From NCBI RefSeq assembly GCF_014595995.2, contig NZ_CP063989.1:2848107-2912106 (forward strand): 64,000 nucleotides of DNA, given 5' to 3'. Origin of the DNA: Actinomyces respiraculi. Its GTDB lineage: Bacteria; Actinomycetota; Actinomycetes; Actinomycetales; Actinomycetaceae. Position numbers and translations under genes: made by a program. The notes beneath the pieces were generated by a model. That model was not told the DNA's origin. It saw nothing but the letters and a program-made list of their open reading frames with translations, and searched no databases. This document shows positions 1 through 64,000 of the stretch, one piece after another. Numbering within the stretch: the stretch's first letter is position 1; every line of letters begins with the position of its first letter.

Positions 1-1190
1 TCGACCGGCAGGCAGGACAGGGCCCGGGCCGCGAGGCGGACGTTGCGCGAGGCGAGCATGGACCAGACCTGGACCATGAGGGAGTTGTGGTAGGCGAGGT
101 CGGAGACCTTGCCCGTGTAGCGGCCCTGGCCCAGGTACTGCAGGAGCTCGGTGGGGGCGACGATCGCCTCGGCCTTGAGGTCCACCGCAGGGCAGGCGAT
201 GCGGGTGAGGGCGCGCAGGACCTGGGTGATGGCGTGGACCTCGGGCTGGCCCTGGCAGTCGGTGCCCTTGCGCTTGATGGTGAAGGCGATGGCGTCCAGG
301 CGCAGCACCTCGACGCCCCGGTTGGCCAGGTCGAGCACGATCGAGGCGTACTCCTCCATGACGTGGGGGTTGCGCCAGTTGATGTCCCACTGGAAGGAGT
401 TGAAGGTGGTCCACACCCAGCCGCCGGCCTCCTCCTCCCAGGTGAAGTTGCCCGGGGCGAAGTCGGGGAAGATCTCGGGCAGGGTCCGCTCGTACTCGTC
501 CGGCTCAGTGCGGTCGGGGAAGATGTGGAAGTAGTCGCGGTAGCGCTGCTCACCGGCGCGGGCGCGCACCGCCCACTCGTGCTCGCGTGCGACGTGGTTG
601 AGCACGAGGTCGATGACGAGGCTGATGCCGCGGGCGCGCAACTGCCCTGCCAGGTGGGCGAGGTCCTCCATGTCGCCCAGGTCCGGGCGGACCGAGCGGT
701 AGTCGGCGACGGCGTAGCCGCCGTCGGAGTCGCCGGGGCGCGGGGTGAGCAGAGGCATGAGGTGCAGGTAGGTCACGCCCAGCTCACGCAGGTAGCCGAT
801 GCGCTCCTCGACGCCGCGCAGGTCCCCGGCGAAGCGCTCGGTGTAGGCGGCGTAGCCGATGCGGGAGGAGTCCTGGACCCAGGTGGGGTCGAGGGTGCGG
901 GCGAGGTCGAGGCGGCGCAGCTGCGGGTCGCGCGCGACCCAGGCGGTGGCCGCCTCGGTGAGGAGGTGGACCGCGGTAGCGCGTACGACGTCGTCGCCGC
1001 GCTCACCGTAGAGGGTGACCAGACCGTCGATGACGTCGGGGTACCAGCGCTCGACGCGGGTGGTGAGGACCTCGCGCTCGGGCTCCGGCAGGGCGGCGTC
1101 GTCGAGAACGGCGTCGACGGCGCTGCGGACCTGCTCGGGGACGACGCTGTCCGTGGACCAGGGGCTGCGGGAGGATGTGATGGCGCTCAT
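1..1190 (-). CDS. Amylosucrase-type GH13 glycosidase (C-terminus beyond window)
   Basis: Reads leftward from an ATG at 1190 and is still open at the window edge, so about 396 N-terminal residues are present. After a helical N-terminal part it shows a GH13 barrel: region I DLVLNH near residue 191, region [11 protein letters not shown] near 293 with the nucleophile Asp, and region III KAEAI near 338 with the acid/base Glu. The stretch [14 protein letters not shown] after region II is typical of amylosucrases (GH13 subfamily 4), which build alpha-1,4-glucan from sucrose; a sucrose hydrolase is the main alternative. No signal peptide is seen, so it is probably cytoplasmic. The gene is divergent from pdxK and has no clear Shine-Dalgarno sequence. 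Confidence 0.8.
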
Positions 1191-1234
1191 AGGGTAATGG
1201 TCGCAAATCCCGCCTGCCGGAGGGAAGGACTAGG

Positions 1235-1251
1235 GGTGCACCGTTTGCACC
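1235..1251. promoter_or_regulatory. Inverted repeat between the GH13 gene and pdxK
   Basis: GGTGCA-CCGTT-TGCACC is a perfect 6+5+6 inverted repeat in the 90-bp divergent intergenic region. A 12-bp palindrome CCCTGGCCAGGG follows at 1256-1267. Either could be an operator, but no regulator gene is adjacent. Confidence 0.3.
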
Positions 1252-1280
1252 GAGCCCCTGGCCAGGGCACGCTTCATCCC

Positions 1281-2099
1281 ATGACCAGCACTGACACGTC
1301 ACTCCCGCCCATCGCCCTCGCCATCGCAGGGACGGAGGCCTCCGGCGGCGCCGGTGCGCAGACGGACCTCAAGACCTTCACCCAGCTCGGCGTGTACGGC
1401 TGCGTGGCCCTGACCTGCATCGTCTCCATGGACCCCGCCCACGACTTCAACCACCGCGTCGTCGGCGTCGAGCCGCAGGTGATCCTGGACCAGGTGGAGG
1501 CCTGCGTGGGGGTCAACCCCCGCATTGACGCGGTCAAGATCGGCATGCTCGGCTCCCTGCCGACGATCGACGCCGTGGACCGGGCGCTGGAGACTCACGG
1601 CTTCACCAACGTGGTGCTTGACCCGGTGCTGGTGTGCAAGGGTCAGGAGTTCGCCGAGGCGAAGGCTGTCGACGACGAGCTGCGCGCCCGCATCCTGCCG
1701 CGCGCGCGGATGACGACGCCGAACCTCTTCGAGTCGGCCACCCTCGCCGGCATGGAGGAGATCACGACCGTCGCGCAGCTCAAGGACGCGGCTAAGCGCA
1801 TCCACGACCACGGTGTGCCGAACGTGCTGGCGAAGGCCGGCCCGAGCCTGGGCACGGGCACCGCGCTCGACGTCTTCTACGACGGTACGAACCTCGAGGT
1901 CCTGGAGACGGAGGTCGTCGGCAATGTGCGCGTGCACGGCGCGGGCTGCACGCTCGCCGCGGCTGTGACGGCCGAGCTCGCCAAGGGCGCGACGCCGCTT
2001 GAGGCGGCCGTGACGGCGAAGAACGTCGTCAACGCCTCCATCGGCATGCGCGGGAACATTCCCTTCACCTACGTCTGGCAGGGCTGGTACCAGGCCTGA
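1281..2099 (+). CDS. pdxK: Pyridoxal/hydroxymethylpyrimidine kinase (PdxK/ThiD family)
   Basis: Ribokinase-family kinase of 272 residues that phosphorylates pyridoxal/pyridoxine (and often HMP) with ATP in the B6 salvage or thiamine pathway. It shows the N-terminal substrate loop AIAGTEASGGAGAQTDLK, the segment DAVKIGMLGS, and the anion-hole/catalytic motif HGAGCTLAAA near residue 218, as in the ThiD-like PdxK enzymes of Gram-positives. The ATG at 1281 is chosen because the protein begins there with normal family sequence, although the frame stays open far upstream opposite the GH13 gene. Single gene. PdxK is preferred over ThiD because no thi genes are nearby; the two activities cannot be separated from sequence alone. 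Confidence 0.8.
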   Translation: MTSTDTSLPPIALAIAGTEASGGAGAQTDLKTFTQLGVYGCVALTCIVSMDPAHDFNHRVVGVEPQVILDQVEACVGVNPRIDAVKIGMLGSLPTIDAVDRALETHGFTNVVLDPVLVCKGQEFAEAKAVDDELRARILPRARMTTPNLFESATLAGMEEITTVAQLKDAAKRIHDHGVPNVLAKAGPSLGTGTALDVFYDGTNLEVLETEVVGNVRVHGAGCTLAAAVTAELAKGATPLEAAVTAKNVVNASIGMRGNIPFTYVWQGWYQA

Positions 2100-2173
2100 G
2101 GAGCTGCAGCGCCAGCGGAGCCGGGGGCGGGCGGGTGTGGGCGGGCGGGCGCACCCGCACGGCCCCGCCCGCC

Positions 2174-2246
2174 CCCGCTCAGTACTCCGGCTCGGCCGGC
2201 CCCGCACAGCCCCGCAGGCGCCCGCTCAGTACTCCGGCTCGGCCGG
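2174..2246. repeat. 26-bp direct repeat duplicating the dnaB 3' end
   Basis: A 26-bp sequence covering the last codons and stop of dnaB (2221-2246) occurs again at 2174-2199, just beyond the stop, separated by a 21-bp GC-rich spacer. The dnaB coding end is intact; the outer copy is noncoding. Confidence 0.85.
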
Positions 2247-3755
2247 GGCGATGTCGCGGGCCATGTTCGCAAAACGCGACAGGTGGCCCTGGAAGGCGAC
2301 CGGGATCGTCTGGGTGCGCCCATTGCGGTGCTTGGCAACGATGATGTCGGCCTCGCCGGGCCGGTCCTCCGGCTGGTAGTACTCCGGGCGGTGCAGCAGC
2401 ATGATGATGTCCGCGTCCTGCTCCAGTGAGCCCGACTCACGCAGGTCGGACATCTGCGGTTTGTTGCCCGTGCGCTGCTCGGGCCCGCGGTTGAGCTGTG
2501 CCACGGCGATCAGTGGAATCTCGAGCTCCTTGGCGAGCAGCTTGAGCGAGCGCGAGAACTCGGAGACCTCCTGCTGACGCGACTCCACACGCTTGCCCGA
2601 GCTCATGAGCTGCAGATAGTCGATGACCATGAGGCCCAGGTTGTGCTGCTGCTTGAGACGCAGCGCCTTCGAGCGGATCTCAGGCATGGTGAGGTTCGGG
2701 GAGTCGTCGATGAACAGAGGCGCCTCGCTCACGGGGTTGTAGGCGAGGGCGACGTCCGTCCAGTCGCGGTCATTCATCTTCTTGCCGCCGCGCAACTTGG
2801 TCATCTCGACGCCGGACTCGGCGGCCAGCACACGCATCATGAGCTCGCTGCGGCCCATCTCGAGCGAGAAGTAGCAGGAGGTGATGGCCCTGCCACTCTC
2901 GTCACGCGAGTGGATCGAGGCCGAGCGGCAGATGTCGACGGCGAGCGTGGACTTTCCCATGGCGGGGCGCGCCGCGATGATGACCATCTGCCCGCCCTTG
3001 AGTCCGCCGGTGAAGAGGTCATCCAGCTCGATGAAGCCCGTGGGGACGCCGAAGGAGGCGCCTCGGTCCTGGGACTGGCCGGCCTCGATCTCGAGATTGG
3101 TCTCGTTGAGGAGCTGTCCGACGGCGATGTAGTCCTCACGGTCGCCCTCGCGGTGGGCGACGGCGTAGACCTCGGCCTCCGCCATGGTGACGAGCTCGTC
3201 GATGTCCCCCGCGTCGGTGGAGAAGCCGAGCTGGGTGATGCGTGTGCCCGCCTGGACGAGCCCGCGCATGAGGGACTTCTCCTTGACGATGCGCGCGTAG
3301 TAGGCGGCGTTGGCGGCAACCTGGACGCCGGCGATGAGGTCGGTGAGGTAGGAGGCGCCGCCGACGATCTCGAGCTCGCCGCGCTTGGCCAGTTCATCGG
3401 CGACGATGAGGGCGTCAGCCGGCTCAGAGCGGTTATAGACCTCGACGATGGCGTCGAAGATCATCTCGTGCGCGGGCTTGTAGAACTCGGGTCCGCGCAG
3501 GACCTCGATGACGTCGGTAACGGCCTCCTTGCTCATGAGCATGCCGCCGAGCGTGGCCATCTCCGCGGCGAGGTCCTGTGGGGGGACGCGGTCGAAGACG
3601 CCGTCGAATCGGGCGCCCCGCGAGTTGCGGCGGTCGTTGCGCTCGTGTGTGTCCCGACGGCGGCCGCCCCAGTCCTCACCTCCGGCACGGGTGCCGACCG
3701 CGTCCGGGTGGCCGGGCTCGTAGGAGGGGGCGTCCCCCGGGTCGATGTCCGTCAT
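2226..3755 (-). CDS. dnaB: Replicative DNA helicase DnaB
   Basis: Hexameric 5'-3' helicase that unwinds the replication fork and binds primase. 509 residues with the usual two domains: a helical N-terminal domain (from VPPQDLAAEMATLGG), a linker, and a RecA-like core with Walker A ARPAMGKST and Walker B LMVIDYLQLM. The C-terminal DLRESGSLEQDADIIMLLHRPEYY is diagnostic. No intein is present. The ATG at 3755 is chosen because AGGAGG lies just upstream; the frame extends to 3803 without a better start. The residues before VPPQD are rich in Arg, Asp and Gly and probably disordered. The 480 bp upstream hold a cluster of DnaA-box-like sites. Confidence 0.97.
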   Translation of the reverse strand: MTDIDPGDAPSYEPGHPDAVGTRAGGEDWGGRRRDTHERNDRRNSRGARFDGVFDRVPPQDLAAEMATLGGMLMSKEAVTDVIEVLRGPEFYKPAHEMIFDAIVEVYNRSEPADALIVADELAKRGELEIVGGASYLTDLIAGVQVAANAAYYARIVKEKSLMRGLVQAGTRITQLGFSTDAGDIDELVTMAEAEVYAVAHREGDREDYIAVGQLLNETNLEIEAGQSQDRGASFGVPTGFIELDDLFTGGLKGGQMVIIAARPAMGKSTLAVDICRSASIHSRDESGRAITSCYFSLEMGRSELMMRVLAAESGVEMTKLRGGKKMNDRDWTDVALAYNPVSEAPLFIDDSPNLTMPEIRSKALRLKQQHNLGLMVIDYLQLMSSGKRVESRQQEVSEFSRSLKLLAKELEIPLIAVAQLNRGPEQRTGNKPQMSDLRESGSLEQDADIIMLLHRPEYYQPEDRPGEADIIVAKHRNGRTQTIPVAFQGHLSRFANMARDIAPAEPEY

Positions 3756-3875
3756 GCGCTCCTCCTGGCGGTCCGTGGACTCGGCGGGGGTGGTCCCCCA
3801 CACCGTCGTTCAGGCCCGTGCGCGCGCACCTTAACCATCGTCGGCATCACGGGCAAACGCTCGGGGACGGCATCA

Positions 3876-4080
3876 TGTGGACAACGGGGAACAGCCTGTG
3901 GAAGGGCGGAGAAGTCTTGTGTCCGACACGCACAAGGCATGTGGACAACCGTGTGACGAACTCGCATGACGAGAAACACATGGCGTACTGACCCTTATGA
4001 TTCCAACGTTTTCCGGGCCCGGATGAAGCTGTGGGAGCAGCAGAGACAATCTGTGGACAAGTCTGCCGACCTGTGGATGA
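3876..4080. promoter_or_regulatory. DnaA-box-like cluster upstream of dnaB
   Basis: The gap between dnaB and the MATE gene carries TGTGGACAA (reverse complement TTGTCCACA, the actinobacterial DnaA-box form) at 3876-3884, 3940-3948 and 4052-4060, plus TGTGGATGA at 4072-4080 and a weaker TGTGGAAGG at 3897. All point the same way. The stretch around 3960-4020 is locally AT-richer than its surroundings. No gene is seen in 3756-4234. It could control dnaB or titrate DnaA; the main oriC is expected near dnaA, off the right end. Confidence 0.6.
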
Positions 4081-4099
4081 ACCTCAACCAGTCCCTGAG

Positions 4100-4185
4100 A
4101 TGTGGACCCGCGTGCGGTGGTCCTGGGAAGACAGCCCGCCCGGCCTCTTACGGGTATATGTGGACCCGCGTGCGGTGGTCCTGGG
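4100..4185. repeat. 28-bp direct repeat pair with 30-bp spacer
   Basis: Identical 28-bp copies at 4100-4127 and 4158-4185 flank a 30-bp unique spacer. The pair lies between the DnaA-box cluster and the MATE gene. Both copies start ATGTGGACCC and end GGTCCTGGG. The layout resembles the 28/33 pairs at 24177 and 34067, but the spacer is 3 bp shorter. Confidence 0.9.
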
Positions 4186-4234
4186 CCTCTTCAGCGCATG
4201 AGACACTGTCCGCCCCCGACCCGTGGAGAGACCC

Positions 4235-5896
4235 GTGCCGCCAGCACCCTCAGGACCCCATCCTCCGGACGGCGCCGCCGCGAACCCGTCGACGGACGGC
4301 ACCGCCCCGGGCCCGTCGACGGACGGCACCGCCGCGAACCCGTCGACGGACAGCACCGCCACGGGCCCGTCGAGGCACGGCACCGCCCCGGGCCCGTCGG
4401 CCCGCCCCACTCGCGCGCTCGACCGGCGCATCCTGTCCCTGGCCCTCCCCGCGCTCGGCGCGCTGGTGGCCGAGCCCCTCTTCGTCATCATCGACTCCGC
4501 GATGGTTGGGCACCTGGGCGCGACAAGCCTGGCCGGCCTGTCCCTGGCCTCGACGGTGCTCACCACCGTCGTCGGCCTGTTCGTCTTCCTCGCCTACGCC
4601 ACCACGGCCACCACCTCCCGGCTCTTCGGCGCTGGAGACCGTGGGGGTGGCCTGCGCGCCGGCGTCGACGGCCTGTGGCTCGCCGCGCTTCTCGGAGTTG
4701 CTGCCGCGGTCCTGCTGTGGTCAACGGCCCCCTGGGTCGCAGCTGCGCTCGGGGCCGACGCCGAGGTGGCGCGCGCGTCGGTCGCCTACCTGCGTGCCTC
4801 CGCACCAGGTCTGCCGGGCATGCTCGTGGTCTACGCCGCCACGGGGACCTTGCGAGGACTGCTGGACACGCGCACGCCCTTCGTCGTCGCCACAGCCGGC
4901 GCGGTGGTCAACGTGGGTCTCAACGCGATCTTCCTGTACGCCGTCGGCATGGGGGTGGCGGGCTCGGGCCTGGGCACGGCCATCACCCAGACGCTCATGG
5001 CGGCGGCCCTTACCCTGCCGGTGGTGCTCACCGCCCGCACGGAGGGCGTGAGCCTGGCGCCGCGGCGCGCGGGGCTGGGGGCGTCTCTCGGTGCCGGGGC
5101 GCCGTTGCTCGTGCGCACACTCACGCTCCGGATCGCGATCCTCGCGACCGTGTGGACGGCGACGGCGCTGGGTGAGGTGCCGCTCGCCGCCCACCAGGTC
5201 GTGAACTCCCTGTGGGGCTTCACCGCCTTCTGCCTGGACGCGCTGGCGATCGCGGCGCAGGCGCTCATTGGCACAGCCCTGGGGCAGGCGGACGCCGTGG
5301 CGAGCGAAGGCCGGACGGGGGAGGCCACGTCGCAGCCGGACAAGGCCTCGTCGTCGCAGCCGGGCGAGGCCTCGTCGTCGCAGCGGGGCTCCGTGAAGCT
5401 CGGCGAGGTCCCCTCACAGCCGGGCAGGGCCGGGGCGCTGCTGGGCGGCGTCGGAGAGCCAACTCCCGAACCTCCTCTGTCGATTGATGCGGTGCTGCGC
5501 CGGTCGCTGGCGTGGGGCGTGGGCACCGGCGCTCTCATCGGCGTCGTCCTGGCAGCCCTCGCCCCGTGGCTACCGCGACTGTTCAGCTCCGACACGCAGG
5601 TCGTCGACGCAGCCGTGCCCGTACTGCTCGTGGCGGCATCCGCCCTGCCGCTGGCCGGCGCCGTCTTCCTTTTTGACGGCGTGCTCATGGGTGCCGGGGA
5701 CGGGGTGTACCTGGCGAAGGCGGGGGTCGTCACCCTCATGCCGTACCTGCCGCTGGCGGTGGCGGTCCATGCCGGGTGGCCGGCGGGCGGCGCCGCAGGC
5801 CTGGTGTGGTTGTGGGTGGCCTTCGCGTGGGTGTTCATGGGCGCGCGCCTGGTGACGACGGGCCTGCGCACCCGCACCGACGCCTGGCGCTCCTAG
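4235..5896 (+). CDS. MATE family multidrug exporter, DinF-like
   Basis: Sodium- or proton-driven efflux pump of the MATE family. The core starts near residue 60 (RRILSLALPALGALVAEPLFVIIDSAMVGHLG), followed by about twelve hydrophobic helices, as in DinF-type members. The GTG at 4235 is preferred because GGAGAG lies 5 bp upstream; an in-frame GTG at 4223 is the alternative. Two features are odd. The N-terminus (DNA 4265-4410) is a repeat of PSTDGTA-type heptads encoded by roughly 30-bp tandem units. A Ser/Gln-rich insert of about 70 residues (ASSSQPGEASSSQ) splits the protein between its two six-helix halves. The membrane core itself looks complete, so a working pump is likely. Substrate unknown. 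Confidence 0.85.
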   Translation: MPPAPSGPHPPDGAAANPSTDGTAPGPSTDGTAANPSTDSTATGPSRHGTAPGPSARPTRALDRRILSLALPALGALVAEPLFVIIDSAMVGHLGATSLAGLSLASTVLTTVVGLFVFLAYATTATTSRLFGAGDRGGGLRAGVDGLWLAALLGVAAAVLLWSTAPWVAAALGADAEVARASVAYLRASAPGLPGMLVVYAATGTLRGLLDTRTPFVVATAGAVVNVGLNAIFLYAVGMGVAGSGLGTAITQTLMAAALTLPVVLTARTEGVSLAPRRAGLGASLGAGAPLLVRTLTLRIAILATVWTATALGEVPLAAHQVVNSLWGFTAFCLDALAIAAQALIGTALGQADAVASEGRTGEATSQPDKASSSQPGEASSSQRGSVKLGEVPSQPGRAGALLGGVGEPTPEPPLSIDAVLRRSLAWGVGTGALIGVVLAALAPWLPRLFSSDTQVVDAAVPVLLVAASALPLAGAVFLFDGVLMGAGDGVYLAKAGVVTLMPYLPLAVAVHAGWPAGGAAGLVWLWVAFAWVFMGARLVTTGLRTRTDAWRS

Positions 5897-5949
5897 GGCT
5901 CCTAGGCATGCTCACCTCGGCGTCGTCGTCCTGAGTGGGGATCTCCCGT

Positions 5950-6180
5950 CCGTCCATCTCGTTCCCCAGCGCTCCACCCGCCCGTCCACCTCGTTCCCCA
6001 GCGCTCCACCCGCCCGTCCACCTCGTTCCCCGCCCGTCCATCTCGTTCCCCAGCGCTCCACCCGCCCGTCCACCTCGTTCCCCGCCCGTCCATCTCGTTC
6101 GCCAGCGCTCGACCTCGTTCGGTTAAGGAACGAGATCGACTTGTGGGGAACGAGATCAGAACCTGAGGAACGAGATCAAC
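5950..6180. repeat. Motif array 1: CGTCCAYCTCGTTCC units, then inverted
   Basis: Seven copies of a unit like CGTCCAYCTCGTTCCCC (at about 5950, 5983, 6014, 6035, 6067, 6088, 6110) are followed by three copies in the opposite sense, GGAACGAGATC (6127, 6147, 6167). The switch point is CTCGTTC-GGTTAAG-GAACGAG. Some units are joined by AGCGCTCCACCCG. Downstream (6221-6243 and 6258-6280) is an unrelated 23-bp direct repeat. No gene is seen in 5897-6472. Confidence 0.9.
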
Positions 6181-6472
6181 GGCAGTAGTCGAGTCCTCTG
6201 TGGGCCACGACGGACGCCAGCCGCACTCACCAAGCCCGACCACACCAACCATGCCCGCCGCACTCACCAAGCCCGACCACGCCAACACACCAGCCGCGCT
6301 CAAGCAAGCCCGACCAGGCCCGACCACGCCCGCCTGTCCGTCCGCCACACCCGGGAACACGAGGAGGGGCCCCTGTCACAGCGCACACCCCCGGGCTGCA
6401 CAGGCCTGCGCCACCGCACCCTCGTCCACAGGGACCCGATAGGGCCGCCCGCCCACCCGTCAGGATGCTGGC

Positions 6473-7471
6473 ATGGACGCCATCGACCACCAGCACGAAC
6501 CTCTGCCCGTTGTTCTGGTCAATGCAGGGCCGCCGCGCTTCATGGACCATCCCATCAGGCTGGGCCGGGGACTATTCGCGGACCTCGACCCCACTGGCCT
6601 GTCCCCCTGGGAGAGCAGCAGACGCCTCAGCCTCGCCCGCTGCTCGGCCGCCGTGCTGCGCGTGCCCTCAGCCCGGTGCCTCAGCCACGAGGCGGCGGCC
6701 CTCGTGCACGGCCTCGCCGTCGCCCGCGCGGAACCGGATATCAGCCTCATCCTGCCCACCTGGCCCAGCCGCTCCTCGGTTCCCCTCCCCACCGCACCGG
6801 GCGGCGGCCCCCAGGTCCAGCTGCGACGACGCACCCTGCGGATCTCGGCGGAGGACATCACCGTCGTCGACGGCCTGCCCGTCACCACCGTGCTTCGCAC
6901 CGCCGTCGACTGCGCCTTTGACCTGCCGGCGCAGGAGGCGATCTGCGTAGTGGACGCGGCGCTGCGACGGATCTGCCAGCCCGATCGGCGTCGCCCCGAC
7001 GAGGCGGCCCGGCTGACGCAGGTGCTGCGCCACCGTCTCACCACCATGATCGCGGCCTGCGGCCGTCGGCGCGGTGCCCGGCGAGCCAGGGCAGTGGCCT
7101 CCATCGCCTCACCCCTGTCCGAGTCACCGGGCGAGTCCGTCCTCCGGTGCTTCGTCGCGGCGCTCGGGCTACCGACACCGCAGCTGCAGCACGGTATCGT
7201 CCTCGAGGAGGGGCGCACCGTCTTCCCCGACCTCGCCTGGCCCGAGGTCCTCGTCTCCCTGGAGTTCGATGGCCGCCTCAAGTACACGTCCCCGGAGGCG
7301 CTGTGGCGGGAGAAGCAGCGCCGCGACGCTCTGAATCGGCTGGGATGGCGTTGTGAGCACGTGACCTGGGGCGACCTTCAGGACCTCGGTTCCCTCAGGT
7401 CCAGGATCTTCCGGCTCTTCCCGCCGCAGGTGCTACGGGCCGCACACCCCGAGCCCCTCCTGTGGTCCTGA
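6473..7471 (+). CDS. AbiEi-like N-terminus fused to PD-(D/E)XK (DUF559-type) nuclease domain
   Basis: 332 residues. The N-terminal part resembles the AbiEi-type antitoxin-like segment widespread in actinobacteria (an Arg-rich stretch, then CLSHEAAALVHGL near residue 70). The C-terminal part looks like a small Vsr/DUF559 nuclease fold: GESVLR near 223, FPDLAWPEVLVSLEFDGRLKY near 249-269 giving the D...E-x-D-G-x-x-K pattern, then WREKQRRDALNRLGW. No partner gene for a toxin-antitoxin pair is adjacent. The start has AGGA 8 bp upstream. It sits between two motif arrays that share one motif, which suggests, but does not prove, that the protein acts on them. Molecular role unknown. Confidence 0.65.
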   Translation: MDAIDHQHEPLPVVLVNAGPPRFMDHPIRLGRGLFADLDPTGLSPWESSRRLSLARCSAAVLRVPSARCLSHEAAALVHGLAVARAEPDISLILPTWPSRSSVPLPTAPGGGPQVQLRRRTLRISAEDITVVDGLPVTTVLRTAVDCAFDLPAQEAICVVDAALRRICQPDRRRPDEAARLTQVLRHRLTTMIAACGRRRGARRARAVASIASPLSESPGESVLRCFVAALGLPTPQLQHGIVLEEGRTVFPDLAWPEVLVSLEFDGRLKYTSPEALWREKQRRDALNRLGWRCEHVTWGDLQDLGSLRSRIFRLFPPQVLRAAHPEPLLWS

Positions 7472-7571
7472 CGAATCCGACGACGCTCCGCCGCACCGCA
7501 GGCCGGAGCCCTCGCCAACGACCGCGCGCCCACCGACGACCGCGCCCACCGAGTCCGCCTCGTACCCTCCA

Positions 7572-7684
7572 CGTTCATCTCGTCCCTCGCGGGTCCACCT
7601 CGTCCCTTAAACGAACGAGGTCGAGCAAGAAGGAACGAGGTCAAGCAGAGCGAACGAGATCAAGGCAGCAGGGACGAGGTCAGC
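7572..7684. repeat. Motif array 2, same motif as array 1, inverted layout
   Basis: Two units in one sense (TTCATCTCGTCCC, TCCACCTCGTCCC) are followed by four in the other (GAACGAGGTC at 7613, GGAACGAGGTC at 7632, GAACGAGATC at 7652, GGACGAGGTC at 7672). The switch point is CTCGTCCCTTAAACGAACGAG. Array 1 has the same arrangement and a TTAA-containing centre. It lies 100 bp after the nuclease-like gene. Confidence 0.85.
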
Positions 7685-7760
7685 GGCCGACCGACGCGAC
7701 CCCGGCACGGCACCGATCCTGGCCGCGAGAACGCCCATGGGCCCGCCACCCCACCACCAA

Positions 7761-7900
7761 CGCCCCGCCAACCCGGTCAGCACAACACCCATGAAGCCCG
7801 CCACCCCACCGCCGACGCCCCGCCAACCCGGTCAGCACAACACCCATGAAGCCCGCCACCCCACCGCCGACGCCCCGCCAACCCGGTCAGCACAACACCC
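7761..7900. repeat. 55-bp tandem repeat, about 2.6 copies
   Basis: Copies begin at 7761, 7816 and 7871 (each starting CGCCCCGCCAACCCGGTCAG). The last copy runs into the left arm of the hairpin at 7894, and the repeat units look like degraded versions of that arm. No coding potential is apparent. Confidence 0.9.
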
Positions 7901-7943
7901 GTGGGGCCCGCTACCTCGCCAGGTAGCGGGCCCCACGGGCGTT
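7894..7943 (-). terminator. Strong stem-loop downstream of rplI
   Basis: A perfect 16-bp stem (7901-7916 with 7921-7936) and a CGCC loop, extended outward by 7 bp with one mismatch. It lies 72 bp past the rplI stop in the direction of transcription. No T-tract is visible, as is common in actinobacteria. Confidence 0.7.
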
Positions 7944-8015
7944 GAGGAGTCGGAGACGCTCAGCGCTCGCCGCCCAGCGCGCGCCGCACGCCGCTCAGCG
8001 CACGCCGCGCCCCGC

Positions 8016-8471
8016 TCAGCGCGCGGCGACGACGCTGACCTCGAGGGGGGCGACGACGTCGGCGTGCAGGCGCACGGAGGCCGAGTGGCGACCGGTCGAC
8101 TTGATCGGAGGAACGACCTCGATCTTGCGGCGGTCGATGGCGGGGCCGCCAGCGGCCTTGACGGCCTCGGCGAGCTCGGCGGTGGTGACGGCGCCGAAGA
8201 GGCGGCCGTTGGCGCCCGCGGTGGCGGTCACCGTGATGACGTTCTCCTGCAGCCAGGCGCGGCCGGCCTGGGCCTGCTCGAGCGACTCGATGGTGCGCTT
8301 GCGGCGGGCCTCGGCCATCTGGTCGATCTGGCGCTGGGCGCCCTTGGTCCACGGCGTGGCCAGCTTGCGGGGGACGAGGTAGTTGCGGGCGTAGCCGTCC
8401 TTGACCTCGACCACGTCACCGGCGGAGCCGAGCTTGGCCACGTCGTGCGTGAGGATGAGCTTGGTGGTCAT
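8016..8471 (-). CDS. rplI: 50S ribosomal protein L9
   Basis: 151 residues of L9, which binds 23S rRNA near the L1 stalk. It shows the N-terminal signature KLILTHDVAKLGSAGDVVEVKDGYARNYLVPR, a long connecting helix and the C-terminal domain with GRLFGAVT. Last gene of the rpsF-ssb-rpsR-rplI operon, 15 bp after rpsR. Just beyond the stop the motif GCTCAGCGC-CG recurs at about 7958 and 7995, degenerate echoes of the gene's own 3' end. Confidence 0.97.
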   Translation of the reverse strand: MTTKLILTHDVAKLGSAGDVVEVKDGYARNYLVPRKLATPWTKGAQRQIDQMAEARRKRTIESLEQAQAGRAWLQENVITVTATAGANGRLFGAVTTAELAEAVKAAGGPAIDRRKIEVVPPIKSTGRHSASVRLHADVVAPLEVSVVAAR

Positions 8472-8486
8472 GTCGGTGTCCTCCGA

Positions 8487-8723
8487 TCAACGAGCAGAGC
8501 TCGAGTAGGGCAGCAGGGCCATCTCGCGGGCGTTCTTGACGGCCTTGGCGATCTTGCGCTGGTCCTGGACGGAGACGCCGGTGACGCGGCGGGCGCGGAT
8601 CTTGCCGCGGTCCGAGATGAACTTCCGCAGGGTGGCGGTGTCCTTGTAGTCGATAGTGCCGACCCTGATCGCCTTGACCGGGCCGAGCTTCTTCTTCGGC
8701 TTACGAAGCTGAGGCTTCGCCAT
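8487..8723 (-). CDS. rpsR: 30S ribosomal protein S18 (cysteine-free form)
   Basis: 78 residues; S18 pairs with S6 on the small-subunit platform. [26 protein letters not shown] and [10 protein letters not shown] are diagnostic. The N-terminal zinc-binding cysteines found in many S18 proteins are absent ([18 protein letters not shown]), so this is the zinc-independent variant. It lies between ssb and rplI. Confidence 0.97.
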
Positions 8724-8810
8724 AGTGGTACTCCTTGGTTCGAGCGCCCGAGGCGCTCATACGAGATGGGGTGGGGGCACTGCGCGCGGGCGCGGCGCCG
8801 AGGGAAACGA

Positions 8811-9365
8811 TCAGAACGGGGGCTCGTCGCCGAAGTTGGTGGCACCGCCCGTGGCCCACGGGTCATCCGTGGCGCCACCGGAGGGGGCGTTATACGAGGC
8901 CTGCTGGCCTCCGCCGTAGCCACCCTGGCCACCACCCTGGTAGCCGCCCTGCTGGCCGCCACCCTGGTTGTAGCCTCCGTGGCCGCCACCCTGGCCGCCA
9001 CCCGGAGTGCGGGTGACCTGAGCCTTGGCGCGCCACAGGGACGGGCCGATCTCGTCGACCTGCATCTCCACGACGGTGCGCTGGGCGCCCTCGCGGTCCG
9101 TGTAGGAACGCTGCTGCAGGCGGCCCTGGGCGATGACGCGCATGCCCTTGTCCAGGCTGTCAGCAACGTTCTCCGCCATATCGCGCCAGGCAGAGCAGCG
9201 CATGAACAGCGTCTGGCCCTCCTGCCACTCGTTCGCCTGGCGGTTGAAGGTCCGCGGCGTCGACGCGATGGTGAAGGACGCCACCGGCGCGCCGGAGTTG
9301 GTGTAGCGGATCTCCGGCTTGGCCGTGAGGTTGCCGATGATTGTGATGACGGTGTCGCCAGCCAT
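8811..9365 (-). CDS. ssb: Single-stranded DNA-binding protein
   Basis: 184 residues. The N-terminal OB fold (about 1-110: [25 protein letters not shown], then [21 protein letters not shown]) coats ssDNA at forks and repair sites. A Gly/Gln-rich flexible linker follows (about 120-165), and the conserved acidic tip FGDEPPF recruits partner enzymes. It lies 27 bp after rpsF and 87 bp before rpsR in the ribosomal-protein operon. Confidence 0.97.
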
Positions 9366-9392
9366 AGTTCTCTACCGTTTCCCGTCCAAGGC

Positions 9393-9680
9393 TCAGGCCT
9401 CGGGACGCAGCAGCTTCGTGCGCAGGACGGACTCGTTGAGGCCGAGCTGGCGGTCGAGCTCCTGGGCGATGGCCGGCGTGGTGGTCATGTCGACGACGAC
9501 GTAGAAGCCCTCGGACTTCTTCTTGATGTCGTACGCAAGACGGCGCTTGCCCCAGACGTCGACCTTGTCGACGGTGCCCCCGTTGCTGGGAACGACCTGC
9601 AGCAGCTTCTCGAGAGACGCGGCGACGGTGCGCTCGTCGGTCTCGGGCTCGAGAATGATCATGATCTCGTAATGACGCAT
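9393..9680 (-). CDS. rpsF: 30S ribosomal protein S6
   Basis: 95 residues; S6 binds S18 in the 30S platform. [38 protein letters not shown] and EGFYVVVD identify it. The ATG at 9680 is set by a strong AGAGGAGGTG ribosome-binding site 10 bp upstream; an in-frame start at 9716 lies inside the leader and is rejected. First gene of its operon. Confidence 0.97.
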
Positions 9681-9690
9681 GCTTGGTACC

Positions 9691-9735
9691 CACCTCCTCT
9701 GGTCTGTGGCGGTCACGGTCTTTCCGTGACAGGAG
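9691..9735 (-). promoter_or_regulatory. Hairpin in the rpsF 5' leader
   Basis: GTCACGG-AAAGA-CCGTGAC (mRNA sense; 9712-9730) forms a 7-bp stem just upstream of the rpsF ribosome-binding site, followed by a CCGCC stretch. Autoregulation of rpsF by S6:S18 through a leader hairpin is known in bacteria. This hairpin is in the right place, but the match to that motif could not be tested. A TAAGGT -10-like hexamer lies upstream near 9793. Confidence 0.35.
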
Positions 9736-9887
9736 GGTGATGCGTAAGCCGTGCCGTCCAGGCGGGTGCCCGACGGCGCAACCGAGCCACAACCTTACCG
9801 GAGTGCCGCGGGACAGGGGAAGGCGAGGGGCCGCCTCAGCGCGTGGGATCCAGCACGCCGACGACGACCCCTCAGCCCGCAGGGCGA

Positions 9888-12185
9888 CTATCCCCCCGGG
9901 CCCCGGGTGGGGGCCTCGGACCCCTCATCCGACGGCTGCGTCGGCACCTGCTGCGTCGGCTCCGGCGCGGGCGGTGGCCCGACAGGCTGGGTCGGCGGCG
10001 CCGTCTGCTCAGGCTCGGCGGGCACCTCAGCCGTCTGGACCGGGATGGGCTCCTCGGCGGGGGTCGGCGTCAGCGTCGCCTCGGGCTGGGGAGTGCCGAA
10101 CAGGCCGCCGCGCTTGTAGGAGCCCGCGGTGCGGTCGGGGAAGCCCACCACAGGCAGGTCCGCGAGCGCGGTGGCCATGTACTCGGTGAAGATGTCAGCA
10201 GGGTAGGTGGAGCCGGTGATCTCCTCGTACTCGCCCCAGGGGGTGATCGACTCCTCCGAGCCGTCCGCGCCCGTCTGGTACAGGGTGACGGCCGTTGTGA
10301 TCTGGGGGGTGTAGCCGACGAACTGGGCGGACTTGTTGTCCGACGACGAGCCCGTCTTGGCGGCGACCGGCCGGCCGAGCTCGAGGGCCGTCGTGCCGGA
10401 GCCGTACTGGACGACCTGCTGCATCGCGTAGGTGGCGTCCGCCATGACGCCGGTGTCGAAGACCCGCTCACCGTCCGTCGAGGGCTGGTAGGCGACCGAG
10501 CCCGCGGAGTTCGTCACCGAGGCGACGATGTGCGTGTCATGGCGCACGCCCTGGGCGGAGAAGGTCGCGTAGGCGGTGGCGATGTCGATCGTGCGCGGCG
10601 CGGCGGAGCCCAGGACGTTCTGGGCGTAGGCGTCCAGGCCGTAGGTGTCCTTGGGGTAGCCGGCGCGCACGGCGACCTCGTTGGTGACCTGCGCACCCAG
10701 GTCATAGTTGAGCTGGACGTAGGAGGTGTTGATCGAGTAAGCCGTCATCTTCACCAGGTCCGACCACGGATAGGACACGTCGCCGTAGTTCCTGAAGGTG
10801 TTGCCGTCGATCTCCATGGGGGAGGCGCCGCTGTAGCCGTTGGCGAGGGTGGCACCGTTCTCGAGGGCGGCAACGAGGGCGAAGGGCTTGAAGGTCGAGC
10901 CGGCCTGGGCGATGGCGTCGGTGGCGGCGTTGACCTGGTTGGTGAGGTAGTCCGAGCCTCCGTAGAGGGCGCGGATCCCACCGGTGGCGGAGTCGATGGA
11001 GACCAGGGCGACCCTGAGGTTCTCGGAGTGCCCCTCGGGGAGGTTGTTGACGGCGGCGACGGCGGCGTCCTGATCCGTCTTGTTGATGGTGGTGACGATG
11101 GTGTAGCCGCCGGTGTCGATCTGCTCGGCGGTCAGGCCGGCGTCGGCCTGGAGCTCGGCGCGTGCCAACTGCAGGAGGTAGCCGTTGGGACCGCCGTAGA
11201 CCTGCTCGTTGTTGTCGGCGATGGTCTCGGGCATGACGGCGGCGTCGCGCTCAGCCTGAGTGATGCGGCCGTCCTCAAGCATGAGGTCGAGGACGCGCTC
11301 GAAGCGCGCGGCGGCCTGCTCGGGGTCGACGGCGGGGTCCCAGGCGCTGGGGGCGGGCAGGATGCCGGCGAGCAGGGCGGACTCGGCGACCGTCAGTTCA
11401 CTCGCGGGGTGGCCGAAGAAGGCCTGAGAGGCGGCCTCAATGCCGTAGGCGCCACGGCCGAAGTAGACGGTGTTGAGGTAGGAGTCGAGGATCTGCTCCT
11501 TGGGCAGCTCACGGTCGATCTTGATGGCCATGATGGCCTGCTGGAACTTGCCGAGGTAGGAGCTGGTCGTGTCGACGTAGTAGTTCTTGATGTACTGCTG
11601 GGTGAGGGTGGAGGCGCCCTGTCTGCCGCCGCCGCTCAGGTTGTTCCACAGGGCGCGGAGGATGCCCTTGGGGTCGACACCGCTGTTGGTCCAGAAGGTG
11701 CGGTCCTCACTGGCGACGACGGCGTTGCCGACGTAGTCCGGCAGGGTCGAGGTGTCGATGATGGTGCGGTCGACCTCAGCGAAGGTGCCCATCGGGGTTA
11801 CGCCGTCGGCGTAGTAGACGGTGGTGGACTGGGCCTGGGCGAACTCACTGGGCTCGGGGACGTCAATGACGCTGTAGGCGACGATGAAGGTGGTGGCCAG
11901 GGCGGCGATGAGGAGGAAGAAGGAGCCCAGGAGGAAGCGCCAGCCGGGCAGCCAGCGCATGATGGGGCCCTTGCCCGCACGGGGGTAGTTGATGAGCCGA
12001 CGGCGCCCGGCGGGGTGGCCCTTGGCGGTGCCGCGGCTCTTGGCCGACGTGCTCATGGCGGGCCGACGGCGGGTGTCGCGCCCGCTCTTGCCGGCACGGG
12101 AGGTCCCCTTGCTGCTGCTCCTGGCCACGTCGGCCAGGCGTCGCCCGGTGGGGCGGCCGCCGCTGCTCGCGCTGGTGTTAGCCAC
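9888..12185 (-). CDS. Class A penicillin-binding protein (transglycosylase/transpeptidase)
   Basis: Bifunctional peptidoglycan synthase, about 765 residues. In order: a basic, Ser-rich cytoplasmic N-terminus; one membrane anchor (FLLGSFFLLIAALATTF); a GT51 glycosyltransferase with catalytic Glu160 in SEDRTFW and the QGASTLTQQ motif; and a transpeptidase domain with nucleophile Ser430 (STFK), SIN, and Lys610 (KTGSSS). The tail is Pro/Glu/Thr-rich. The GTG at 12185, with GAGGAG just upstream, is chosen; an ATG at 12233 is the alternative. It is divergent from the P-type ATPase gene and belongs to the PonA2-like actinobacterial group. The rpsF operon follows in the same direction after about 200 bp. 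Confidence 0.95.
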   Translation of the reverse strand: MANTSASSGGRPTGRRLADVARSSSKGTSRAGKSGRDTRRRPAMSTSAKSRGTAKGHPAGRRRLINYPRAGKGPIMRWLPGWRFLLGSFFLLIAALATTFIVAYSVIDVPEPSEFAQAQSTTVYYADGVTPMGTFAEVDRTIIDTSTLPDYVGNAVVASEDRTFWTNSGVDPKGILRALWNNLSGGGRQGASTLTQQYIKNYYVDTTSSYLGKFQQAIMAIKIDRELPKEQILDSYLNTVYFGRGAYGIEAASQAFFGHPASELTVAESALLAGILPAPSAWDPAVDPEQAAARFERVLDLMLEDGRITQAERDAAVMPETIADNNEQVYGGPNGYLLQLARAELQADAGLTAEQIDTGGYTIVTTINKTDQDAAVAAVNNLPEGHSENLRVALVSIDSATGGIRALYGGSDYLTNQVNAATDAIAQAGSTFKPFALVAALENGATLANGYSGASPMEIDGNTFRNYGDVSYPWSDLVKMTAYSINTSYVQLNYDLGAQVTNEVAVRAGYPKDTYGLDAYAQNVLGSAAPRTIDIATAYATFSAQGVRHDTHIVASVTNSAGSVAYQPSTDGERVFDTGVMADATYAMQQVVQYGSGTTALELGRPVAAKTGSSSDNKSAQFVGYTPQITTAVTLYQTGADGSEESITPWGEYEEITGSTYPADIFTEYMATALADLPVVGFPDRTAGSYKRGGLFGTPQPEATLTPTPAEEPIPVQTAEVPAEPEQTAPPTQPVGPPPAPEPTQQVPTQPSDEGSEAPTRGPGG

Positions 12186-12390
12186 GCACTCCTCGTTTCC
12201 AGTTCGTTTCCAGTCGGGTTTACGGCCCTGCAACCGTATGAATGCTTCCAGTATGGCGGCCGTAGGCTGGGAGGGACAGGACGCAGGTCACGGCGCGTGC
12301 CTGGGCGGCTCCTGGGACCTGCCGGCCTCGGATGCCCGCCGACGGCGAAAGGACATGACATCCGACCACTCGGTCCGCCAGGGTGAGATC

Positions 12391-15246
12391 ATGACGATCC
12401 CACCCACCGCCCCCTGGAGCGAGACCGCCGAGGCGGTCACCTCCGCCGTCGGAACTGACCCCGCTGTCGGCCTGAGTCCCGAGGAGGCGGCGCGCCGGCT
12501 CACCGCCGACGGGCCCAACGAGCTGCCCTCGAAGCCGCCGACACCCGCCTGGCGACGCTTCCTCGCCCAGTTCCAGGACCCGCTCGTCTACCTACTCATC
12601 GCCGCCATCCTCATCTCGGCCATCGCCTGGGTCCTCGAGGGCGCCCACGGCGTGCCGGTGGACTCCCTCGTCATCCTGGCCGTCATCACCCTCAACGCGG
12701 TCCTCGGCTTCGTCCAGGAGAGCAAGGCGGCCGACGCCGTCGCCGCCCTGTCCGCCATGACCGAGGCCCAGTCCACCGTGCTGCGTGGCGGCAGCCGCGT
12801 CCTCGTGCCCTCCCGCGAGCTCGTCGTCGGAGACGTCCTGCTCCTGGGTGAGGGCGACCAGGTGGGGGCCGACGCGCGCCTGACCCAGTCGGCGGCGCTG
12901 CGCGTCATCGAGTCCTCCCTCACCGGAGAGGCCGACGCCGTCGCCAAGACCTCGCAGGCCGTAGGCGCGGACACGGACCTCGCCGACCGCACCTGCATGG
13001 TCTACCGTGGCACCTCCGTCGCCCAGGGCACGGGTCGCGCCGTCGTCACCGCCACCGGCGCGAACACGGAGATGGGCGCCATCGCCCAGATGCTCGACTC
13101 GGTCGAGGAGGAGCCCACGCCCCTGTCGCGCGAGATCACCCAGATCTCCAAGATGCTCGGCCTCATCGTCGTCATCATCGCCGTCGTCACCGTGGCCACG
13201 CTGCTGCTGCTCGCCGACGACCTGACCAGTCACACCGTCATCGATGCCCTCCTGCTGGGCGTGTCCCTCGCCGTCGCCGCCGTGCCCGAGGGTCTTCCTG
13301 CGATCCTGTCGGTGGTGCTCGCGCTGGGCGTGCAGCGCATGGCCCTGCACCAGGCGGTCGTCAAGAAGCTCACGAGCGTCGAGACGCTCGGCTCCGCCTC
13401 GGTCATCTGCTCGGACAAGACCGGCACGCTCACCCGCTCGGAGATGACGATTCAGGAGGTCGTCACCCTCTCCGGCGACGCCGTCGTCACCGGTATCGGT
13501 TATGTGCCCGAGGGGGAGGTCTCCCCCGACGCCGACGGCGACGGCGTGCCCGACGTCGAGGAGCTCGTCGGCGACCACCTCGCCGAGGTCACGGTGGTGC
13601 TCTCCGGTGGCGCCATGGCCTCCGACGCCGAGCTCGCCGCCGACGCGGGCGTGTGGTCCGTCATCGGCGACCCCACCGAGGGCGCCTTCCTCGTCGCGGA
13701 GCGCAAGCTCGGCACCAACGGTCACCGCGAGGGCCGCTTCGAGCGCGTCGGGGAGGTTCCCTTCACCTCCGAGCGCAAGCTCATGAGCGTCATCTACACC
13801 GACGCCCACCACGAGGGGAGGATGACGATCATCTCCAAGGGCGCCCCGGACGTCCTGCTTGAGCGCTGCACGCATGTGCGACGGGGCGCGGGTGAGGAGG
13901 AGCTGGACGACGGCGTGCGCCGTCACTTCGCGGATGCCATCGCTGCGATGTCGGGGCGGGCGCTGCGCACTCTCGGTGTCGCCTCGCGTCTGCTGACGGC
14001 CGAGGAGAGCGCCACGGTCAGCAAGGCGCTGGCAGCCGGCGGGGACGCCGACTTCTCCGGCCTGGAGCGCGACCTGGTCATGGCGGGCGTTGTCGGGATC
14101 ATCGACCCGCCGCGCCCCGAGGCGGCGGCCGCCGTCGCCGAGGCCCACCGTGCGGGCATCCGCGTGCTCATGATCACCGGCGACCACCCGGCCACCGCCG
14201 GGCGCATTGCCGCGGACCTTGGGATCGCCGAGGCCGGGGCGAGCGTCCTCACTGGCCGCGAGCTGTCCACCATGGACGACGCCGCCCTGAGCGAGGCGGT
14301 GGCGCGCACGAGCGTGTACGCGCGCGTCGCGCCCGAGCACAAGATGCGCATCGTGGCCGCCCTGAAGTCCCAGGGTCACACGGTCTCCATGACGGGTGAC
14401 GGCGTTAACGACGCCCCGGCGCTGCGCCGCGCGGATATCGGGGTGGCCATGGGGATCACCGGCACTCAGGTGACGAAGGAGGCCGCGACGATGGTCCTGG
14501 CGGACGACAACTTCGCCACGATCGTTGCCGCCGTCGCCGAGGGGCGGCGCATCTTCGACAACATCAAGAAGTTCCTGCGCTATCTGCTGTCGTCGAACAT
14601 GGGCGAGGTCATCACCGTCTTCGGTGGCGTGGTGCTCGCCGGGGTCATGGGGCTGAGTGACCACTCGACGTCGGGCGTGGTGCTGCCGCTGGTGGCCACC
14701 CAGATCCTGTGGATCAACCTTGTGACCGACTCCGGTCCGGCCCTGGCCATGGGTGTGGACCCGAGTGTGGAGGACGTCATGGGGCGCGCGCCGCGCAAGC
14801 CCACCGACCGGGTCATCGACGCCTCGATGTGGGCGGGCGTCATCATGATCGGTGCGGTCATGGGCTTGGCGACGCTGGCGACCCTCGACATCTTCCTGCC
14901 CGGTGGCCTCATCGACGTCGCGGGGATGTCCGTGGATGACCTGACGACGGCACGCACGGCCGCCTTTACCACCCTGGTGTTCGCCCAGCTGTTCAACACG
15001 GTCAACTCCCGCTCGGAGAGCGTGTCCGCCTTCAGTCACCTGTTCGTCAACCGCTGGCTGTGGGGCGCGATCGCGCTGGGCGTCATGCTCCAGGTGGCGG
15101 TTGTGGAGGTGCCGCTGCTGCAGACGGCATTCTCGACGGCGTCGCTCGACCTCACCCACTGGGCGGTGTGTCTGGCGATGGGTTCGCTTGTCCTGTGGTT
15201 CGACGAGCTGCGCAAGGTGGTGCGCCGGGCCCGCGCGAGGTCCTGA
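12391..15246 (+). CDS. Cation-transporting P-type ATPase (P2, calcium-type)
   Basis: 951 residues. It couples ATP hydrolysis to cation export across the membrane, probably Ca2+ (PacL/SERCA-like). Order: cation ATPase N domain (GLSPEEAARRLTADGPNELP); the first two membrane helices; the actuator domain with LTGEADAV; VAAVPEGLPA in the fourth helix; the phosphorylated Asp342 in CSDKTGTLT; the nucleotide domain; MTGDGVNDAPAL; and a C-terminal six-helix region ending WFDELRKVVRRARARS. The ATG at 12391 has GGTGAG upstream; an in-frame ATG at 12355 is the alternative. Divergent from the penicillin-binding protein. Mg2+ or mixed specificity is possible. Confidence 0.92.
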   Translation: MTIPPTAPWSETAEAVTSAVGTDPAVGLSPEEAARRLTADGPNELPSKPPTPAWRRFLAQFQDPLVYLLIAAILISAIAWVLEGAHGVPVDSLVILAVITLNAVLGFVQESKAADAVAALSAMTEAQSTVLRGGSRVLVPSRELVVGDVLLLGEGDQVGADARLTQSAALRVIESSLTGEADAVAKTSQAVGADTDLADRTCMVYRGTSVAQGTGRAVVTATGANTEMGAIAQMLDSVEEEPTPLSREITQISKMLGLIVVIIAVVTVATLLLLADDLTSHTVIDALLLGVSLAVAAVPEGLPAILSVVLALGVQRMALHQAVVKKLTSVETLGSASVICSDKTGTLTRSEMTIQEVVTLSGDAVVTGIGYVPEGEVSPDADGDGVPDVEELVGDHLAEVTVVLSGGAMASDAELAADAGVWSVIGDPTEGAFLVAERKLGTNGHREGRFERVGEVPFTSERKLMSVIYTDAHHEGRMTIISKGAPDVLLERCTHVRRGAGEEELDDGVRRHFADAIAAMSGRALRTLGVASRLLTAEESATVSKALAAGGDADFSGLERDLVMAGVVGIIDPPRPEAAAAVAEAHRAGIRVLMITGDHPATAGRIAADLGIAEAGASVLTGRELSTMDDAALSEAVARTSVYARVAPEHKMRIVAALKSQGHTVSMTGDGVNDAPALRRADIGVAMGITGTQVTKEAATMVLADDNFATIVAAVAEGRRIFDNIKKFLRYLLSSNMGEVITVFGGVVLAGVMGLSDHSTSGVVLPLVATQILWINLVTDSGPALAMGVDPSVEDVMGRAPRKPTDRVIDASMWAGVIMIGAVMGLATLATLDIFLPGGLIDVAGMSVDDLTTARTAAFTTLVFAQLFNTVNSRSESVSAFSHLFVNRWLWGAIALGVMLQVAVVEVPLLQTAFSTASLDLTHWAVCLAMGSLVLWFDELRKVVRRARARS

Positions 15247-15419
15247 CCACCGCGGCCGCACCCAGCGGACACGATCGCTGGCCATAGGTGAGTCCCGTAG
15301 CCATGGTGGTGACTCCCGCGGTGGCCGGTACTGTCGGGGGATGCACGCTCACGCACATCGGTCTGCGACAGAATCCGCGTAATCCTGCGGTTTTCTGGCT
15401 CGGCGGTTTCACGTCCTTC

Positions 15420-15460
15420 GGCTCCCATGTGCATGAGCAACCCCCATGCACATGGGAGCC
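15420..15460. repeat. Palindromic element, copy A (GGCTCCCATGTGC hairpin)
   Basis: 16-bp perfect arms (15420-15435, 15445-15460) around a 9-nt loop. The same 13-bp arm sequence GGCTCCCATGTGC forms another hairpin at 42741-42781. In both places TGAGCGTGCA lies downstream (15542 and 42831). The surrounding 15247-15776 shows no convincing gene; a short leftward frame at 15487-15699 is not supported by composition or a recognisable product. Confidence 0.7.
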
Positions 15461-15714
15461 TCAGAAGCGGTTTTGGGCGAAAGGGCTCAAACGGCGGAAT
15501 ACCAACGAAAAGTCCGAATTGCCCAAATCACACCAGTAACTTGAGCGTGCAGCCCCCGCCCGGCGCCTCGGTCCGGGCTCATCCCGGTCTCCCGGTAGAC
15601 GAGGACCTGGTGAAGGCGGGCGACGTCGTCGGCGCCCTCGGTGTCACGGTCGCGCCGCCGGGTCGTCACGGTCCCCGTCTCCTCCTGTGCGGTGCTCACG
15701 TGCCTGAGCCTGGG

Positions 15715-15733
15715 CCCTCACGTCACGTGAGGG
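15715..15733 (-). terminator. Short stem-loop downstream of the response regulator
   Basis: CCCTCACG-TCA-CGTGAGGG, an 8-bp perfect stem 44 bp beyond the regulator stop in the direction of transcription. It is likely a terminator for the two-component operon; no T-tract. Confidence 0.45.
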
Positions 15734-15776
15734 TCAAGGGGGCCGGAGAACCGGACCGGGCGGTGATCCGGCACCG

Positions 15777-16544
15777 TCAGATGAGCCCCCCGCGTACCGC
15801 GAGGACGGCCACCTGGGTCCGGTTGCGCGCCCCGAGCCGCCCCTGCGCGCTGCTCAGCAGGGTCTTGACGGTGGACGCGGAGACGTAGAGCCGCGCTCCG
15901 ATCTCCTCGTTGCTCAGCCCCTCGGCGGCACCGGCCACCGCCTCCCGCTCGCGCGGGGTGAGCTCCACCCCCGCGGTCGGTCCCGACGTCGGCCCGGTCT
16001 GGGGCATCAGCCCGGTCGACGGCGTCGCCTCGTCCGTGGGGGGCCACGGACCGTCGGGGCCGGTCTGCTGGGTCCGCACGTGCTCGAGGAGCTGGCGCAT
16101 CGCCCCCGGGGAGAGGACCGGCTCACCGGTGACGACCCGCGTGAGCGCCGCCGCCAGCTGCCCCGGCGCCTCGACCTTGAGCAGGTAGCCGGAGGCACCC
16201 GCCTCGATCGCTCGCACGACGGCGTCGTCCACGTCCCACGTCGTGAGCACGACGACCTGCGGGGCGGTCGGCGCGGCGCAGATACGTCGGGTCGCCTCCA
16301 CGCCGTCCATCACCGGCATGCCCAGGTCCATGAGGACGACGTCCACCGGGAGCCCTTCGACGGCCTCGACGGCCTGCTCGCCGTCGGCACACTCGCCGAC
16401 GACGGTGAAGCGGTCGGGCGGACGCAGGAACTGACGGATGGCCGAACGGGTCAGGGGGTCGTCGTCGACGAGGAGCACGCGGATCGGCCCCGCCGGCGGG
16501 GAGGAGGAGGTGCCGGCGACCGGGGAGTCAGTGCTGGAGGACAC
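15777..16544 (-). CDS. LuxR/NarL-family response regulator
   Basis: 255 residues. The receiver domain (about 20-140) has the acidic DDD pocket, phospho-acceptor Asp73 in LMDLGMPVMDG, a TTW switch residue and a Lys in YLLKVEAPG. The C-terminal LuxR-type HTH starts ELTPREREAVAGAAEGLSN and contains GARLYVSASTVKTLL. The Pro/Thr/Gly-rich linker between the domains is longer than usual. The GTG at 16544, 28 bp after the kinase stop, is chosen. It forms a two-gene operon with the upstream kinase. Targets unknown. Confidence 0.92.
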   Translation of the reverse strand: MSSSTDSPVAGTSSSPPAGPIRVLLVDDDPLTRSAIRQFLRPPDRFTVVGECADGEQAVEAVEGLPVDVVLMDLGMPVMDGVEATRRICAAPTAPQVVVLTTWDVDDAVVRAIEAGASGYLLKVEAPGQLAAALTRVVTGEPVLSPGAMRQLLEHVRTQQTGPDGPWPPTDEATPSTGLMPQTGPTSGPTAGVELTPREREAVAGAAEGLSNEEIGARLYVSASTVKTLLSSAQGRLGARNRTQVAVLAVRGGLI

Positions 16545-16572
16545 GAGCCCCAGCCTACGGGTGGGCAGGCCC

Positions 16573-18012
16573 TCATGCGCTGCGCCACGGCAGGTGGCAG
16601 GAGACGACGAAGTCGCCGCGCTCGTCGACGTCGGCATGGAAGGTGCCGCCGCAGATCTGCGCACGCTTCGCCATGCCGTTGAGGCCGGAGCCACCTGACG
16701 GGGACCGTGGCGCCGGCCCAGTCCCCGGATCGTTGCCGGCCCCGGCGTCGGCCCCGACCGCCCCCGGTGCGGCGGTCATCGCGGCAGTCCGCGGGACCGG
16801 GTTGGAGCACGTGATGTCGACGCCCGTGTCCGGACCGCCCTCGACGCGCAGGCGCACGACGCTCTGCGGGGCGTACTTGCGCGCGTTCGTCAGCGACTCC
16901 TGGACGATGCGGTAGACGGCACGGGAGAGGACCTCATCCGCCTCGGAGGCGCGCTCGAGGTAGATCGAGGAGCTCAGGGGCTGCCGGGCCGCGAGGACGC
17001 GGTCAACCACGTCGCGCAGGTCCTGCAGTCGCGGGGCCGGCTCCACGCTGCCCATCGGCTCGCGCAGGACCGCGAGCAGGGAGCGCAGGTCCGTCATGGC
17101 GCCCTGCGCCTCCTCGCGCAGGAGCCGAGCCGAGTCCTGGACCGACGCCGGGGTGGGCCTGTCGGACGGGTCCCCGACGGCGACCTCGAGGGCTCCTGCG
17201 TGCATGGCGAGCAGGGAGAGGCGGTGGCCGAGGCCGTCATGAACCTCCCGGGCGACGCGCTCGCGCTCCTCCTGGAGATCGACCCTGTCCGCCAGGCGCG
17301 TCGAGGTCCGGGCGTGCGCCTGGGCCTGGTACTCCGCCTGGCGCACCGCGGCCGCCGCCCGCACCCGAGCCTCCACGTCGATATCACGGCTACGCAGCAC
17401 GAACCCGACGACGACCGGTACGGCCATGAGGAGCACGGAGGTGATGGGAATGGCGCCCCACGGGACCTCCCCGACCCCGTCGTTGCCTGAGAAGAGGAGG
17501 GTGCCGAGCATCGAGTTCCCCGTCGACGCCCGGCTCGCGTCCCGCCAGACCGCGACGGTGGTCGCGAGCCACAGCAGGCCCCCAAGGCTCCACGGCGCCG
17601 GGTCGCGCACGCCCGCGGCCCGGCGCACCACGGTCGTGAAGGCCGCGAGGCCGACGGTGACGTCCATCTTGAGGACGAGGGCCGCGAGCGCGGAGGCGGT
17701 CGTCACCTGTCTCGGCCACCGCAGGCGCAGGCCGAGGGCGGGGAATGTGGCGAACATGGCGAGCACGGCGAGGACGTCGAGCAGCGTCGGTTGGCTCACA
17801 TTCATGCCGAGAGCCTCTTCATGCGCCCACCTGCTGCCGAGAGCGATGATGACACCGAGTCCGCACGCCAGGACGAGGAGCACAGTGCGCAGGACCACTC
17901 CGGAGGACCTGCCGGGAGGCACGGTCGAGCGCGGCAGCCCGGGCGGAGGCATCCTGCGCGGCCCCCACACCGGTCCCGCAACCGGAGCAGGAGGGCGGGC
18001 ATACGACGACAT
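16573..18012 (-). CDS. NarL-type sensor histidine kinase
   Basis: 479 residues. The N-terminal half has about five or six hydrophobic segments (from VVLRTVLLVLACGLGVIIALG); then a HisKA_3 dimerisation domain with His258 in REVHDGLGHRLSLL, and a HATPase domain with IVQESLTNARKYA and GGSGLNGMAKRA. A Gly/Ala/Pro-rich insert of about 35 residues interrupts the ATPase domain between the N box and the GLNGM loop. The ATG at 18012 is preferred over 18096. It is cotranscribed with the response regulator downstream. The signal is unknown. Confidence 0.9.
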   Translation of the reverse strand: MSSYARPPAPVAGPVWGPRRMPPPGLPRSTVPPGRSSGVVLRTVLLVLACGLGVIIALGSRWAHEEALGMNVSQPTLLDVLAVLAMFATFPALGLRLRWPRQVTTASALAALVLKMDVTVGLAAFTTVVRRAAGVRDPAPWSLGGLLWLATTVAVWRDASRASTGNSMLGTLLFSGNDGVGEVPWGAIPITSVLLMAVPVVVGFVLRSRDIDVEARVRAAAAVRQAEYQAQAHARTSTRLADRVDLQEERERVAREVHDGLGHRLSLLAMHAGALEVAVGDPSDRPTPASVQDSARLLREEAQGAMTDLRSLLAVLREPMGSVEPAPRLQDLRDVVDRVLAARQPLSSSIYLERASEADEVLSRAVYRIVQESLTNARKYAPQSVVRLRVEGGPDTGVDITCSNPVPRTAAMTAAPGAVGADAGAGNDPGTGPAPRSPSGGSGLNGMAKRAQICGGTFHADVDERGDFVVSCHLPWRSA

Positions 18013-18205
18013 GCGGTCACTGTAGGTCAGGGGTGCGACACGACCCCTCCCCCGTCCGGGCAGGAGTCGGACCGGACGGCCTGACCACTCGGACAACCGG
18101 CCCTACCCGTCCGGGCGATGCGACCACCGGGGCGCGATCGGCATCGTCGAGGCGTCATCGGCGCCGCACCACCGCAGCGCCCCCTCCCAGCCCAAGGAGC
18201 ACACC

Positions 18206-18919
18206 ATGGCCACGCCGCCCCCTACCGCCCCGTCCGCCCCCTACCCGCACTCCCCTGTGCCGCCCTCGAACCCCGGCCCTCAGCCCTTCGCGCCCAAGCG
18301 CTCCTGGTTCGCCCGTCACAAGGTCCTCACCGGCCTCGGCGCCGTCGTCGTCATCGGTGCCGTGGCCTCCGCCCTCGGCGGTGGTCACGGCACATCCTCC
18401 ACCGCCGGCCCCCACGCCGACGGCACCACGGTCGCCAGCGCCCCCGCCACCCCCTCCGATCCCGCCCAGGCCGACACCGCCCAGGACAGCGAGGAGACGA
18501 CTGAGGAGGCAGGCTCCGAGGTCACCTTCCCGGGCATGAAGTCCGGCGACGTCGTCGCGAGCGGCGGGGAGACGGTGACGAGCGACGACGTGCAGATCAC
18601 GACGACGGCGCTCACCGCGGGTGACGCGACGCTGGGCCCGACGGCGTGCACAAGCGTCACGATCGTCAACAACAGCAAGAACCCGCTCGACGTCAACGCC
18701 TTCGACTTCACGCTCCAGACGCCGACCGGTGCGATCATCAACCCCACCTTCTCCGGTACCGACAACTTCCTGCAGTCCTCGACGCTCATCGCGGGCGGCA
18801 CCGTCACCGGCGATGTCTGCTTCGACCAGGACCTGACGGGCGGCGGCCAGTACGTCGTCCTCTACAAGCCGACGCTGTCCTTCTTCAAGGACCGCGTCGC
18901 CTGGGTCAACACTCTCTGA
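18206..18919 (+). CDS. DUF4352-type membrane-anchored protein
   Basis: 237 residues: a Pro-rich cytoplasmic N-terminus, one membrane segment (VLTGLGAVVVIGAVASALGGG, about 40-60), an acidic Ser/Thr linker, and an extracytoplasmic beta domain (about 115-237: VTSDDVQITTTAL, CTSVTIVNNSKNPLDVNAFDF, CFDQDL) that resembles DUF4352/telomeric-repeat-like folds. The two Cys residues could form a disulfide. AAGGAG lies 9 bp before the ATG. Function unknown; it is divergent from the two-component operon. Its 3' end is duplicated downstream. Confidence 0.75.
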   Translation: MATPPPTAPSAPYPHSPVPPSNPGPQPFAPKRSWFARHKVLTGLGAVVVIGAVASALGGGHGTSSTAGPHADGTTVASAPATPSDPAQADTAQDSEETTEEAGSEVTFPGMKSGDVVASGGETVTSDDVQITTTALTAGDATLGPTACTSVTIVNNSKNPLDVNAFDFTLQTPTGAIINPTFSGTDNFLQSSTLIAGGTVTGDVCFDQDLTGGGQYVVLYKPTLSFFKDRVAWVNTL

Positions 18920-19000
18920 CCCGGCCGGACCCCGGCTGAGCCTGTGGAGCCGGTGCCTGCTCCGGTCGCCTGGGTCAACACGCTCTGACCCGGCCGGACC
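18896..19000. repeat. 36-bp direct repeat pair with 33-bp spacer at a gene 3' end
   Basis: The last seven codons and stop of the DUF4352 gene plus 12 bp (18896-18931) recur at 18965-19000 with one mismatch, separated by a 33-bp unique spacer. The outer copy is noncoding. Confidence 0.9.
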
Positions 19001-19032
19001 GGCCCCACTGCGCGGCGTGCGGCGGGGCCGGC

Positions 19033-20373
19033 TCAGGCTGGCGGCAGGTCCACCGCCGCGCGCTCGCCCGCCCCGTCGTCTGCCACCTCGCGCGGCCGGT
19101 CGCCCAGTCGGCGCACGCCGCGCAGGTACCAGGTGGCCACGCACCAGACAAAGACCACGAGGAGCACCTGGACGGGGCGCGACCAGCCGACGTCGGGCAG
19201 CACCAGCACGGCCACGCCCGCCGCGATGCACTCGGCGGTGTTGAACAGGACGTCGTAGATGGAGAAGGCACGCCCGCGGTAGGCGTCGGCGGTGTCCGAC
19301 TGGACGATGGTGTCGACGGCGATCTTCGCGCCCTGGACGCCGACACCGAAGACGAAGATCCCCACCGTCATCACCGGCTGGGCGTGGGAGACGACAAGCG
19401 CGAGCTGGCCCAGGCTCCCGCCCAGCAGGCACATGACGATCCAGGTGGAGGGGGCGAGCCTCTCGTGTGCCAGGGGGGTGAGCACAATGGACAGGCCGTG
19501 CCCGGCAATCATGGCGCCCATGAACACACCGAAGAGGGCCAGGCCCCGGTCCGCGTCCTCGGGGGCGGCCATAAGGTTGCGGGCGGTGAGAATCATGGTG
19601 ATGAGCTGCATGCCGTAGACGAAGCGGTGCAGCGCCATGGTGGTCAGGGCCAGAGCGGGGGTGCCGCGTCGGCGCAGGTAGCGCACGGCGTCGGTGAGCT
19701 CGCCGACGGTGGCGGCCAGCGCCCGGGCCGTGCCCTCGACCGTGGGGCGGACGGGCCCGAGCTCGTCGCGGCCCAGGCGGGTGACAACTGCGGCCGCGAG
19801 CACGTAAAGGACGACGGCGCTCACCAGGCTCGCGGTGTCCTGGACGGTCCCGGCCGGAAGCAGCAGGCGCAGGGCAAGGCCGATGAGCGCACCGGTCGCC
19901 GTCGCCGCACCACCCAGGGTGGGCACGAGGGAGTTGGCGACGAGCAGGCGCCGGTGGTCGATGACCTGCGGCAGTCCGGCGGAGAGCACGGACAGCAAGA
20001 AGCGGTTGACGCCCAGGGCCAGCAGGACGAGCACATAGACGGCCGCCCCGACACCGACGTGGTGGAGGACAAGCGCGGTGAGTGCGATGAGTCCGGCGCG
20101 CAGCAGGTTGCCCCACAGCAGGGTCTGGCGGCGGCGCCACCGGTCGATGAAGGGGCCGGTGAAGGGGCCAACAAGGCTGAAGGGCAGGAGCATGACGACG
20201 AGGGCGGAGGCGACCCCGGTCGCCGTCGTCATGTTCTGGGGCTGGAAGAAGAACAGGGTGGCCAGACCGGCCTGGACCATACCGTCACCGGTCTGGGCGA
20301 CCAGACGCACACCCAGCAGCGTGCGGAAGGCCCGGACGGTGGCGAGGTCCGTGAGGTCGTCGGTCAGGCGCAT
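19033..20373 (-). CDS. MFS transporter
   Basis: 446 residues with about twelve membrane helices. It opens RTLLGVRLVAQTGDGMVQAGLATLFFF and has the loop 2-3 motif GPFTGPFIDRWRRRQTLL. Its overall pattern fits the drug or lysophospholipid exporter type of MFS (LplT/MFS_1-like). The ATG at 20373 is preferred over 20433 because the family sequence starts there. A TetR gene is divergent from it 107 bp away, so the pair probably forms a repressor-pump unit. Substrate unknown. Confidence 0.85.
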   Translation of the reverse strand: MRLTDDLTDLATVRAFRTLLGVRLVAQTGDGMVQAGLATLFFFQPQNMTTATGVASALVVMLLPFSLVGPFTGPFIDRWRRRQTLLWGNLLRAGLIALTALVLHHVGVGAAVYVLVLLALGVNRFLLSVLSAGLPQVIDHRRLLVANSLVPTLGGAATATGALIGLALRLLLPAGTVQDTASLVSAVVLYVLAAAVVTRLGRDELGPVRPTVEGTARALAATVGELTDAVRYLRRRGTPALALTTMALHRFVYGMQLITMILTARNLMAAPEDADRGLALFGVFMGAMIAGHGLSIVLTPLAHERLAPSTWIVMCLLGGSLGQLALVVSHAQPVMTVGIFVFGVGVQGAKIAVDTIVQSDTADAYRGRAFSIYDVLFNTAECIAAGVAVLVLPDVGWSRPVQVLLVVFVWCVATWYLRGVRRLGDRPREVADDGAGERAAVDLPPA

Positions 20374-20480
20374 GGGCCCAGCCTCTCGCACCCGGCGACG
20401 CCCAGGCGAGCCGGTCCCCAATCCGGTCCCCAAGCCGGCCCCACCGGGCGCACGGCACCCCCGCGGCTAGGATCCCCGTC

Positions 20481-21125
20481 ATGAGCCCCACGACCGCCAA
20501 GCGCGTCCGTCTCACCGCTGAGGCGCGGCGCGAGCAGATCGTTGAGGCCGCCACCGAGCTCGTCGCCCGCAAGGGTTTCAACGGCCTGGCCCTGCAGGAG
20601 GTGGCCGACGCCGTCGGCATCACCCAGGCGGGGCTGCTGCACTACATCGGCACGAAGGACGGGCTGCTCACCCTCCTGCTGTCGGAGCGCTACGACCGCC
20701 AGGGCACCCCGCAGGACTTCATCGACTCCGGTGACCCCGCGGCCACGCACCCCGATGGCATGAGCCTGCCCGCCTACTTGCGCTACCTCGTGGCCTACAA
20801 CGAGGCCCGGCCCGCGCTCATGGGCCTGTACATGACGCTCGGCGCCGAGTGCGCCAACGACCCCGACCACCCGGCCTATGAGCGTTTCATCGACCGTCCC
20901 GACGCCGTGTGGGACTACTACTCGCAGTTCACGTGGCGCCTGCCCCCCGAGGTTGAGGCCGACGGCGGCTGGGCGAGCATGCGGCCACTGGTGGAGCTCG
21001 CGATCCAGGCGATGGACGGCGCACAGACGCGTTTCTTCCGCCGTCCCGCCGTGTCCTTGGCGGCCTTGTGGGCGGTGTGGGAGGCGGTCCTCTTCCCCTC
21101 GCCCGTCTGGGACGGCTACCGCTGA
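20481..21125 (+). CDS. TetR-family transcriptional regulator
   Basis: 214 residues. The N-terminal HTH (RREQIVEAATELVARKGFNGLALQEVADAVGITQAGLLHYIGTKDGLL) is typical of TetR; the C-terminal ligand domain starts near residue 75 and carries a Trp-rich end (FTWRLPPEVE, WAVWEAVLFPSPVWDGY). It is divergent from the MFS gene and so is its likely repressor. No operator palindrome stood out in the 107-bp gap. Confidence 0.88.
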   Translation: MSPTTAKRVRLTAEARREQIVEAATELVARKGFNGLALQEVADAVGITQAGLLHYIGTKDGLLTLLLSERYDRQGTPQDFIDSGDPAATHPDGMSLPAYLRYLVAYNEARPALMGLYMTLGAECANDPDHPAYERFIDRPDAVWDYYSQFTWRLPPEVEADGGWASMRPLVELAIQAMDGAQTRFFRRPAVSLAALWAVWEAVLFPSPVWDGYR

Positions 21126-21201
21126 GGCGCTGCTGGCTGATCCCGGTAAGGCCGGGAGGCGGCCGGTGCGGGCGTCAGGCACCGCGCCTATAGTCCCGCG
21201 T

Positions 21202-22665
21202 ATGCGAGTGGCTGCGCGTCCCCGACGCCACGCCCGGACCGCCGGGCTGCTGGCCCTGCTCGCGGTGCTGCCCGCGCTGGCGCTCCTGGCCACGGCGCCG
21301 CTTGCGCTGACGGCCTGCGCGCCGGAGTCCGCGTGGACCCGGATGACCCGGGCGCCCGCACCAGTTGCCAACCCGCTCAAGGGGATGCTGCCCTACGCAC
21401 CCGAGGACCCCGCGCAGGCCCCCGCCTGGTCCGATGCGGCCGTGGAGGTGACGATGGAGTGGGTGTACCTGCCGGTCTCCGCCGTCGTGACTGGTCCCGG
21501 CGCCCATGACTGGGGCGCCCTGGAGGAGCGGCTGGAGGCCGTTGCCTCCCGCGGCCACCAGGTGGTGCTGCGCCTCTACCTCGACTTCCCGGGGCGGCCC
21601 AGCGGGCTGCCCGGCTACCTGCTCGACCAGGGGGTCGAGACCCGCCCGTACACGGTGCACGGCAACGGGCCCGGCGCCGTCGGCACCTCCGTCAGTCCCG
21701 ATTACGACGACCCGCGGGTCATGGACATGCTCACCGGTCTCGTGCGTGCCTTCGGGGCCGCTTACGACGGCGACTCACGGCTGGGCTTCATCACCCAGGG
21801 TCTTGTGGGCTTCTGGGGGGAGGGGCACACCTGGCCTTTCGACGGGGAGGTGTCGGCGGACAACCCGACGGGCGAGGACTGGATGCCGTCCGAGGCCCAT
21901 CAGGCCCTGCTGCTGCAGGTCTGGGACGAGGCCTTCGACACCACCCCCACCCAGGTGCGCTACCCCACGGCCCTGAGCACTGCCCACGACCTGGGCTACC
22001 ACGACGACTCCTTCGGCTATGCGACCCTGCCCGAGCTCGACTGGCACTTCTGGAGCCTCATGAGCGCCCAGGGGCCGGCGGCGACCGAGGCCTGGCGTCG
22101 GCGCCCCATGGGCGGTGAGATCTACCCGCCGCTTCAGTCCTGCATCTTTGACGGCCCCGGGCGCTGCGAGCAGGCAACGGGGCTGGCGGCCCAGGACCTC
22201 ACCGAAGCGGTCGGGCTGACGCACGCCACCTGGCTGCTGGCCGAGGAGGTCTTCGACCCGGGCCTGACCGGGCGCGCCCGCGAGCGCGCCCGCGCCCTCA
22301 ACGCGCAGATGGGCTACACGTTCACCGTCCCGCGCTGGCGCTACGAGGCGGAGACCTCGACGCTGGACGTCGAGGTGACCAACACCGGCGTCGCCCCCTT
22401 CTCCTACGACTGGGACCTGGAGGCCGTCGCGTTGGACGGCGGCGGCCAGGTGCTGGCCAGGACGGTGCTCGAGGGGGACCTGCGCACGCTCCTGCCGGGG
22501 CAGACCTCTATCTGGTCGGGGACCGTGGCCCCGCCGTCGGGAACGACGAACCTGCTGCTGCGGGTCGTCAACCCGCTGGAGGGCGGGGTGGCGCTGCGCT
22601 TCGCCAACGCCGAGCAGGACACGGTGCTGCCGGGCTACCTGACCCTGGGGCCGCCGACCGGCTGA
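21202..22665 (+). CDS. DUF4832-type lipoprotein, glycosidase-like
   Basis: 487 residues with a lipoprotein signal peptide: basic start, long hydrophobic core and lipobox LTAC with Cys39. The mature part begins like DUF4874/DUF4832 proteins (NPLKGMLPY, VTMEWVYLPVSAV, VVLRLYLDFPG, GFWGEGHTW, WLLAEEVF) and ends with a beta-sandwich (VTNTGVAPFSYDWDLEAVAL). Such proteins have a GH-like TIM barrel; no enzymatic activity is claimed here. It is anchored outside the membrane. The two glycosidase genes just downstream run the opposite way, which suggests a shared carbohydrate role. Confidence 0.8.
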   Translation: MRVAARPRRHARTAGLLALLAVLPALALLATAPLALTACAPESAWTRMTRAPAPVANPLKGMLPYAPEDPAQAPAWSDAAVEVTMEWVYLPVSAVVTGPGAHDWGALEERLEAVASRGHQVVLRLYLDFPGRPSGLPGYLLDQGVETRPYTVHGNGPGAVGTSVSPDYDDPRVMDMLTGLVRAFGAAYDGDSRLGFITQGLVGFWGEGHTWPFDGEVSADNPTGEDWMPSEAHQALLLQVWDEAFDTTPTQVRYPTALSTAHDLGYHDDSFGYATLPELDWHFWSLMSAQGPAATEAWRRRPMGGEIYPPLQSCIFDGPGRCEQATGLAAQDLTEAVGLTHATWLLAEEVFDPGLTGRARERARALNAQMGYTFTVPRWRYEAETSTLDVEVTNTGVAPFSYDWDLEAVALDGGGQVLARTVLEGDLRTLLPGQTSIWSGTVAPPSGTTNLLLRVVNPLEGGVALRFANAEQDTVLPGYLTLGPPTG

Positions 22666-22685
22666 GCAGCCCCAGGCGAGGGGCC

Positions 22686-24074
22686 TCAGGCGAGCAACTC
22701 GGCGGGGAGAGCGATGGTGGAGAAGGAGTCCGCGGGCAGGGTCGCCTCAATGATCTTGCCCCTGGCGGCGAAGGAGATCGGCATGGGCACCGACATGTCG
22801 TTCTGGGCGGCGATGACCACTGAGCCGTCGGGGTTGAGGAAGGACAGGATGTTCTCGTAGCCGGTGTAGGACAGGGTCTCAACGAAGCGCGCGCCGCGCT
22901 GCACGAAGTGGGACAGGTGCTTGAAGACGTAGTACTCGTGGTTGAACCGGTACGTGCCCGCCTCCGGGTTGACGGTGACGAAGGAGTTCTGGCTCCAGCC
23001 CCAGCGTGAGACGCCGCCCTCGTCGAGCGAGAGGTTCCAGTAGTCATAGACGTTGGCCCCGTGACGGAAGTAGTGGCGCATCATGGACCAGGCGTAGCGG
23101 GCGTAGCGCCAGTCGTTTGCGCCGTCGCCGCACTCCTGCTCGGACTGGTAGATCTTGAGCTCGGGGTGGTGCCAGTGGATCTTGGCGACCGCGCCCTTGC
23201 CGGCCCACTGGAAGCCGACGCCGCCGATGCGTCCGCCGATCTCCTCGTCTGCCAGGACCTCCTCGACCAGGCGCTCGTTGGCGCGCTCCATGGTGCCGAG
23301 GAAGACCTCGACGCCGCGCGCCTCCATCTGGGGCACGAGGTGTCGCAGGAACCGGGCCAGGCCCGCCGGGGTCCAGGTGCAGGAGGGGAAGACCTGGTCG
23401 GAGTTGAACTCGTTCTGCGGCATCACCATGGAGATGTCGATGCCGCGCTCGGCGTAGGCGTCGATGAACTTGCCGAAGTAGCGGGCGTAGGCGTCCAGGT
23501 GGGCGTCATCGAGAATGAAGCCGTCCGTGCCCTCGGCGATGGCGCGCTCGGGGGTCAGGCCGTTGTCGTACCTGGTCTGCTGGGCCATGGGGGAGGGCAC
23601 GGCGCAGGCGTAGTGGTGGTTGGTCTTCATCCAGGTGGGCGGGCACCACGGGGAGGCCCACAGCCTGAGGTCCGGCCGCACGGCCTGGGCGGCCTTGATG
23701 AAGGGCACGAGGGTGGCCTCATCGTGCTCGATGGAGAAGTCCCTGAGCTCAAGGTCACCGGGGGTCTCGTCGTAGGAGTACCAGTCGACGGAGAAGTCGT
23801 TGGCGCCCACGGGCATGCGGCATACGTGGGCGTTGGCGCCCTCGGGGGAGAAGATCTCCGTCATGATCTCGGCGCGCTCGGCCTCGGTCAGGCGCGACAG
23901 GCTCATCCAGCCGAGCTCGTTGAAGCACACGCCGAAGCCGTCGACCTCCTGCAGCGGCGACTCCGTCTGGAGCAGGGCCTTGGGGAAGACGTCCATGTCG
24001 CGGACGGTGACTGCCTCCTGCTTCTGCCAGGGGGAGGTCTCGGTGGTGACGATCCAGGTGGGGGTGGCGGTCAT
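22686..24074 (-). CDS. GH30 family glycoside hydrolase
   Basis: 462 residues of GH30 (glucosylceramidase/beta-glucanase/beta-xylosidase family). It opens with the VDGFGVCFNELGWMSLSRL signature. The acid/base is Glu222 (MPQNEFNSD) and the nucleophile Glu312 (IYQSEQECGDG). The C-terminal beta-sandwich includes HFVQRGARFVETL and ends SFSTIALPAELLA. No signal peptide, so it acts inside the cell on imported oligosaccharides. The ATG at 24074 has GGAGCC upstream. It follows the GH42 gene, with a stem-loop between. Exact substrate cannot be told from sequence. Confidence 0.9.
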   Translation of the reverse strand: MTATPTWIVTTETSPWQKQEAVTVRDMDVFPKALLQTESPLQEVDGFGVCFNELGWMSLSRLTEAERAEIMTEIFSPEGANAHVCRMPVGANDFSVDWYSYDETPGDLELRDFSIEHDEATLVPFIKAAQAVRPDLRLWASPWCPPTWMKTNHHYACAVPSPMAQQTRYDNGLTPERAIAEGTDGFILDDAHLDAYARYFGKFIDAYAERGIDISMVMPQNEFNSDQVFPSCTWTPAGLARFLRHLVPQMEARGVEVFLGTMERANERLVEEVLADEEIGGRIGGVGFQWAGKGAVAKIHWHHPELKIYQSEQECGDGANDWRYARYAWSMMRHYFRHGANVYDYWNLSLDEGGVSRWGWSQNSFVTVNPEAGTYRFNHEYYVFKHLSHFVQRGARFVETLSYTGYENILSFLNPDGSVVIAAQNDMSVPMPISFAARGKIIEATLPADSFSTIALPAELLA

Positions 24075-24130
24075 GGGGGGCTCCTGTGTGGTGCGTCGTT
24101 GCGGTGCTCGGGTGGTGTGTGGGTGGTGGT

Positions 24131-24167
24131 CCGACGGCGGTGCACGGGCCGGGCGCACCGCCGTCGG
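24131..24167 (-). terminator. Stem-loop between the GH42 and GH30 genes
   Basis: A perfect 13-bp stem (24131-24143 with 24155-24167) and an 11-nt loop, 72 bp past the GH42 stop and 57 bp before the GH30 start. It may terminate or attenuate readthrough. No T-tract. Confidence 0.6.
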
Positions 24168-24176
24168 ACAGAAGGG

Positions 24177-24265
24177 CTCAGGCCCGGGTGCCTTCGAGGA
24201 CGAGCGAGGGCACACCCCGTCACTCACGGGCGCGGCCCTCAGGCCCGGGTGCCTTCGAGGACGAG
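24177..24265. repeat. 28-bp direct repeat pair with 33-bp spacer at the GH42 3' end
   Basis: Identical 28-bp copies at 24177-24204 and 24238-24265 flank a 33-bp unique spacer; period 61 bp. The inner copy holds the last eight codons and stop of the GH42 gene. Bases just outside the repeats differ, so the lengths are exact. Confidence 0.95.
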
Positions 24266-26350
24266 GACGCCCCAGGCGGGGACGGTGACCGTCTGGCCGG
24301 CCGCGAGCGCGCTGCCCGCCTGGCCGGTGGTGCCCAGGACGTCGGTGCCGGACACCGGGAGGGTGAGCTCGACGTCGTCCTTGGAGTAGTTGAGGAGGTA
24401 GGCCAGGGGGTTGTCGACGGCGTTGACGCCCTTGCGCACGGTGATGGTGCCGGCGAGGTCGCCGGCCCAGTCGGTCACGCCGGCCCGCTCGGCCACGAGG
24501 GCGAGGACGGCGCGCAGGACCTCGGCTGAGGCCCAGGCGCCCAGGTGGGTGATGGTGCCGGCCCCGACGCTGCGGGTGGCGATGGCGGGACCGGACCAGG
24601 CGTGGTGGTCGTAGGTGGCCAGGACCTCGACGTCGGATCCGGCCTCGGGGGCCTCGACGGGGGTGAGGAGCTCAAGGACGTGGCTCAGGCCCAGGTCCGT
24701 CCCCTGGCCCAGGCGCTCGGCGAGGGCGCCGACCGGGGCCAGACGCACGCCGTCGGGCGTGGTGAACTGGTCGGTGCCCAGTCCCAGGAGGCCGGACAGG
24801 CCGTGGGGCTGGCGGTCCGCCCACACCTGGACGTTCTCGTCGGCGACGGCGGTGCGGAAGGTGGTCACGAGGTGGCCGCCGCCGGTGGTGTAGGCGCGCA
24901 GGGTGTCGATGGTGGTCTGCGGGGCCGCGTACAGCGCGGGGGTGATGAGGGCGTCGTAGCGCTCCAGCCGCTCCAGGGGGGTGTCGGCGGGCACGACGTC
25001 GGCCTCGAGGTTGAGATCGAAGAGGGCGTCGTAGACCCAGCGGAAGACGTCGTTGTAGTTGACCCCGCCACCGGCGTACGTGCGGGGGAAGCCGCTGGCG
25101 ATGGAGAACCACTCCAGGGCGGTGTAGGCCTCGTTGGAGACCATGATGGCGATCCTGTTGGTCTTGGTCAGGCTCAGGCTGGCGGCGTGCTCGCGCATCT
25201 CCTGGCCGAGGACGCAGGCCTCGCGGTAGGTGGGGTTGGGCGAGTAGTCCTGGGAGAGCAGGCCCTTCCAGTAGGTCTCGAAGGCGTTGTGGGTGGAGCC
25301 CCAGTGCCAGTACATGAGGCCCAAGGCGCCGCTGGCCAGGTGGGAGTAGCCCTGCAGGCGCAGCTGGCCGGGGTAGGGCAGCCAGCCCATCTGGCCCTGG
25401 GCCTGGGTCTCAAGGACGAGGTAGGGGGCGCCGTCTTTGAGGCAGCGGCTGATGTCGCCGCCGAAGGCGATCTCCTTGCCGGTGAGCCGGTCCTCACCGG
25501 GGTGGTAGATGTCGACGCCGGCCAGGGTCAGGGCGTCGGCGGCTGTGAAGTGGTCGACGGCGCCTTGGATGCCGAAGGAGTGCCCGCGCCACTCGTAGTC
25601 GAAGTTGTGGGTGACGAACTGGTCCTCGCGGCGGTAGTCGTCGACGATGGCGCGCTGCCAGGCGAGGAAGTCGGTGACGAGGCTGCGGCGGAACTCATCG
25701 AAGGCGGCACCGAGCGAGCCGTTGATCGTGGCGCTCACGTCCGGGAACTCCTCCCAGGCGCCCACGCGGTTGGCCCAGTAGTTCAGGCCGTAGGCGGCGT
25801 TGAGGGCGTCGAGGTCGCCGTTGAAGCGGGCTTTGAGCCAGTCGATGAAGGCGCGTTGGATGTCGGGGTTGTAGGCGTCGTAGTACTTGGTCTCGTTGTC
25901 GAGCTGGAAGCCGACGACGTTGGCTCGCGGCGCGGTGTGCTCGACGAGGGCGCGGATGGCCTGCTCGCCGTAGTAGCGGTAGGCGGGGGCCGTGATGTCC
26001 ATGTTCTGGCGGGGGCCGTACTGGTTGGGTTGGCCGGAGGCGGATACGCCCATGATCTCGGGGTGGCGGGCGGCGAGCCAGGTGGGTACGGCGGCGGTGG
26101 GGGTGCCGATGATGACGTCGAGGCTATGGGCGGCGGCGGCGTCGATGGCGCGGTCGATGTGGTGCCAGTCGAAGATGCCGGGGGCGGGGTTCCAGGTGCC
26201 CCAGGTGAACTCGGCGATGCGGATGGTGGTGAAGCCGGCGTCGACCATCATCTGCATGTCGCGCTCGAGGCGGTCGGGGCCCGCGGAGGCGGGGGTGTAT
26301 TCGTCGTAGTAGGCGGCTCCGAATATGAGACGCTGCGTGTGCCCTGTCAT
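24239..26350 (-). CDS. Beta-galactosidase, GH42 family
   Basis: 703 residues, the usual GH42 length: an (alpha/beta)8 barrel (about 1-400) with acid/base Glu153 (FQLDNET) and nucleophile Glu314 (LVLETQAQ), a trimerisation domain (about 410-620), and a small C-terminal beta domain. It splits terminal beta-galactosides in the cytoplasm. The ATG at 26350 has AGGAGGTCAAGG just upstream. It is the first gene after a palindromic operator and probably cotranscribed in part with the GH30 gene. No metal-site Cys cluster was recognised. Confidence 0.93.
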   Translation of the reverse strand: MTGHTQRLIFGAAYYDEYTPASAGPDRLERDMQMMVDAGFTTIRIAEFTWGTWNPAPGIFDWHHIDRAIDAAAAHSLDVIIGTPTAAVPTWLAARHPEIMGVSASGQPNQYGPRQNMDITAPAYRYYGEQAIRALVEHTAPRANVVGFQLDNETKYYDAYNPDIQRAFIDWLKARFNGDLDALNAAYGLNYWANRVGAWEEFPDVSATINGSLGAAFDEFRRSLVTDFLAWQRAIVDDYRREDQFVTHNFDYEWRGHSFGIQGAVDHFTAADALTLAGVDIYHPGEDRLTGKEIAFGGDISRCLKDGAPYLVLETQAQGQMGWLPYPGQLRLQGYSHLASGALGLMYWHWGSTHNAFETYWKGLLSQDYSPNPTYREACVLGQEMREHAASLSLTKTNRIAIMVSNEAYTALEWFSIASGFPRTYAGGGVNYNDVFRWVYDALFDLNLEADVVPADTPLERLERYDALITPALYAAPQTTIDTLRAYTTGGGHLVTTFRTAVADENVQVWADRQPHGLSGLLGLGTDQFTTPDGVRLAPVGALAERLGQGTDLGLSHVLELLTPVEAPEAGSDVEVLATYDHHAWSGPAIATRSVGAGTITHLGAWASAEVLRAVLALVAERAGVTDWAGDLAGTITVRKGVNAVDNPLAYLLNYSKDDVELTLPVSGTDVLGTTGQAGSALAAGQTVTVPAWGVLVLEGTRA

Positions 26351-26360
26351 CCTTGACCTC

Positions 26361-26422
26361 CTGCGGCACCCTTGCCGCCTATCTAGTATTTACTAGATGG
26401 TAGGTCAGCGAGGGTGCCGCAG
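26361..26422. promoter_or_regulatory. Palindromic operator upstream of the GH42 gene
   Basis: ATCTAGTATTTACTAGAT (26381-26398) is a perfect 18-bp palindrome in an otherwise GC-rich gap. It is nested inside a second perfect inverted repeat, CTGCGGCACCCT / AGGGTGCCGCAG (26361-26372, 26411-26422). The inner palindrome is probably the binding site of a GntR- or LacI-type sugar regulator encoded elsewhere. The outer repeat could form a stem in either transcript. Confidence 0.65.
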
Positions 26423-26445
26423 GGAAGGGGCAGGGCGAGGCGGCC

Positions 26446-27633
26446 TCAGGCCTTCGACGGGATGGCCCGCGCGGAGATGACGCCCTCGATGGCGGTCAGC
26501 TGCTCCAGGACGCGGCCGGCCACCTCACCGTCGATGTCGGCGAGCGTCACCGCGATCTCACCGCGCGAGCGGTTGAGGAGGTTGGCGATGTTGAGGCCGG
26601 CCTGCGCGACGATGGTCGAGACCTGACCGACCATGTTCGGCACGTTGCGGTTGACGATGACGAGGCGGTGCGTGCCCGACTCACGCTCCATGACGGCCTC
26701 GGGGAAGTTGACCGAGTTGCGCACCTGCCCGTCCTCGAGGAAGCCGCGCAGCTCGTCGACGGCCATGACCGCGCAGTTGCGCTCCGCCTCCTTCGTCGAG
26801 GCACCCAGGTGCGGCAGGGAGATGCACCGGGGGTGCTTGTGCACCGCCGTCGACGGGAAGTCGCAGACGTAGCCGCGCAGGTATCCCTGGTCGAGGGCGG
26901 AGACGACGGCGGCCTCGTCAACGATCTCGGCACGGGCGAAGTTCAGGATGACGGCGGAGTGCTTCATCATCGCCAGGTGCTGGGTGGACACGAGGCCCCG
27001 GGTCGCCTCAATGAGGGGCACGTGGACGGTCAGGATGTCCGCCTGCCGGAAAACGTCCTCGATGGTGCGGGCGCGCTCGACCTCCGACGACAGGTTCCAG
27101 GCGTGGTCCACGCTGATGGCCGGGTCGAAGCCGATGACCTTGAGGCCCAGTCCCAGGGCGGCGTTGGCGACCTGGACGCCGATGGCCCCCAGGCCGATGA
27201 CGCCGAGGGTCTTGCCGGGCAGCTCGAAGCCGACGAACTGCTTCTTGCCCGCCTCGACGGCCTTGGAAATGGCGGCGTCGTCGCCCTCGAGCTCGTGGGC
27301 GAAGCGGGCCGCCGGGATGAGGTTGCGCGAGGCGATGAACAGGCCGGCCAGGACGAGCTCCTTGACGGCGTTGGCGTTGGCGCCCGGGGTGTTGAAGACT
27401 GGGACGCCGCGCTCGGTCATGGCGGCGACGGGGATGTTGTTCGTGCCGGCACCGGCGCGGGCGATGGCCAGGACGGTGTCCGGGATCGGGGTGTCGTGCA
27501 GCTTGGCGGAGCGCACGAGGAGGGCGTCCGGGGAGGTGACGGACTCGCCGACCTCGTAGATCTCAGCGGGGAAGCGGGTCAGGCCCGAGCCCGAGATGGC
27601 GTTGAGGGTCTTGACGCGGAACTGCTTGGTCAC
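26446..27633 (-). CDS. serA: D-3-phosphoglycerate dehydrogenase
   Basis: 395 residues. It oxidises 3-phosphoglycerate, the first step of serine synthesis. The D-2-hydroxyacid dehydrogenase fold has the NAD loop VIGLGAIGVQVANAA, NFARAEIVDEAAV with the catalytic Arg, and PHLGAST with the catalytic His. A C-terminal ACT domain (about 320-395: HRLVIVNRNVPNMVGQVSTIVAQAGLNI) probably binds serine. The gene lies 51 bp after serC in the same operon. It is the short PGDH type, lacking the allosteric-substrate-binding insert. Confidence 0.94.
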   Translation of the reverse strand: MTKQFRVKTLNAISGSGLTRFPAEIYEVGESVTSPDALLVRSAKLHDTPIPDTVLAIARAGAGTNNIPVAAMTERGVPVFNTPGANANAVKELVLAGLFIASRNLIPAARFAHELEGDDAAISKAVEAGKKQFVGFELPGKTLGVIGLGAIGVQVANAALGLGLKVIGFDPAISVDHAWNLSSEVERARTIEDVFRQADILTVHVPLIEATRGLVSTQHLAMMKHSAVILNFARAEIVDEAAVVSALDQGYLRGYVCDFPSTAVHKHPRCISLPHLGASTKEAERNCAVMAVDELRGFLEDGQVRNSVNFPEAVMERESGTHRLVIVNRNVPNMVGQVSTIVAQAGLNIANLLNRSRGEIAVTLADIDGEVAGRVLEQLTAIEGVISARAIPSKA

Positions 27634-27684
27634 GGGTGGGGTCCTTACTGTCGGTGCCGCGGGTCGTGATGTCGGTGACGCTGC

Positions 27685-28773
27685 TCAGGCGCGGGTGCGC
27701 TCGAACTCGGCCATGTAGTCGATGAGGGCGCTCACGCCGTCGTCGGTCATGGCGTTGTAGAGGGAGGCCCTCATGCCGCCGACGGACCGGTGGCCCTTGA
27801 GGTTCGTCAGTCCGGCGTCCTCGGCGCCGGCGAGGAAGGCGGTGTCGAGGGAGGGGTCGGCGAGGGTGAAGGGGATGTTCATCGCCGAGCGCGAGCGCTT
27901 CTCCACGGGGTTGGAGTAGAAGTCCGAGGTGTCGATGGCGTCGTAGAGACGCTGCGCCTTGGCGTCGTTGCGCTCGGCCATGGCCGCCAGGCCGCCGGAG
28001 TCCTCGATCCAGTGCAGGATGAGGCCCAGCAGGTAGATGGAGAAGGTGGGTGGGGTGTTGAGCATCGAGTCGGCCTCGGCCATGACCTTCCAGTCCCAGA
28101 TGGCGGGGACGTCGGCGCGGGCGCGGCCCAGCAGGTCCTTGCGGATGAGGGAGATGTCCATGCCGGCCGGGCCGAGGTTCTTCTGGGCGCCGCCGAAGAT
28201 GACGCCGAAGGCGTCGACGTCGACGGGGCGCGAGAGGTACATGGAGGAGACGTCGGCGACGATCGGCACGCCGGCGGCCTCGGCGGTGGGCACGTAGGGC
28301 ATGGCGACGCCGCCGATGGTCTCGTTGGCGCAGTAGTAGAGGTAGCGGGCACCCTCGGGGACGGTGAAGGAACCGGCGTCGGGGGTGGTGGTGTAGGAGG
28401 AGTCGGCCTCGTCGGCGACGACGACGGCGTCCACCCCCTGGCGCTGGGCCTCCTTGATGGCCTTGGCGGACCACTGGCCGGTGTTGAGGAAGGCGGCGGT
28501 GTCCCCGCGCTCGGTGAGATTGCCGGGGATGGCGGAGAACTGGCCGGTGGCGCCGCCGGCGAGGAAGAGGACGGCGTAGTCGTCGCTCGCGCCGGTCAGG
28601 CGGCGGATGGTGGCCTCGGCGTCGGCGGCGCAGGCGGTGAAGTCCTTGCCGCGGTGGGAGACCTCGAGGACGCTCATGCCGGAGGACCGCCAGTCGGTGA
28701 GCTCGGAGGCGGCCCGCTCGAGGACGGGCAGGGGGAGCTGGGCGGGACCGGCGGAGAAGTTGTGCACGCGCAT
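27685..28773 (-). CDS. serC: Phosphoserine aminotransferase
   Basis: 362 residues of a class V PLP enzyme that converts 3-phosphohydroxypyruvate to phosphoserine. It opens [14 protein letters not shown]; the PLP lysine is Lys198 in FGGAQKNLGPAG; HRSVGGMRASLYNA lies near the end. With serA it forms the serine operon. Its first 52 codons are duplicated at 40843-40998 with about 92% identity, marking the two ends of an accessory island. The native upstream region of serC has therefore been replaced by island DNA. Confidence 0.95.
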   Translation of the reverse strand: MRVHNFSAGPAQLPLPVLERAASELTDWRSSGMSVLEVSHRGKDFTACAADAEATIRRLTGASDDYAVLFLAGGATGQFSAIPGNLTERGDTAAFLNTGQWSAKAIKEAQRQGVDAVVVADEADSSYTTTPDAGSFTVPEGARYLYYCANETIGGVAMPYVPTAEAAGVPIVADVSSMYLSRPVDVDAFGVIFGGAQKNLGPAGMDISLIRKDLLGRARADVPAIWDWKVMAEADSMLNTPPTFSIYLLGLILHWIEDSGGLAAMAERNDAKAQRLYDAIDTSDFYSNPVEKRSRSAMNIPFTLADPSLDTAFLAGAEDAGLTNLKGHRSVGGMRASLYNAMTDDGVSALIDYMAEFERTRA

Positions 28774-28974
28774 GGGGGCAGGGTAGCCGGGGCCGGGGCG
28801 CGGGCGTCGCGGTGTCCCAGCCTGAGGGCGGCCGGCCTACCGGGCCGAGCCTGGCGTGAGAGTCAGAGGGGCGCGCTACGATGGTCAAAACGCTGGCTTG
28901 AGACCGAACGCCGGCAGTCTCGACAGTAGCTGACAGCCCGCCAGAGCCCGGCGGGGCATGAGGAGGCAAGGCCC

Positions 28975-29931
28975 GTGGCACGAGCAGATCTTCTCCTCGA
29001 TCTCGTCGAGGCCGAACGTCGCGGGGACCGGGACCGCTTCCGGATCGTCGTCGAGGGTCTCATTGCCGAGGAGCGGGCGAATCAGCACCATCTGCTTGCG
29101 GACCGCCTCTCTGAGATCATCATGACGACGGGGCAGGGGCTGCCTCGCGACGACTACACAGCATCGGTCCGCGATCTCATTCACGAGGTCGCGGCGCGGC
29201 GGCGCCTGGAGGAGCTGGAGCTCGCACCAGTGCCTCACCGTGTCATTGCCGAGCTCATCGAGGAGCAGCAGCGGGCAGACCTGTTGCGCAGCTACGGCAT
29301 CGACCCCCGGCATCGGCTCCTGCTGGCGGGCCCGCCCGGCAACGGTAAGACGAGCGTGGCCGAGGCCATCGCCGCCGAGCTCATGCTCCCGCTCTATGTC
29401 ATCCGCTACGAGGGCGTGGTCTCCAGCTTCCTCGGCGAGACCGCGGCCCGCCTGGACAGTGCTTTCGAGTTCGTTCGAACCCGCCGCTGTGTGCTCTTCT
29501 TCGACGAGCTCGACACCATTGCCAAGGAACGCGCCGACGAGCATGAGACGGGGGAGATCAAGCGGGTCGTGTCGACCCTGCTCCTCCAGATCGACCGCCT
29601 GCCCCCGCACGTCGTCCTCGTGGGCGCGACCAACCACAGCGAGCTCCTCGACCGGGCGGCGTGGAGACGATTCCAGGTGCGCACCGAACTGCTGCCACCG
29701 TCACGGTCACAGGCGACGAGGTTCCTGGAGCGGCTAGCGGGCCGCTTCGGCGGTGACCTCGGCTACGCTCCTCGCACACTCGCTGAACGGCTCGCCGGTG
29801 CGAGCTACGCGGAGCTCGAGGAGTTCGCCTTGGATGTCCGACGCCGAGCGATTCTTGAGATGCCCGGCGCCGACATGCGCCGGATCGCAAAAGAGCGCCT
29901 TGAGCACTGGCAGGGCTCGGTACGGTCGTGA
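28975..29931 (+). CDS. ietA: AAA-family ATPase, IetA-like partner of a subtilase
   Basis: 318 residues. A helical N-terminal part (1-110) leads to an AAA+ core: Walker A GPPGNGKTS (119-127), Walker B VLFFDELDTI, sensor 1 VGATNHSEL, and an Arg-rich second region WRRFQVRTELLPP. It fits the AAA ATPases paired with S8 peptidases (IetA of the IetAS plasmid-stability and anti-phage system). GAGGAGG precedes the GTG start. The stop overlaps the subtilase start in GTGA, so the two are coupled. The ATPase probably controls the protease. GC content is visibly below that of the neighbouring housekeeping genes. Confidence 0.85.
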   Translation: MARADLLLDLVEAERRGDRDRFRIVVEGLIAEERANQHHLLADRLSEIIMTTGQGLPRDDYTASVRDLIHEVAARRRLEELELAPVPHRVIAELIEEQQRADLLRSYGIDPRHRLLLAGPPGNGKTSVAEAIAAELMLPLYVIRYEGVVSSFLGETAARLDSAFEFVRTRRCVLFFDELDTIAKERADEHETGEIKRVVSTLLLQIDRLPPHVVLVGATNHSELLDRAAWRRFQVRTELLPPSRSQATRFLERLAGRFGGDLGYAPRTLAERLAGASYAELEEFALDVRRRAILEMPGADMRRIAKERLEHWQGSVRS

Positions 29932-32561
29932 CCGCCCGGACGCGGCCGCTCCTGGCCTTCAACCCACCACAGGCGCCTGAGGCCGGTCGCCCCAAGCAGC
30001 CGCGACGTCTGTTGCCCAGGGCCTCAGGTCCTGGAGGTCAGCGGCAGGGCGAACGACTGGGCCCCAAGTTCGCGGAGCTCGTTGATGCCTTCAACGCTCA
30101 GCGCGTGACGAGTGGGGTCGGCACGCCGACCGCGATGGACCCGTCCCTCGTCGTCGTCCTTGACCTCGCCGGATCCGTTCGCGACTTTCACAAGGCCGTC
30201 ACGAAGGTGGAGGGTCTTGAGTTCCTCGCCGAGATGGTCGCCGACGACACCGAGCCGGACGATGACTTCTACATGACGGAGGGCAAGAAAGGCCGCACTA
30301 ATAAGACGGTGCCGCACTCGCTCTACCTGGTGATGTCGAACGCCACGGCCATCGACCAGATGCTCAGCCTCTTCAAGCGATGGCAAGAGGACCCTACGAC
30401 GACATTCGAGCGCGGTCTCGGCAGGTTCAAGGCGGTCTTCGCTCAGCTGGTGGATCTGCGCCGTTGGGGTCCTGAGGACCGCGTACGAGAGACCGGTCTC
30501 CTCGACCACTGGCGTGAGACCATTGCGATGATCAGCCAGTCCGACAGCAGTCCCGTGCGGGTGGAGATCGAGCTGTGGTACCACCATGACCGCGGGCGGC
30601 GGGTTGACGCCGAACGCACCATCACACAGATTCTGGATGACTGCGGTGGGAGGCTCGTCAGCCGGGCTCGGATCGAGGAGATCGGCTATCACGCCCTTCT
30701 CGCGGCGCTCCCCCGCAAGCAGGTTGAGGACGTCGTGAGTCAAGGCCCTCAGGCGATCCGGCTTCTCACGGCGGAGAACGTCATGTTCGTCAGCCCGTTC
30801 AGGCCGATGAGCATCTCCTCACCTCTGCCCTCGGAGACCGGATCCGCTTCATTCCCTGCCGAGGGACCTAGTGATCTCAAGCCACGGATCGCGCTGCTTG
30901 ACGGTCTTCCCTTCCAGAACCACGACGCCTTGGCAGGCAGGTTAATTGTCGACGACGCCGACGACGTGACGGGCGGCTACCAGATCGCTGCTCGCTCCCA
31001 CGGAACAGCGATGGCGTCCCTCATCATCCACGGGGATCTTTCCGACCCAGGAGAACCGCTGGACCGCCCGGTCTACGTGCGACCGATCATGCGCGCGCAG
31101 GACACAGCGTCCGGGCAGCCCACTGAGAGCGTCCTGCCCGACACCCTCTTCGTCGACCTTCTTCACCGTGCCGTAAGAAGGCTCTTCATAGGTGAGTCAG
31201 GGCGGCAGGCATGGGCCCCGAGCGTACGTCTCATCAACCTGTCTATCGGTGACCGTGCCCGTCCTCTCGTGCGAAGAATGAGTCCCGCTGGGCGGCTGCT
31301 GGACTGGCTCGCCCTTGAGTTCAACGTCCTGTTCATCGTCAGTGCGGGAAACTACGACACCCCGATCCCGCTTCCCCGGGATGCGGCGACGGATACGATC
31401 CGCGCCAGGTCAGCGGCGGAGCAGGCGGTTCACGGTACCGGGATTCTCCGAAGCATCCTGCCGCCAGGGGACTCCATGAACGCGTTGACTGTTGGCGCGG
31501 TCCACGCCGACGCTGCGCCCGCTCCACCCGAGTCCGCAACCGCTTGGGACCTCACCGCGCCCGGCGCACCTGCGCTGTACTCAGCAACGGGTCCCGGCGT
31601 CAGTCGCTCGGTCAAGCCGGACCTGTACCACGTTGGTGGACGTCTCCTCTTCGCCAGGCCGCTGCCGGTATCGGATGGCACGCCGTCGTCATCGGGTGGC
31701 ACGGTTGATCTGGAGGTTGCTCGGACTGGCCGGACGGGTCCAGGTGTGCAGGTTGCCGCACCCTCAGACGGAGGACGGACCAACCGGACAACCTTCGACT
31801 GCGGCACCAGTCACGCCGCGGCACTCGTGACCCGCGAGGCCAGCTCGCTCTTCGACATCCTTGAGGCGGGTCCAGGCGAAGGAGTGAGAGCCTTCCCCGA
31901 CGCCCTGTTTCACCCGCTTCTCGTTCGGGCGCTGCTCGCCCATTCCTGCTCCTGGGGTGACTGGGGCAAGGAGCTCGCCCCACAGTCGTCCCGTGGGGCG
32001 CGGACCGCCCTGTTCGGCTACGGCCGACTCGACCCTGACGTCGCTCGGGGCGCGGTCAACCGGGCGGTCGTCGTTGCTGGCAATGAGATCGGCATTGATG
32101 AGCGTCACACGTACGAGCTGCCGCTCCCCTTGTCGATCCGCAGCAAGGCCGAGTGGCGCCGGTTCGTCATTACTCTCGCCTACTGGGCGCCAACGACACA
32201 TGGTCTTCAGACCTATCGGGCGGCCAAGGTCTACTTCGACACACCTGACACGAAGTTGGCCGGCGGGGACCGTGTGGATGCCGACCATCACGCCGTACGT
32301 CGCGGGAGTCTGCAGCACGAGGTCATCGACGGAGGTCGCTCGATGAACTTCGACGACGGCGCCACCTTCCCGATCCATGTGGACTGCATGAGGGATGGGC
32401 AGAAGAGCGGTGACATCGGACGTATCCGCTACGCTCTGGTGGTGTCGATCGAGACGGCGGCGACGACCTCATCGACAATCCATGACGAGGTCCACGCGGG
32501 CCTCATTCGGTTGCGCAACCAATACGCTGCTCAGCAGCGCAGCCGGGTGCGTCTGGTCTGA
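29928..32561 (+). CDS. ietS: S8 subtilisin-like serine peptidase, IetS-like
   Basis: 877 residues. A large N-terminal region without a recognised family (1-315) is followed by a subtilase domain with an intact triad: Asp325 (IALLDG), His358 (SHGTAMASLI) and Ser628 (DCGTSHAA). A C-terminal beta-rich part follows (about 700-877). There is no signal peptide or propeptide, so it acts in the cytoplasm. Translation is coupled to the ATPase through a 4-bp overlap. Homologous pairs were described as a toxin-antitoxin system that stabilises the Agrobacterium pTiC58 plasmid and were later grouped with anti-phage systems; that role here is inferred from the pairing and the island context. Confidence 0.85.
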   Translation: MTARTRPLLAFNPPQAPEAGRPKQPRRLLPRASGPGGQRQGERLGPKFAELVDAFNAQRVTSGVGTPTAMDPSLVVVLDLAGSVRDFHKAVTKVEGLEFLAEMVADDTEPDDDFYMTEGKKGRTNKTVPHSLYLVMSNATAIDQMLSLFKRWQEDPTTTFERGLGRFKAVFAQLVDLRRWGPEDRVRETGLLDHWRETIAMISQSDSSPVRVEIELWYHHDRGRRVDAERTITQILDDCGGRLVSRARIEEIGYHALLAALPRKQVEDVVSQGPQAIRLLTAENVMFVSPFRPMSISSPLPSETGSASFPAEGPSDLKPRIALLDGLPFQNHDALAGRLIVDDADDVTGGYQIAARSHGTAMASLIIHGDLSDPGEPLDRPVYVRPIMRAQDTASGQPTESVLPDTLFVDLLHRAVRRLFIGESGRQAWAPSVRLINLSIGDRARPLVRRMSPAGRLLDWLALEFNVLFIVSAGNYDTPIPLPRDAATDTIRARSAAEQAVHGTGILRSILPPGDSMNALTVGAVHADAAPAPPESATAWDLTAPGAPALYSATGPGVSRSVKPDLYHVGGRLLFARPLPVSDGTPSSSGGTVDLEVARTGRTGPGVQVAAPSDGGRTNRTTFDCGTSHAAALVTREASSLFDILEAGPGEGVRAFPDALFHPLLVRALLAHSCSWGDWGKELAPQSSRGARTALFGYGRLDPDVARGAVNRAVVVAGNEIGIDERHTYELPLPLSIRSKAEWRRFVITLAYWAPTTHGLQTYRAAKVYFDTPDTKLAGGDRVDADHHAVRRGSLQHEVIDGGRSMNFDDGATFPIHVDCMRDGQKSGDIGRIRYALVVSIETAATTSSTIHDEVHAGLIRLRNQYAAQQRSRVRLV

Positions 32562-32615
32562 GCCGTCCTACCGGCCTCGCACCGCGACGAGGCCGCCCGG
32601 GCCGCGCCTCGTCGC

Positions 32616-34325
32616 TCAGTCCCGAATGGTCAGGGGTGACAGGTCATGGACGATCTGGTGGGTGCGGACTGACACCGTGGTGACGCGGGCGATGAGGTCG
32701 AGGAGGTTGAGCGGCTGGGCGGGGGCTCCCGGCTCCACGCCAGCCCCCTCGTCCATCCAGTCATTGGGGTCGTTGACGATGCCGGAAGCCTTGTCAAACT
32801 TGATCTGGTAGCGGTCGAGGAGCCAGTCCAGGGCACTGCATGAGCCGACCAGGTAGTCCTGCGCCTGCTCCGGGATGCCGGAGATCGTGATGTGCTCGTT
32901 GTAGACGATGGCGCTCTTGTCATCGACCTTCGTGCCGTCCTCGCGGGTCGTGGCGTAGCGCATCTTCTCCACCCGCAGGCGGGAGGGGTCGAGGCCGGCC
33001 CGCTCCGCCCAGGACACCTAGATCCCGTTCACGGCGAGGGTCAGCGGCCAAGGCTCGACCTCCTCGTAGTCGAGGTGCAGGTCCGCTACGGCGCGCCCGG
33101 CCGTGGCCAGGGCGGTGAAGTCCTCACGGGTGGACACCAGCGGAATACGGGGCAGGGATTTCTTGAGGTCGGCGCCGTGGCGGGCGCGATACTCCGGGTG
33201 GTGGAGGAAGCCGTAGACGTAGTAGAAGACGTCGGCCTTCCCAGTCTCGGGCCCGTAGGCGGCGCGGTAGGCGTTGAGTGTGGCGTCTGTCATGTTGTCC
33301 ACACGCCGGTGGTCGCCGATGACTTCGCCCTCGCGTCCGACGGCGGAACCCGCCTCGCCCGGCGGCTCGCTGAGCGCGTCGAGGTTGAAGCCGTCGTCCT
33401 CGGCGGCGTGACGGCCCCAGACCTTCTCCCACGTCCACCGCGGGAAGAACTGGCCGGTATCCAGCGGATGCAGGTTCGGCACCGAGTCCACCAACAGTGC
33501 GCTGAAGTCGTGACGCGAGCTGACGCCGGTCAGGTAGAACCCCAGGTTGTCGTGCGCCGGCGTGGGAAAGCACTCGTAGAGCCGGCACATCATGTCGTTG
33601 AGCTGCCAGTCGAAGCAGCCATGCTTGACGAAGGGGCGGTAGACCGAGGTGTACAGGCGCCCCGCATCGGACCGGTAGGTGCGATGCTTTCTAACGTTCG
33701 CCTTGTCCACCCGGTTCCAGGAGAACAGGGGGGGTTGAGGAACTCCGGCTCGACACCGGCCTGCGCCTGTTCGTTGTAGTAGTCCACCATGGCGGAGACG
33801 CGCTGCGACAGCTGGAGAAGGGAGTAGGAGGAGACCTGCGCGTCATGATTGATCTTCAGCCCGTTGCTCCCCATCCGAAACACCCCAGCGGCCACGCCCT
33901 TGCCGCCGAGCGGCTGCCAGGTGGCGTACCTGGGGTCGCGCTGATTGATCCAGTCACCGGTCTCGTTGGGGTGAGATCCTCCCAGTCCATATCCTCCAGG
34001 CGTGAGCCCGCGACGATAGCGAGCTTGTCCTCACGGCGGAGATAATCGCCCACGTCCCGGTAGTGAATGGCGACCGGACCTGTGTGGGCAGGGTGTGACC
34101 GCCGCTAAGGTGTCCGCCTCGGAGGCGATGGCGACCGGACCTGTGTGGGCGGGGTCCTTGACGAGGAAGGTGACCGCGATCGTCATCCGTCCTCCCTGAG
34201 CAAAGACGTTTCCCCGCTCTCGCCTGTGCAGCTCGGCCGCGTAACTTGCGCGCCAGGTCCTCAGGCCGTATCAGCCCCGACTCCAGCAGCCGCACGATGA
34301 AGGTGCCCGTCCCGGTGAATGGGTC
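32616..34325 (-). pseudogene. Type ISP restriction-modification enzyme, C-terminal part (decayed)
   Basis: Continues leftward from methyltransferase motif I, DPFTGTGTFIVRLLESGLI (34325-34269), through fragments DVGDYLRREDKLAIVAGS, GVFRMGSNGLKINHDAQV and KANVRKHRTYRSDAGRLY, to the target-recognition end. The pattern is that of LlaBIII/LlaGI-like single-chain ISP enzymes. Damage seen: a frameshift after LARK, a large internal deletion that removes the NPPY region, a 61-bp insertion at 34067, a one-base loss near 33968, a frameshift at a seven-C run (33728-33734), and an amber codon at 33018-33020. The N-terminal part lies at 40089-40845, separated by a 5.8-kb insertion. Confidence 0.85.
34067..34155. 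repeat. 28-bp direct repeat pair with 33-bp spacer inside the ISP pseudogene
   Basis: Copies at 34067-34094 and 34128-34155 (one mismatch) flank a 33-bp spacer; period 61 bp. Deleting one repeat and the spacer joins the reading frame as DPAHTGPVAIHYRDVGDY, the expected ISP sequence. The unit is therefore an insertion with a 28-bp target duplication. Confidence 0.95.
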
Positions 34326-34735
34326 AGGTATAACGGGCTTGAATATTGCCCTCGCCCATGATGATGAGCTCGTCAAGAATATCGGTGAGGCAGCGCAGAC
34401 GATGTTCGACAACCAGCAGTGTGGCGCCGTCCCTCTTGAGCTGTGCCAGGATATCTGCCAGCCGCATAGTTGCGTGAAAATAGAGGTTTGCCGATGGCTC
34501 ATCAAAGATGATAAATCGGGGGACGTTGCGTGTAGGCCGAACCGATGGCGATCTGCTGAAGCTGACCGCTGGAGATATTGAAGAGGCCGTGCTTAAGCAA
34601 AAGCTCCAGGTGTAGTTGCCTGACAGTGTTATTGATTCGCTGACCGACCTCAGCACGTGGCAGTCCACGTTGCGCGCATCGACATTGAGATGGGTGAACG
34701 ATAGCTTGTTTACGCTGATCTGACCTGGACTTGTC
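34326..34735 (-). pseudogene. ABC transporter ATPase fragment (energy-coupling-factor type)
   Basis: Frameshifted remnant downstream of the two exporter genes. One frame shows the signature region FNISSGQLQQIAIGSA, another the Walker B/H-loop region FIIFDEPSANLYF and ATLLVVEHRLRCLTDI, as in CbiO/EcfA ATPases. Its 3' end stops exactly at the junction with the ISP methyltransferase codon (34325/34326), so it was truncated when, or after, the segment inserted. The base composition matches the exporter genes. Confidence 0.75.
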
Positions 34736-36448
34736 TCATACCAGCCCCTCACATTGTTCCCACATGCGCCGGTAGTACCCATCTGGTAGGGCACACAGCT
34801 GTGTATGGGTTCCGGTTTCGATGATCCTGCCGGCATCGAACACAACAATCTGATCGGCAGACTGGATTGTGTGTAGATGATGGGCGATCACAATGACGGT
34901 GCGTCCCGCAGTCAGTTCCGTGACAGCTCGCTGCATTAACGCCTCATTGATCGGGTCAACATTGGCGGTGATCTCATCGAGAACGACGATCGGGGCATCT
35001 TTTAGAAAGGCTCTGGCCACTGATAGTCGTTGCCGTTGTCCTCCAGAAAGCCCGACCCCGTTTTCTCCGATACGAGTGTTGTACCCCTTAGGTAAGGCCA
35101 TGATGTCGTCGTGGATAAGGGCGGCTTTCGCCGCAGCCATGATCTCTTCCCTGCTGGCGTCCTTTTTGCCCAAGGAAATGTTATTGGCGATGGTGTCTGC
35201 GAACAGGTACACGTTTTGCATGACAACAGAAATCTGTGCCAGAACTCCCTCGCTACCGATATCACGCAGATCCACACCGCCGATACGGATCTGACCGGAG
35301 TCCACATCCCAAAATCGCATTAGTAAAGAGGTGGCTGTAGTTTTTCCAGCCCCGGAAGGACCAACCAGTGCTGTCGTCGTGCCTGTTGGGATACGCAACG
35401 AGGCATCAGTTAAGGCCGGAGCGTCTGCCTGTGCATAGCGAAAGGTGACATGCTCGTAAGCGATATCTGCTCCTTGAGGTATACGAGGCTGTTTCGGCTC
35501 GGAAAGGATTGGCGCCTGAGTAACGGTGGTGATGCGCCGATAAGAATCCACGCACGTCAGGTAGTTCATCCAATGACCTTCGAGAGCAACGAAGGGCTTG
35601 TAGAATTCGACCGACACCACGATAAATACCAAGAAAACAACAGCAGACACGGTGCCGTAAAGTACCATCAGCAGACCACCTGTAATTACTGCCACCAAGG
35701 ACAGGTTCATGATCCAGCCGTAGATGGCAAGCGTTGCAGCCCGGTTCTTCGCAGCTTTTCCTGATGCCTGGGCGAAGCGTTCGATGGAATCATGGACACG
35801 ATCATCGAGAGCATGAGACTGACTAAAGGCCTTGATCACCGGCATCCCACGCACATACTCAACGAATAAGCTCGCCATATCTGCCCCGGCATCACCTGTG
35901 GCCTTCTCTAAGGGTTGGGCATACTTCAGCGCCAACACAAGATAGAGCACGGCCAAGGGCAGTGTGCAGATCATTAGCAACGCCAGCGGCCACGAGTACA
36001 TCAGCAAGCCACTCAATAGGAGAACGGAAACGAGGATATCGGCGCTCAGCCGTGTCCACAGGTGGGCGACAATGAGCTCCATGTTGTCGACGTCACGATG
36101 AATGATTTCACTGATTTCTCCCAACCGTGACTGGGTGTAATAACCCAAGGGAAGTTTTTTCAGATGACGGATGACTTGTTTTCTGATCTGGAAAACAAGG
36201 TCAAACCCAGCGCAGTGTTTTTGCTTATCTGCCCAAATTCCACTCGTAGTTTTCACCAGCAGCAGTATCGCCAACGCGATGGCATACATCCACAGATGCC
36301 CACTGTCGTTAATAACATCCACGATCGCCACCACGGTCAGCAAAACCATTGCAATAGAGACCATGGAATACAGAGTAAAGCCCACGATCGCCGCAACAAA
36401 CATCTTGCGGCCAGCAGAGGTCATAGTGCCAAAAATCTGGTGAATCAC
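34736..36448 (-). CDS. ABC exporter, membrane-ATPase half-transporter (second gene)
   Basis: 570 residues: six membrane helices (about 15-300), then a nucleotide-binding domain with Walker A GPSGAGKTT, Q loop VMQNVYLF, signature LSGGQRQR and Walker B IVVLDEITA. The ATG overlaps the upstream gene's stop in ATGA, so the two half-transporters are coupled and probably form a heterodimer. The switch region reads IVIAHHLHTI. The Walker B glutamate is present. Codon use is much AT-richer than in flanking core genes, a sign of transfer. The family includes drug, peptide and siderophore exporters or importers; substrate unknown. Confidence 0.9.
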   Translation of the reverse strand: MIHQIFGTMTSAGRKMFVAAIVGFTLYSMVSIAMVLLTVVAIVDVINDSGHLWMYAIALAILLLVKTTSGIWADKQKHCAGFDLVFQIRKQVIRHLKKLPLGYYTQSRLGEISEIIHRDVDNMELIVAHLWTRLSADILVSVLLLSGLLMYSWPLALLMICTLPLAVLYLVLALKYAQPLEKATGDAGADMASLFVEYVRGMPVIKAFSQSHALDDRVHDSIERFAQASGKAAKNRAATLAIYGWIMNLSLVAVITGGLLMVLYGTVSAVVFLVFIVVSVEFYKPFVALEGHWMNYLTCVDSYRRITTVTQAPILSEPKQPRIPQGADIAYEHVTFRYAQADAPALTDASLRIPTGTTTALVGPSGAGKTTATSLLMRFWDVDSGQIRIGGVDLRDIGSEGVLAQISVVMQNVYLFADTIANNISLGKKDASREEIMAAAKAALIHDDIMALPKGYNTRIGENGVGLSGGQRQRLSVARAFLKDAPIVVLDEITANVDPINEALMQRAVTELTAGRTVIVIAHHLHTIQSADQIVVFDAGRIIETGTHTQLCALPDGYYRRMWEQCEGLV

Positions 36449-38184
36449 GAGTTGCTCGCTTTCATATCCCAGCTATCGACCTGGTTTTGCGCCTCAACAA
36501 GCTCCCGGTACATCAGGCAGTGACCGAGCAAGTCTTCGTGAGTTCCTGCGGCCACAACCTGCCCGTGATCTATCACCACGATCTGATCGGCATCCTTAAC
36601 ACTGTGCAGGCGGTGGGCAATCATGAAAACAGTTTTTCCTGCTGACAGTTCGGCCAGTGCGGCGTTGATAAGTTTTTCATTTTCCCCATCAAGGGCACTG
36701 GTTGCTTCATCTAAGATAATGATCGGTGCGTCTTTAAGTAGGGCGCGCGCGATAGACAAACGCTGCTTCTCGCCACCAGAAAACCTCACCCCGGCCTCAC
36801 CGGCCATCGTGTCATAGCCCTCAGGTAGTCCCATGATGAAATCGTGAATCCGCGCCTGCCGTGCAGCCTGTTCAATTTGTGATTGAGTCGCTTGCGGGTT
36901 ACCGATGCGGATATTGTCGGCAATACTTAAGTTGAACAAAAATACCTCTTGGGAGACCAAAGAGAATAATCGCCCCCACTGCTCGGCACTGGCCTGACGG
37001 GCGGAGACGCTCCCCACAGTGATCTGTCCGCTATCAGGTTCCCAAAAGCCCATGAGGAGGCTCATGAGGGTGGATTTACCACAGCCCGAGGCCCCCACCA
37101 AAGCCGTCGTCGTGCCCTGCATCGCCGTGAGATCAACTCGGCGGCAGACGGGCAGAAACTCATCTGGGTACGTGAAGGTCACATCAGCAAAAACCACATC
37201 ACCTGCCGGAACCGGAGCCGACTGACGAGGAAACTGCGCCACGGGCGCGTCAAGAATCGCACCGATAGATTTCATTGCCTGGTTGAACATGAAGAAGTAA
37301 TGCTGCAACGTTCCGGACTTAGCGACTGTCGCAGTAAACGTCGCAGCCAAGATCATTGCGACGATCATCCGCTCGACAGTGATCATCCCTGCCTGTAGTC
37401 GAAGAAGCCCCACAAGCACACTTGCGACGAAACCAGACTCCATCGACATAGCGATCAAACCCATCGGCACCGAGACACTATTCATCGACTTCGTAACCCA
37501 CAAGACATAGTCCTGCGAAGTTTTGATCGCGTGATCAGTCTTGGTCTCACTGCGGCCAAAGGCTTTAATCACCGGAATATTAGCCACATATTCAGTCAAT
37601 GCTTCTTGCATTGTGGTAGTGTAACGCCCCACCACCGCAAATCCTTGCGCCCACTGGGCTGAGAACGCCTTCTTCAGCAGCCACATCATCGGCAGTCCGA
37701 TCAACATGGCCAGCCCCATGGCCCAATCCACAACTAGTACTGCAATCCCAACCACGATTGGGATCACCGTGACCGCGATAGTCTCCGGCAAGCCATGAGC
37801 CAAATACACTTCAACCTGCTCGACATCGTTCTTCATAACATTGGCTAAATCCCCAACCCTGCGCCGCTGGAAAAACCCCAGCGGCACTCGCCGCAGATGT
37901 TCCAAGATCCCCAACCGCACGTGCGCCAACGCGCCATAAGCCACCCGGTGCGAGCGCCATACTGCAACAAAGACCACGAACGCTTTCACTGTCAACACCA
38001 ATGCTGTGATCGCCGCGATCCACCAGATCCAGAGCACATCAAGCTCGTCCTCCCAGAACAACGACAGTGCAACCACCACCAATACTGGAGGCACTACGTC
38101 AAGTGACAACGCCACAGCATTGAGCACATTCGGCAGCCAGGACCGCCGCTGTATCTGTTGGGTCAACTCACTCTGTTTAGCCAT
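36445..38184 (-). CDS. ABC exporter, membrane-ATPase half-transporter (first gene)
   Basis: 579 residues, the partner of the next gene: six membrane helices, then a nucleotide-binding domain with Walker A GASGCGKST, Q loop VSQEVFLF, signature FSGGEKQR and Walker B IIILDEATSALD. Intracellular loop motifs PLGFFQRRRVGDLANVMKNDV and GFWEPDSGQITV are typical of type IV exporters. The ATG at 38184 has AGGTG upstream; a TTG at 38208 is less likely. It follows the TetR gene by 102 bp in the same direction. AT-richer than its surroundings. Confidence 0.9.
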   Translation of the reverse strand: MAKQSELTQQIQRRSWLPNVLNAVALSLDVVPPVLVVVALSLFWEDELDVLWIWWIAAITALVLTVKAFVVFVAVWRSHRVAYGALAHVRLGILEHLRRVPLGFFQRRRVGDLANVMKNDVEQVEVYLAHGLPETIAVTVIPIVVGIAVLVVDWAMGLAMLIGLPMMWLLKKAFSAQWAQGFAVVGRYTTTMQEALTEYVANIPVIKAFGRSETKTDHAIKTSQDYVLWVTKSMNSVSVPMGLIAMSMESGFVASVLVGLLRLQAGMITVERMIVAMILAATFTATVAKSGTLQHYFFMFNQAMKSIGAILDAPVAQFPRQSAPVPAGDVVFADVTFTYPDEFLPVCRRVDLTAMQGTTTALVGASGCGKSTLMSLLMGFWEPDSGQITVGSVSARQASAEQWGRLFSLVSQEVFLFNLSIADNIRIGNPQATQSQIEQAARQARIHDFIMGLPEGYDTMAGEAGVRFSGGEKQRLSIARALLKDAPIIILDEATSALDGENEKLINAALAELSAGKTVFMIAHRLHSVKDADQIVVIDHGQVVAAGTHEDLLGHCLMYRELVEAQNQVDSWDMKASNS

Positions 38185-38200
38185 CGCACACCTGCCTGTG

Positions 38201-38224
38201 AAAACCAAATGCAGATTCGGTTTT
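38201..38224. promoter_or_regulatory. Inverted repeat between tetR and the exporter genes
   Basis: AAAACCAAAT-GCAG-ATTCGGTTTT, 10-bp arms with one mismatch, just upstream of the first exporter gene. The half site AAAACCGAA recurs upstream of the tetR start (38870-38878), so it is a candidate TetR operator. Confidence 0.5.
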
Positions 38225-38286
38225 GAGGGTAAAAAATTTTCTCCCCGCCTCGCCCGAGTGGAAGAAACTCACCAGAAAGCAACAAC

Positions 38287-38859
38287 TCACAGCGAGTTCA
38301 CTCCCTCGTAATAACAACGCATAATCCAATCCAACAATTCATGCGCTTGTTCAGGCGACTGATAGTGACGGGCGGCTTCCAATAGACCTTCCACGAAATT
38401 TGATGCCAAAACGTGAGGCAGCAAATCTGGATACTTCTTGGGGCTTTTCTTCTCCAATTGACGCGCAATGTGGTGCTGCATTGCCGTAACCATCTCACTC
38501 TTCGAATTCGCATAGGCCGTGCCCTGACTCTTGTCCATCACGATGACAAAGGCTCGATGGTGTTTGAGAAGAAGTTTCATGTAATCATCGGCAATGGCAG
38601 CGTAACGTTCATAGGGGGAGCCAACATCAAGCTCTTCTTCCTGACGCCCAATTTCATCGAAATCCAAAGGCAAGATCTGCACGGTTTCAGCAAACAGATC
38701 CTCCTTGTTCTTGAAATAGGAATAGACCAGACTTGTTGATACTCCAGCCTGTGCTGCGATGTCACTCAATCGCGCATCCATAAATCCCTTGACGTAGAAG
38801 ACGTGCTCAGCGGCAGCGACCAGGCGCTCACGCACCTCGGCCTTCAACACTTGAGGCAT
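38287..38859 (-). CDS. TetR-family regulator of the exporter operon
   Basis: 190 residues. The N-terminal HTH reads RERLVAAAEHVFYVKGFMDARLSDIAAQAGVSTSLVYSYFKNKEDLFAE; the C-terminal ligand domain includes AFVIVMDKSQGTAYANSKSEMV. The ATG at 38859 is chosen for AGGAG 5 bp upstream. It heads the AT-rich cluster and is the likely repressor of the two ABC genes downstream. Related TetR-ABC-ABC clusters occur in Firmicutes and Actinobacteria. Confidence 0.9.
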   Translation of the reverse strand: MPQVLKAEVRERLVAAAEHVFYVKGFMDARLSDIAAQAGVSTSLVYSYFKNKEDLFAETVQILPLDFDEIGRQEEELDVGSPYERYAAIADDYMKLLLKHHRAFVIVMDKSQGTAYANSKSEMVTAMQHHIARQLEKKSPKKYPDLLPHVLASNFVEGLLEAARHYQSPEQAHELLDWIMRCYYEGVNSL

Positions 38860-38884
38860 CTTCACTCCTAAAACCGAACGACGA

Positions 38885-38896
38885 TTCAATATTGAA
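38885..38896. promoter_or_regulatory. Palindrome TTCAATATTGAA upstream of tetR
   Basis: A perfect 12-bp AT-rich palindrome 25 bp upstream of the tetR start. It may overlap the promoter and serve as an autoregulatory site. Confidence 0.4.
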
Positions 38897-39125
38897 GTTT
38901 AGCACTACCCAGGTCAACAAGCAATCCGAGCGGGGGCTTCACCCTTCCAGCCACCCCACCGCGTCCAGTCTCAGGTCAAACGGGCTCATCCCAATTGAGG
39001 GTGTGGGTGGGGTCTGAGTCCTCCGGTCTCTAGTTGTGCTTTCTTTGGGGTTGTGAACGGGTTGGGTGGAGGCCTGCTGGGCGGGATGCGGGGTTGACGC
39101 CCACGTGCGGTCTGGGGAGGCCTTC

Positions 39126-39266
39126 ATGGCGCATGCTGGCGCACCTTTGACGCCTGGTGGGCGTCGTCGTCTTGCCCGCCTGGGGGTGGAGGGCTGGTCC
39201 ATGGGCCGGGCGGCTGAGTGCTTGCGGGTCTGGCCGGCGACGGTCGGCCGGTGGCTGGGGCCGCTA
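39126..39266 (+). pseudogene. IS481-like transposase, N-terminal remnant
   Basis: Opens MAHAGAPLTPGGRRRLARLG and continues VEGWSMGRAAECLRVWPATVGRW, close to the N-terminal HTH of IS481-family transposases. After about 46 residues the similarity ends and the frame runs into the repeat array; no DDE domain follows. Confidence 0.6.
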
Positions 39267-39307
39267 CCGGGCCCCGGTGCGCTGTGTGGAGCGCCATTGA
39301 TCAGTTC

Positions 39308-39460
39308 GGACCACGTTCGGTCGTTCGGACCACGTTCGGTCGTTTGGACCACGTTCGGTCGTTTGGACCACGTTCGGTCGTTTGGACCACCCCAGACGCG
39401 TCCGTAGGTGGTCCGAACGACGGCAGGTGGTCCAAGATGGCAGCAAGTGGTCCACACTAA
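39308..39460. repeat. Motif array 3: 19-bp GGACCAC units, then inverted
   Basis: Four tandem copies of GGACCACGTTCGGTCGTTT (39308, 39327, 39346, 39365) and a partial fifth are followed by inverted units GGTGGTCC, GGTGGTCC and AGTGGTCC (about 39417, 39426, 39447). The one-way-then-inverted layout is the same as in arrays 1 and 2, with a different motif. Confidence 0.9.
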
Positions 39461-40015
39461 CTGTGCTTCCTCAGGGCAAGACCCCTGCCTACCACCAGCC
39501 CCCCCCCGCGTGAGCGAGAGGGGGGGCGCTGGCGGGCCTGGCCCACCACTTGCGACCGCGCGGCGCAGCACCGCGCCCACCGGCCACGGCCAGGCCCCGA
39601 GCCAGGCCGACGCCGTGGCCCCGCTCGGCCCCAAAAGGGACGGCCCCCTTACGCAGGCGCCCTGGCCCAGGCCCTGAACCCACCGTCGCAAGGGCCGAGC
39701 CCATCCGCAACCGCGCCCACCTCGACACCCACAGCCCCTTCCAGGACCTGGACGATCTGGACGACGCCCGTGACCGCCACCACCCAGCAGGCCCCACTGG
39801 GCGGGCACCACCCGCCCCCACCCCACCACCGCCATGTTGCACCCCCGCCCGAGCACAACAGCACCCTCCAACCAGCCACCAACACCCCCCACACCCACCA
39901 CCCCCAACCAGCAACCACCAGCACCAGACAAACCAGCCCCCACCAAACCCGGAGCCTGACACAACTAGAGACCAGAGGACCCAGACCCCACCCACACCCT
40001 CAAATGGGATGAGCC

Positions 40016-40088
40016 GGTTAAGCGTCTACTTTTATGCGGCCAGGGTCAGTGACCCGTCTCGCATTATCCGTTCAGGTCGGGAAATGTT
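40016..40088. other. Right boundary of the insertion in the ISP gene
   Basis: 73 bp between the TIR element and the resumption of ISP coding sequence at 40089. It holds GGGTCA-G-TGACCC (40043-40055). No terminal repeat shared with the left boundary (34326) could be found beyond TCAGGT. Confidence 0.5.
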
Positions 40089-40845
40089 GAGCACGTGCAC
40101 GCCCTCGTCGATCACCCCGCGCCCGAAGTGATCGCGCGACAGGCGGTCCACGCTGCGCAGGATGAAGTCGACGATCTCCACCGGCGTGTACACGATGCCC
40201 AGGAACTGGGCGATCTTCTTGAAGGCCAGAGAGAAGACCTTGTACAGCTCGGTGATGATCCGCTGCTTGCCCTTGGCGTTGTCGATGCCCGTGCAGCGCT
40301 CACGCACCGAGGCCTAGAAGCCCTCAAGCTCCTCGGTCACCCGCGGGTCCGCTACCCGTTCGGCCAGGCGCATGCGGTGCCTCTCGGCGATCCGGGCGAC
40401 ATCCTTCGCCCACTGCTCCCGGTACTGGCGCGACCCCACCTTCTGCACGAGCCGCGCGTAGATGGCCTCCTTCCACTGGCCCAGTGAGTCCAAATCGAAG
40501 GCCCCCTGAACCACGGACGGCGGCGACGCCCCGCCCTCGCCGCCGTTAGCCCCGGCGGACGCGAAGGGGTCGATGATGGCAATCTTGTCCGGCTTGGAGT
40601 GGTTGAGGTCGATCTTGTTGACCATGGCGTCGAGCGCCGGCACGTCCACGCCTTCGGTCAAGCAGCGGGTGCTCGTGAGGATCCGGCATCCGGTAGCCGC
40701 CTCTTTGCCCGCCCCACCACCGTTCCTCGCGCCGACCAGACCAGCGTCACGATCGCCGTCAGACAGCCATGACAACAACCCCGTGCGCTCCAGGATGTTC
40801 ATACCCCCGTCCACGTGGCGCACCTCGACCGACCCCAGCCGGTGC
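40089..40845 (-). pseudogene. Type ISP restriction-modification enzyme, helicase-side part (decayed)
   Basis: Begins at the serC' junction with [20 protein letters not shown] and carries superfamily 2 helicase motifs V and VI (TRCLTEGVDVPALDAM), then HRMRLAERVADPRVTEELEGF. An amber codon at 40314-40316 stands where a Tyr is expected, and the same frame resumes ASVRERCTGIDNAKGKQR and VYTPVEIVDFILRSVD. It breaks off at GVHVL (40089); the missing continuation DPFTGTG is at 34325. The nuclease and first helicase half are absent. Confidence 0.85.
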
Positions 40846-40998
40846 GTCGGCGGCGCAGGCGGTAACGTCCTTGCCGCGGTGGGAGACCTCGAGCACAGAC
40901 ATCCCGGAGGACCGCCAGTCGGTGAGCTCAGAGGCAGCCCGCTCGAGGACGGACAGGGGGAGCTGGGCAGGGCCGGCGGAGAAGCTGTGCACGCGCAT
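40843..40998 (-). pseudogene. Truncated serC duplicate (first 52 codons)
   Basis: Starts [20 protein letters not shown] and runs [21 protein letters not shown] before fusing to the ISP remnant. About 92% identical in DNA to the 5' end of serC at 28618-28773 (13 differences in about 160 bp counted by eye). It marks the right edge of the island. Confidence 0.93.
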
Positions 40999-41072
40999 GG
41001 CGGCAGGCGGCATATCCTGTGGGCGTCGTGCGCCAGTTCGCAGCTGGTGACCGCACCGATGAATGGAGCCTC

Positions 41073-41594
41073 ATGAGCACCAATGACTCACAGTCCCCCT
41101 ACAGCAACAACGGGGGTCGGCAACGGCAGTACGACGTCGAACCCTGGCGCAAGTGGGCCTACTACGGTGGTATTGCACTGCAGGTCGTGGGCTTCATCGC
41201 CTTCGCCTCCGTCTTCCTCACCTTCTTCACGAGCTTCAACTCGACGTTCGGCAACCCCGACGCGTTCGACACACACTTCGACCGGACGCTCAAGGTGTTC
41301 CCCTTGGCCTTCGTCGGCATCCTCCTCATGATCGGCGGCCAGATGCTGCAAAAGATCGGACGCAAGGGCCTGGCCGGCTCAGGCGTCATCCTGTCCCCTC
41401 AGGGAGAAGTGCGCGACGCTGAGCCCTGGAGCCGCGCACAGGGGGCCAAGGACCAGCAGCGGCTTGAGGAGGTGCCCGCACTGGGCAGGCTGGGTGCCGG
41501 CGCCGAGTCGCAGATTCGCGTGCGCTGCCGGTCCTGCGGGTACCTCGAGACCGAGGACGCCACCTTCTGCTCCAGCTGCGGCGCCCGCATGTAG
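41073..41594 (+). CDS. Two-helix membrane protein with C-terminal zinc ribbon
   Basis: 173 residues: a polar N-terminus, two membrane helices (about 28-55, WAYYGGIALQVVGFIAFASVFLTFF, and about 75-95, VFPLAFVGILLMIGGQML), a charged middle, and a zinc ribbon at the end, CRSCGYLETEDATFCSSCGARM (two Cys-x2-Cys pairs). GGAGCC precedes the ATG at 41073; a GTG at 41019 is the alternative. Before the island arrived this gene was probably the divergent neighbour of serC. Function unknown. Confidence 0.75.
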   Translation: MSTNDSQSPYSNNGGRQRQYDVEPWRKWAYYGGIALQVVGFIAFASVFLTFFTSFNSTFGNPDAFDTHFDRTLKVFPLAFVGILLMIGGQMLQKIGRKGLAGSGVILSPQGEVRDAEPWSRAQGAKDQQRLEEVPALGRLGAGAESQIRVRCRSCGYLETEDATFCSSCGARM

Positions 41595-42083
41595 CGCAGG
41601 TGTCAGGAGATCGCGGCCGTCGCCGTCGGTAAGGTTGTCGCCCTGGCGCTCGCCCTGGCCCTTATCAGCCCCGCCTCCTCGGTTGAGGGCCTCATCGTCA
41701 TGGCGACGGCGGTCCTCGCCACCGCGTGGGTCCGGGTCCTCACAGACCTCGACCACCAGGTCACGAACCGCTCCGCCCGGGCCGTCGTCCTCGCTCAGAA
41801 CCGCGAGCGCGCCCGCATCACCCGCGACCTGCACGACTCGATCGGTCAGGAGCTGTCGGCCCTGCGCCTGACGGTCGCCGACAACGGACGCGGCTTCAAC
41901 ACCTCACGTCTGCGCCCCGCCCACGGCCTGGCTATGCTGCGCCGCGCGATCGAGAGGCAGGGCGGCGACCTGCGTATCGGCTCCTCGGGCTGCGGCACCA
42001 CAATCGACGTCACCCTGTCGGATCTCACCGTCCGTCCCGACGTCGTCGGCGACATTCAAGACCCGCAGGAGGTCACAGCATGA
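41595..42083 (+). pseudogene. Sensor histidine kinase, internally deleted
   Basis: A 5'-truncated kinase with a hydrophobic segment (KVVALALALALISPASSVEG), then ITRDLHDSIGQELSALRLT with the phospho-His, joined directly to VADNGRGFN of the ATPase domain and GLAMLRRAIERQGGDLRIG. The region with the N box between them is missing, so it cannot be active. It overlaps the next remnant in ATGA. Confidence 0.8.
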
Positions 42084-42345
42084 GTATCCGAGTGGCGGTC
42101 GTCGACGACCAGGTCCTCTTCGCCAAGACGCTCAGGACGCTCCTGGGTACCGATCCGGCTATCGAGGTTGTCGGCGTGACTTCCTCGGCAAGGACGTCCA
42201 CGCCCGTGACCTGCTCCAGGCGATCCGCACGGTCGCCGACGGCGGGCGGGTCGTCAGCTCTGAGCTGGCAGCCACGGCGGCCCTGCTGGGGCCGACCCCC
42301 TGACGGAGGCTGAGCAATGGGTCCTGCGCTGAACGCCCTCCGGGG
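42080..42345 (+). pseudogene. Response regulator, internally deleted and frameshifted
   Basis: Starts MSIRVAVVDDQVLFAKTLRTLLG but jumps from EVVGV straight to FLGKDVHARDLLQAIRTVADGG in another frame, losing the phospho-Asp region. A missing base in a C run breaks the frame again before LTEAEQWVLR, the start of a LuxR-type HTH. Partner of the dead kinase upstream. Confidence 0.8.
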
Positions 42346-42620
42346 AGGGCCACTCTCCGCTCAGCGGCTCACCCGTCTGGTGATGGTCATGGCGTCCCTG
42401 GCGGTGGCCCACTGCCTGCAAGATGTCACCGGCCTGTCAATCAAGAAGATCACCCACACCCCGCGGTCGATCCGAACCATCCAAATACACCTGGCCGGGC
42501 AGACCATCACCGCCAGCAACCCCATCACGCCACAAGCCCAAGCCATCCTCGACGTCCTCCAGCTCAAGCCAGCGGACTACGAACCGACATGGGCACTCAA
42601 TTGTCATGACTCAGCTCAGA
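42346..42620 (+). pseudogene. Transposase C-terminal remnant (IS1634-like)
   Basis: Reads MVMASLAVAHCLQDVTGLSI and RTIQIHLAGQTITASNPITP, then ILDVLQLKP, resembling the C-terminus of IS1634/IS1549-type transposases. There is no upstream catalytic part. It abuts the dead regulator, so an insertion and later deletion probably shaped this region. Confidence 0.55.
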
Positions 42621-42740
42621 CCGTGTCCTGGGAACAGTCCTCGTGCAAGCGCTGGCGCCACTGCTGGTGTCGCCGCCAGGGGGATTGCACGCTCATGTGA
42701 CAGTTGTGACGACGTACAGCCATTTCGCTCCCATGCTGCT

Positions 42741-42781
42741 GGCTCCCATGTGCACCGCAGAGGCTCACGCACATGGGAGCC
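42741..42781. repeat. Palindromic element, copy B
   Basis: GGCTCCCATGTGC (42741-42753) pairs with GCACATGGGAGCC (42769-42781) around a 15-nt loop. Same arms as copy A at 15420, and TGAGCGTGCA follows in both. The rest of 42621-42918 shows no gene. Confidence 0.7.
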
Positions 42782-42918
42782 TCACCGCCCAGGACTTTTC
42801 CGCATAATCGCGTCAACGGATCCCGACTGAGCGTGCAACTCTCCCGGCGACCCCCCGCGTGCCCCTCGGCGCCGCATGTCGGGACACCGACCGGCACGAC
42901 GCGAGGCAGCCCCCAGCC

Positions 42919-44451
42919 TCAGTCGCGCGCGGCCCACCAGGATCGCAGGGCCTCGCGGGCCAGCTCCTCACCCAGCGGGCCCTTCTCCATGCGCAGGTCC
43001 ATGAGGAAGCGGTAGGCCTCGCCCACCACCGGCCCCGGCTCGAGCCCCAGCTCGGCCATGATCTGCCCGCCGTCCAGATCCGGGCGGATCGCCGCCAGCT
43101 CCTCCTCGGCGGCGAGCTCGGCGATGCGCCGCTCGAGGTCGTCGTAGGCGGCGTCGAGCATGCGGGCCTTGCGCCTGTTGCGCGTCGTGACGTCGGCGCG
43201 CGTGAGGCGGTGCAGCCGCTCAAGCAGCGGGCCGGCGTCAGTGACGTAGCGGCGCACAGCCGAGTCGGACCAGCCGGAGTCGGCGTAACCGTGGAAACGC
43301 AGGTGCAGCTCCACCAGCCGGGACACATCCTTGACGGTCTGCTTGTCGAAGCGCAGGGCGGTCAGCCGCTTCTTCGTCATGCGCGCACCCACGTGGTCGT
43401 GGCCATGGAAGGTCACCGTGCCGTCGGGCAGGAAGCGACGGGTGGCGGGCTTGCCGATGTCGTGAAGGATCGCCGCCAGCCGCAGCACGAGGTCAGGCGC
43501 GGGCACGGGCCCGTCGGGCCCGGTCTCCAGGTCCATCGCCTGATCGAGGACGGTGAGCGTGTGCTCGTACACGTCCTTGTGGCGTCGGTGCTCATCGACC
43601 GTCTCCTGCAGGGCGGACAGCTCGGGCAGGACGACGTCGCACACACCCGTGTGCACGAGCAGCTCCAGCCCGCGCCGCGGCCAGGGCGAGATGAGCAGAC
43701 GCTCGAGCTCGGCGCGCACGCGCTCGACGGAGACAATCTCGAGCCGTCCGGCCATCTCACTCATGGCATCCATGACGTCCATCCCGACGTCGAAGCCGAG
43801 CTGGGCGGCAAAACGGGCCGCGCGCATGATGCGCAGGGGGTCGTCGTCGAAGGACTGCACAGCGCTCACCGGGGTGCGCAGGACGCCGGCGGCCAGGTCA
43901 TCGAACCCACCGCAGGGGTCAACGAGCTCGAGCTCGGGCAGGCGCAGCGCCATGGCGTTGACGGTGAAGTCGCGGCGGGTGAGGTCCCCCTCGAGCGTGT
44001 CCCCGTAGGCGACGACGGGCTTGCGGCTACCGACCTCGTACTCCTCAGTGCGGTAGGTGGTGACCTCGACGACGACATCGCCCTTGCGGGCCCCGATCGT
44101 GCCGAACTCCTTGCCCACGTCCCAGCAGGCGTCACCCCAAGCGGTGAGGATCGCCTCGGTCTCGTCCGGGCGGGCGGAGGTGGTGCAGTCCAGGTCGTGG
44201 GGGGCGGTACCAAGGAAGGCGTCGCGCACCGGGCCGCCGACGAGGGCGAGCTCGTGCCCGGCGCGCGCGAAGCGGTGGCCCAGCGCCGCGAGCGAGACCG
44301 GCAGGTGGGCGAGCGCATCGCGGGCTGTGGCGGTCAATCCCGCGGCATCCCGATCACGGTCGGTCGCCGGAAGGGCGATGGCCTCGGGCTGGACCCGCCC
44401 GGCCTGGCTGCCGGGGGCGGGGGTGCTCGTCGTCGTCTTCTGGTCGCTCAT
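42919..44451 (-). CDS. cca: CCA tRNA nucleotidyltransferase
   Basis: 510 residues. Adds or repairs the 3' CCA of tRNA. The class II nucleotidyltransferase head has LVGGPVRDAFLG and DLDCTT with the metal-binding acids, RRDFTVNAMAL, then DDPLRIMRAARFAAQLGF; an HD domain follows (AAILHDIGKP), as in actinobacterial CCA enzymes. The ATG at 44451 matches the family start; the frame runs on upstream only as noncoding sequence. Divergent from the Nudix gene by 69 bp, a layout common in actinobacteria. Confidence 0.93.
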   Translation of the reverse strand: MSDQKTTTSTPAPGSQAGRVQPEAIALPATDRDRDAAGLTATARDALAHLPVSLAALGHRFARAGHELALVGGPVRDAFLGTAPHDLDCTTSARPDETEAILTAWGDACWDVGKEFGTIGARKGDVVVEVTTYRTEEYEVGSRKPVVAYGDTLEGDLTRRDFTVNAMALRLPELELVDPCGGFDDLAAGVLRTPVSAVQSFDDDPLRIMRAARFAAQLGFDVGMDVMDAMSEMAGRLEIVSVERVRAELERLLISPWPRRGLELLVHTGVCDVVLPELSALQETVDEHRRHKDVYEHTLTVLDQAMDLETGPDGPVPAPDLVLRLAAILHDIGKPATRRFLPDGTVTFHGHDHVGARMTKKRLTALRFDKQTVKDVSRLVELHLRFHGYADSGWSDSAVRRYVTDAGPLLERLHRLTRADVTTRNRRKARMLDAAYDDLERRIAELAAEEELAAIRPDLDGGQIMAELGLEPGPVVGEAYRFLMDLRMEKGPLGEELAREALRSWWAARD

Positions 44452-44520
44452 CAGGACAAGGGTGCCATGCGTACCGGTCGGCGACCGACCTACCTGGCGG
44501 GACCGCCTAGAGTGTCCTCC

Positions 44521-45030
44521 ATGCCCAGCCATCGCACTCGCGGACCCCACGCCGGCTCCCAGCCGCACCGGGCGAGTGCGCGCCACCTGCCCGTCGTCGA
44601 TGAGACGAGCGCGGGCGGCCTCATCATTGACGTGCAGGACGGCCGGGCCGTCACCGCCGTCATCGCGAGGCGCAACCGCGGAGGCCGCCTGGAGTGGTGC
44701 CTGCCCAAGGGCCATCTGGAGGGCGAGGAGACGGCGGAGCAGGCAGCGGTGCGTGAGATCGCGGAGGAGACGGGGATCACCGGCCGCGTGCTGCGCCACC
44801 TGGCGACCATCGACTACTGGTTCGCCGGTGACAACCACCGTGTCCACAAGGTCGTGCACCACTTCCTGCTGGAGGCGATCGACGGCGAGCTGACCACGCG
44901 CAACGACCCGGACCACGAGGCGGAGGATGTTGCCTGGGTGGACCTGGACGAGGTCTCACGCCGCCTGGCCTACCCCAATGAGCGGCGCATCGTCGCCGCC
45001 GCCCGCGAGATCCTCGTCGGGGACGGGTGA
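44521..45030 (+). CDS. Nudix hydrolase
   Basis: 169 residues with a complete Nudix box (G-x5-E-x7-REIAEETGI, near residues 68-90) that binds Mg2+ and cleaves nucleoside diphosphate-linked compounds. The region before it, SAGGLIIDVQDGRAVTAVIARRNRGGRLEWCLPKG, is typical of actinobacterial MutT-like members beside the murJ locus. The stop overlaps the next gene's GTG in GTGA, so it heads an operon with the DUF6049 gene and murJ. Substrate unknown. Confidence 0.9.
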   Translation: MPSHRTRGPHAGSQPHRASARHLPVVDETSAGGLIIDVQDGRAVTAVIARRNRGGRLEWCLPKGHLEGEETAEQAAVREIAEETGITGRVLRHLATIDYWFAGDNHRVHKVVHHFLLEAIDGELTTRNDPDHEAEDVAWVDLDEVSRRLAYPNERRIVAAAREILVGDG

Positions 45031-47375
45031 GATCCGTGGGCCGTCGCCTCCTGCGCGCCTGGGCAGCCACAGCGGCTGCCGCGGTGCTTCTTGTGCCGAC
45101 GGCGCTCGCCCCGTCCTATGCTCAGGTGGCGGTCGCGCTGCCCCTGACCGGGTCGGTGTCCGCCCCAGCCGCCCCAGCCGCCCCCGCCCCAGCCTCCGGC
45201 ACCACCGCCGTCGGCACGACGACGGCCCCCTACGTCGAGGGCCGGGTGACCCTCTCGGTGGACTCACTCGCCCCCGAGGTCCTCACCAGCGAGGAGTCCG
45301 TGACGATCACCGGATCGGTCACCAATGGCACGGACCAGCCGGTGCGCGAGGCGAGTCTCGTGGTGCAGGTGCAGTCCCGCACCGAGGTGACGGTCGAGGA
45401 GCTCGAGCTGTGGCTGGCCCAGACGCGCCACACCCAGGTCAGCCAGGTGCATGTCGAGAGCACCGAAGACATCGCCCCCGGTGAGACGCACCACTTCACG
45501 ATGACGGTGCCGGCGGCTGACCTGCCCCTGGACGACACGGACCAGTGGGGCCCCCGTGGCGTCGAGGTCATCCTCACTGAGGGCTATGACACGGTTGCGG
45601 TGGACCGCACGCTGCTGCTGTGGGACCCGGGCATGACCGCCCAGGCCTCCCGGGTGACGGCGGTCGTGCCGGTCGCGGCCTCGGCGGCCGAGATGACGGC
45701 CCTGCTGTCCGCCCCCACTCTCGCGAGCCCGGCTGAGGTCTCCGCCGAGGAGGCTCAGGAGGTCACGGCCCTGCGCCAGCGGGTGACGACGCTGCTGGGC
45801 CTGGCGCGCGAGGGCGTCGTGCTCGCCGTCGACCCCTACTTGCTTCAGGCCCTGGGCCTGCCCCTGGACGAGGAGGAGCAGGAGGCGCTTGCGTCCGCCA
45901 CGGCCTCACCCAGTCCGACGGCGAGCCCAACCACGTCCGCCGCCCCGCGGAGCCCGGGCCCGACGGCGTCCGCCACAGCGTCTTCCGACCCGACCGCGAG
46001 TCCGACGGCGAGGCCCACCGCCCGGCCCACCGACCCTGATCCCGCTACGACTGTGCTTCGGGCGCGCGCCGAGCTCGCCCAGGCCTTGATGGACGCGTAC
46101 GAGGCCGGCGACATCGTCATCCTGGCCTGGCGCGACGCGGACCTCGCCTCACTGGCCCACCTGGGCGAGCGCGACCTGGCCGCGAGCGCACTCGCCCGCG
46201 CGCAGGAGGAGGCCGCTCTGGTGGACGGCGCGCTCGGCACGGACCTGTCCTCGAGCACGACGACGGTTCTGGCCATCGGCCCGCTCGACGGTACGACCCT
46301 GTCCCTCCTGCCCGACACGGTGACAACCGTCATCGCCTCACCCGGTGACCTGCCGGTGGCCGAGGACCTCTTCTACACGCCTTCGGGCACGACGACGATC
46401 AGCGGGCGTGCGGTGCTCGTGCCGGATGAGGACCTGTCGGACGCGGCCTCAGGCACCTCCGACGGCGCCGAGCTCAACGGGCTCGACGCCCGTCAGCTGC
46501 TGCGCGCGGACACCGCGGTGCGGGTGCGCCAGGCACCGAGCGTGGGCCGCGACGTCATCGTCACCGTCAGCCGCGCCGAGGCCTCCACCCAGACCGCGGC
46601 GGTCCTGGACGAGCGCATCGACGCCCTGCTGGAGGCCCGCTGGACGGTGCCGCAGAACCTCGGATCCCTCGTCGGCTCTGCACGCGAGGACGAGACGAAC
46701 GGTGAGCAGGCGCCGCGCCACCCCCTGCCGGAGGTGGTCCAGGCGGAGGGTGAGCTCAGCGCCGAGGACCTGACCGCAGCCAGGCGGGCCGAGGCGGACC
46801 TGGAGACCCTCGCGACGATCCTGTCGGACCCCCAGGCCATCACCGATGAAGCCACGGAGGTCGTCTCCGCCAGCGTGTCGAACGCCTGGCGCACGGATGC
46901 GGCGGGCAGGAGCGCGTACACCGCCGCCGTCGCCGGCCTGAGGCAGACGGTGACGGCGGGGCTGAGCGCGGCGCCGTCGTCGACGATCAACGTCATTGCG
47001 CAGTCCGCGGCCATGCCGGTGCGCGTCGTGTCCTCCCTCGACCAGGACGTGACCGTGCGGGTACACCTCAAGCCCAGCTCGACGCGCCTGCAGGTGTCCG
47101 AGGACGTCGAGGTGACGGTCCCGGCCCAGGGGGAGGCCACAGCGAGCGTGCCGATCACGGCTGTGGGCTCGGGTGAGGTGACGGTAATGATCGACCTGCT
47201 CGCCCCCGACGGCACGAGGGTGGGCACGCCGGTGGCGATCCTCACCCGTGTGCACGCGGACTGGGAGAGCATGGGCACGCGCGTGGTTGCCGGGCTGCTG
47301 GTGCTCGTCCTCGTCGTCGGCATCGTGCGCACGGTGCGTCGGGGCCGGCGCACCAGGACCAAGGGGGAGGCATGA
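45027..47375 (+). CDS. DUF6049-type exported membrane protein
   Basis: 782 residues: a signal peptide (LLRAWAATAAAAVLLVPTALAPSYA), a large extracytoplasmic part with beta domains, a Ser/Thr/Pro-rich low-complexity stretch (about 290-340) inserted in it, and a single C-terminal membrane helix (VVAGLLVLVLVVGIV) with a basic tail. Proteins of this kind lie between a Nudix gene and murJ throughout the actinobacteria, so an envelope or peptidoglycan role is likely though unproven. It overlaps both neighbours by 4 bp (GTGA and ATGA). Exact start is the GTG. Confidence 0.85.
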   Translation: MRSVGRRLLRAWAATAAAAVLLVPTALAPSYAQVAVALPLTGSVSAPAAPAAPAPASGTTAVGTTTAPYVEGRVTLSVDSLAPEVLTSEESVTITGSVTNGTDQPVREASLVVQVQSRTEVTVEELELWLAQTRHTQVSQVHVESTEDIAPGETHHFTMTVPAADLPLDDTDQWGPRGVEVILTEGYDTVAVDRTLLLWDPGMTAQASRVTAVVPVAASAAEMTALLSAPTLASPAEVSAEEAQEVTALRQRVTTLLGLAREGVVLAVDPYLLQALGLPLDEEEQEALASATASPSPTASPTTSAAPRSPGPTASATASSDPTASPTARPTARPTDPDPATTVLRARAELAQALMDAYEAGDIVILAWRDADLASLAHLGERDLAASALARAQEEAALVDGALGTDLSSSTTTVLAIGPLDGTTLSLLPDTVTTVIASPGDLPVAEDLFYTPSGTTTISGRAVLVPDEDLSDAASGTSDGAELNGLDARQLLRADTAVRVRQAPSVGRDVIVTVSRAEASTQTAAVLDERIDALLEARWTVPQNLGSLVGSAREDETNGEQAPRHPLPEVVQAEGELSAEDLTAARRAEADLETLATILSDPQAITDEATEVVSASVSNAWRTDAAGRSAYTAAVAGLRQTVTAGLSAAPSSTINVIAQSAAMPVRVVSSLDQDVTVRVHLKPSSTRLQVSEDVEVTVPAQGEATASVPITAVGSGEVTVMIDLLAPDGTRVGTPVAILTRVHADWESMGTRVVAGLLVLVLVVGIVRTVRRGRRTRTKGEA

Positions 47376-50300
47376 GCGAACGGGGTTCCATCGCCCGCTC
47401 CAGCGCCGTGATGGCGGCCGGGACGCTGACATCGCGCCTGCTCGGCCTGGTGCGCAACGCGCTGCTCATCGCGGCCCTGGGAGCGACCGCCTCGGGCGCC
47501 GCCGACGCCTTCAACGTCGCCAACATGCTGCCCACGCAGCTGTACAACCTCATCATCGGCGGCGTCCTCAACGCGATCCTCGTGCCGCAGATCGTGCGCG
47601 TCATGCGCGAGCGCAACGGCGACGAGCTCGTCAACCGCCTGCTCACGGCGGCCGCCACCGTCATCGCCCTGGTCGCCGCGCTGTTGACCGTGGCGGCGCC
47701 GCTGGTCATCACGCTGTACGCCTCGGGCCTGGACCGCTGGCAGCCCCTGGCCTACGCCTTCGCCTTCTGGTGCATGCCGCAGGTGTTCTTCTACGGCCTG
47801 TACGCCCTGTGGGGGCAGGTGCTCAACGCCCGCCACAACTTCGGGCCCTACATGTGGGCGCCGGTGCTCAACAACATCATCTCGATCGTCGCGATCCTGG
47901 CCTACCTGCGCCTGTACGGCAGCTACACCCAGGGCCAGGACCCGGGCCTGTGGGACGCGGGCCGCATCGCCCTGGTGGGTGGTACGACGACGCTGGGTAT
48001 CGCCCTGCAGGCCCTGGTCCTGTACGTGCCGTTGCGTCGTTCCGGTTTCCGTCCGCGCTTCGTGTGGGGTCTGAAGGGAACCGGCTTGGGCACGATGTCC
48101 AAGGTGGCCCTGTGGGCACTGCTGGGCACCGTCGTCTCCTCACTGGGGGACCTGGCAGTGACGAACCTGGGTTCGCAGGCGGTCACGGCCGCCGAGTCGG
48201 CTGAGTTCGCGGGCATCATCGTGCCCTCGACGACGATGTATGCCAACGCGCTGCTCGTCTACATGCTGCCCCAGTCCTTGGTGACGGCCTCGGTCATCAC
48301 CGCCCTGTTCACGCGGATGAGCGAGAAGGCAGCGGCCGGGGACCGCGAGGGGGTGCGTGACGACCTGTCCCTGGGCCTGCGCTCAGTCGGCGTGTTCACG
48401 GTGCTCTTCGCCGTCGGGATCTCCACCCTGTCCGCCCCGGCCCTGCAGCTCTTCGTCCCCTCACTGTCCCTGGAGCAGGCGACGGCGTCGGCGCCGATCC
48501 TGTCCATCCTGGCCCTGGGCATCCCCTTTCAGGGCATCTGGTTCACCACCCAGCGGGTCCTGCTCGCCTACGCCGACACCCGCAGGCTCGTGCGCGCCGA
48601 TGTCGTCGTGGGCGGCGTCGGCGCGCTGGGCTGCATCATCGCCTACCTGCTGGCGCCCGCCAACCATTGGATGGCGTGGGCGGCGGTTGCCAACGTGCTG
48701 TCGCTGGTGGCGGCCTCGGCGGCCGTGGTGCCCCTGCTGCGCCGTCACCTGCCGAGCCTGGACGGCCGCCGGGTGGCCTCGACCTATGCGCGGCTCGTGG
48801 GCGCGGCCCTCGTGGCCTTCGTCGTCGGGTGGGGGGTGCGCAGCCTTCTGGGGCCGGCGGACGGGTCGATGACGGGCACTCGGGCCACGGACGCGCTCGT
48901 GATCGTGCTGCTGGCCGCCGTGCTCATGACACTGGCATATCTCGTGGCGGCGCGGGCGCTGCGGGTGTCGGAGCTGGGGGTCCTGTTCGGGCCGCTGTCG
49001 CGCCTGCTGCTCGTGGCCGCACGCCACCTGCCCGGTGGGGCGGGCCGGGCGCTCAGTCGGCTGGGCCGGGTGCTGGCCCTGCCGGCAGCCGGTGAGCGGA
49101 CGGCGCTCCCGACTCCGGCCCCACAGTCCGTCCCGACGGCGGCCCCGTTGCCCGCCCCGACCGCCACCCCGGTCTCCACCGGCACCCGGCCCACCCCAGA
49201 TATGGGGGACGTGGATAGACTCGCCCTGAGCGCCTCGACGGCGCCAGCGCTAGCACGCACGGAAGGGGGGGCCACTGTGGTCGCTGCCGGTCGCCCCGCC
49301 CCTGCGGGCGGCACGCCCGAGGGTACCCCTATCGGCTCCGGCCGTTACCGCCTCATCGCCCCCCTGCCTGCGACGCTGCCGCGCATCGTGCGCCACGCCG
49401 GGCGGGACACGATCCTCGACCGCGACGTCACCGTCCTGGCCCTGACGGAGGCCACCCACAACCGCCAAGAGGTCCTGTCGACAGCCGCCCGGGCCGTCCT
49501 CGTGGTGGACCAGCGCACCCAGCGCGTGCTGGACGTCGAGTACGCGCCCCCCGGCCACATCATCACCGAGCCTGCGACGGGCCGCACGCTGCGCAGCCTC
49601 GTGGCGTCCGGTCTGAGCCCCGAGCAGGTGCGAGCGATCATCGGTGAGACCGCCGAGGCGCTGGACGCCTGCTCGCTGCGCGGCCTGCACCACCTCAACC
49701 TCGCCCCGGAGTCCGTGCGTCTGCGTCCCGACGGCACCGTTCAGGTCTCCGGCGTTGGCATCGAGGCCGCGCTGCTGGGCCTAGAGGACGCCGACGCCGA
49801 CCCGCTCGCCGCCGACCGCACGGACGCGCACGTGCTCGTCGAGCTCCTCTACTACGGGCTCACCGGACGCTGGCCGGGCAAACGTGCGGGCATCGCCTCC
49901 GCACCGCTGCACGCGGACGCACCGGTCGCCCCCTCGAGCCTGGTCCCGGCCGTGGCCGAGCACCCGGACCTGGACGCGCTCGTGGCCCGCACCTGGGGCG
50001 ATGCCCCGCCCCAGTCCGCCGCTGAGGTGGCGCAGGCCCTCAGGCCCTGGGACACCTCGGTACTGCCCGTGGTCGAACCTGCCCCGGAGCCCGTGGTCGT
50101 CCCGGTTGACGCGGATGAGGCCCCCTCAACTCCCACCTCCTCGGGTCTACTCTCCTCGGCACTCGCCTCTTCGGCACTGACGGCCGCCTCCGGCCTGGCG
50201 GCGGCTTGGGCCGTCATTGCCAGGGGTGCCACCCGGGCGGCCACGCAGGCGGCCGCCGGCATTGAGGGCCTGCTGACCCGCCTCAAGGAACGCTCCGCCG

Positions 50301-51223
50301 CCCGGTCCGCGCCCGCCGCCGACGCGCTTCCCACGACCGAGTTCCCCGCCGCCAACCCCTCCGCCGCCCCGCTCCAGACCACCGAGCCCCCCACCGCGAG
50401 CACCAGTGCGTGGGCGGCAGCATCCGGTACTGACAGCCCGACTATCTCCCTCGGTGCGCTGGCACCGGAGCTGGTCTCCGAGGTCGAGCCTGAGCACATC
50501 GACGCATGGGCCGAGCGGGAGGGCTGGGCCTCCACGCCGTCGGTCGCACCCACCCCGCGCACCAGCGCACCCACCCCCTCCAGGGACAACAAGAACTCTG
50601 GCCGCTCACGGCTGAGCATGACGACCGCCGTCGTCATGGTGCTGGTACTCGTGGGCGTCGTCGTCGGCGTGTACTTCGCCGTCAGCAACCTCGTCCAACT
50701 CGGTCGCGTCCCCATCACCGATGAGGAGATCCCCGCCGCGCGCACAGTACCCACCAGGGCCTCCGCCGAGGAGGGCGCTGAGACGGCCGAGCCCAGTGCG
50801 CCGGCCGTCATCGTCGGCGCCGAGTCACTGGACCCTTACGGCGACAACAACGAGCACCCGGAACTGGTCGGCAACCTCATCGACGGCGACCCCTCCACCG
50901 AGTGGTACTCACGTTACTACGCGGCCTCGTCACTGGCGTGGAAGCAGGGCATCGGCCTGGCCGTGAGGCTCAAGACCGCGGCCGAGGTCTCGAGCATCGA
51001 GCTGCAGGGCACGGGGGCGGGTGGCAACGTGCAGATCCGTGCGACGAGCCCTGAGAACCCGACGGGGGGCACACTGCTGGCGGAGGGCCCGCTGACCTCA
51101 GGCACGACGACCTTCACCTTCCCGACGACGTCCACCGAGTCGGTCGTCGTGTGGGTGACTGACCTGCCGAAGGCCTCGGACGGGCTGCTCAAACTGACCG
51201 TCACCGAGATCACGCTTCGATAA
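47372..51223 (+). CDS. murJ: Lipid II flippase MurJ fused to a pseudokinase and an extracellular domain
   Basis: 1283 residues. The first about 550 form the 14-helix MurJ/MviN flippase (MAAGTLTSRLLGLVRNALLIAALG; NVANMLPTQLYNLIIGG) that moves lipid II across the membrane. Then a linker; a kinase-like domain (about 650-890: GSGRYRLIAPLP, HHLNLAPESVRLRPDGTV) whose HRD position reads HLN and which lacks a DFG motif, so it is a pseudokinase; a disordered stretch; a further membrane helix (TTAVVMVLVLVGVVVGVYFAV); and a discoidin-like extracellular end (NLIDGDPSTEWYSRYY). Mycobacterial MurJ has the same layout, with the pseudokinase bound by an FHA protein. Confidence 0.93.
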   Translation: MSERGSIARSSAVMAAGTLTSRLLGLVRNALLIAALGATASGAADAFNVANMLPTQLYNLIIGGVLNAILVPQIVRVMRERNGDELVNRLLTAAATVIALVAALLTVAAPLVITLYASGLDRWQPLAYAFAFWCMPQVFFYGLYALWGQVLNARHNFGPYMWAPVLNNIISIVAILAYLRLYGSYTQGQDPGLWDAGRIALVGGTTTLGIALQALVLYVPLRRSGFRPRFVWGLKGTGLGTMSKVALWALLGTVVSSLGDLAVTNLGSQAVTAAESAEFAGIIVPSTTMYANALLVYMLPQSLVTASVITALFTRMSEKAAAGDREGVRDDLSLGLRSVGVFTVLFAVGISTLSAPALQLFVPSLSLEQATASAPILSILALGIPFQGIWFTTQRVLLAYADTRRLVRADVVVGGVGALGCIIAYLLAPANHWMAWAAVANVLSLVAASAAVVPLLRRHLPSLDGRRVASTYARLVGAALVAFVVGWGVRSLLGPADGSMTGTRATDALVIVLLAAVLMTLAYLVAARALRVSELGVLFGPLSRLLLVAARHLPGGAGRALSRLGRVLALPAAGERTALPTPAPQSVPTAAPLPAPTATPVSTGTRPTPDMGDVDRLALSASTAPALARTEGGATVVAAGRPAPAGGTPEGTPIGSGRYRLIAPLPATLPRIVRHAGRDTILDRDVTVLALTEATHNRQEVLSTAARAVLVVDQRTQRVLDVEYAPPGHIITEPATGRTLRSLVASGLSPEQVRAIIGETAEALDACSLRGLHHLNLAPESVRLRPDGTVQVSGVGIEAALLGLEDADADPLAADRTDAHVLVELLYYGLTGRWPGKRAGIASAPLHADAPVAPSSLVPAVAEHPDLDALVARTWGDAPPQSAAEVAQALRPWDTSVLPVVEPAPEPVVVPVDADEAPSTPTSSGLLSSALASSALTAASGLAAAWAVIARGATRAATQAAAGIEGLLTRLKERSAARSAPAADALPTTEFPAANPSAAPLQTTEPPTASTSAWAAASGTDSPTISLGALAPELVSEVEPEHIDAWAEREGWASTPSVAPTPRTSAPTPSRDNKNSGRSRLSMTTAVVMVLVLVGVVVGVYFAVSNLVQLGRVPITDEEIPAARTVPTRASAEEGAETAEPSAPAVIVGAESLDPYGDNNEHPELVGNLIDGDPSTEWYSRYYAASSLAWKQGIGLAVRLKTAAEVSSIELQGTGAGGNVQIRATSPENPTGGTLLAEGPLTSGTTTFTFPTTSTESVVVWVTDLPKASDGLLKLTVTEITLR

Positions 51224-51356
51224 GATGACGCGTGGGAACATTCTCTTCTCATCACAGGTTCTTTGGAGCGATACTCGCAGGCGCCATCCGGAGGCGGCCA
51301 CACCGGCATTCCGGAACCGCTTACCGCGGACCAGCCCCGTCCACTCGAGGAGACTC

Positions 51357-52283
51357 ATGATCCACGACGTCGTCATCGTCGGCTCCGGCCCGGCCGGATA
51401 CACCGCCGCGATCTACGCCGCACGCGCCCAGCTCAAGCCGATCATCCTCGGAGGGTCCGTCACCGCTGGTGGCGCCCTGATGAACACCACTGAGGTCGAG
51501 AACTACCCCGGTTTCGTCGACGGCATCATGGGCCCCGACCTCATGACCCAGATGCAGGAGCAGGCCGAGCGCCTGGGCGCCGAGCTGCGCTACGAGGACG
51601 TCGTCTCCCTCGACCTCACCGGCGACATCAAGCGGATCACCACCGACGACGAGGTTTACGAGGCCCGCACGGTCATCATGTCGACCGGCTCGGAGTACCG
51701 CAAGCTCGGCATCGAGCACGAGGACCGCCTGTCTGGCCACGGCGTGTCCTACTGCGCCACCTGCGACGGGTTCTTCTTCAAGGACCAGCCGATCGTCGTC
51801 GTCGGCGGCGGCGACTCGGCCATGGAAGAGGCCACCTACCTCACCCGCTTCGGCAGCTCGGTGACCGTCGTGCACCGGCGCGACCAGCTGCGCGCCTCCG
51901 CGGCCATGGCCGAGCGCGCCAAGAACGACCCGAAGATCACTTTCGCCTGGAACTCCACGGTGACGGCCCTTCACGGCGACTCCGCCCTCGAGTCCGTCAC
52001 GCTCACCGACACCGTCACAGGTGAGCAGCGCCAGATCCCGGCTGCCGGGCTCTTCGTCGCCGTCGGCCAGATCCCGCGCTCCGAGCTCGTGCGCGGCGTG
52101 CTTGATGTGGATGAGGCCGGCTACATCCGGGTCGAGTCCCCGAGCCAGCGCACGAACGTACCCGGCGTCTTCGCTTGCGGCGACGTCACCGACCCCACCT
52201 ACCAGCAGGCGGTCACCGCAGCCGGCTCCGGCTGCCGGGCCGCGCTCGACGCCCAGGAGTACCTGGCCTCGCTGTCCGCCTGA
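51357..52283 (+). CDS. trxB: Thioredoxin reductase
   Basis: 308 residues, a flavoenzyme that uses NADPH to reduce thioredoxin. FAD motif VIVGSGPAGYTAAIYAARA at the start, redox Cys133-Ala-Thr-Cys136, NADPH motif VVGGGDSAMEEATYL, and the C-terminal FACGDVTDPTYQQA. The ATG at 51357 has CGAGGAG upstream. It is followed by trxA 129 bp later. The gene order murJ-trxB-trxA is the usual actinobacterial one. Confidence 0.96.
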   Translation: MIHDVVIVGSGPAGYTAAIYAARAQLKPIILGGSVTAGGALMNTTEVENYPGFVDGIMGPDLMTQMQEQAERLGAELRYEDVVSLDLTGDIKRITTDDEVYEARTVIMSTGSEYRKLGIEHEDRLSGHGVSYCATCDGFFFKDQPIVVVGGGDSAMEEATYLTRFGSSVTVVHRRDQLRASAAMAERAKNDPKITFAWNSTVTALHGDSALESVTLTDTVTGEQRQIPAAGLFVAVGQIPRSELVRGVLDVDEAGYIRVESPSQRTNVPGVFACGDVTDPTYQQAVTAAGSGCRAALDAQEYLASLSA

Positions 52284-52412
52284 GGCGGTCCCGCCCGAGT
52301 CGCGGGCCGGGCGACGTGCCGGATCTCCGGCTGGGCCACGCGCCGCCCCGGACCATCCGCATCCACACCTCAGAAGAACACGCCCGCACGTCAGAACAAC
52401 AGGAGAGTCCCC

Positions 52413-52736
52413 ATGTCATCCGTTTCCGCCGTCACCGACGCCACCTTCGCCACTGAGGTCCTTGCCTCCGACGTTCCCGTGGTCATCGACTTCTGGGCCG
52501 AGTGGTGCGGTCCCTGCCGTCAGATGGCCCCCATCGTCGAAGAGCTCGCCACCGAGCTGGACGGCAAGGTCACGTTCGTCAAGGTCGATGTCGACGAGAA
52601 CCCGGCCACCGCCCGGTCCTTCGGCATCCGCTCCATCCCGACCTTCGCCGTCGTGCGCGACGGCGAGGTCGTCCACCAGTTCGCGGGCTCGCGCCCCAAG
52701 GCGGCGTTCCGCAAGGAGGTCGAGCGGGTCCTCTGA
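52413..52736 (+). CDS. trxA: Thioredoxin
   Basis: 107 residues with the active site Trp31-Cys-Gly-Pro-Cys35 (EWCGPCRQMAPI), KVDVDENPATARSFGIRSIPTF, and a normal length for thioredoxin 1. It reduces protein disulfides in the cytoplasm and is recycled by the trxB product upstream. GGAGAG lies before the ATG. Confidence 0.96.
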   Translation: MSSVSAVTDATFATEVLASDVPVVIDFWAEWCGPCRQMAPIVEELATELDGKVTFVKVDVDENPATARSFGIRSIPTFAVVRDGEVVHQFAGSRPKAAFRKEVERVL

Positions 52737-52843
52737 GGACAGCAGCGGCCGACCACCTGCGGCGCCAACCCCGGGCACCCGGGTACTCCGTCATCCGGAG
52801 GGCGGCGCGACGTGGCACATCGTCCGTCCCGGTACGCGCCCGG

Positions 52844-52869
52844 GCGCTAACCCCCGTGCGGGGGAGCGC
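52844..52869 (+). terminator. GC-rich stem-loop after trxA
   Basis: GCGCT-AA-CCCCC, loop GTGC, GGGGG-AGCGC; ten paired bases with a small bulge, about 110 bp after the trxA stop. Possible terminator. The remainder of 52737-53061 shows only the palindrome CCCGGGCACCCGGG near 52774 and no gene. Confidence 0.45.
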
Positions 52870-53061
52870 TCGGGCGCTGTCCTTCCACCTTCGGGAGTCG
52901 CCTGTGTTGTCGGCGTCCCGAGAGGTACGTAGACGAGGGGTTGCTGATCCCCGTCGTCGAATGTATGACCACCATGTGAGTGGGCTGCGTCCGCATGGCG
53001 GCCACCGGTAGGCTGGGGCTCCCAGGCAGTTGACACCCACACTCCCCACGAAGGCGGGCAT

Positions 53062-54501
53062 ATGCAGTTCATCTCGACGCGCGGCGGCATGGAACCGGTT
53101 GGCTTCACTGACGTCCTGCTCACCGGGCTCGCTCCCGACGGCGGCCTGGCGGTACCGGCCAGCCTGCCGATCCTGTCCGGGGCGGACCTGGAGGATCTGC
53201 GCCCCCTGCCTTATGCCGAGCTTGCCGCCCGGGTCATCGGGCTGTACGCCACCGACATTCCTGAGCCGGACCTCCTGACCCTCACCCGAGCTGCTTACGG
53301 TCAGGGGCGATTCCCCGAGCCGGTCGTGCCGGTCACCGGCCTGGACCAGGTGACCGACGGGCTCATTCTCGTCGGCCTGTCCGAGGGCCCAACGATGGCT
53401 TTCAAGGACCTCGCCATGCAGTTCCTTGGGCAGGCGATCCCCTATGTCCTGCGTCGCCAGGACCGGGTGCTCAACATCCTGGGTGCAACGAGCGGCGACA
53501 CCGGTTCCGCGGCCGAGCACGCCTTTAAGGGCCAGGACGGGGTTAGTGTCTTCATGCTGTCGCCCGCCGGGCGCATGAGCGCGGTCCAGCGGGCACAGAT
53601 GTACTCCATTGCCGACGTCAACATCCACAATATTGCGGTTCAGGGCGTCTTCGACGACTGCCAGAACCTCGTCAAGGCCATCAACGCGGATCAGGCCTTC
53701 AAGAGCACCTACGCCATCGGTGCGGTCAACTCCATCAACTTCGGGCGTATCGCGGCGCAGATCGTCTACTACGTCTGGGCCTGGCTGCGAGTGACGGATG
53801 AGCTGCCTGCCGCTGAGCGATCCGCCTACCGGGTGGACGTCACGGTTCCCTCGGGCAATTTCGGCAATGTCTACGCTGGGCACCTCGCCCGGGAGATGGG
53901 CCTGCCGCTGCGTCGGCTTATTGTGGCGACGAACGAGAACAACGTGCTCGACGAGTTCTTCCGCACCGGCGTGTACGCCCCGCGTGCCAGCAAGGACACG
54001 TTGGCCACCTCCAGCCCCTCGATGGACATCTCCAGGGCCTCCAACCTCGAGCGCTTCCTGTGGACCCTGCTCGGACCCGACGCCTTCGCCCAGGCCTGGA
54101 GGCGGTTGGAGGAGGACGGGCGCGTGGACCTGTCCAAGCATGTGGCCGCGATGCGCGAGCGCTACGGCTTCGTCTCGGCCTCGTCCTCCCACAAGGACCG
54201 TCTCACCGCGATCCGGGTTGTTCACGCGACCGCGGGCAGGCTCATCGACCCGCACACCGCCGACGGCGTGACCGTGGCGCTGAGTCTCATGCAGCCCGGC
54301 TTCCCGACGCTTGCGCTGGAGACCGCTAAGGCTGCCAAGTTCGGCGAGACCGTCGCTGAGGCTCTGGGAGCCGCGCCCGAGCCGGATGACGTGCTGCGCG
54401 CCCTCCTGGAGGCCGAGCAGCACGTCGAGACGATCGGTCACAACGTCGATGCGCTCCGCGCACTTATCGAGCAGGACGCGCTGGTTCCCGAGAAGGTGTG
54501 A
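53062..54501 (+). CDS. thrC: Threonine synthase
   Basis: 479 residues, the longer threonine synthase type (fungal/E. coli-like). It converts O-phosphohomoserine to threonine with PLP. It opens MQFISTRGGMEPVGFTDVLLTGLAPDGG; PLP lysine Lys115 in TMAFKDLAMQF; GATSGDTGSAAEHAFKG binds phosphate; VPSGNFGNVYAG follows. Single gene; hom and thrB are not nearby. The thrC stop is 37 bp before the first parS site. Confidence 0.95.
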   Translation: MQFISTRGGMEPVGFTDVLLTGLAPDGGLAVPASLPILSGADLEDLRPLPYAELAARVIGLYATDIPEPDLLTLTRAAYGQGRFPEPVVPVTGLDQVTDGLILVGLSEGPTMAFKDLAMQFLGQAIPYVLRRQDRVLNILGATSGDTGSAAEHAFKGQDGVSVFMLSPAGRMSAVQRAQMYSIADVNIHNIAVQGVFDDCQNLVKAINADQAFKSTYAIGAVNSINFGRIAAQIVYYVWAWLRVTDELPAAERSAYRVDVTVPSGNFGNVYAGHLAREMGLPLRRLIVATNENNVLDEFFRTGVYAPRASKDTLATSSPSMDISRASNLERFLWTLLGPDAFAQAWRRLEEDGRVDLSKHVAAMRERYGFVSASSSHKDRLTAIRVVHATAGRLIDPHTADGVTVALSLMQPGFPTLALETAKAAKFGETVAEALGAAPEPDDVLRALLEAEQHVETIGHNVDALRALIEQDALVPEKV

Positions 54502-54538
54502 CGCCAGCGCGGCGCGACGACGCGCGACGCAGTGCCTC

Positions 54539-54749
54539 TGTTTCACGTGAAACATCGCGGACTTCTTCCGGATGTGTCGCAGTTCCACACGACCGTGGTT
54601 CATCTGGAAGGTCGTCGGGTAGCGGGGCATCACCCGCGCGCAGTTCCACACGACCGTGGTTCATCTGCTCCTGTGTTTCACGTGAAACACCCTGGCGGAA
54701 CCGATGCCAGTACGGCCCTGACAAGCGCAGCGATGTTTCACGTGAAACA
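54539..54749. promoter_or_regulatory. parS: Three parS sites between thrC and the aminotransferase gene
   Basis: Perfect TGTTTCACGTGAAACA at 54539-54554, 54674-54689 and 54734-54749. This 16-bp palindrome is the ParB-binding centromere site. The rest of the gap 54502-54893 holds a 29/32 direct-repeat pair and no gene. Confidence 0.95.
54578..54667. repeat. 29-bp direct repeat pair with 32-bp spacer among parS sites
   Basis: Identical 29-bp copies at 54578-54606 and 54639-54667 flank a 32-bp spacer; period 61 bp. If the shared flanking C is not counted the lengths are 28 and 33, as at 24177 and 34067. The repeat (CGCAGTTCCACACG...) is unrelated to those at the other loci and to parS. Confidence 0.95.
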
Positions 54750-54893
54750 CCCCGACACTTCGTTCTGGGCCACCATTCCTTATGCTGCCGTGGTGTTCCC
54801 GTGTGGCATTGCACTCCGCAACCTGGCTGACCTCTCCTTAGTGGCAGACTGGACCCCACGGTGCGGAGAGTCCCACCCAGCAAGGAGCCGAAC

Positions 54894-56201
54894 GTGAGTG
54901 ACGCGAAGGACATCAAGGGCAACCGACTTGATCCGTGGCTGGACAACTACGCCGCACGAGCCCACGGACTGCGCGCTTCCGAGACCCGTTCACTCTTCGC
55001 CGTCGCCGCCCGCCCCGAAGTCGTCTCCCTCGCGGGAGGCATGCCTAATCTCAAAGACCTCCCACTCGACGCCCTCGCCGATGCCACCGCGACAATGCTC
55101 CGCAAGGACGGCGGCCGAGCCCTGCAGTACGGCAACGGTCAGGGTCTTCCCGCCCTGCGCGAGAAGATCCCCGAGATCATGGCGCTGGAGGGGATCGACG
55201 CCGACCCTGAGGACGTCATCATCACCACCGGCTCGCAACAGGCCGTCGACATCATCACCGAGCTCTTCATTGACCCGGGTGACGTCATCCTCGCCGAGGC
55301 GCCCACCTATGTCGGTTCGCTGTCGATCTTCGCCACCTACCAGGCCGAGGTCCAGCAGGTCACCATCGACGCCGACGGCGTGATTCCCGAGGCGCTGGAA
55401 GAGAGGATCGTCCAGCTCGAGCGCGAGGGACGGCGCATCAAGTTCTTCTATTGCCTGCCCAACTTCCACAACCCCGCGGGCGTCACCCTCTCGGAGGAGC
55501 GTCGGCCGCAGGTCATCGACATCTGCCGTCGTCACCACATCCTCATCGTTGAGGACAATCCGTATGGGCTACTCGGTTTCGAGGGCCAGACCTACACCGC
55601 GCTCAAGACGCTCGCACCCAACGACGTCGTGTATCTCGGCTCCTTCTCCAAGATCTTCGCCCCCGGTTACCGCGTCGGTTGGGCGGTGGCGCCCGCCGCC
55701 GTGAGGGAGAAGATGAAGTTGGCGTCGGAAGCGGCCATCCTCTGCCCCTCGTCGATGAGTCAGTACTCCATCGCCATGTACCTCGACGGCTTCGACTGGC
55801 GCCAGCAGATCACAGACTTCCGCGCGATGTATCGAGGGCGGCGCGACGCCATGATCTCCGCCCTTGAGGAGTTCATGCCTGAGTGCACATGGAACGTGCC
55901 CGATGGAGGCTTCTACGTGTGGGTCGGTCTTCCGGATGGGCTCGACGCCAAGGACATGCTTCCCCGCGCGGTCACCAACCTCGTCGCCTACGTCTCCGGA
56001 ACGGCCTTCTATGCCGGAGGACGCTCAGGCCGCGATCACATGAGGTTGTCCTTCTGTTATCCCGAGCCCGTCGAGATACGTGAGGGCGTCCGGCGCCTCT
56101 CCGAGGTCATCAGCCGTGACCTGGAGCTGCGTGATCTCTTCGGACCTACGTCCTCCCGCCCCGACGAGGGCATCGTCGCCCCGGCACCCGACCAAATCTG
56201 A
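54894..56201 (+). CDS. PLP-dependent class I aminotransferase (MocR/AAT-I type, free-standing)
   Basis: 435 residues, fold type I: EVVSLAGGMPNLKDLPLD, GRALQYGNGQGLPALREKI, TTGSQQAVDIITELF, NFHNPAGVTLSEERR, and the PLP Lys in GSFSKIFAPGYRVGW. It resembles 2-aminoadipate/valine-pyruvate-type aminotransferases common beside parB in Actinomycetales. No DNA-binding domain is fused to it. The GTG at 54894 has AAGGAG upstream. It is followed 10 bp later by ddl. Substrate cannot be fixed from sequence. Confidence 0.88.
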   Translation: MSDAKDIKGNRLDPWLDNYAARAHGLRASETRSLFAVAARPEVVSLAGGMPNLKDLPLDALADATATMLRKDGGRALQYGNGQGLPALREKIPEIMALEGIDADPEDVIITTGSQQAVDIITELFIDPGDVILAEAPTYVGSLSIFATYQAEVQQVTIDADGVIPEALEERIVQLEREGRRIKFFYCLPNFHNPAGVTLSEERRPQVIDICRRHHILIVEDNPYGLLGFEGQTYTALKTLAPNDVVYLGSFSKIFAPGYRVGWAVAPAAVREKMKLASEAAILCPSSMSQYSIAMYLDGFDWRQQITDFRAMYRGRRDAMISALEEFMPECTWNVPDGGFYVWVGLPDGLDAKDMLPRAVTNLVAYVSGTAFYAGGRSGRDHMRLSFCYPEPVEIREGVRRLSEVISRDLELRDLFGPTSSRPDEGIVAPAPDQI

Positions 56202-56211
56202 GGAGCACGCC

Positions 56212-57168
56212 GTGTCCATTCCGACGTCAGAACCCCTGCGCATTGCCATCCTTGCCGGCGGACTCAGCCACGAGCGTGACGTATCTCTGCGCTCAGGCCA
56301 CCGCGTGGCCAAGGTGCTCAAGCACCTGGGGCACACCGTCCTCATCCTCGATGTTGACGCCCGCATGATTGCGTCGCTACGGGCCTTCGGCCCCGACGTC
56401 GTGTGGCCACTCGTCCACGGCTCACACGGCGAGGACGGAGGCTTGCAGAACATCCTGATCGCGCTGGGCCTCCCCTATGTGGGAACGCACTCCGACGGCT
56501 GCCAGCGCTCGTCCTTCAAGCCCACCGCCAAGGCGACCGTGCGCACCGGTGGTGTGCTCACCCCGGACTCGGTGACGCTACCCAAGTCTTACTTCTCCCA
56601 GCTCGGTGCCCAGGATGTCCTCGGCGTCGTCTCCGGCCACCTCGGCTTTCCCGTCATCGTCAAGCCCAATCAAGGCGGATCGGGCCTTGGCGTGTCCCTC
56701 GTGACCAACGCGGATGAGCTCCGCCAGGCCATGGTCGCCTGCTTCGCCTACGACGAGCGCGCCCTCATCGAGTCCTACGTTCCTGGCCGGGAGATCGCCG
56801 TATCCGTCGTCGACGTCGGCGATGGCCCGCGTCCGCTACCGCCGGTGGAGGTCGTCACGGAGGGTCAGTACGACTTCGACGCGCGCTACAACCCTGGACG
56901 TTCCGAGTACTTCGTTCCCGCCCGGTTGAGCGAGGCCGAGACCTCGCTCGTCCAGGACACGGCACTCCGTGTGCACCGGACGCTCGGCCTCGGCAACGTC
57001 TCTCGTACTGACCTCATCCTCGCCGAGGACGGAACTCCCTGGTTCGTCGACGTCAACGTTGTCCCTGGAATGACCGAGACCTCTCTTCTCCCGCTCGCTG
57101 CCGAGGCCGACGGCGATCTCCCCGGTCTGTACGACGCACTCGTCCGTCACCCGTCAGTACATCCGTGA
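56212..57168 (+). CDS. D-alanine-D-alanine ligase family protein
   Basis: 318 residues of ATP-grasp type: LAGGLSHERDVSLRSGHRV, VWPLVHGSHGEDGGLQNIL, GFPVIVKPNQGGSGLGVSLV, ALIESYVPGREIAVSVV, and the end VDVNVVPGMTETSLLP. The layout and motifs match Ddl enzymes that make the D-Ala-D-Ala dipeptide of peptidoglycan. AGGAGC precedes the GTG at 56212. It is cotranscribed with the aminotransferase. The omega-loop Tyr of classical Ddl is not evident, so a related dipeptide ligase is possible. Confidence 0.85.
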   Translation: MSIPTSEPLRIAILAGGLSHERDVSLRSGHRVAKVLKHLGHTVLILDVDARMIASLRAFGPDVVWPLVHGSHGEDGGLQNILIALGLPYVGTHSDGCQRSSFKPTAKATVRTGGVLTPDSVTLPKSYFSQLGAQDVLGVVSGHLGFPVIVKPNQGGSGLGVSLVTNADELRQAMVACFAYDERALIESYVPGREIAVSVVDVGDGPRPLPPVEVVTEGQYDFDARYNPGRSEYFVPARLSEAETSLVQDTALRVHRTLGLGNVSRTDLILAEDGTPWFVDVNVVPGMTETSLLPLAAEADGDLPGLYDALVRHPSVHP

Positions 57169-57202
57169 CTATACGGAAGTACCCGTCTTTCATACCGCTC
57201 GT

Positions 57203-57246
57203 GTGAGGGCGGGGTGTGTTTCACGTGAAACACACCCCGCCCTCAC
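57203..57246. promoter_or_regulatory. parS: parS at the centre of a perfect 44-bp palindrome (after ddl)
   Basis: The parS site 57217-57232 is extended on both sides so that 57203-57224 and 57225-57246 are perfect inverted repeats (outer arms GTGAGGGCGGGGTG). It lies 34 bp after the ddl stop and may double as its terminator. Confidence 0.95.
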
Positions 57247-57399
57247 GCTGTGAAGTCTCGTGACTCTGTGATGTCTCAGAACGTAGGTAACGGTTGGTGA
57301 GGTTGGGGTGTTGGGGGCGTGCTTGGGTCTTCGTGCAGCCGCGTCCGCCGCGGCGGTTGGTAGGTTCCGGGGGCGTAGGTGGTGCCGGGCTCGGGCTAG

Positions 57400-57560
57400 G
57401 CGTGCTCGAGGACCTGGCCATCGGGTCTGGAGAAAACGATGCGTAGGGTGTCCCCGGTGACGGCGACACGCTGGCGGGCGTGGCGCAGTAAGACAAGGAG
57501 GCAAGTGCCTTCGAGGCGCACCAGCCCGTTGGGTGCGATGGCGCGGTCCGCCGGTGGGCG
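57400..57560 (-). pseudogene. Possible transposase C-terminal remnant
   Basis: One leftward frame reads IAPNGLVRLEGTCLLVLLRH, ARQRVAVTGDTLRIVFSRPD and ends GQVLEHA, resembling the C-terminal beta domain of IS481/IS3-type integrase-core transposases. No catalytic part is present. The rest of 57247-57970 shows only a parS site and nothing else recognisable. Confidence 0.4.
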
Positions 57561-57770
57561 CGGAGGGAGGCTCGGCCACAGGTGCAGCGTCCTAGGCCTG
57601 CTGCGAGGCGAGGCGCCCGGGCATGTCCTGTGGCTAGAGCGTTAGCTGTCGTACAGGTGGTAGTAGGCGCTCGAAGGCGTCGACCTGGGCCTACGCTCGA
57701 CGACGCAAGCGGCCAGGAAGGGTTACCAGGCGCGTGCGGTCGTCGATTGGGAGCGTCATATCATGACGCA

Positions 57771-57786
57771 CGTTTCACGTGAAACA
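57771..57786. promoter_or_regulatory. parS: parS site
   Basis: CGTTTCACGTGAAACA, the 14-bp parS core with a C at the first position. Mid-way between ddl and parB. Confidence 0.93.
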
Positions 57787-57970
57787 CACCGTCCTGCCAT
57801 CGTCGACACAGTTGGGGTCTCACGCCAGACGACCTCTGAGCAGTTACCCCGAATGCAGGACTGCGGCGGCTGCCTATCGACCCTCTCGCCCATATGCCCA
57901 CCCGTCGATTCGTCCGTCCGACCGTCCATCGAGCTGTCCGAGAGCGCCCAGGGCCCGCGCCTCCGTTCAT

Positions 57971-58014
57971 GTGATGGCGGCCCACGTTTCACGTGAAACG
58001 TGGGCCGCCATCAC
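57971..58014. promoter_or_regulatory. parS: parS at the centre of a perfect 44-bp palindrome (after parB)
   Basis: The parS core at 57985-58000 lies inside perfect 22-bp arms (57971-57992, 57993-58014; outer sequence GTGATGGCGGCCCA). It lies 14 bp beyond the parB stop, so it can also act as a terminator stem for the parAB operon. Confidence 0.95.
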
Positions 58015-58028
58015 CGGGGAGTCAGTGC

Positions 58029-59330
58029 CTACTCCTCCGACAGGGAGGTACCAGGGGCAAGCGTCTCCACCAAGCGGGCAAGGTCGTCATCGCCGGCGAA
58101 CTCGATGGTGATCTTTCCCTTCTTCGCACCACGGGTCACCTTCACCCGGGTGTCGAAGGCATCAGACAGGCGGGTCGACAGTGCCGGAAGCGTGGTGCTG
58201 CGCGTGCGCAGCACCGGGGTACGGACCTCTGGTTCGTCGTGGAGGGCGACCAGCTCCTCGACGGCGCGCACGGACAGGCCCTCGGCCACGATGCGCTGCG
58301 CCAGACGTTCCATGGCGGAGGAGTCCGGCAGGCCCAGGAGGGCACGTGCGTGCCCGGCCGACAGGACGCCCGCGGCAACGCGGCGCTGAACGAGCGCCGG
58401 AAGCTTGAGCAGGCGCAGTGTGTTCGAGATCTGGGAGCGGGAGCGGGCGATGCGCTCGGACAGCTCTGCGTGAGTGCAGCTGAAGTCTTCAAGGAGCTGC
58501 TGGTACGCCGCAGCCTCTTCCAGGGGGTTGAGCTGGACGCGATGCAGATTCTCCAGCAGTGCGTCGCGAAGAAGGTCCTCGTCCTCCGTGTACCTCACCA
58601 CGGCGGGGATCGTCGTGAGACCCGCAACCTTGGAGGCACGAAGACGGCGCTCACCCATGATGAGCTCGTAGGTGGTCGAGCCGTCCTCGCCGTCGACACG
58701 ACGAACCACGATCGGCTGGAGGAGCCCGACCTCCTTGATGGACGCAGCGAGCTCGGCGATGTCATCGTCGTCGAATACCTGACGCGGCTGACGCGGGTTG
58801 GGGACGATGAGCTCGATGGGAAGCTCAGCGAAGGTCGCCCCAGGCACCGGGACGAGCCCCTCATCATCGTCGGAGACTGAAGTCTCTGTCGGGATGGTCG
58901 ACCGTGTTTCACGTGAAACACGGTCGACAACCTTGTTCCGCTGGGGATCATCGGCTGCTGTTTCACGTGAAACATCATCGACGCCCTCGTGGCGCGAAAC
59001 GTCGTCGACCGCGGTTTCACGTGAAACATTGGCGGTGCCGCCACGGCGCGACACAACATCCGCCGCGCTTTCGGGCGCCACGCGGGTGTCGGCCGACCGG
59101 CCAGACCGTCCCGAGCGTCTCGTCGCGGCCCGTGCACGCTTGGACGGCTCCATCAAAACCTCGGCAATCTCGGCCGCCCGTGAGGAACCATCGCTGCTAC
59201 GCGCGGACTCCGCACCATTGCCACCACCGGGGAAGAACACATCCGTCGGACGGCTTGACGGGTTCTCGGTCTGAGCCTCCGGGATGAGTGCCTGCAGGCC
59301 CCGTCCCAGACCGCGCTTCTTCTGTGCCAT
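58029..59330 (-). CDS. parB: Chromosome-partitioning protein ParB
   Basis: 433 residues. A CTP-dependent clamp that loads at parS. It shows the N-terminal [17 protein letters not shown] (ParA-contact peptide), a long disordered region (about 25-165), the CTPase core with [13 protein letters not shown] and [17 protein letters not shown], an HTH ([22 protein letters not shown]), and a C-terminal dimer domain. The disordered region contains VSRET three times (NVSRETA, DVSRETA, RVSRETR) and two decayed copies. The three intact ones are parS sites read in frame. The ATG overlaps the parA stop by 1 bp. Confidence 0.97.
58905..59028. promoter_or_regulatory. parS: Three parS sites inside parB
   Basis: parS at 58905-58920 and 58959-58974 (both TGTTTCACGTGAAACA) and 59013-59028 (GGTTTCACGTGAAACA), spaced exactly 54 bp, i.e. 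18 codons. The first is the core of a perfect 32-bp palindrome (58897-58928). Degenerate copies appear near 58988 and 59043. All are translated as VSRET-like peptides in ParB. Confidence 0.95.
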
Positions 59331-60232
59331 CAGGCCTCCTTGACCTCAGTGTGCTCATGGGCACCGCGCTGGGCGATCTCCCGGGCAAGCTGCTTGTACG
59401 CCACTGCACCGGATGAGCGGGCATCCCAGAACACCACGGGGAACCCGAACGACGGCGCCTCTGCCACGCGGATCGAACGCGGCACCCGTGTCTGAAGTGT
59501 CGCCGACGGGAAGTAGGTGCGAACCTCAGACTCCACCTCACGGGCCAGAGTCGTGCGTTGGTCGAACATCGTGAGCACGATCATCGTCACCCGCAGCGCC
59601 GGGTTGTGGATCTGGGCGATGCGGTCCACGGAACGAGTGAGCAGAGCCAGCCCCTCGAGTGCGTAGTACTCCGCCTGCATGGGGATGAGCACCTCACCCG
59701 CGGCAACGAAGGCGTTGATCGTCATGATGCCCAGGCTCGGCGGACAGTCAATGAGGACATAGTCGACGCGCGGAAGTCCGAGCTCCGAGCGGGCAAGCAG
59801 GTACTCGCGCAGCGCCAGCCTCAAGCGCGACTCGCGCTGGGTGGCGTTGATGAGCTCGATTTCGACGGCGGCGGCATCGATGGAAGCGGGCACGCACCAC
59901 AGGGAGGGGGCGAAACGGGTCTGGACGACGACGTCCTGGATTAGAGCGCCCTCGACAAGCACGTCGTAAATCGACGCGGTGTCCTCGCCGTGCTCCACCC
60001 CCAGGGCGGTGGAGGCGTTGCCCTGCGAGTCGGTGTCGATGACAAGCACTTGCAGACCGGCTTCCGCCAGCGCCGCCGCCACGTTGACAGCCGTGGAGGT
60101 CTTGCCGACCCCACCCTTCTGATTCGCAACAGCGATGACCCGGGTCTGTTCGGGCCGCGGAAAGCCACCGACCGCGATGTCCTCAAGGGCGGCGTGGTCG
60201 GCCTGGAGCTGGTCGAAGATGGAACCTGGCAA
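59330..60232 (-). CDS. parA: Chromosome-partitioning ATPase ParA
   Basis: 300 residues with the deviant Walker A of ParA/MinD proteins ([16 protein letters not shown], near residue 37-52), Walker A' DTDSQGNAS, and Walker [11 protein letters not shown]. It moves ParB-parS complexes apart. The start is TTG at 60232, supported by AGGAG 7 bp upstream; no ATG or GTG is better placed. Overlaps parB by 1 bp. Upstream (60304-60312 and 60321-60329) are two TGTGGACAC sequences, one base from a DnaA box. Confidence 0.96.
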
Positions 60233-60357
60233 ACCTGTACTCCTCGGGCGATATCCTGCAGGCGCTTCAGTCTATGCGAGGCAACGGACGACAGGCCCGG
60301 GCCTGTGGACACGGCCGGCCTGTGGACACAGTCATACCCGGGTCCGGTGGGACCGGC

Positions 60358-61044
60358 TCAGCGCTTGGGCCGCCGGACCTCGACGATCTTCGTCAGCTCG
60401 TCGCCCGGGGTAATGACCTCGTGGATCACCGCCGGCTCAAGCTTGGCCTTCTTGATGACACCACGCGCGTCCTCGACCTCAGCCTCGGCCTTGGCTCCCT
60501 TGAGCGCCAGCAGGCTGCCACCCTGGCGCAGCAGGGGAGCGGTCAGGCGCACCAACCGGGAGAGGTTGGCAACCGCGCGGGCGGTGACGACGTTGTAACG
60601 CTCGCGCACCTCCTCGGCCCGGGCCCGTAGAATCTCAACGTTGTCGAGGTCGAGTTCACAGACGACGTCGGAGAGCCACTCCACGCGCCGCTCCATCGTC
60701 TCGATGAGCGTGACATCCAGGTCGGGTCGCATCAGTGCCACAACGATCCCCGGGAAACCGGCTCCTGAACCGACGTCGGCCACCGTGCCCCGTCCCGGCA
60801 GGAAGGGAACGACCGCCGCGGAGTTGACGATGTGGCGAGTCCACAGACGCGGCATCTCCCGCGGGCCGACCAGCCCTCGCAGCTCGCCCTGCTCGGCAAG
60901 CATGTGCGCGAAGTGCTCCGCCCCCGAGAAGGCGACGCCGAAGAGTGCACGCATCTCCTCGCTCGGCTCCTCCACCACAAGCACCTCGCCGGAGCCCTCC
61001 GGCTCGTGCCCAGGCATCTCCTCAGCAGCCATCGCGTCGCTCAT
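60358..61044 (-). CDS. rsmG: 16S rRNA (guanine-N7) methyltransferase RsmG
   Basis: 228 residues. Methylates G527 of 16S rRNA using SAM. LWTRHIVNSAAVVPFLP, the SAM motif VADVGSGAGFPGIVVALMRPDLDVTLIE, and NVVTARAVANLSRLVRLTAPLL identify it. Loss of RsmG is known to give low-level streptomycin resistance. It lies between khpB (21 bp upstream) and parA in the conserved origin cluster. Confidence 0.95.
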   Translation of the reverse strand: MSDAMAAEEMPGHEPEGSGEVLVVEEPSEEMRALFGVAFSGAEHFAHMLAEQGELRGLVGPREMPRLWTRHIVNSAAVVPFLPGRGTVADVGSGAGFPGIVVALMRPDLDVTLIETMERRVEWLSDVVCELDLDNVEILRARAEEVRERYNVVTARAVANLSRLVRLTAPLLRQGGSLLALKGAKAEAEVEDARGVIKKAKLEPAVIHEVITPGDELTKIVEVRRPKR

Positions 61045-61065
61045 CTCGTGCCCCCCGATCGGCGC

Positions 61066-61578
61066 TCAGGCCTCGTCGGCGGGCAGAACAACAACCCGGC
61101 GGTGGGGCTCGGCACCCTCCGACTCAGAAACCAGTCCGGCGGCCGCGACGACGTCGTGACAGACCTTGCGCTCGAAGGGGTTCATCGGCTCCAGGGCAAC
61201 GGTCTCGCCGGTGGCCTGCACCTGACGGACGGCCTCCTGCGCAACCGCAGTCAGCTCCTGACGACGCGCGGCCCGGTAGCCGTTGATGTCGAGCATGAGA
61301 CGCGAGCGGTTGCCCGTGCGCGCCTGGACAGCCAGACGGGTGAGCTCCTGAACCGCTTCGAGCACCTCACCGTCCTCACCCACGAGGTCCGCGAGCTCAC
61401 GCTCGTCGCCCTCCTCGGAGGCAACAATGGCGATCGAGGCCCGCCCATGGTCGATGTCGATGTCGATATCGCCACCGAGGTCGGCGATGTCGAGCAGCTC
61501 CTCGAGGTAGTCGGCACCGACCTCACCCTCCTCCTCAAGGCGCTTGACGGTGGTGGAGGCGGCGGTCGTGTCAGTCAT
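61066..61578 (-). CDS. khpB: RNA-binding protein KhpB/Jag (KH-R3H)
   Basis: 170 residues: a KH-II-type domain (about 45-105, LADLVGEDGEVLEAVQELTRLAVQ, with GEDG in place of the usual GxxG loop) and an R3H domain (about 105-165: ALEPMNPFERKVCHDVVAAA, then EPHRRVVVLP). It lacks the N-terminal Jag domain, as in other actinobacteria. It binds RNA and is linked to cell-wall and division control. It lies between yidC and rsmG. Confidence 0.93.
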   Translation of the reverse strand: MTDTTAASTTVKRLEEEGEVGADYLEELLDIADLGGDIDIDIDHGRASIAIVASEEGDERELADLVGEDGEVLEAVQELTRLAVQARTGNRSRLMLDINGYRAARRQELTAVAQEAVRQVQATGETVALEPMNPFERKVCHDVVAAAGLVSESEGAEPHRRVVVLPADEA

Positions 61579-61656
61579 AGGTATTTCCGTTCTGTGAAGT
61601 AATGACCGCGCATCGTCGTCGTCGCGCGCGGAGGTCGTGGACAGGGTCCGGCGCTC

Positions 61657-62853
61657 TCAGCGGCGGCGCTTCTTGCTGTTGTTCCTGCGCTGCTGGCGCT
61701 GGCGGGCGCGCTTCTCGTAGCGGCGGCGGGCTATTTCCTCGGGAGTGAGACCGACGATATTCGTCTCGATCTCCTTGATGGCGGCCTCCTCCTCGGCGGT
61801 CAAGCGCTCACCGAACGCACCGTCCTCGCCGGCCTCAGTCGCGCGCTGCTCCTCGGGGGTCACCGGCAGGCGGGCACCGCCCTTGCGCTTCTGACGGTCC
61901 TTGCGCACCGGCTGGACGCGCTGGTGCCGCTGCTCAGCCTGCTCGGCGAGCTCGGCGGCGCGCTGGGCGGCCTCCTCCTCCTCAAGGGTGGGAAGGCCCT
62001 TGGCCACGCGCTTGGCGTTGATGCGCGCACGGTGCTTCTTCTCCGCCTCGGAGCCTGGCGCCGGCATGTTGCGGATGGTGAAGAACTGCTGGCCCATGGT
62101 CCACAGGTTCGTCGTCACCCAGTAGACCAGGACACCGATCTGGAACTGCACGCCCGTGAAGGCGAAGAAGACCGGCATGACCGTCATCATGATGCGCTGG
62201 GAACGCATCATGGGGTTGTCGGAACTTTTGGCGGACTCCGGCATGTTCTTCATGCTCAGCTGCGCCATGGTGTACCACTGCGTGACCGACATGATGATGA
62301 TCATGATGACGGTGACGACCTTGGTGGTGGCGTCGTCGGAGTTCATGAAGGACGCGGACAGCGGGGCACCAAAGACGGTGGAGGCCTGGACGTCGGCCGC
62401 GAGCTCGGCGGTGAGCGGGCCGATGGAGTCGTGGTTGGCGTAGGTGCCCTCAGCGACCGCCTCAAGGGAGGCCAGGACGCGGAAGAGCGCGAAGAACACC
62501 GGCATCTGCACGAGGATCGGCATACACGAGGAGAAGGGGTTGGTCCCGTGCTTGGAGTACAGGGCCATCATCTCCTCCTGCATCTTCTGCTGGGAGGCCG
62601 GGTCCTTCTTGTCCTTGTACTTGGCCTGGAGCGCCTGGAGCTCGGGCTGCATGAGCTGCATGCCGCGGCTGGCACGGATCTGCTTGACGAACAGCGGCAT
62701 GATGATGAGACGCACGACCATCGTCAGGCCGATGATCGAGATGACCCAGGCCGCGCCGGGGCCGTCGGGCATACCGATGAGGGTCAGGCCCTTGTGGATG
62801 TAAACCATGACCCAGGCAACGGCCACCTTCAGGGGCCAGAGGATCGTATCCAT
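61657..62853 (-). CDS. yidC: Membrane protein insertase YidC
   Basis: 398 residues, Gram-positive type without the large periplasmic domain. Five membrane segments: WPLKVAVAWVMVYIHKGL; the first core helix with the groove Arg (MVVRLIIMPLFVKQI); then PFSSCMPILVQMPVFFALFRVL, VTVIMIIIMSVTQWYT and GVQFQIGVLVYWVTTNLWT. The cytoplasmic tail is long and basic (from about 300, ending NNSKKRRR), which can bind ribosomes. There is no lipobox. It inserts and folds membrane proteins with or without SecYEG. Follows yidD by 69 bp. Confidence 0.95.
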   Translation of the reverse strand: MDTILWPLKVAVAWVMVYIHKGLTLIGMPDGPGAAWVISIIGLTMVVRLIIMPLFVKQIRASRGMQLMQPELQALQAKYKDKKDPASQQKMQEEMMALYSKHGTNPFSSCMPILVQMPVFFALFRVLASLEAVAEGTYANHDSIGPLTAELAADVQASTVFGAPLSASFMNSDDATTKVVTVIMIIIMSVTQWYTMAQLSMKNMPESAKSSDNPMMRSQRIMMTVMPVFFAFTGVQFQIGVLVYWVTTNLWTMGQQFFTIRNMPAPGSEAEKKHRARINAKRVAKGLPTLEEEEAAQRAAELAEQAEQRHQRVQPVRKDRQKRKGGARLPVTPEEQRATEAGEDGAFGERLTAEEEAAIKEIETNIVGLTPEEIARRRYEKRARQRQQRRNNSKKRRR

Positions 62854-62922
62854 TGCACTCCTTGCTGTGCGTGCGGGGCTGGGGCCTCGCGGGCCGGTGG
62901 TTCCGGCCGGGTCCTGCGCCGG

Positions 62923-63252
62923 TCAGGGCGTGGCCGTGTCCGGGCGGGGAACGTCGTGGGGGTGGTGGTAGCGCCACTGGCCCGGGTCCGGGACATGGTC
63001 GACACCACCGCGGGTGAAGGGGTTGCAGCGCAGGACGCGCCAGGTGCCGAGCACGAGACCCTTGAGCGGGCCATGGACCTGGACGGCCTGCACCGCGTAG
63101 GCGGAGCAGGTGGGGTAGTAGCGGCAACTGCGCGGCAGTCCCGGAGAGATCCACTGCTGGTAGAACCTCACGGGAGCCAGCACGATCCGCATGAGCAGGC
63201 TCTCGCGAGACTCCTCGTCCTGGGGGCCGTGCGCCTGAGCCGACCTGGTCAT
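62923..63252 (-). CDS. yidD: Membrane protein insertion efficiency factor YidD
   Basis: 109 residues: [42 protein letters not shown] and [16 protein letters not shown] are the family signature, including the three conserved cysteines. A small peripheral membrane protein that helps YidC. The ATG at 63252 is chosen; the gene lies 19 bp after rnpA. The start is slightly uncertain because an in-frame ATG lies 21 codons inside (MRIVLAP). Confidence 0.92.
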
Positions 63253-63271
63253 CACCGTCGTCCTCACCGTC

Positions 63272-63628
63272 TCACCGTCGCCGTCCCTCGCGCACGCGCG
63301 CGAGCTGGCGGTCGAGGTCGGCGCCCAGCTCGGCACTCGTGGCGCCGTCGGCCCCGGCCAGTCCCCTGACGACCACACGCGCTCCCGGCTCCAGGCATCC
63401 CACGCGCGCGCTCATAAGGGCGCGCACGCGGCGCTTGATCCGGTTGCGGTGGGTGGCCCGAGCGATCTGCTTCTTGGGCACGACGACGCCGACGAGTGCC
63501 GGGGACATGTCCCCGGTCTCGCCGGCTCGGTAGTGGACGACAAGCCTTGGGCTCCCGCTGCGCGCACCCGTCCTTACTGCGGCGGTGAAGTCCTCACCCC
63601 GCAGCATCCGGTGCGCGGCCGGGAGCAC
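63272..63628 (-). CDS. rnpA: Ribonuclease P protein component
   Basis: 118 residues. Protein subunit of RNase P, which trims the 5' leader of tRNA precursors. [16 protein letters not shown] and the RNR motif [15 protein letters not shown] are diagnostic. The GTG at 63628 is 1 bp after the rpmH stop, so the two are coupled. Confidence 0.95.
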
Positions 63629-63629
63629 C

Positions 63630-63767
63630 TCAGGCAGCGAGACGTGCGCGGCCCTTGCGGCGGCGCGAGGCGAGAACAGCGCGGCCGGCGCGGGTGCTCA
63701 TGCGCTTGCGGAAGCCGTGCACCTTGGCGCGACGGCGGTTGTTCGGCTGAAAGGTCCGCTTGCTCAC
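63630..63767 (-). CDS. rpmH: 50S ribosomal protein L34
   Basis: 45 residues: [20 protein letters not shown] and [19 protein letters not shown]. The GTG start at 63767 has AGGAG 7 bp upstream; longer in-frame reading upstream is only leader sequence. First gene of the leftward origin cluster; dnaA is expected divergently beyond the right edge. Confidence 0.97.
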
Positions 63768-63879
63768 GGGTGTGCTCCTGGTCGGATGATCGGAACCGTG
63801 CGTCACGGGGATCGCGGCACGGTCGCCCGCGCTGGCAGCCCCATGGACCGGGACGTGACTCCACGCGAACGTCCGCACA

Positions 63880-63909
63880 ACAGTACGGTTGCCGCTCAGT
63901 CACGGTCAA
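63880..63909 (-). promoter_or_regulatory. Sigma-70-type promoter for rpmH
   Basis: On the minus strand, TTGACC (63904-63909) and TACTGT (63880-63885) are 18 bp apart, giving a transcript with a leader of about 110 bases before rpmH. Nothing further is recognised in 63910-64000, which probably leads to dnaA. Confidence 0.6.
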
Positions 63910-64000
63910 ACGGATTGTCGCCTTGACAGGTGAGAAACCCGCCACCTCGTGCGGTCGACGACGGCGTCCGCGGCCCGGGCGGACCACCCGAGACGGTTGT

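Follow-up and report, generated by a model that had tools for sequence, protein, structure and literature searches.

The stretch of Actinomyces respiraculi DNA analyzed here (64,000 nucleotides; the window) carries at positions 34067 to 34155 a short insertion (the 34067 event) that is very probably a scar that the type I-E Cas1-Cas2 of this cell left by off-target integration, a process that recurred in this lineage. The sizes of insert and duplication, which match those of the resident array, the similarity of the targets as a group to the CRISPR repeat, and the existence of empty sites together point to a type I-E integrase acting off target, and it is from these features that we infer the agency of Cas1-Cas2 in the insertions. 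An ectopic spacer integration by this complex had been proposed in the initial annotation of the window, and the resident cas operon, the empty sites and the recurrent 28+33 structure support that proposal.

A repeat search of the window recovered the arrangement described in the initial annotation, namely two direct repeats of 28 nucleotides (ATGGCGACCGGACCTGTGTGGGC[A/G]GGGT) that are identical at 27 of 28 positions, lie 61 bp apart and enclose a spacer of 33 bp (see the table). The bases immediately beyond the two copies disagree at the left end as well as at the right end, which indicates that the duplication is 28 bp long with one internal mismatch, at position 34090. The nearest relative, genome G009, has a G at this position, as does the right copy, and the left copy was therefore probably mutated after the duplication. 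If the mismatch is taken as the end of the repeat, a split into a duplication of 23 bp and an insert of 38 bp is also possible. With the 28-bp reading, the insert has the usual length of a spacer in the array, and the duplication has the length of the native repeat.

Table. Coordinates of the insertions in the window and of the open frames next to the 34067 event
Feature	Position	Strand	Remarks
Left copy of the 28-bp duplicated target, 34067 event	34067..34094	.	Probably derived base at 34090
Inserted spacer, 33 bp, 34067 event	34095..34127	.	No second copy in this genome or in 48 congeners at up to 3 mismatches
Right copy of the 28-bp duplicated target, 34067 event	34128..34155	.	Base at 34090 mismatch as in G009
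Second event, 28+33+28, exact repeats	24177..24265	.	Right copy over 3' end of 703-aa frame
Third event, 28+33+28, exact repeats	54578..54666	.	Between 479-aa and 446-aa frames
Longer-duplication event, 36 bp (one mismatch) with 33-bp spacer	18896..19000	.	Over stop codon of 237-aa frame
Two open frames with Type_ISP_C (type ISP restriction enzyme C-terminal domain)	32616-33017, 33018-33710	minus	Pfam, comparison with G009

The comparison with relatives identifies the 33 bp as a true insertion. When positions 33750-34250 of the window were searched against 199 related genomes, matches were found in 20, the genome under study included, and one locus per genome was aligned for 14 of the 19 others (five genomes were left unaligned). 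Two of the aligned loci (L026 and L027) are not homologous at the site itself, and the insert is missing from all 12 that are. In G009, whose flanks are 91-97% identical depending on the stretch, the two halves of the region match at 2499624-2499969 and 2499941-2500064, with an overlap of 28-29 bp and nothing between them. Three differences from G009 within the target are common to both copies, which places the duplication after the split from G009. The claim of a 33-bp insertion with duplication of 28 bp is thus borne out by an empty 28-bp site at each homologous locus, and a type I-E system is likewise present in the genome. We also considered the reading of the gap as ancestral gene sequence, which the initial annotation had raised against its own proposal. 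We rejected it because the 33 bp are absent from the 12 homologous loci, because the 33-mer has no other occurrence within three mismatches in the whole genome, and because the frame running into the second repeat, inspected by eye, has a stop inside the gap.

The insertion was said to interrupt a dead type ISP restriction gene. The two neighboring frames match the Type_ISP_C family of Pfam with E values of 1.6e-47 and 2.6e-19, in agreement with this assignment. G009 has the same TAG at the end of the 33018-33710 frame and the same junction to an ABC-transporter fragment, which suggests that the gene was probably a truncated remnant before the insertion arrived; the earlier description needs to be refined in this respect. 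A scan of genome contigs with the 230-aa C-terminal frame returned two distant Sphingomonadaceae loci only, and these were set aside.

The genome contains one Cse1 and one Cas1 frame, and its frames for Cas3, Cse1, Cse2, Cas7 (CT1975-like), Cas5, Cas6, Cas1 and Cas2 all score above the Pfam cut-offs. The check for a type I-E cas operon and for its repeat length that the initial annotation had suggested thus found the operon, together with an array whose repeat measures 28 bp. This array, the only one in the genome, consists mostly of 28-bp repeats and 33-bp spacers: the 3' core of the repeat occurs in 107 copies in the array region, 93 of the 106 intervals between them equal 61, and 88 of the 94 spacers between adjoining exact repeats are 33 nt long, with C or G as the first base in 80 of these 88. 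A whole-genome pattern search for the native repeat, allowing up to three mismatches, gave 106 occurrences, all of which were assigned to the array (100 exact copies in L005 and six copies with three mismatches within the array). The resident repeats that a neo-CRISPR locus would have around an ectopic spacer are absent, as all 106 belong to the single array. Within the array, the C/G tract is expanded in several leader-distal repeats (L005:6091-7151, about 692090-693150 of G000:C1), and a block of 183 nt, corresponding to three repeat-spacer units, is exactly duplicated (L005:8895-9260). Across the genus, Cse1 is present in 29 of 49 genomes, the one studied here included.

The structure seen in the 34067 event occurs many times in this genome. 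We scanned 1,287,321 bases (1.29 Mb, 44% of the genome, array excluded) for two-copy, non-tandem repeats that match at 23 or more of 28 positions at periods of 40-100; tandem and multi-copy repeats were filtered out before counting. Seventeen of the resulting 59 pairs have a period of exactly 61, where about 0.5 would be expected, and 32 have periods of 60-62 (30 after the removal of two copies of one dispersed element), while the other 27 pairs are scattered over 58 periods, about 0.5 for each. Measured against the average for all periods other than 60-62, the Poisson probability of 17 pairs at period 61 is about 4e-21. The genome search for repeats 60-62 bp apart, a check put forward with the initial annotation and run here on 44% of the genome, therefore revealed a strong peak. 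Extrapolated by proportion, the whole genome would hold about 38 scars at period 61 and about 68 at periods 60 to 62 (roughly 40 to 70), and part of the more diverged pairs may be due to chance. A second method, which accepted repeats of at least 22 bp with at most one mismatch and placed no restriction on repeat length, yielded 31 pairs from this genome, of which 9 have a gap of exactly 33, the duplications being 27, 28, 29, 36 and 37 bp long; none of the eight pairs that it detected in seven relatives has this gap. With the cut-off at 20 bp, one low-complexity pair with a gap of 33 appears in G013.

Applied to 1.24 Mb from seven congeners, the first scan gave 24 pairs, two of them at period 61. 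The five congeners with Cse1 (G009, G013, G005, G044 and G015; 820 kb) account for 16 pairs, of which four lie at 60-62, including a single one at 61. The two without Cse1 (G029 and G007; 420 kb) account for eight, of which two lie at 60-62, again including one at 61. Given the scarcity of pairs in the five Cse1-positive congeners, the possession of a type I-E system alone fails to explain the abundance of scars. Candidate explanations for the excess over the sampled relatives are a high expression of cas1-cas2, a less specific integrase, or the loss of a specificity factor. Both pairs at periods 60 to 62 from the Cse1-less congeners lie in G029 (L108:18736 and L115:9413, one at period 60 and one at 61) and are possibly relics of a type I-E system that was lost.

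Several structures with related dimensions deserve separate mention. A period-62 structure is found in three near-identical copies (L045:4509, L192:5858 and L194:2949), and represents either a single insertion into a sequence that is itself dispersed, or a repetitive element that only imitates the signature. At positions 4100-4185 of the window, two identical 28-bp copies are separated by 30 bp (period 58); this arrangement, perhaps an atypical event, was left out of the counts, as were exact duplications of 79 and 75 bp with 34-35 bp between the copies (L082:5926 and L111:3459), which by eye look like whole tRNA genes.

Empty sites were found for four events, the 34067 event and those at L048:11377, L048:12354 and L068:6547. 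The first of these further three, with a 37-bp duplication and a 33-bp insert, has an empty counterpart in G005 with an overlap of 35 bp, and also in other genomes, e.g., G038, G025 and G044. The event at L048:12354 (27+33) is empty in G005, where the overlap is 27 bp, and in G035, where the identity is 98-99% and the overlap 26 bp. For L068:6547 the genome itself contains a paralogue with the empty site (G000:C1:78930-79258), and G041 has the empty site too, in both cases with an overlap of exactly 28 bp. For the second event in the window (24177) one flank alone could be aligned in the relatives at hand.

For the spacer of the 34067 event, the genome itself, 48 congeners, plasmids, phages and viral contigs gave partial matches only, so that the comparison with phages and plasmids recommended earlier produced no source. 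Three viral contigs, searched with three exact sub-patterns of the 33-mer, have 18-20 nt in common with it; we treat these matches as chance and do not accept them as the source. For the ectopic spacers as a set, we compiled 32 events (the 30 at periods 60-62, L048:11377 and the event at 18896 of the window), and left out the dispersed element L045:4509, which matches only its own copies, for a denominator of 31; L198:810, which matches at 23 of 24 nt with seven mismatches over the full spacer, was kept in the denominator as a miss. Near-full copies elsewhere in the sampled 44% of the chromosome (30-33 identical of 32-34 nt) exist for nine of these 31 spacers. Two of the nine are in the window: the spacer of the third event matches L079:13894-13926 at 31 of 33 positions, and that of the longer-duplication event matches L085:19822-19854 at 32 of 33, the latter being the one self source of the nine that lies in a repetitive stretch. 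Reversed ectopic spacers, used as a control, had no near-full copies. The 88 array spacers had none either, and at the same E limit no match with 20 identities was obtained for them; at a looser limit their best chromosomal match covers 21 of 23 nt. The difference between 9 of 31 ectopic and 0 of 88 array spacers is significant (Fisher p 2e-6).

Provided that the sample is representative, extrapolation would give a self-derived share of about two thirds for the ectopic spacers. Three whole-genome searches pull against this figure: allowing up to three mismatches, no self source was found for the spacers of the 34067 event, the 24177 event or L080:15349, the latter two having been chosen because the first 887-kb sample gave no source. 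No consistent PAM was recognized by eye next to the nine self sources. We regard neither a PAM nor an identified source as a requirement for off-target integration, and their absence lowers the detail of our interpretation, not the identity of the event.

The targets were compared with the native repeat using the 11 period-61 targets from the first 887 kb. Their mean best identity to the repeat is 12.9 of 28, against 9.8 for composition shuffles, 9.5 for neighboring 28-mers and 9.8 for shuffled repeats, and the observed value was reached by 0 of 5000 trials in each of the three controls. When the period-62 events were added, or when only the near-exact events were used, a fraction of at most 0.0006 reached the observed value. 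This resemblance is a tendency and not a rule, because the 34067 site itself matches the repeat at 10-11 of 28 positions, no better than chance. The six oriented sites on which an upstream leader-like motif and the orientation of the insertions were examined are too few.

An alternative explanation for the copied spacers is that a short patch was templated into the chromosome during break repair, with duplication of 28 bp and without Cas1-Cas2; the nine of 31 spacers that copy other chromosomal places are what template switching would give. However, repair patches to our knowledge have no ruler, and sizes would not be expected to be fixed, yet 9 of 31 pairs have a gap of precisely 33 and 17 of 59 a period of precisely 61, the same values as in the resident array. 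The similarity of the targets as a group to the CRISPR repeat also argues against this explanation, which we consider very unlikely. The recurrence of insertions of fixed size could also reflect the activity of a miniature transposable element, with 33 bp inserted (the element or its footprint) and 28 bp of target duplicated. The inserts listed, as judged by eye, have neither a sequence nor termini in common, and the 28-bp duplication exceeds those of the known transposases, all of which, as far as we know, make shorter ones; we give this possibility almost no weight. The chromosome is rich in GC and in repeats, and its short tandem repeats are indeed numerous, but an origin of the pairs by chance or by ordinary tandem duplication is hardly credible given that tandem and multi-copy repeats were filtered out and that 17 pairs at period 61 stand against about 0.5 at each other period, and it is refuted for the four events whose empty sites demonstrate insertion.

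Off-target integration by the resident Cas1-Cas2 would proceed as follows. The complex would capture a 33-nt prespacer and attack a chromosomal target on both strands, at points separated by 28 bp, and the filling of the gaps would duplicate these 28 bp on both sides of the new spacer, in the same way as the leader-proximal repeat is duplicated when the array gains a spacer. The target of the 34067 event would have been a restriction gene that was probably dead already. The ectopic spacers would be copied in good part from the cell's own chromosome. Self spacers would be harmful in the array; off-array copies without the CRISPR repeat should give no crRNA, and so should persist. Cas6 needs the hairpin of the CRISPR repeat, and because the resident repeat is absent at the off-array sites we infer that no crRNA is made there and that self spacers survive for this reason.

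It appears reasonably likely that the type I-E Cas1-Cas2 of this lineage has been a chronic insertional mutator of low specificity, which left tens of 33-bp inserts with 28-bp duplications around the chromosome, perhaps mostly derived from the chromosome itself. The scars would then constitute an unselected fossil record of captures, among them self spacers of the kind that are lost from the array through autoimmunity. Arrays hardly allow the fidelity of adaptation, or the frequency with which self DNA is captured in nature, to be measured, because a self spacer in an array is harmful. Scars outside the array are expected to be free of this selection and would thus provide a direct count of the errors of a wild-type integrase, of its target preference and of the ratio of self to non-self. 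The scars also suggest that CRISPR adaptation contributes small insertions to natural genomes and offers a way in which new arrays could arise. Any type I-E genome can be screened for the signature of 28-bp repeats at a spacing of 61 bp.

Nivala, Shipman and Church in 2018 reportedly obtained off-target integrations in E. coli by overexpression of the type I-E Cas1-Cas2, and are said to have listed several natural neo-CRISPR candidates. That system reportedly resembles the one described here in the spacer-sized insert outside the array, the repeat-sized duplication and, for the targets as a group, the preference for sites like the native locus. It reportedly differs in that the integrations were induced by overexpression, with several natural candidates, whereas here we estimate 40-70 natural scars, with four empty sites and an excess of self spacers. 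Canonical spacer acquisition by a type I-E system, at the repeat next to the leader, yields the same 28-bp duplication, 33-bp insert and period of the resident array; its target is the CRISPR repeat, whereas the targets here are non-repeat DNA outside the array. According to two reports, overexpression of Cas1-Cas2 leads to integrations in non-array regions, and IHF-like motifs favor such integrations (PMC11788318, PMC9456107). The ectopic acquisition reported for the type II-A CRISPR3 of Streptococcus thermophilus also places spacers at a non-standard position, but inside the array, whereas the insertions described here are in unrelated chromosomal DNA (PMC7999890). Among the papers found by searching, judged from titles and the openings of abstracts and mostly outside subscription journals, none reports a single genome with tens of natural scars outside the array, or an excess of self spacers among such scars. 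Off-target integration is thus reportedly already known as a kind of event, and it is the scale of the phenomenon and its bias toward self sequences that look new.
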